This document shows, piece by piece, positions 1-17,128 of a stretch of 17,128 nt of DNA. Numbering within the stretch: position 1 is the first letter of the stretch; every line of letters begins with the position of its first letter. Under the pieces are notes generated by a model, which worked only from the letters and a program-made list of their open reading frames with translations, had not been told where the DNA came from and searched no databases. Source of the stretch: an uncultured Oscillospiraceae bacterium (GTDB lineage: Bacteria > Bacillota > Clostridia > Oscillospirales > Oscillospiraceae). Location of the stretch: NCBI GenBank assembly GCA_947624465.1, contig CANQKJ010000017.1:1-17128 (forward strand). The letters run 5' to 3'. The translations under genes and the position numbers were made by a program.

Positions 1-454
1 GGCCGGTGGCCATGCCGGCGGCCATGTCGGTGGAGCCCACGCCGGTGGAGAAGGCGCCCAGGGCCCCGTAGGTGCAGGTGTGGGAGTCGGCGCCGATGAT
101 GACCTCGCCGGGGGCGGTGAGGCCCTGCTCCGGCAGGAGGGCGTGTTCCACCCCCATCTGCCCCACGTCATAGAAGTGGGTGATCTGATGGGCCTTGGCG
201 AAGTCCCGGCAGGCGGCGCAGAGCCGGGCGGATTTGATGTCCTTGCAGGGAGTGGAGTGGTCCAGCACGATGGCGATCTTGTCCTTGTCGAACACCGAGG
301 ACAGCCCCGCCTTGTTGAACTCCGTGATGGCCACCGGGGTGGTGATGTCGTTGCCCAGCACCAGGTCCAGCTTCCCCTCGATGAGCTGGCCGGCCTCCAC
401 GGCGTCCAGCCCGGCGGAGCGGGCCAGGATCTTCTGGGTCATGGTCATTCCCAT
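1..454 (-). CDS. leuC: 3-isopropylmalate dehydratase large subunit (LeuC/aconitase superfamily), 3' end outside window
   Basis: Only the first 151 residues are present; the gene continues past the left edge. LeuC with LeuD isomerises 2-isopropylmalate to 3-isopropylmalate in cytosolic leucine biosynthesis, using a [4Fe-4S] cluster. The visible part carries the family's N-terminal marks: [11 protein letters not shown] at the start, LDHSTPCKD near residue 65, and the block [20 protein letters not shown] near residues 120-140, which is strongly conserved in the HacA/LeuC type. The cluster cysteines lie in the missing C-terminal half, so they cannot be checked. The ATG at 454 is preceded by AAGGAGGA (463-470 on the complementary strand) at good spacing. 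A homoaconitase or 2,3-dimethylmalate dehydratase paralogue cannot be excluded without the rest and a leuD/leuB neighbour. I found no convincing -35/-10 pair for this gene. Confidence 0.88.
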
Positions 455-502
455 GGGAATATTCCTCCTTCAAAATCATGTGGCAACAGTATGTCAAATA
501 AC

Positions 503-532
503 TTGCGGAAAGAATGTAAAGTATGATACAAT
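503..532 (+). promoter_or_regulatory. Candidate sigma-A promoter of the Crp/Fnr gene
   Basis: TTGCGG (503-508) and TACAAT (527-532) are separated by 18 bases. The -10 element overlaps the upstream ATG at 523. If this promoter is used, that ATG would lie upstream of the transcript, which favours the downstream GTG at 556 as the start of the regulator. Confidence 0.5.
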
Positions 533-555
533 CTCTGAAAAGCGAGGTGGTTTTT

Positions 556-1164
556 GTGGCGATATGGGACGCCCTGGCCGAGGGCCGCATCCCCCGGCGA
601 TATCGGGCGGGCCAGATGATCTATTTACAGGGGACTCTGCCGGAGCAGTTTTACTACCTGATCTCCGGCTCTGTGCGCAGCTTCATCAGTACAGGAGACG
701 GCGGGGAACGGGTGCTCACCGTCCACCGATCCGGCGATCTGATGGGCGAGGCCTCCTTTTTCGACGGCTGCCCCAGGGTCACCTCCGCTACGGCGCTGGA
801 GGACTGTCTGATCCTCCCCATCGACCGGCGACAGCTTGACGCCGCCTTTCAGCGCCACCCGGAGCTGGCCCTGCCTATGCTCCAATATCTGGCCAGGACG
901 GTCCGCATCCTGTCCGACCATGTGGACCGCTCCTCCCTCCCCGCCCCCCGGCGGGTGGCCCGGTGGCTGTTGGATCAGCCCACCGGCGGGAGCGCTGTTA
1001 TCCGCTGCACCCATGAGTCCCTGGGTCAGGCGGTGGGCCTGTCCCGGGTGACAGTGAGCCGGGTGCTGGGGCAGTTGGCGGCGGAAGGGATCATCGAACT
1101 GGGGTATCGGGTGGTGATAATCGTTGACCGAAGAGCGTTGGAAACGCTGGCGAAAAGCGAGTAA
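556..1164 (+). CDS. Crp/Fnr family transcriptional regulator
   Basis: A 202-residue protein of normal Crp/Fnr length. Residues about 12-110 form a cyclic-nucleotide-binding-type beta-roll (YRAGQMIYLQG, FYYLISGSVR, GDLMGEASFFDG). A dimerisation helix follows, then a winged helix at 152-190 with THESLGQAVGLSRVTVSRVL, the canonical Crp recognition helix region. The phosphate-binding cassette is atypical: where CRP has R-S-A after GE-x-x-F, this protein has PRVTSA, so cAMP binding is doubtful. There are no N-terminal cysteines for an Fnr cluster. I chose GTG 556 because GAGGTGG (544-550) precedes it and a promoter -10 overlaps the alternative in-frame ATG at 523, which would add 11 residues. The gene is divergent from leuC and converges on the alkyltransferase gene with only 3 bases between stop codons. 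Its effector and targets are unknown. Confidence 0.88.
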   Translation: MAIWDALAEGRIPRRYRAGQMIYLQGTLPEQFYYLISGSVRSFISTGDGGERVLTVHRSGDLMGEASFFDGCPRVTSATALEDCLILPIDRRQLDAAFQRHPELALPMLQYLARTVRILSDHVDRSSLPAPRRVARWLLDQPTGGSAVIRCTHESLGQAVGLSRVTVSRVLGQLAAEGIIELGYRVVIIVDRRALETLAKSE

Positions 1165-1167
1165 CGA

Positions 1168-1491
1168 CTAATGGATCGTTTTCTCCGGCTCCCATCGGCA
1201 CCGCTCCAGGTCCACCGTCCCGTCCGGCCGAAAGGTCACCCCCTCCGCCTCAAGAAGCGCTCGCTGGGTGCCCGGAGCGTAGGTATCGAAAGCCGCCTTG
1301 GTGCCGCCGAAGCGGTCTACCACCCGGTGGCAGGGTACCCCGTTCCCTTCTGGGCAGGACGCCATGGCGTAGCCCACCACCCGGCTGCCCCGGGGCATCC
1401 CGGCCATGCGGGCGATTTGCCCGTAGGTGGCAACTCTTCCCTCGGGGATCTGCCGCGCGATATCATAGATTCGTTCAAATGTGCTGCTCAT
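1168..1491 (-). CDS. MGMT-family methylated-DNA cysteine methyltransferase, short form
   Basis: A 107-residue protein consisting only of the DNA-binding/active-site domain of O6-alkylguanine-DNA alkyltransferases. It shows GRVATYGQIARMAG (18-31), the arginine-finger region GSRVVGYAM (35-43), and the active-site PCHRVV with Cys54 as methyl acceptor. Its size matches the alkyltransferase-like (ATL) group, which typically replaces this Cys with Trp and only flags lesions. Here the Cys is kept, so suicidal dealkylation is plausible but not proven. It lacks the N-terminal ribonuclease-like domain of Ogt/Ada-C. The start at 1491 has GGAGGT five bases upstream. The gene lies downstream of tRNA-Arg and its terminator on the same strand, so it probably depends on readthrough or a weak unseen promoter. 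Confidence 0.87.
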   Translation of the reverse strand: MSSTFERIYDIARQIPEGRVATYGQIARMAGMPRGSRVVGYAMASCPEGNGVPCHRVVDRFGGTKAAFDTYAPGTQRALLEAEGVTFRPDGTVDLERCRWEPEKTIH

Positions 1492-1502
1492 GACGAACCT
1501 CC

Positions 1503-1536
1503 AAAAACAGAAAACCCCGGAGCCTTTCGGCTCCAG
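1503..1536 (-). terminator. Rho-independent terminator of tRNA-Arg
   Basis: Read on the minus strand, GGAGCC-GAAA-GGCTCC (1534 to 1519) is followed by GGGG and the T-rich stretch TTTTCTGTTTTT (1514-1503). It lies a few bases after the tRNA CCA end. Its T-tract abuts the ribosome binding site of the alkyltransferase gene. Confidence 0.8.
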
Positions 1537-1542
1537 GGCCTC

Positions 1543-1619
1543 TGGTACGGCAGAAGGGACTCGAACCCCCGACCTACTGGTTCGTAGCCAGTCACTCTAT
1601 CCAGCTGAGCTACTGCCGC
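1543..1619 (-). tRNA. tRNA-Arg (anticodon ACG)
   Basis: The minus strand folds as a complete cloverleaf. The acceptor stem is GCGGCAG/CTGCCGT (terminal G-U pair). The D arm contains AGCTCAGCTGGATAGAG. The anticodon stem ACTGG/CCAGT encloses the loop CTACGAA with anticodon ACG. The T arm contains GGTTCGAGTCC. The discriminator is A and the CCA end is encoded (1545-1543). ACG, with A34 normally edited to inosine, reads CGU/CGC/CGA. Total length is 77 bases including CCA. Confidence 0.97.
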
Positions 1620-1642
1620 ATATCTTGCTCAACAGCTTTGCT

Positions 1643-1671
1643 ATCATAGCATACCTGATTTGGAAATGCAA
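1643..1671 (-). promoter_or_regulatory. Sigma-A promoter of tRNA-Arg
   Basis: On the minus strand, TTGCAT (1671-1666) and TATGAT (1648-1643) are separated by exactly 17 bases and lie about 24 bases before the tRNA 5' end. Confidence 0.75.
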
Positions 1672-1677
1672 GCTGTT

Positions 1678-1739
1678 TTTTCGGAATCCCGAAAATTTTT
1701 CCCAAAGGCGGGGGTCGGACGCTCTGTCCGGCCCCCGCC
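1678..1739 (-). terminator. Terminator region downstream of the rex-SLH operon
   Basis: Directly after the SLH gene on the minus strand is a 14-bp hairpin. GGCGGGGG-(wobble)-CGGAC pairs with GTCCG-CCCCCGCC around a 5-base loop (1739 to 1707) and is followed by TTTGGGAAAAATTTT. A second, smaller hairpin, TTTTCGG/CCGAAAA, occupies 1678-1695 and has T/A runs on both sides. Together they separate the SLH gene from the tRNA promoter. Confidence 0.75.
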
Positions 1740-1753
1740 GCGCGCTTGCGCCG

Positions 1754-2794
1754 TCAGCCGAGATCGCGGTAGAGAAATGTGACGATATGTCCTCTGGTGC
1801 AGTTTTGATCGGGCGAGAAATGGGTAGTATCGGTGCCGTTGGTGATCCCCAGACGCACCGCCCAGGCCACCGGATCGGTGTAGTACTGGCCGTCCGGCAC
1901 ATCGGTGAACTGCGTCGCGCCGGAGACGGGAGGCTCCTTCTCCGCCCGGTACAGGAAGGTCATCGCCTGGCCGCGGGTGCAGGTGCTGTCGGGATCGAAC
2001 GCGGTGGGGGTCATTCCGTTGGTGATCCCCTGCTCCACCGCCCAGAGGACGGCCTTGTAGTAATAGCTGCCGGGGTCTGTCACATCGGTGAAGGGGCTGA
2101 CAAGGGATTTGGGTTCCGGCTTTCCATAGGCGCGCCACAGGAATGTGACGATATCGGCCCGCTTGCAGAAACTCTCCGGGGAGAAATGGGCGTCGTCGAT
2201 GCCGTTGGTGATCTCACGGCCCACCGCCCAGGACACCGCGTCCGCGTAAAACGCGCCGGCGGGCACATCGGCAAACGAGCCGCCGGGTCTGACCTCCGCG
2301 CCGCCGGGGATGGTCATCCACTGGCCCTCCGCCATCCACTGGGCCGCGGCGGTGATCGAGACTTTTACCTGTCCGTCCGCGAGATAGCGGTGCCCCGCGG
2401 TGAGGGAGCCGCCGGCGGCCACCTCCCGGCCGATGGTGGCGTCGATGAGGACGCCGTCGGTCAGGCTGCCCGCGCCGGAGGCCCAGAGCAGCCCCGCCCC
2501 GGAAGCCAGGGCCACCGCGTCTCCCCCGTCGCTGCTCTGAGGGGTGAAGCCCAGGGTGGTGCGCCAGACGCCGGCCGAACCGGTAAAGTACCGATCCATC
2601 CGGCTCAGCGCCGCGTTTATCAGCGGCCCGGAGGCCAGCTCAACGCTGTCCCGGATGACGGTGGACAGCCGGGGCCGGTAGGTGTTTTCCAGGTAGCTCC
2701 GGGAGATCAGCGTGTCGCCGGAGGCCGACGCCGGGAGGATCAGGGCCAGAGACAGCCCCAGCGCCGGCAGAAATCTGCTCATGTGTCTTTTCAT
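1754..2794 (-). CDS. Secreted protein with three C-terminal SLH (S-layer homology) domains
   Basis: A 346-residue exported protein. Residues 1-26 form a signal peptide (basic MKRHMSRF, hydrophobic LGLSLALIL, cleavage near ASASG). Residues 27-170 are an unrecognised domain rich in Ala/Gly/Ser. Three SLH repeats follow at about 174-223, 235-284 and 296-345, each with F-[AT]-D-V, a WAV segment, I-T-N-G, a F-[SD]-P core and C-[TK]-R before a F-L-[YW]-R end. SLH repeats bind pyruvylated secondary cell wall polymer, so the protein is probably held on the cell surface by its C-terminus. The start is ATG 2794, inside the ATGA overlap with the rex stop, with GAGGAG upstream. A longer reading from 2911 would lose the signal peptide and overlap rex. 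The role of the N-terminal domain is unknown. Confidence 0.9.
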   Translation of the reverse strand: MKRHMSRFLPALGLSLALILPASASGDTLISRSYLENTYRPRLSTVIRDSVELASGPLINAALSRMDRYFTGSAGVWRTTLGFTPQSSDGGDAVALASGAGLLWASGAGSLTDGVLIDATIGREVAAGGSLTAGHRYLADGQVKVSITAAAQWMAEGQWMTIPGGAEVRPGGSFADVPAGAFYADAVSWAVGREITNGIDDAHFSPESFCKRADIVTFLWRAYGKPEPKSLVSPFTDVTDPGSYYYKAVLWAVEQGITNGMTPTAFDPDSTCTRGQAMTFLYRAEKEPPVSGATQFTDVPDGQYYTDPVAWAVRLGITNGTDTTHFSPDQNCTRGHIVTFLYRDLG

Positions 2795-3429
2795 GGCCGC
2801 TCCTCTGAAATAAAATAGCTCAAGGTCAGCAGGCTGTCGGAAAAATGGATGTTTTCCACCTGGACGCCGGGCAGCTCGTCCTCCGGCAGCTCCACGTTGG
2901 TAAAGTTCCAAATCCCCTTTACCCCGCGGCCGGCCAGCAGGCCGGCCGCCCAGGCCGCCGCGCCCCCCGGCACGGTGAGGATGCCCACGTCCGCCGGGTG
3001 GGCCCGCAGGAAGCTCCCGATCTCGTCCCGGTGATAGACGCGGACTCCGCCCAGTTCGCCGCCCACCAGTGAAGGATCGATGTCAAAGGCCGCTTCCAGC
3101 CGGAAGCCGTACTTCTGAAACGGAAAGTTCTCCAGCAGGGCGCGGCCCAAATTGCCGGCGCCCAGAAGGACGGCGGTGTGATCCCGGTCCATGCCCAGGA
3201 TCTCCGCGATCTCCCCCCGGAGGCGCTCCACATTGTAGCCGTAGCCCTGCTGGCCGAATTCGCCGAAGCAGGAGAAGTCCTGCCGGATCTGGGAGGCGGT
3301 GAGTCCCATATCGCCGGCCAGGGCGCTGGAGGAGACGCGCACCACCCCCGCACGGTAAAGGTCGTCCAGGTGCCGGTAATACCTGGGCAGCCGCCGGATG
3401 ACCGCCGTGGATATCTTCCCTTTCCGCAT
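2791..3429 (-). CDS. rex: Redox-sensing transcriptional repressor Rex
   Basis: A 212-residue protein of standard Rex length. Rex senses the NADH/NAD+ ratio and represses fermentative and anaerobic metabolism genes when NADH is low. Residues 1-80 form the winged helix, with RLPRYYRHLDDLYRAG and the recognition segment LTASQIRQDFSCFGEFGQQGYGYNV. A Rossmann NAD(H)-binding domain follows, with VLLGAGNLGRAL near residue 90, FDIDPSLVGG, TVPGGAA and GIWNFTNVEL. The C-terminal NIHFSDSLLTLSYFI helix is the domain-swapped dimerisation segment. ATG 3429 is preceded by AAGGGGGG. Its stop overlaps the SLH gene start by four bases, so the two are translationally coupled. A strong promoter lies upstream. 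I see no standard Rex operator (TTGTTAA-type dyad) there. Confidence 0.96.
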   Translation of the reverse strand: MRKGKISTAVIRRLPRYYRHLDDLYRAGVVRVSSSALAGDMGLTASQIRQDFSCFGEFGQQGYGYNVERLRGEIAEILGMDRDHTAVLLGAGNLGRALLENFPFQKYGFRLEAAFDIDPSLVGGELGGVRVYHRDEIGSFLRAHPADVGILTVPGGAAAWAAGLLAGRGVKGIWNFTNVELPEDELPGVQVENIHFSDSLLTLSYFISEERP

Positions 3430-3471
3430 ACCGCGCCCCCCTTGCCGCCGACAGGATCCGCTCTTTTTTTC

Positions 3472-3500
3472 ATTTTAACGTATTTCCTGGGAAATGTCAA
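3472..3500 (-). promoter_or_regulatory. Sigma-A promoter of rex
   Basis: On the minus strand, TTGACA (3500-3495) and TAAAAT (3477-3472) have 17-base spacing, 43 bases before the rex ATG. The spacer contains the perfect dyad ATTTCC-TG-GGAAAT (3482-3495), a candidate operator. Confidence 0.8.
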
Positions 3501-3536
3501 TTTTTCAGCGCCGGTTTTCACATTTTCCAGGGAAGC
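3482..3536. repeat. Two TTCC-N2-GGAA palindromes in the rex/SleC-like divergent region
   Basis: Copy 1 is ATTTCC-TG-GGAAAT at 3482-3495, with perfect 6-bp arms. Copy 2 is centred on TTCC-AG-GGAA at 3525-3534, with 4-bp arms extended by T-rich flanks. The centres are 41 bp apart, about four helical turns. Each lies between the -35 and -10 elements of one of the two divergent promoters. The cognate protein is unknown. Confidence 0.5.
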
Positions 3537-3546
3537 GCATAGGCTG
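3518..3546 (+). promoter_or_regulatory. Candidate sigma-K-type sporulation promoter of the SleC-like cluster
   Basis: TCAC (3518-3521), 16 bases of spacer and CATAGGCTG (3538-3546) resemble the Bacillus/Clostridium sigma-K consensus (AC core, 16-17 bases, CATAnnnTA), with one mismatch in the last base. No good sigma-A promoter is visible on this strand. Mother-cell expression would fit spore cortex-lytic proteins. This is inference from a short, degenerate motif. Confidence 0.35.
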
Positions 3547-3574
3547 GGGCAAACTCAGACAGGAGGAGTGTCCT

Positions 3575-3967
3575 ATGCAAGAGACAGGCTCGCTTCGCGT
3601 TCGCGTATTCACCTCCAGAGCCCAGATCCCTATCGAGGGAGCGACCGTGATCCTCTCAGGCCCTGTCAGGGAGGGCCGCCGGGAACTGCTGTCCATCCAG
3701 CGCACCGATTCCAGCGGCCTCACCGGGGTCATAACACTGAACGCCCCGGACGACGCCCTGAGCCAGGACCCCGGCAACGCCGACCCCTTTGCCTCCTATA
3801 CGCTGGTGGTGGAGCATCCCGGCTACTATGTGGCGGTATTTGAGGGGATCCAGGTATTTTCCGGCGTGGAGACACAGCAGGATGTGTCCCTGATCCCCCT
3901 TCCCCAGCCCCAATTCCCCGACGGAAGGACCATCCCGCCCGTGGTGGTCATCCCCCAAACTCTTTGA
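3575..3967 (+). CDS. Small protein with a carboxypeptidase-regulatory / CnaB-like beta-sandwich domain, SleC prodomain-like
   Basis: A 130-residue protein without a signal peptide. Residues 5-107 look like a transthyretin/carboxypeptidase-regulatory fold: LRVRVFTSRAQIPIEGATVIL, then a turn with TDSSGLTGVITL, then YTLVVEHPGYYVAVFEGIQVF and QQDVSLIPL. The tail is proline-rich (residues 108-130). From memory, the N-terminal prodomain of clostridial SleC pre-proenzymes has a similar opening. That, plus the neighbouring SpoIID/PG-binding protein, suggests a separate prodomain or spore-localising partner. ATG 3575 has AGGAGGAG (3561-3568) six bases upstream. The next gene starts 12 bases after its stop, so the two are co-transcribed. 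The exact role is unknown. Confidence 0.75.
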   Translation: MQETGSLRVRVFTSRAQIPIEGATVILSGPVREGRRELLSIQRTDSSGLTGVITLNAPDDALSQDPGNADPFASYTLVVEHPGYYVAVFEGIQVFSGVETQQDVSLIPLPQPQFPDGRTIPPVVVIPQTL

Positions 3968-3979
3968 GGAGGGTCTGTT

Positions 3980-5158
3980 ATGCCGCTCACCGTGACGCCC
4001 TACATCCCGCAGTATATCACGGTCCATACCGCGCCGGCCGGTCAGCCGGGCGAGAATGTCACCGTGTCCTTTTCCGACTACATCAAGAACGTGGCCTCCA
4101 GCGAGATCTACCCCACCTGGCGGGAAGCGGCCCTCCGGGCCAACATCCTGGCCCAGGTCTCCTTCGCCCTGAACCGGGTGTATACCGAGTACTATCCCAG
4201 CCGGGGGTACGACTTTGACATCACCGGGTCCACCGTCAACGACCAGCGGTTCATCCCCGGCCGCAGCACCTTTGAGAACGTGGACCGCCTGGTGGATGAG
4301 CTGTTCACCACCTACATCCGCCGGACCGGCTTTGTGGAGCCACTGGCCGCCAAGTTCTGCAACGGCACCACCGTCACCTGCGACGGGCTGTCCCAGTGGG
4401 GCAGCGAGAATCTGGCCCAGCAGGGCTATACCACCATGCAGATCCTCCGCCGGTATTATGGCGACAACATCGAGCTGGTGTCCAACGCTCCCATCCGGGA
4501 CATCCAGTACTCCTACCCCGGCACGCCCATCCAGCGGGGAGCGACCGGAGACTACGTCACCGTCATCCAGAACATCCTCAATCGGATCAGCCGCAGCTAC
4601 CCCGCTATTCCCCGCATCCCCGAGGACGGCGTGTTCGGCGGCCAGACCGAGGATGCGGTGCGCGCTTTCCAGCGGATCTTCAATCTGACCGAGGACGGCA
4701 TCGTGGGCCAGGCGACCTGGTATCAGCTGATATCGCTGTATGTGGGAGTTACCCGTCTGGCGGAGCTGGTCAGCGAGGGCCAGACCTACACCTACATCCA
4801 GCCGCCCCAGGTGGGCGTCACCCTCCGGGAGGGCAGCGTGGGAGTGGCCGTGTCCGCCCTGCAGTATCTGCTCTCCATCGTCGGCCAGTTCAACGACAAT
4901 ATCCCCGTGCTCACCATCGACGGGGTCTTCGGTCCCGGGACCCGGAACGCGGTCATCGCCGCCCAACAGGCACTGGGCCTCCCCGCTGACGGGGTGGTGG
5001 GCTCCCGGACCTGGCTCCGCATCTATGAGGAATACCTGGGCATCGCCAATACTGCGCTGGCCGGCGTCGATCTGCCCACCGGTTCCCAGGCGATCCGGGA
5101 CGCGGTCATCTTCAAGCGGTTCCCCGGTTACGATTTGACATACGGCAGCGCCGACTAA
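3980..5158 (+). CDS. SpoIID/SleC-like lytic transglycosylase with two peptidoglycan-binding domains
   Basis: A 392-residue protein. Residues about 40-165 match the SpoIID/SleC catalytic region. The segment WREAALRANILAQVSFALN (47-65) corresponds to the SpoIID helix EALKAQAVAARTY, whose Glu is catalytic, making Glu49 the likely general acid/base. The block GLSQWGSENLAQQGYTTMQI (136-155) followed by LRRYYGDNIEL is the characteristic SpoIID C-terminal signature. Two PG_binding_1 domains follow at about 185-255 (IQRGATGDYVTVIQNIL, DGVFGGQTEDAVRAFQ) and 283-350 (REGSVGVAVSALQYLL, DGVFGPGTRNAVIAAQ). There is no signal peptide, as expected for a protein made in the mother cell and packed into the spore. 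The probable job is cleavage of cortex peptidoglycan during germination. GAGGAGG before ATG 3980 sets the start. No activating Csp protease gene is present in the window. Confidence 0.82.
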   Translation: MPLTVTPYIPQYITVHTAPAGQPGENVTVSFSDYIKNVASSEIYPTWREAALRANILAQVSFALNRVYTEYYPSRGYDFDITGSTVNDQRFIPGRSTFENVDRLVDELFTTYIRRTGFVEPLAAKFCNGTTVTCDGLSQWGSENLAQQGYTTMQILRRYYGDNIELVSNAPIRDIQYSYPGTPIQRGATGDYVTVIQNILNRISRSYPAIPRIPEDGVFGGQTEDAVRAFQRIFNLTEDGIVGQATWYQLISLYVGVTRLAELVSEGQTYTYIQPPQVGVTLREGSVGVAVSALQYLLSIVGQFNDNIPVLTIDGVFGPGTRNAVIAAQQALGLPADGVVGSRTWLRIYEEYLGIANTALAGVDLPTGSQAIRDAVIFKRFPGYDLTYGSAD

Positions 5159-5176
5159 ATGGAAAGGATGATGGAT

Positions 5177-5713
5177 ATGAACGAACAACGGCAGAACGGC
5201 ATACCGGAGCCGGTCGGGCAGCCGGTCCGCTCTCTCCAGGAGATGCTGAACCAGATTGCCATCCATGATGACGCCTATATGCGCCTGGTGCCCGACGGCA
5301 TTTACGGCGAGCGCACACTGGAGGCGGTGATGATCTTCCAGCGGGAGAAAAACCTGCCAGTCACCGGTGTGGTGAACGATCAGACCTGGAGCGCCATCGT
5401 GGCGGCCTATGAGAAGATGGAGTTCCTCTATGGGACTCCCCCGCCTCTGAGCGTGCTGCCCAGCGGCACCTTTACCTGCTGTCAGGGGGAGCGCAGCGCG
5501 CCCATGTTCATCGTCCGGGGGATGTTCAGCGCCCTGGAGCAGGTGACTACCAACTTCGCCCCCTGCGCCGGAGGGGATGTGAACGACGGCGGCACCTACG
5601 AAAACCTCCGCACCGTCCAGCGGCTGTCCGGCCTGCCGGAGACCGGCACTCTGGATCGACCCACTTGGGTATACCTGTCCCAGCTGTACCACGCGCTTGT
5701 GACCCGGGACTGA
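5177..5713 (+). CDS. Protein with two peptidoglycan-binding (PG_binding_1) domains
   Basis: A 178-residue protein with no catalytic domain and no signal peptide. The first PG_binding_1 repeat spans about residues 14-77 (VRSLQEMLNQIA, DGIYGERTLEAVMIFQ, GVVNDQTWSAIV). The second, more degenerate, spans about 100-172, with YENLRTVQRLSGLPETGTLD and PTWVYLSQLY; its DGxxG turn is replaced by DVNDGG. ATG 5177 was chosen because GGAAAGG (5161-5167) is nine bases upstream; in-frame ATGs at 5159, 5168 and 5171 are less well placed. The gene starts 18 bases after the SpoIID-like gene, in the same operon. It may target or scaffold the cortex-lytic enzyme on peptidoglycan. No terminator is visible before the next promoter. 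Confidence 0.82.
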   Translation: MNEQRQNGIPEPVGQPVRSLQEMLNQIAIHDDAYMRLVPDGIYGERTLEAVMIFQREKNLPVTGVVNDQTWSAIVAAYEKMEFLYGTPPPLSVLPSGTFTCCQGERSAPMFIVRGMFSALEQVTTNFAPCAGGDVNDGGTYENLRTVQRLSGLPETGTLDRPTWVYLSQLYHALVTRD

Positions 5714-5729
5714 CCTCTGAAATCCCCTC

Positions 5730-5758
5730 TTGCCAGCCTTCTCCCTTTTGTGTATAAT
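5730..5758 (+). promoter_or_regulatory. Sigma-A promoter of the DUF4364-CmpB pair
   Basis: TTGCCA (5730-5735) and TATAAT (5753-5758) have 17-base spacing, 29 bases before the DUF4364 start codon. Confidence 0.8.
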
Positions 5759-5787
5759 ATCCCCAGGCGTTTGACGGAGGTGGGAGC

Positions 5788-6321
5788 ATGGCCGGGTTCA
5801 TCCACAACAAACTGGATATGAAGCTGCTGGCCCTCTACCTGCTCACCCACGCGGCGGCGCCCATCGACTTTGCCACCCTCACCGACCTGGCCATGTGCGA
5901 CGGCGGCGTGGACTACTTTCAGTTCGCCGAGGCCGTGTCCGAACTCTGCGCCAGCGGCCATATCTTCCGGGAGGGAGACCTGTACTCCCCCACCGACAAG
6001 GGCCGCCGGGACGGAAGCGCCGGTGAGAGCCGCCTCTCTCCCGTCATCCGTGCCCGGTGTGACCGCAGGCTGGCCCCTCTGAACGAGGCGCTTCGGCGCA
6101 AGGCCCAGGTCCGGGCCGCTGTGGAGCCGGACGGTGAGAGCTGGCAGGTGTCCCTCTCCATGGACGACGACCGCGGCCCTCTGTTCTCCCTGACCCTGCT
6201 GGCCCCCTCCAAGGAGGAGGGACAGCGCATCGCGGACCACTTCCTCGCCCACCCGGACCGGGTATACAATGGGGTGCTGGGCGCCCTGCTCACCGATGAG
6301 AAAGGAGACGATCCCTCTTGA
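5788..6321 (+). CDS. DUF4364 family winged-helix protein
   Basis: A 177-residue cytosolic protein of the DUF4364 family, which is common in Clostridia. The N-terminal 75 residues look like a winged helix: NKLDMKLLALYLLTHAAAPIDFATLTDLAM, then DYFQFAEAVSELCASGHIF and YSPTDKGR as the wing. The middle (about 80-110) is a basic helical stretch and the C-terminus (115-165) is an alternating strand-helix region. A regulatory or DNA-binding role is likely, but the target is unknown. GGAGG (5776-5780) lies seven bases before ATG 5788. The stop codon overlaps the next start as TTGA, so the two genes are translationally coupled and driven by the promoter at 5730-5758. Confidence 0.85.
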   Translation: MAGFIHNKLDMKLLALYLLTHAAAPIDFATLTDLAMCDGGVDYFQFAEAVSELCASGHIFREGDLYSPTDKGRRDGSAGESRLSPVIRARCDRRLAPLNEALRRKAQVRAAVEPDGESWQVSLSMDDDRGPLFSLTLLAPSKEEGQRIADHFLAHPDRVYNGVLGALLTDEKGDDPS

Positions 6322-7145
6322 TCCGACTTGCCCTGCTGCGATATGTCACCATCATGGACTTTCCCCTGGTGGAGCTGTTTATCTACTTCGCCCTCTACTC
6401 CTTCCTGGGCTGGGTGATGGAGACCTGCTACTGTTCCATCAAGGAGCGCCGTCTGGTGCCCCGGGGCTTCCTGTACGGCCCTGTGTGCCCCATCTACGGC
6501 GGCGGCGTGGTGCTGATGCTGCTGTTCTTTACCCCCCTGAAGGGCAATCTGCCCCTGTTCTACGTGGTGTCCGTGGTGGTGATGACTACCTGGGAGTATC
6601 TTGTGGCCTGGGTGCTGGAGACCACCACCCATGTGAAGTACTGGGACTACTCCAACTACAAGTTCAACATCAAGGGCCGCGTGTGCCTGTGGGTCGCCCT
6701 GGTGTGGGGCGTGCTGTCCTATGTGGTCATCTTCTGGATCCAGCCCCAGGTGGACCGCCTCTATGATCTCATCCCCTATCAGGTCCACTTCGTCCTGGCC
6801 GCCGTGATCCTGGTGCTGTTCCTTGTGGACGCCGTGATGACCATCCATCACCTGGCCCTGGTGTCCAAACTGGTGGTCAGCGTCAACACGCTGGGGCAGG
6901 AGCTGCAGGTGCAGCTGGCCCTGGCCAAGGCCGAGCTGGGCGACAAGGTCAGCGAGGAGGTGGACGCCCTCCAGGACAAGTACCGGGAGCAGATCGCCGG
7001 CCTGGAGAAATACAGCCGCCGTTTCCGCAACCGCTATGCCGATCTGAAGGCCAGCAAGGGGTTCCAGGTCAACCACGAGCATATCGTGGAGGCCGCCAGG
7101 AAGGCCAAAGAGGCCATCCGCAGCGCCGGCCGCCGGTCCGCGTAA
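6318..7145 (+). CDS. CmpB-type putative ABC transporter permease (polytopic membrane protein)
   Basis: A 275-residue integral membrane protein of the family annotated as putative ABC transporter permease (CmpB, PF06541). About five membrane segments are visible, near residues 15-38, 51-72, 79-101, 121-141 and 155-176. Family hallmarks are SFLGWVMETCYCS (28-40), RGFLYGPVCPIYGGG (49-63) and the YWDYSNYKFNIKGRVCLW block (108-125). The C-terminal 95 residues form a charged cytoplasmic helix, probably coiled coil (KAELGDKVSEEVDALQDKYR). No ATPase partner is nearby, so transport is not supported by context. The start is TTG 6318 with AAAGGAGA (6301-6308) upstream, overlapping the DUF4364 stop. The alternative ATG at 6354 has no ribosome binding site. 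A strong terminator follows. Confidence 0.88.
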   Translation: MIRLALLRYVTIMDFPLVELFIYFALYSFLGWVMETCYCSIKERRLVPRGFLYGPVCPIYGGGVVLMLLFFTPLKGNLPLFYVVSVVVMTTWEYLVAWVLETTTHVKYWDYSNYKFNIKGRVCLWVALVWGVLSYVVIFWIQPQVDRLYDLIPYQVHFVLAAVILVLFLVDAVMTIHHLALVSKLVVSVNTLGQELQVQLALAKAELGDKVSEEVDALQDKYREQIAGLEKYSRRFRNRYADLKASKGFQVNHEHIVEAARKAKEAIRSAGRRSA

Positions 7146-7159
7146 CACGATTTTTCAGA

Positions 7160-7192
7160 GGGGCTTCGTCCATGGGGCGGAGCCCCTTTTTT
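7160..7192 (+). terminator. Rho-independent terminator after the CmpB gene
   Basis: GGGGCTTCGTCC and GGGCGGAGCCCC form a 12-bp stem (two G-U pairs) around a 3-base loop, followed by TTTTTT (7187-7192). Confidence 0.9.
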
Positions 7193-7245
7193 ACGCAAAA
7201 ACGTCCACCGCAACGGACGGTTGTCAAATTGGATGGGGTAGTTGG

Positions 7246-7297
7246 TTGCGCTGTCCGGCTCATTTTGCTATGATTAGACCGTCCAAAGGCGCCGGAC
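7246..7297 (+). promoter_or_regulatory. Sigma-A promoter of the XRE regulator with a flanking inverted repeat
   Basis: TTGCGC (7246-7251) and TATGAT (7269-7274) have 17-base spacing. The inverted repeat GTCCGGC (7253-7259) / GCCGGAC (7291-7297) brackets the -10 element and start site, suggesting an operator or looping site for autoregulation. The rest of the 177-base intergenic stretch holds the preceding terminator and a small CGTCC/GGACG dyad at 7202-7219. Confidence 0.65.
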
Positions 7298-7322
7298 AGA
7301 TGAAATTCAAGGAGGCAATTCA

Positions 7323-8090
7323 ATGGAATTTTCCAACCGGCTCTATGAGCTGCGCCGGAAGGCCGGCCTCTCCCAGGAGGAACTGGCCGGCCTGCTCGGG
7401 GTCACCCGGCAGGCGGTCCAGAAGTGGGAGGCTGGCACCTCCCGGCCCGACATGGACAACCTCACCGCCCTGGCCGCCTATTTCAACGTGACATTGGACT
7501 ATCTGGTGCTGGGCAAAGAGGGGGACGCTCTCCCACCACCCGTCCAGGTGATCCACAACCACTATGGCGGCGGGTACGAATTCAGGAGCAAAGCCACCCT
7601 GTTTGGCCTGCCCCTGGTCCACATCAATGTGGGTTACGGCCTCCGCGCCGCCAGAGGGATCATCGCCATCGGGAATCTGGCGGTGGGCGTGGTGTCCATC
7701 GGCGGGGTGGCCGTGGGCGTGTTCTCCCTGGGCGGCGTCGCCCTGGGGCTGCTGTTCGCCTTGGGCGGGCTCGGCGTCGGCGCCCTGTCCCTGGGCGCGT
7801 TTGCTCTGGGCGTCATCTCCATCGGCGGAATTGCCGCCGGCTGGCTGACCTGGGGCGGCATCGCCCTTGGAAAATACGCTGTGGGAGGCGTGGCCGTCGC
7901 GTCAAAGGTCGCCATCGGCGGCGTGGTCTATGGGGGTGTGCTGGAGATCGGTGATGAGGTATCCGGCAAGGGAGGCGCCTTTTTTACCCCTCTGTCTCCC
8001 GGAGACAGGGAGGCGGCCGTCCAAACCATCTACGCCGTTGCGCCCCAGTGGGTCGCCACACTTTTGGAGTTTATCGTCAGGGTGTTTTGA
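7323..8090 (+). CDS. XRE-family regulator with hydrophobic Gly-pentapeptide-repeat C-terminus
   Basis: A 255-residue two-part protein. Residues 1-64 are an HTH_3/XRE domain (LSQEELAGLLGVTRQAVQKWEAG, then LAAYFNVTLDYLVLG), the type found in Firmicutes regulators. A linker (65-95) contains NHYGGGYEF. Residues about 110-200 are strikingly regular: units of five ending in Gly, of the type [GVA]-[VIL]-[AS]-[VIL]-G, with Gly at 117, 122, 127, 132, 137, 142, then 148 to 188 in steps of five. This could form a membrane-embedded region or a compact pentapeptide-type beta solenoid. It resembles hydrophobic tails I remember on some gut Firmicutes proteins of unknown role. GGAGG (7311-7315) precedes ATG 7323. 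The gene stands alone between two terminators. The function is likely a membrane-linked or self-assembling regulator, but this is unproven. Confidence 0.85.
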   Translation: MEFSNRLYELRRKAGLSQEELAGLLGVTRQAVQKWEAGTSRPDMDNLTALAAYFNVTLDYLVLGKEGDALPPPVQVIHNHYGGGYEFRSKATLFGLPLVHINVGYGLRAARGIIAIGNLAVGVVSIGGVAVGVFSLGGVALGLLFALGGLGVGALSLGAFALGVISIGGIAAGWLTWGGIALGKYAVGGVAVASKVAIGGVVYGGVLEIGDEVSGKGGAFFTPLSPGDREAAVQTIYAVAPQWVATLLEFIVRVF

Positions 8091-8096
8091 GCGCGC

Positions 8097-8131
8097 AAAA
8101 AAGCTGCCGCTGGATTTCAGCGGCAGCTTTT
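8097..8131. terminator. Bidirectional terminator between the XRE gene and ispH-rpsA
   Basis: AGCTGCCGCTG (8102-8112), a GATTT loop and CAGCGGCAGCT (8118-8128) form a perfect 11-bp stem. It is flanked by an A-run (8097-8102) on one side and TTTT on the other, so it can stop transcription from both converging operons. Confidence 0.92.
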
Positions 8132-8147
8132 CTATGTCTGGATGGAA

Positions 8148-10178
8148 TTATTCGGCGTCCTCGGCGGCGGGGGCCTCCTCCACGGCAGGAGCGGCCTCAG
8201 GCTCGGCGGCGGGCTCCTCTTCGGGCTCCTCCACGGGAGCGGCCTCTTCCTCGGCGGCCTTGGGTGCGTCGTTCAGGACGGCGCGGATGGACAGGGAGAC
8301 CTTCTTGTTCTCGTTGTCGATGGCGATGATCTTGGCGTCCACCACGTCGCCCTCGGACACGGCGTCGGCGGGCTTCTCCACCCGGTGGTCGGAGAGTTGG
8401 GAGATGTGGATCAGGCCGTCCACGCCGGGGACGATCTCGGCGAAGGCGCCGAAGGTCATCAGCTTGACGATGCGGACGTGGGCCACGTCGCCCACCTCAT
8501 ACTTGGAGGTGAACACGGTCCAGGGCTCCTGGCTGTGGTCCTTCATGCCCAGGGAGATCTTCCGCTTCTCCGGGTCGAAGGAGATGACATAGACCTCCAC
8601 GGGGTCGCCCACGGAGACCACCTCGGCGGGGTTCTTGATGCGGGACCAGGACAGCTCGGAGATGTGGACCATGCCGTCCACCCCGCCGATGTCTACGAAA
8701 GCGCCGTAAGAGGTCAGGCTCTTGACGGTGCCGTGATACCGCTTGCCGTTCTCGATGCTGTTCCACACCTCGGCGGCGGCGGCGGCGCGGGCCTCGGCGG
8801 CCACGGCCCGGATGGAGCCGACCACGCGGCGGCGGGCCTTGTTCACCTCGGTGATGCGCATCTTGACCTTGCTCTTGATCATGTCGGCCAAGTCGGCGCC
8901 GCGGGGCTTGCCGGACTGGGAGGCGGGGATGAACACCCGCACGCCCTTCACGTTGGCCACCAGACCGCCCTTGTTCACCTCGGTGATGGTGCCCTCCAAA
9001 GGCTCCTTGCTCTCCACGGCGTTCTCAACGGTCTCCCAGTTCTTGTGGCTCTCCAGGCGCTTCTTGGACAGGCGGATCTCGCAGTCCCGGTCGCTGTACA
9101 GCACTACCTCGGCCTCGATGGGATCGCCCACCTTGACCACGTCCTCGGGCTTGACGTCGGGATCGTCGCTCAGCTCAGACAGAGGAATGGAAGCGGTAAA
9201 CTTGGTGCCGGTCAGATCGACCTGCACTTCGGTGGGTGTGATGGCAATCACAGTCCCAGTGACCTTATCCCCCGTATTGATAGGCTTGATCGACTCCTCC
9301 AGCATATCCGCGAAGGACTGTTCGATCTCCATGATTTCGTCGCTCATTTTGTTATAGACCTCCTTTATGATCCACCCCGGCGTGGAAGCGCCGGCAGTGA
9401 TTCCAAGCGTATCGACCCTTTGGAACTGTTCCCGGTCAAGGCCATCGGCGCCCTCGGTCTGCACGGTCAGCGGACACCGCTGGGCGCAGAGCTGGGCGAG
9501 CCTCCTGGTGTTGGAGCTCCTCCGGTCTCCAATGACGATCATGCCGTCACACCGGCCGGCCAATTCCTGGGCTTCAGATTGGCGCCTGGACGTAGCACCA
9601 CATATTGTATCAAAAAATTCCGCGTTTGTACACACTTTTTTTGTGTTTTCTACGATTTTTTCCCAATCACTCCGGATCGCTGTGGTTTGGGACACAAAAG
9701 TCAGCGGTTTTCCCGCCAAATTTGGCTGTTTCTCCAAAAGGGCGGACAATCCTTGCCAGTCGGACGCTACCAGGCCGCCCCTCGTACAGCCCAGGATGGC
9801 CGCGATCTCCGGGTGGCGGGCCTCCCCGATGACCACGGGGACGCGGCCGCGCGCCTCCGCGTCCCGCACGATATCGTGGATGCGGGTCACATTGGGACAG
9901 GTGGCGTCGATGATCCTGCATCCTCGGGCGGACAGCCGCTCATAGGCGCTGTCCGGCTCCCCGTGGGCGCGGATGAGGACGGTGGATCCCGTCGGGGCCT
10001 CCTCCGGGCTGCCGATGGTGACGGCCCCCATTTCCTCCAGCCGGCGGATCACCCGCTCATTGTGGGTGAGGTGCCCCAGGAGATACACCGGCCCCTGAGC
10101 GGCGGCCTGCTCCGCCAGCTCCACCGCCCGCCGCACGCCGTAGCAGAAACCGGCGCTCTTTGCCAGCAGGATGTTCAT
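8148..10178 (-). CDS. ispH: Bifunctional IspH (HMBPP reductase) - 30S ribosomal protein S1 fusion
   Basis: A 676-residue fusion. Residues 1-275 are IspH, the [4Fe-4S] enzyme that makes IPP and DMAPP in the last step of the MEP pathway. The three cluster cysteines are Cys12 (GFCYGVRRAV), Cys94 (DATCPNV) and Cys193 (DTICGAT). Substrate residues His39, His72 and His122-Pro-Glu124 and the SSNT motif are present, and the domain ends with the usual ITAGASTPGWII. After a linker of only about 20 residues come four S1 domains (about 302-373, 391-459, 477-546, 561-633) and an acidic Glu/Ala/Pro tail (634-676). The third and fourth domains have the strongest RNA-binding signatures (YGAFVDIGGVDGMVHISELS). 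This fusion is known in Clostridia. The start overlaps the plsC stop (ATGA). A consensus internal start at 9347 could yield S1 alone. Confidence 0.95.
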   Translation of the reverse strand: MNILLAKSAGFCYGVRRAVELAEQAAAQGPVYLLGHLTHNERVIRRLEEMGAVTIGSPEEAPTGSTVLIRAHGEPDSAYERLSARGCRIIDATCPNVTRIHDIVRDAEARGRVPVVIGEARHPEIAAILGCTRGGLVASDWQGLSALLEKQPNLAGKPLTFVSQTTAIRSDWEKIVENTKKVCTNAEFFDTICGATSRRQSEAQELAGRCDGMIVIGDRRSSNTRRLAQLCAQRCPLTVQTEGADGLDREQFQRVDTLGITAGASTPGWIIKEVYNKMSDEIMEIEQSFADMLEESIKPINTGDKVTGTVIAITPTEVQVDLTGTKFTASIPLSELSDDPDVKPEDVVKVGDPIEAEVVLYSDRDCEIRLSKKRLESHKNWETVENAVESKEPLEGTITEVNKGGLVANVKGVRVFIPASQSGKPRGADLADMIKSKVKMRITEVNKARRRVVGSIRAVAAEARAAAAAEVWNSIENGKRYHGTVKSLTSYGAFVDIGGVDGMVHISELSWSRIKNPAEVVSVGDPVEVYVISFDPEKRKISLGMKDHSQEPWTVFTSKYEVGDVAHVRIVKLMTFGAFAEIVPGVDGLIHISQLSDHRVEKPADAVSEGDVVDAKIIAIDNENKKVSLSIRAVLNDAPKAAEEEAAPVEEPEEEPAAEPEAAPAVEEAPAAEDAE
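9345..9366 (-). promoter_or_regulatory. Internal ribosome binding site and ATG at the IspH/S1 junction
   Basis: On the minus strand, AAAGGAGGTC (9366-9357) is followed after about 10 bases by ATG (9347-9345), in frame, opening the peptide MSDEIMEIEQSF. It lies exactly at the end of the IspH domain and before the first S1 domain. Initiation here would give a free 399-residue S1 protein. The DNA pattern is certain; its use is inference. Confidence 0.6.
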
Positions 10179-10768
10179 TCCGCCTGCACCGCCAGGGCGC
10201 GGATGCGCCCCATCAGCTCGTCGGCGATATTCTGCAGCTCGTTGGAGCTTGGCTTGCGGCCCTCGAACTCCGGGTGAAAGGGCTGCCCGAAGACCACGGC
10301 GGTCCTGCGGAAGATCCGCTTCTTTGGGGCGATGTAAACCGGCACCAGGGGCGCGCCGGTGCGGGTGGCGAACATCACCGCCCCGGTGTGGGCCTCGGAG
10401 GTCTCCCCCTCCCTGACGCGGGTCCCCTCAGGGAAGATGAGCAGACGCTCGCCGGCCTTCAGCACCCGCAGGGCCTCCTTGACGGCGGCCACATCCGCGG
10501 AACCCCGTTTCACCCCGAAGATACCGGCTTTTTTCAGGATCCAGCCCACCACCGGCCAGCGCATGATCTCCTCTTTTGCCATCACGTGGATCTGGCGTTT
10601 CCGCCCCAGGGCGCACACCACATACAGGGGGTCTCCCGCGGTGGTGTGGTTGCCGCAAAACACGGCGGCCCCCTCCGGAATGTTCTCCGCGCCAATGATC
10701 CGCCAGGGGTGAAAGATACGCATGAACAGCCAGACCAGCGGGTAGATAACGGCGTACATTTTATTCAT
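10175..10768 (-). CDS. plsC: 1-acyl-sn-glycerol-3-phosphate acyltransferase
   Basis: A 197-residue membrane-associated acyltransferase that makes phosphatidic acid from lysophosphatidic acid. It has an N-terminal hydrophobic segment (YAVIYPLVWLFMRIF). Motif I is NHTTAGD, with the catalytic His41 and Asp46 spacing HxxxxD kept. Motif II lies around GIFGVKRG. Motif III is FPEGTR near residue 114 and motif IV is APLVPVYI near 138. The length is that of the short PlsC group. ATG 10768 has GAGGAA upstream. It overlaps the cmk stop by eight bases, and its own stop overlaps the ispH start (ATGA), giving a tight cmk-plsC-ispH-rpsA transcript. Confidence 0.94.
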   Translation of the reverse strand: MNKMYAVIYPLVWLFMRIFHPWRIIGAENIPEGAAVFCGNHTTAGDPLYVVCALGRKRQIHVMAKEEIMRWPVVGWILKKAGIFGVKRGSADVAAVKEALRVLKAGERLLIFPEGTRVREGETSEAHTGAVMFATRTGAPLVPVYIAPKKRIFRRTAVVFGQPFHPEFEGRKPSSNELQNIADELMGRIRALAVQAE

Positions 10769-11459
10769 TCGGTGTTCCTCCCATACGCTCCCGGATGATC
10801 CGCAGCAGCAGCCGGTAACTGCCCTCGAAGTCCAGCTTGGTGGTGTCCGCCGGCACGGCGTCCTCCGCCTGCCTCAGCGGGGCCGACGCCCGATTGGTAT
10901 CCCTCGCGTCCCGCTCCATGACCTCCTGCAGGACCCGGGCTTTGTCGGCGGACTGGCCACGCTCCAGAAGCTCCCGCCAGCGGCGCTCGGCCCGGGCCTC
11001 CGGAGTCGCGGTGAGAAAAATCTTCACGTCGGCGTTGGGCAGCACCACGGTGCCGATATCCCGTCCGTCCATGATGACATCGTGCTTCCGCGCCAGCTCC
11101 CGCTGGGTGTCCAGCAGGAAGGCCCGGACGGCGGGGATAGCTGCCGCCTTGGAGGCCCCGGCGGACACCCGGTTCTCCCGGATGGCCCCGGTCACGTCCT
11201 CCCCGTTCAGATACATATGCTGGAGGCCGTCCCCGTCGTAGTCCATGCCGATGCGGATATCGGGCAGCAGGGCGGCCACCCGGCTCTCATCGGCGGGGTC
11301 GATCCCCGCCCGGAGGGCTGCCAGCGCCACGGTCCGATAAATGGCCCCGGTGTCTACATAGTGATATCCCAGCTCCTTCGCCAGCCGCTTGGCCAGGGTG
11401 GACTTTCCCGCCCCGGAGGGGCCGTCGATGGCGATGCTCCTGTGCTTTTTCAAATCCAT
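10761..11459 (-). CDS. cmk: Cytidylate kinase
   Basis: A 232-residue cytosolic kinase converting CMP/dCMP to the diphosphates with ATP. The P-loop GPSGAGKST (13-21) is at the N-terminus. DTGAIYRTVAL (36-46) is the CMP-binding signature, and IMDGRDIGTVVLPNADVKIFL (about 129-150) is the typical Cmk Walker-B/CMP-specific region. RDARDTNRASAPL carries the Asp-Arg-Asp-type lid residues seen in bacterial Cmk. The length fits the family (about 220-230). Its start is nine bases after the flavoprotein stop, with a weak GGAG at short spacing, so translation may rely on coupling. The adjacency to rpsA is a widely conserved arrangement. Confidence 0.95.
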   Translation of the reverse strand: MDLKKHRSIAIDGPSGAGKSTLAKRLAKELGYHYVDTGAIYRTVALAALRAGIDPADESRVAALLPDIRIGMDYDGDGLQHMYLNGEDVTGAIRENRVSAGASKAAAIPAVRAFLLDTQRELARKHDVIMDGRDIGTVVLPNADVKIFLTATPEARAERRWRELLERGQSADKARVLQEVMERDARDTNRASAPLRQAEDAVPADTTKLDFEGSYRLLLRIIRERMGGTPNE

Positions 11460-11468
11460 CCGCTCCGT

Positions 11469-12713
11469 TTACCTGATATAATCCGCGGCGCTCTCTCCCG
11501 CCGCGTGGCCGGTGGCCCACGCGATCTGGAGGTTGAAGCCGCCGGTGTAGGCGTCCACGTCCAGCACCTCCCCGGCGAAGAACAGGCCGGGGACCAGCTT
11601 GGACATCATCGTTTTCGGGTCCACCTCCGACACCTTGACGCCCCCGGAGGTGATGATGGCCTCCTCGACAGGCCTTGGGCCGGAAACAGCCACCACAAAG
11701 CCCTTGAACTGCTCCAGCAGGCGGCGGCGCTCCCCCCTGGTGACATCGTGGGCCTTTTTCTCCGGCGGGATGCCCGCCCGCTCCAGCAGCACCGGGATCA
11801 GCAGCCGGGGAGCCAGAGAACCCATCAGATTGGCCATGTCCCGGTTGGCCCCCTGGGTCAGCTCCCGGACCAGGCGGGCGTCCAAGGTCTCCTCGTCCAG
11901 GGCGGGTTTCAGGTCGATGACGCAGGTATAGCTGTCCCGCCCAAAGTCCCGCATATGGGCGCTGGCGCTGAGTATCAGCGGGCCGGACAGGCCGAAGTGG
12001 GTGAACAGCAGCTCCCCCTGCTCCTGATAGACGACCTTCCCTTTCTGGTTTTTCACCATGAGGGACACGTTTTTCAGGGCAAGCCCCCGCATCCGGGCGC
12101 AGCAGGGGTCCGGGGACTCCAGCGGCACCAGGGATGGCGCGGGCGTAACGACGGTGTGGCCCATTTTTCCCGCCAGCCGATACCCGTCCCCGGTGGAGCC
12201 GGTGGCCGGATAGGACAGTCCGCCTGTGGCAAGGATTAACGCCTTACAGCCATTAATAACACTGCTGTTTTCCGTGGAAATGTCCAGCGTTTCGGCGGGA
12301 GTTCGGGACAGGCCGGTCACCCGGTCACGCCGCAGCTCCACCCTCAGGCGCTTCAGCTCAAAGAACAGGACGTCCACGATATCGGCGGCCCTGTCCGACC
12401 GGGGAAAGACCCGGTTCCCCCGCTCCACCTTCAACGGCACGCCCAGGCCGGTGAAAAATTTCTCCGTGTCGGCGGGGGAAAAGCGGCTCATGGCGCTGTA
12501 CAGGAACCTGCCGTTTCGGGGCGTGGAGGCCAGCGCCTCCTCCACCGTACAGTGGTTGGTGACATTGCACCTGCCCTTTCCGGTGATATACAGCTTGCGG
12601 CCAACCTTCTCGTTGGGCTCCAGCAGGAGGACGGACGCCCCGGCCCTGGCGGCGGTGATGGCCGCCATCATGCCCGCGGCACCCGCGCCCGCGATGACGA
12701 TATCCCGGCTCAC
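11469..12713 (-). CDS. YhiN/HI0933-family FAD-dependent oxidoreductase
   Basis: A 414-residue flavoprotein of the HI0933/YhiN family (NAD(P)/FAD-dependent oxidoreductase, BaiN-like fold). The dinucleotide-binding motif GAGAAG is at residues 9-14. It is followed by the family signature GKGRCNVTN (46-54), the middle motif ILATGGLSYPATGSTGDGY and the C-terminal FAD motif FFAGEVLDVDAYTGGFNLQ. The substrate of this family is not settled. The start is GTG 12713, in a GTGA overlap with the upstream regulator's stop and with GGTGGAG about ten bases upstream. A longer in-frame reading to 13100 would overlap the regulator and its extra residues look like shadow sequence. It is co-transcribed with the RpiR-type regulator and cmk. 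Confidence 0.93.
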   Translation of the reverse strand: MSRDIVIAGAGAAGMMAAITAARAGASVLLLEPNEKVGRKLYITGKGRCNVTNHCTVEEALASTPRNGRFLYSAMSRFSPADTEKFFTGLGVPLKVERGNRVFPRSDRAADIVDVLFFELKRLRVELRRDRVTGLSRTPAETLDISTENSSVINGCKALILATGGLSYPATGSTGDGYRLAGKMGHTVVTPAPSLVPLESPDPCCARMRGLALKNVSLMVKNQKGKVVYQEQGELLFTHFGLSGPLILSASAHMRDFGRDSYTCVIDLKPALDEETLDARLVRELTQGANRDMANLMGSLAPRLLIPVLLERAGIPPEKKAHDVTRGERRRLLEQFKGFVVAVSGPRPVEEAIITSGGVKVSEVDPKTMMSKLVPGLFFAGEVLDVDAYTGGFNLQIAWATGHAAGESAADYIR

Positions 12714-13582
12714 TGATCGGTATACTCCACCTTCTCGTACACCTGGTATTCGTCCCAGATGCGCTCCAGCTTCTCGAAGGTAGCGGTCACGTCGCCGGGC
12801 ATCTTGCGGCCCACGGCCACGATCAGCGCGTTGATGACCGACAGGGGGGCCACCAGGGAGTCCACAAAGGAGGCCATGTCGCTCTTGGCCAGGAGCCGGT
12901 AGTCGGAGGTGTCGTACAGGGGGGACAGCTTGCTGTCGGTGATGGCAACCACCGTGGCCCCCTGGTCCCTGGCGAACTCCATGGCCCGGACGCACCGGGT
13001 GGAATACCGGGGAAAGCTGATGCCGATGACCACGTCCTCCGGTCCGACCCGGAGCATCTGCTCGAACATCTCGCTGGCCAGAGAGGTCTGCACCTGCCAC
13101 ACATTGTCGAAGATCAGCTTGAAATAGAAGGAGAGGAAATCGGACAGGGCGGCGGAAGAGCGCACCCCCAGGATGTAGATGCGCCGCGCCTTGACGATGG
13201 CGTCCACGATGGCGGAGAAGTCCTCCCTGTCCACCTCGGCCAGGGACAGGCGGAGCTTTTCGATGTCGGACTGGATCACCTTCTCCAGCACGTCCTGGGT
13301 GCCCAGCCGGTCATAGGACACCTCGATGCGCTGGACTGTGGTCAGCTTGCCCCGGATGAGTTCCTGAAGGGCCTTCTGCATGGCGGGATAGCCGTCGTAC
13401 CCCAGCTCGGCGGCGAAGCGCACCACGGTGGATTCACTGGTCTTTACCGTCTGGCCCAGCCTGGCGGCGGTCATGAAGGCGGCCTTGTCGTAGCTGTCCA
13501 AAATATAGCGCCCGATGCGCTTCTGGCTCTTGGAAAAGGTGTCCATCCGGCTCTGGATGGCGGTGAGGATGTCACGGCTCAT
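12710..13582 (-). CDS. MurR/RpiR family transcriptional regulator
   Basis: A 290-residue regulator. Residues 1-77 are the HTH_6 DNA-binding domain (SQKRIGRYILDSYDKAAFMTAARLG, then SESTVVRFAAELGYDGYPAMQKAL, the classic RpiR recognition block). Residues about 120-260 are a SIS sugar-phosphate-binding domain (ARRIYILGVRSSAALSDFLSFYF, VVIGISFPRYSTRCVRAMEFARDQGATVVAITD). Relatives respond to phosphosugars such as MurNAc-6-P or glucosamine-6-P. No sugar catabolic gene is next to it, so the ligand is open. ATG 13582 is preceded by CGGAGGG at six bases. The reading from 13645 adds 21 unsupported residues and would start at or before the predicted transcript start. Its stop overlaps the flavoprotein GTG. 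Confidence 0.92.
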   Translation of the reverse strand: MSRDILTAIQSRMDTFSKSQKRIGRYILDSYDKAAFMTAARLGQTVKTSESTVVRFAAELGYDGYPAMQKALQELIRGKLTTVQRIEVSYDRLGTQDVLEKVIQSDIEKLRLSLAEVDREDFSAIVDAIVKARRIYILGVRSSAALSDFLSFYFKLIFDNVWQVQTSLASEMFEQMLRVGPEDVVIGISFPRYSTRCVRAMEFARDQGATVVAITDSKLSPLYDTSDYRLLAKSDMASFVDSLVAPLSVINALIVAVGRKMPGDVTATFEKLERIWDEYQVYEKVEYTDQ

Positions 13583-13614
13583 GGCGGACCCTCCGTTTCT
13601 GCTGTTCATAGTAA

Positions 13615-13638
13615 GGCGGAAGCCCTGAGGCTCCCGCC
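13615..13638 (-). promoter_or_regulatory. Hairpin at the 5' end of the murR/rpiR-type transcript
   Basis: In the transcript, GGCGGGAGCC-TCAG-GGCTTCCGCC forms a 10-bp stem with one G-U pair. It begins about seven bases after the -10 element, so it would sit at the extreme 5' end of the mRNA. It has no T-run and is therefore not a terminator; it may stabilise the mRNA. Confidence 0.5.
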
Positions 13639-13645
13639 AACACAC

Positions 13646-13674
13646 ATCATACTATTCTGCAGGGAAAATTGCAA
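13646..13674 (-). promoter_or_regulatory. Sigma-A promoter of the RpiR-flavoprotein-cmk-plsC-ispH/rpsA operon
   Basis: On the minus strand, TTGCAA (13674-13669) and TATGAT (13651-13646) have 17-base spacing. Three copies of a TGCAGG-type element (near 13657-13663, 13682-13687 and, inverted, 13702-13708) surround the promoter and are candidate operators. Confidence 0.75.
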
Positions 13675-13709
13675 GCGGTTTTGCAGGAAAAGTTTACATA
13701 TCCTGCAGC

Positions 13710-14414
13710 CTAACAGGACAGCGCCCCAATCTCTCCGTCGGTCAGATACCGCCATTGACCGGGTTTGAGCCCTCCAAGCTCCAGGCTCCCCTCCCGCACC
13801 CGCTTCAGCCGGGTGACGGCAAGCCCCGCAGCGGCGCACATCCGCCGCACCTGCCGGTTTTTCCCCTCGTGGATGACCACAGACAGCAGCCCGCCGCCCT
13901 CCTCCGCTTTTATGACCTTCACGGCGGGCCGCCGGATGGCCTCCCCTTCCAGAGCATCCATTGCGCGGAGCTTCTCCGCCCCGGAGGGGACCTCTCCCCT
14001 CACCCAGACCAGATACTCCTTCTCCACCTCATGAGAGGGATGGGTGAGCCGGTGGGTCAGCTCCCCGTCGTCGGTGAGGAGCAGCAGTCCCTCGGAGTCC
14101 AGGTCCAGTCGGCCCACCGGCCACACCCGGACCGGGCAGCCGCCCAGCAGATCGGCCGCCGTTTTTCTCCCCTTCTCGTCGGACAGGGTGGTCACATACC
14201 CTCTGGGCTTGTTCAGCAGGATATATGTATGGGCGGCGGGGGTGGACAGCGGTACGCCGTCCACCTCCACCCGGTCAAGGTCCGGGTCGGCCCTGTCGCC
14301 CAGGCCGGCGACAGCGCCGTTCACCGTCACCCGCCCCGCGGCCAGGTATTCCTCCGCCCTCCGCCGGGAACACACCCCCGCGGCGGACAGCAGCTTTTGC
14401 AGGCGTTCCTCCAA
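13710..14414 (-). CDS. rluB: RluB/RsuA-family pseudouridine synthase
   Basis: A 234-residue RNA pseudouridine synthase, probably for 23S rRNA. The N-terminal S4 domain (ERLQKLLSAAGVCSRRRAEEYLAAGRVTVNG, residues 3-33) binds RNA. The catalytic domain has LLNKPRGYVTT near residue 67, VGRLDLDSEGLLLLTDDG, which contains the catalytic Asp in GRLD, and EGKNRQVRRMCAA near 183. It starts at TTG 14414: an in-frame stop lies just upstream and the family's usual N-terminus begins here, with AAAGGCGG upstream. It follows dacB by 22 bases on the same strand. I see no terminator before the next promoter. Which rRNA uridine it modifies cannot be told from the sequence. Confidence 0.93.
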   Translation of the reverse strand: MEERLQKLLSAAGVCSRRRAEEYLAAGRVTVNGAVAGLGDRADPDLDRVEVDGVPLSTPAAHTYILLNKPRGYVTTLSDEKGRKTAADLLGGCPVRVWPVGRLDLDSEGLLLLTDDGELTHRLTHPSHEVEKEYLVWVRGEVPSGAEKLRAMDALEGEAIRRPAVKVIKAEEGGGLLSVVIHEGKNRQVRRMCAAAGLAVTRLKRVREGSLELGGLKPGQWRYLTDGEIGALSC

Positions 14415-14436
14415 GGCCGGTCACCGCCTTTCCCAG

Positions 14437-15537
14437 TTAATATGCGCCGAAAAAGGCGCAGACTCTGTCCCAAAAGGTCACAGGCTCGTATCTGTCCAGC
14501 GCGGCGGACTGGGCGCTGACCAGATCCACCCGGACCACCGGCTGGCCGTCCAGGGACCAGACGGCCTCCCCCAATTTGTTTCCGGCGCGGACGGGCGCCT
14601 CCGCCCGGTCCGCCAGGGTCACATCCAGCGTCAGCCGCTCCCCGTCCCGAAGCGGATAGCCCGCGTCACAGGCCGCGGCGGCGGTGACCGCGGGCAGCAG
14701 ACTGCCGGTGACGGGCACCGTACCCAGCGCCGCTCCGGCCGCGCAGAGCGTCTCCCTTGGAAAGACCTCAAAGCCGTAGTCCAGAAGCTTTGCGTGGTCG
14801 TTCCAGTCGTCCCCGTCGTTGAGGGTGACGCAGATCAGCGTCTGCCCGTCCCTTGTGGCGGCGGACACCAGGGTCCGCCCCGCCTTTTCGGTGAAGCCCG
14901 TCTTCATCCCAACGCAGCCCTCGTACCGGGTGAGCAGCTTGTTGTGGTTGACGAAGGTCCTCGTCCCGACGGTGGCCGACCTGGTGGCGCAGACGGCGGC
15001 CACCGTCTCGTTTTGGAGACAGGCGCGGGCCAGCAGGGCCATGTCGTAGGCGGTGGAGTAGTGGTCCTCGTGGTTGAGGCCGCAGGCGTTGGCGAAGGAG
15101 GTGTCCGCCATCCCCAGCTCCGCCGCCCGCGCGTTCATCAGGGACACGAATTTCTCCTCACTGCCCGCGATGTGGCAGGCGATGGCGGTGGCCGCGTCGT
15201 TGCCCGACTGGAGCAGCAGGCCGTACAGCAGCCCCCGCACCGTGATCCGCTCCCCCGCTTTCAGATAGATGGAGGAGCCCTCCGCACCCAGCCACGTGGG
15301 TTCGATCTCGACCTCCGCGTCAAGGTCGGCGCAGTTCTCCACGGCCACCAGGGCGGTCATCAGCTTGGTGGTGCTGGCGATGAGCCGCCGCTCATGGGGC
15401 GCCTGCTCGTACAGCACCCGGCCGCTTTCGGCGTCCATCAAAATGGCGCTGGAGGCGTGGGTGGAGACGGCGTGAACGGACACGGACAACGACAAAGCGG
15501 CGGCAAAGGCGGCCAGGATCGCGGCAAAGCGTCTCAA
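14437..15537 (-). CDS. D-alanyl-D-alanine carboxypeptidase (penicillin-binding protein 5 / DacF type)
   Basis: A 366-residue serine-type DD-carboxypeptidase that trims the terminal D-Ala of peptidoglycan stem peptides outside the membrane. The signal peptide is residues 1-23 (MRRFAAILAAFAAALSLSVS). The catalytic motifs are STTK (Ser55, Lys58), SGN (111-113) and KTG (212-214), correctly ordered and spaced for peptidase family S11. A PBP5-type C-terminal beta domain follows from about 265. The end (WDRVCAFFGAY) could act as an amphipathic anchor. It starts at TTG 15537: an in-frame TGA lies just upstream and GGGAG is nine bases away, lying inside a hairpin. It is located between ytfJ and rluB on the same strand. 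A sporulation or vegetative role cannot be separated by sequence. Confidence 0.94.
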   Translation of the reverse strand: MRRFAAILAAFAAALSLSVSVHAVSTHASSAILMDAESGRVLYEQAPHERRLIASTTKLMTALVAVENCADLDAEVEIEPTWLGAEGSSIYLKAGERITVRGLLYGLLLQSGNDAATAIACHIAGSEEKFVSLMNARAAELGMADTSFANACGLNHEDHYSTAYDMALLARACLQNETVAAVCATRSATVGTRTFVNHNKLLTRYEGCVGMKTGFTEKAGRTLVSAATRDGQTLICVTLNDGDDWNDHAKLLDYGFEVFPRETLCAAGAALGTVPVTGSLLPAVTAAAACDAGYPLRDGERLTLDVTLADRAEAPVRAGNKLGEAVWSLDGQPVVRVDLVSAQSAALDRYEPVTFWDRVCAFFGAY

Positions 15538-15583
15538 AAAAGGTCACTCCCATCCGAACAGTCAGATGGGAGTAGTATGACCT
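15536..15583 (-). terminator. Terminator-like hairpin overlapping the dacB start
   Basis: On the minus strand, AGGTCA, a 5-base bulge, CTCCCATC, a 10-base loop, then GATGGGAGTGACCT form an interrupted 14-bp stem followed directly by a T-run (15541-15536). The right arm contains the GGGAG ribosome binding site of dacB, and the last Ts are part of its TTG start. It may terminate the scpB-DUF2953-ytfJ transcript or attenuate dacB. Confidence 0.6.
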
Positions 15584-15608
15584 CTCTGAGGTTTGGTATG
15601 CGCGGAGC

Positions 15609-16034
15609 TTACTCCGTCTCATCCTCCGCCTCAACGGGAGGGACGGCTGGGTCGCCGGTCTTGCGGTCGATGTAGCCGGTGACCTTGTCGAACATATCGG
15701 GGACCAGGTCCACCACCCGGCCCAGGGTGCCGGGAGGCGGGGGCATGACGGGCAGCACCCGCACCGCGCCGTCCTTCACCACCAGGAAGGACACGGGGAC
15801 GATGCTGACGCCCGCCCCGGCGCCGCCGCCGAAGTTTTTGGCTACGCCCTGGGTCTTGCCGAAGTCGGACCCGCCGCTGGCAAAGCCGAAGGACAGCTGG
15901 GAGACGGGGATGAGCGTCACGCCGTCCTGGGTGACGATGGGCTGGCCCACGATGGTGTTGGCGTCCACCATCTCTTTGATCTTGCTCATAGTGGTCTGGA
16001 GCACTTCGTTGATGGGATGATTGTTCTCGCTCAT
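15609..16034 (-). CDS. ytfJ: Sporulation protein YtfJ (GerW family)
   Basis: A 141-residue protein of the YtfJ/GerW family, found in spores and needed for normal germination in Bacillus relatives. Visible family features are the N-terminal helix INEVLQTTMSKIKEMVDANTIVGQPI, VTLIPVSQLSFGFASGGSDF (40-60), a Gly-rich loop (FGGGAGAGVS, 68-77) and VVPVSFLVVKDG-like strands (VSIVPVSFLVVKDGAVRVLPV). The C-terminus is acidic. ATG 16034 has AGGAGG upstream and overlaps the DUF2953 stop (ATGA). The ScpB-DUF2953-YtfJ order is typical of Clostridia. Its biochemical activity is unknown. Confidence 0.94.
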   Translation of the reverse strand: MSENNHPINEVLQTTMSKIKEMVDANTIVGQPIVTQDGVTLIPVSQLSFGFASGGSDFGKTQGVAKNFGGGAGAGVSIVPVSFLVVKDGAVRVLPVMPPPPGTLGRVVDLVPDMFDKVTGYIDRKTGDPAVPPVEAEDETE

Positions 16035-16669
16035 GCTTTAGCCTCCTGTTTCGTTTGTTTCGCCGCGGGTCTGGCGGGCCTGCCGCTGCGGACCCATTGG
16101 ATCAGCACCCGTCCTCCGTGCCATACCGCCAGGGTGAGGACCTGCCCCAAAGTGAGGGTGAAGGCCGCTGTGACCTCCACCGCCGGCTCGGTCCGGCCAT
16201 AGTCCATCCGGATATCAAGACTGCGGCGCTTCACCTTGAAGTTGTTCTCCACCAGCGGCCACAGAGCGCCCAGGGCGGCGTTGGCCCGGCCATAGCCGAT
16301 GGCGATGGAGGCGGGGTCGGTCCCGCCCCAGATGAGGGTGAGGTCGACATCGTCAATGCGTATCCTGCGCTTGAGGGCGCCCACCGCGTCCAGGATACGG
16401 GGCAGCACCGACATCACCCGCTGGAGAGTGCCGGGCCGGCCCTCGGGTTTTGGCTTTGCGGGGGTTTCCGGCCCGGGCTTTTTCTCCTTCTGTGGCTTCG
16501 CTTTCTTAGGTTTCCTGGGAGGCGCAGGCAATACCTGTATCTTCACCGGCCCCGCCAGGATGTGGACGGAAAAGCCCGCCTCGCCGTATTTCAGCCGCCC
16601 GCCCAGACGGATCATGCCGATAAGGTAAAAGACGGCCAGGATGATGAGGATGACGATGAGCGCGGTCAT
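16031..16669 (-). CDS. DUF2953 family membrane-anchored protein
   Basis: A 212-residue protein. It starts with one membrane helix (residues 2-20, ALIVILIILAVFYLIGMI). A short beta region follows (RLKYGEAGFSVHILAGPVKIQVLP), then a Lys/Pro-rich linker at 49-80, then a conserved C-terminal part with DDVDLTLIWGGTDPASIAIGYGRANAAL (105-132) and RRSLDIRMDYGRTEPAVEV (147-165). This is the DUF2953 pattern, and such genes are regularly found next to ytfJ in sporulating Firmicutes. The role is unknown but probably linked to sporulation by neighbourhood. ATG 16669 overlaps the scpB stop (ATGA) and GGAGGTGAG precedes it. Confidence 0.88.
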   Translation of the reverse strand: MTALIVILIILAVFYLIGMIRLGGRLKYGEAGFSVHILAGPVKIQVLPAPPRKPKKAKPQKEKKPGPETPAKPKPEGRPGTLQRVMSVLPRILDAVGALKRRIRIDDVDLTLIWGGTDPASIAIGYGRANAALGALWPLVENNFKVKRRSLDIRMDYGRTEPAVEVTAAFTLTLGQVLTLAVWHGGRVLIQWVRSGRPARPAAKQTKQEAKA

Positions 16670-17128
16670 CCCTGCTCACCTCCGCCCTCCTGTTCCCCGG
16701 CCTCCTGCCGCTCCTGTTCCTCGGCGGTCTTCAGCCGCTGGATAGCGGACTCCAGCTCCATGGTGAGCTGGTCCCCCTCCTGGCCGGCTCCCGGCAGCTC
16801 GGGCAGGTCCTCCAGAGAGGTGAGTCCAAAGGAGCGCAGAAAGTTTTTCGTGGTCTTGAACTGCATGGGCCGGCCGGGGACGTTGAGCCGCCCCGCCTCG
16901 CAGATCAGCTCCCGCTCCAGCAGCAGCCCCACGGTGTAGGAGCTGTCCACCCCGCGGACCTGCTCGATGTAGGCCCTTGTCACCGGCTGGAAATAGGCGA
17001 CGATGGACAGCACCTCCAGAGCCGGCTGGGACAGCTTTGCGGGCTTGCGGCCCTCCAGGGCCTTGCGGATGTATGGGGCCTGCTCCGGGGCGGAGCACAT
17101 CTGCCAGCTGTTGTCCAGGCGGAGGATG
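16666..17128 (-). CDS. scpB: Segregation and condensation protein B, N-terminus outside window
   Basis: About 153 C-terminal residues are visible; the reading frame continues past the right edge (upstream codons read ILRLDNSWQ before the internal Met at 17100), so that Met is not the true start. ScpB forms the SMC-ScpA-ScpB condensin complex for chromosome segregation in the cytosol. Signature segments are YIRKALEGRKPAKLSQPALEVLSIVAYFQPVTRAYIEQVRGVDSSYTV, NVPGRPMQFKTTKNFLRSFGL and the LEDLPELP motif, all in the second winged-helix domain. The C-terminus is an acidic Gln/Glu/Gly-rich tail. It is the first visible gene of the ATGA-coupled scpB-DUF2953-ytfJ set; scpA would be expected just upstream. 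Confidence 0.95.
   Translation of the reverse strand, partial: ILRLDNSWQMCSAPEQAPYIRKALEGRKPAKLSQPALEVLSIVAYFQPVTRAYIEQVRGVDSSYTVGLLLERELICEAGRLNVPGRPMQFKTTKNFLRSFGLTSLEDLPELPGAGQEGDQLTMELESAIQRLKTAEEQERQEAGEQEGGGEQG

Follow-up and report, generated by a model that had tools for sequence, protein, structure and literature searches.

Does a gene that joins the metabolic enzyme IspH to ribosomal protein S1 yield only the fused polypeptide, or is S1 also translated on its own from a start nested within the gene? The question was raised by an ispH-rpsA fusion in the window, i.e. the whole stretch of 17,128 nt analysed here, which originates from contig 17 of a 78% complete assembly. On the minus strand of the window, genes for a cytidylate kinase and an acyltransferase accompany the fusion (Table 1). 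The fusion protein reached a whole-protein score of 677.1 bits with NF000907, the NCBIfam model of bifunctional IspH/S1 proteins (cut-off 624). The remaining S1 matches in the genome were 73 to 94 residues long. An Rfam scan of the window at the gathering threshold yielded one tRNA gene (positions 1546-1619, minus strand) and nothing else.

Table 1 Features of the ispH-rpsA locus (positions in the window)
Feature	Position	Strand	Basis
676-aa ORF of the ispH-rpsA fusion with a single IspH domain and S1 repeats	8148..10178	-	ORF list; NF000907; Pfam LYTB and four S1 stretches
IspH part, residues 1-277	9348..10178	-	Pfam LYTB, residues 3-278; position of Met278
Nested rpsA ORF from Met278, 399 aa	8148..9347	-	Stand-alone S1 model NF005208, 388.4 bits (cut-off 368)
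Internal S1 start codon ATG, in frame	9345..9347	-	ATG or GTG after GGAGG in 273/273 SD-bearing fusions
Internal Shine-Dalgarno AAAGGAGGTC (GGAGG = 9363-9359)	9357..9366	-	GGAGG in 273/280 fused representatives
AT-rich block, highest synonymous-codon identity of the gene (0.991, 9-codon window, GC3 0.01)	9591..9653	-	Scan of 26 near relatives
Candidate internal promoter: extended -10 element TGATACAAT within the FDTIC codons of IspH	9604..9612	-	Codon test; sigma70-like scan
-35-like hexamer TGTACA, 17 nt before TACAAT	9627..9632	-	TGTACA-17 or TTGCAA-18 in distant relatives, weak
ATGA overlap of the upstream acyltransferase stop and the ispH start, weak SD (-6.1 kcal/mol)	10175..10178	-	ORF list; duplex energy

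A sequence-only reading of the window had proposed that a Shine-Dalgarno (SD) sequence and an ATG at the IspH/S1 junction allow free S1 to be made beside the fusion. Both elements lie where that reading placed them, the SD region encodes Lys-Glu-Val as claimed (AAG GAG GTC, K272-E273-V274), and translation from Met278, residue 278 of 676, would give the predicted 399 residues. The anticipated sizes of about 74 and 44 kDa were close to the computed masses of 73.2 kDa for the fusion and 43.2 kDa for S1. The elements do occupy the junction, but they are not exactly between the domains as had been stated: the SD is part of WIIKEV, the last conserved IspH motif, and the LYTB match extends over Met278. 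The spacer from GGAGG to ATG measures 11 nt, or 9 nt when counted from the end of AAAGGAGGTC. Shuffled sequences would be expected to contain 0.04 occurrences of the pattern AAGGAGGT-N6..10-ATG; the window has one. By itself the window proves little, because AAG (31 against 6 AAA) and GAG (54 against 13 GAA) are already common codons in this GC-rich fusion gene; the decision rests with the comparative data.

For the comparison, 402 loci were gathered from relatives, the class, the phylum, one family, chosen genomes and named GTDB genomes. Together with the window they gave 403 sequences, 390 of which had a usable junction. Of the 13 unused sequences, nine gave no IspH hit, three did not match the regex motif and one was truncated; two of the 13, L277 and L294, resemble fusions with the tail TIEEV and were left uncounted. 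Dereplication reduced the 390 to 349 representatives, namely 280 fused, 36 adjacent unfused and 33 scored as standalone. One of the last group, L377, has a frame that stays open past the junction and resembles a truncated fusion.

GGAGG was present at the KEV position in 273 of the 280 dereplicated fusions of the phylum. Among coded families, in a tally that omits 20 fused loci from named records, it occurred in all representatives of 122 out of 128 families and in none of the representatives of the other six. An alternative is that the SD-like sequence results from the W-I-I-K-E-V motif and from codon preference and has no role in initiation, a view favoured by the location of KEV within an IspH motif and by the frequency of AAG and GAG in the window gene. 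The synonymous sites argue strongly against it. The codons read xxG GAG in 273 of 275 testable fusions, while 58.0 were expected from the codon use of each gene (five fused representatives are omitted because xxG GAG could not encode their residues), and like tripeptides elsewhere in the same genes fell below expectation, with xxG GAG in 173/1249 against 238.7. GGAGG was also kept in 59 of the 62 genes with a GC3 under 0.3. The first SD codon was AAG, GAG, AGG, CAG, TTG, GGG or CGG in 277/280 fusions, so that the encoded residue varies and the final G stays. Barring a grossly biased sample, the codon test rejects a by-product of peptide and codon bias, to which we attach a next to negligible probability. 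Conservation of the SD and ATG at synonymous sites had been set beforehand as a test of the sequence-only reading, and it was borne out.

The start codon is coupled to the SD with the same regularity. Each of the 273 fusions with the SD has ATG or GTG downstream of GGAGG, at 11 nt in 263 of them and at 8 nt in 10; the non-ATG starts are all GTG and were found in six representatives (L290, L300, L304, L357, L360 and L364). Taken across the phylum, these comparisons demonstrate that selection acts on the DNA itself to keep the SD, the start codon and the distance between them. The position of the SD at the end of the IspH domain would also fit an elongation pause at the domain border that helps IspH to fold and involves no start. 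Such a pause site is very improbable, since it calls for an SD-like sequence that has no start codon coupled to it, and the start at fixed spacing in every SD-bearing fusion speaks against it, as do the unfused relatives described below. In addition, the residue after the junction Met is Ser, Thr, Ala or Glu in 77% of cases (n=275) compared with 30% after other internal Mets (n=2188); in this composition it looks like the residue of a true N-terminus.

The unfused relatives served as controls. The SD was present in all 28 adjacent unfused representatives in which rpsA begins at the corresponding place but in a different frame. It was absent from all eight adjacent unfused representatives whose rpsA starts elsewhere and was found in three of the 33 ispH genes scored as standalone, one of the three being L377. 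An SD so largely confined to genes with an rpsA start at this place is a further point against a by-product of the peptide. The distance from the SD to the unfused rpsA start was 9, 10, 12 or 13 nt, mostly 9 or 10. In these overlapping pairs ispH ends within rpsA in a different frame, and hence the likeliest place for S1 to start is here, downstream of an SD that lies in ispH. The overlapping pairs thus provide the strongest argument that the sequence can work as a start. The two states also occur side by side in the coded family f42, where 60 genomes comprised eight with fusions, 49 with S1 in its own frame, one with a fusion cut by the contig end and two without a match; the DNA was examined for 23 of the 49. 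Conservation at synonymous sites and the shared place of SD and start in unfused relatives together lend strong support to the earlier proposal that a second start yields free S1 beside the fusion, and the gene very probably makes both. Translational coupling by termination and re-initiation does not fit the fusion, which has no stop between its parts; a stop is present in the overlapping unfused relatives.

A FastTree phylogeny of concatenated IspH and S1 sequences, which covered 305 of the 316 fused or adjacent representatives, required at least 13 changes between the fused and the unfused state. The sample is dominated by fused genes, which makes the root uncertain; with midpoint rooting the root was fused and parsimony gave 7-10 changes from fused to unfused and 3-6 in reverse. 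The spacers of 9 or 10 nt in unfused and of 11 or 8 nt in fused genes indicate that the two states are related by a small indel in the stretch between SD and ATG. A fusion formed by loss of the ispH stop codon, as the sequence-only reading had suggested, is not supported in that form: ispH ends inside rpsA in another frame, the spacers differ by indels and the changes run both ways. Because the downstream gene retains its own ribosome-binding site, a protein fusion can form or dissolve through small frame shifts.

Would the internal start be a productive one? Duplex energies were calculated with what we take to be the anti-SD core; the organism's own 16S tail was not found in the 78% complete assembly. 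The median was -12.3 kcal/mol at the junction (n=276), -7.2 kcal/mol at the ispH start (n=265) and -3.0 kcal/mol at other in-frame ATGs (n=2169). In 261 of 265 genes the junction SD exceeded the ispH SD in strength, and in the window it reached -12.4 kcal/mol, against -6.1 kcal/mol at the ispH start (Table 1). The junction also lies in a region of little structure, as a median of 94% of in-gene windows were more structured (n=275). The spacer points in the other direction. Among flanking genes with GGAGG an 11-nt spacer is rare (3/86; the mode is 7 nt), which counts against a high output from the internal start. In Clostridium ljungdahlii, translation was reported to be most efficient when the 5' end of the ribosome-binding site was 13 nt upstream (PMC6203783); the SD described here begins farther up.

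These spacings are compatible with an internal start that works but provides a minor top-up, the IspH-S1 fusion being the main S1 of the cell. Seven fusions without GGAGG at KEV bear on this point. In L324 the SD is displaced downstream by three codons and an ATG follows it at the usual distance, and L342 and L351 read GAG GGG and keep the ATG. The other four, L336, L353, L361 and L362, have neither SD nor internal start; a second long S1 match was sought in their genomes and none was found, so a fusion without an internal start can apparently serve. These four form a natural contrast set. The duplex energies in favour of the internal SD and the promoter-like site that many Clostridia add to it argue against a minor start, and we consider it unlikely, though deserving of attention. 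The claim that S1 is made in larger amounts than IspH is accordingly not established, as the far stronger internal SD speaks for it and the long spacing against it.

The promoter-like site emerged from synonymous-codon identity in 9-codon windows over 26 near relatives (mean 0.691, sd 0.120). Two places stood out in these otherwise GC-rich genes: the junction with 0.966 and, approximately 78 to 100 codons upstream, the AT-rich block listed in Table 1. A lesser peak at LEESIKPIN (0.935) was located 21-30 codons after the K of KEV, in the region 9270-9300 of the window. In the near relatives shown, the AT-rich block contains TGTACA-N17-TGATACAAT (9632-9604, with the 17 nt counted to TACAAT) 255 nt before the S1 start. 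ATA accounts for two of the 47 Ile codons in the window gene, one within the -10 element and one just before the SD.

Conservation of the TACAAT codons was assessed at loci with a found motif that reads Thr-Ile. They occurred in 26/26 near relatives (0.6 expected), in 20/23 members of the own order (2.4 expected) and in 81/109 other fusions of the own class (23.2 expected). They were at chance level in other classes (11/73 vs 12.9 expected), in overlapping unfused pairs (6/26 vs 4.9) and in standalone genes (6/23 vs 6.9). Within the own class, the -10 site together with the extended TG was found in 42 of 67 families; in other classes it was found in 5 of 61. The sequence logo displayed a run of T, TGATACAATATG and a weak -35 region. 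As this -35 region is weak and variable, the block may represent another signal in DNA or RNA, such as a protein-binding or RNase site. We regard such a signal as rather improbable given the invariant core TG-A-TACAAT, the T-rich stretch upstream of it and the presence of TGTACA-17 or TTGCAA-18 at promoter distance. Moreover, a sigma70-like scan of positions 8000-10400 returned this extended -10 site as its sole match, with 0.3 expected. The site is probably an internal promoter for S1.

The following scheme is consistent with these observations. Ribosomes that initiate at the start of ispH itself would produce the 676-residue IspH-S1 fusion, and AAGGAGGT within the KEV codons of IspH would recruit further ribosomes to Met278, from which the 399-residue free S1 would be made. 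In this genus and in many families of the class, the extended -10 element about 255 nt upstream probably gives rise to a shorter mRNA for S1 only as well. What we infer from the comparative data is the use of the start in vivo, the existence of both proteins and the ratio between them, as well as promoter activity. We estimate at about 0.86 the probability that an rpsA gene with a start of its own is nested in the fused ispH-rpsA gene, and that in many Clostridia the nested gene probably has its own promoter.

The fusion itself has been described before as IspH-RPS1 (PMC4746011) and is the same as the one in the window, which passes the NF000907 model. That study treated it as a single polypeptide, and its main text contains none of the words start, Shine, linker or internal. 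The Clostridium thermocellum protein was expressed in Escherichia coli with an N-terminal tag, with which a free S1 would go unseen (PMC4746011). Genes within genes are likewise known. In RpnL/RpnS of E. coli an internal ribosome-binding site and start codon yield the C-terminal product from one frame (PMC10327210), and the ispH-rpsA fusions resemble them in having an in-frame internal ribosome-binding site and start under selection. A transcription start inside the gene was reported for rpn genes, and a conserved extended -10 site is the promoter candidate here. Unlike in Rpn, a whole ribosomal protein is nested behind a metabolic enzyme, the border is where two domains are fused, and the start recurs in a different frame in unfused relatives; moreover, both products were demonstrated for Rpn (PMC10327210) and are predicted from sequence in our case. 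Operon overlaps in which the SD of a downstream gene lies within the gene before it (PMC2784483) are represented by the 28 overlapping unfused ispH/rpsA pairs. In contrast to such overlaps, the frames coincide in the fusion and the start lies inside one long ORF with no stop in between. Among the literature matches listed, no title or abstract opening dealt with an internal start or promoter in ispH-rpsA, and the term 'isph' is absent from the main texts of PMC6203783, PMC8407422 and PMC3711429. Within these matches, the conserved internal start and promoter-like site of the IspH-S1 fusion appear to be new.

The fusion has been read as a bifunctional polypeptide that hints at a link between isoprenoid synthesis and the ribosome (PMC4746011). 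If the nested start is used, free S1 would be present in most lineages sampled and the fusion would be one of two products, so that data on the abundance, essentiality and interactions of 'IspH-S1' would need to be re-read.

IspH is an oxygen-sensitive Fe-S enzyme. Tentatively, the fusion may act as a tunable tether: S1 would be mostly free, a minority of ribosomes would bear S1 with IspH attached, and the internal start would set the ratio, while small frame shifts would add or drop the tether and leave the supply of S1 intact. We hold this to be doubtful. If it were true, database entries for 'bifunctional IspH/S1' would omit the main S1 product.

Two variations in gene content and length were also observed. 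Three genomes of the coded family f52 (G072, G098 and G143) contain a separate S1-like gene in addition to the fusion, with approximately 350 residues and 37-39% identity to the query. In the coded families f32 and f44, the fusions L181, L182, L184, L189 and L193 have longer frames of 775-861 aa, which suggests additional S1 repeats.
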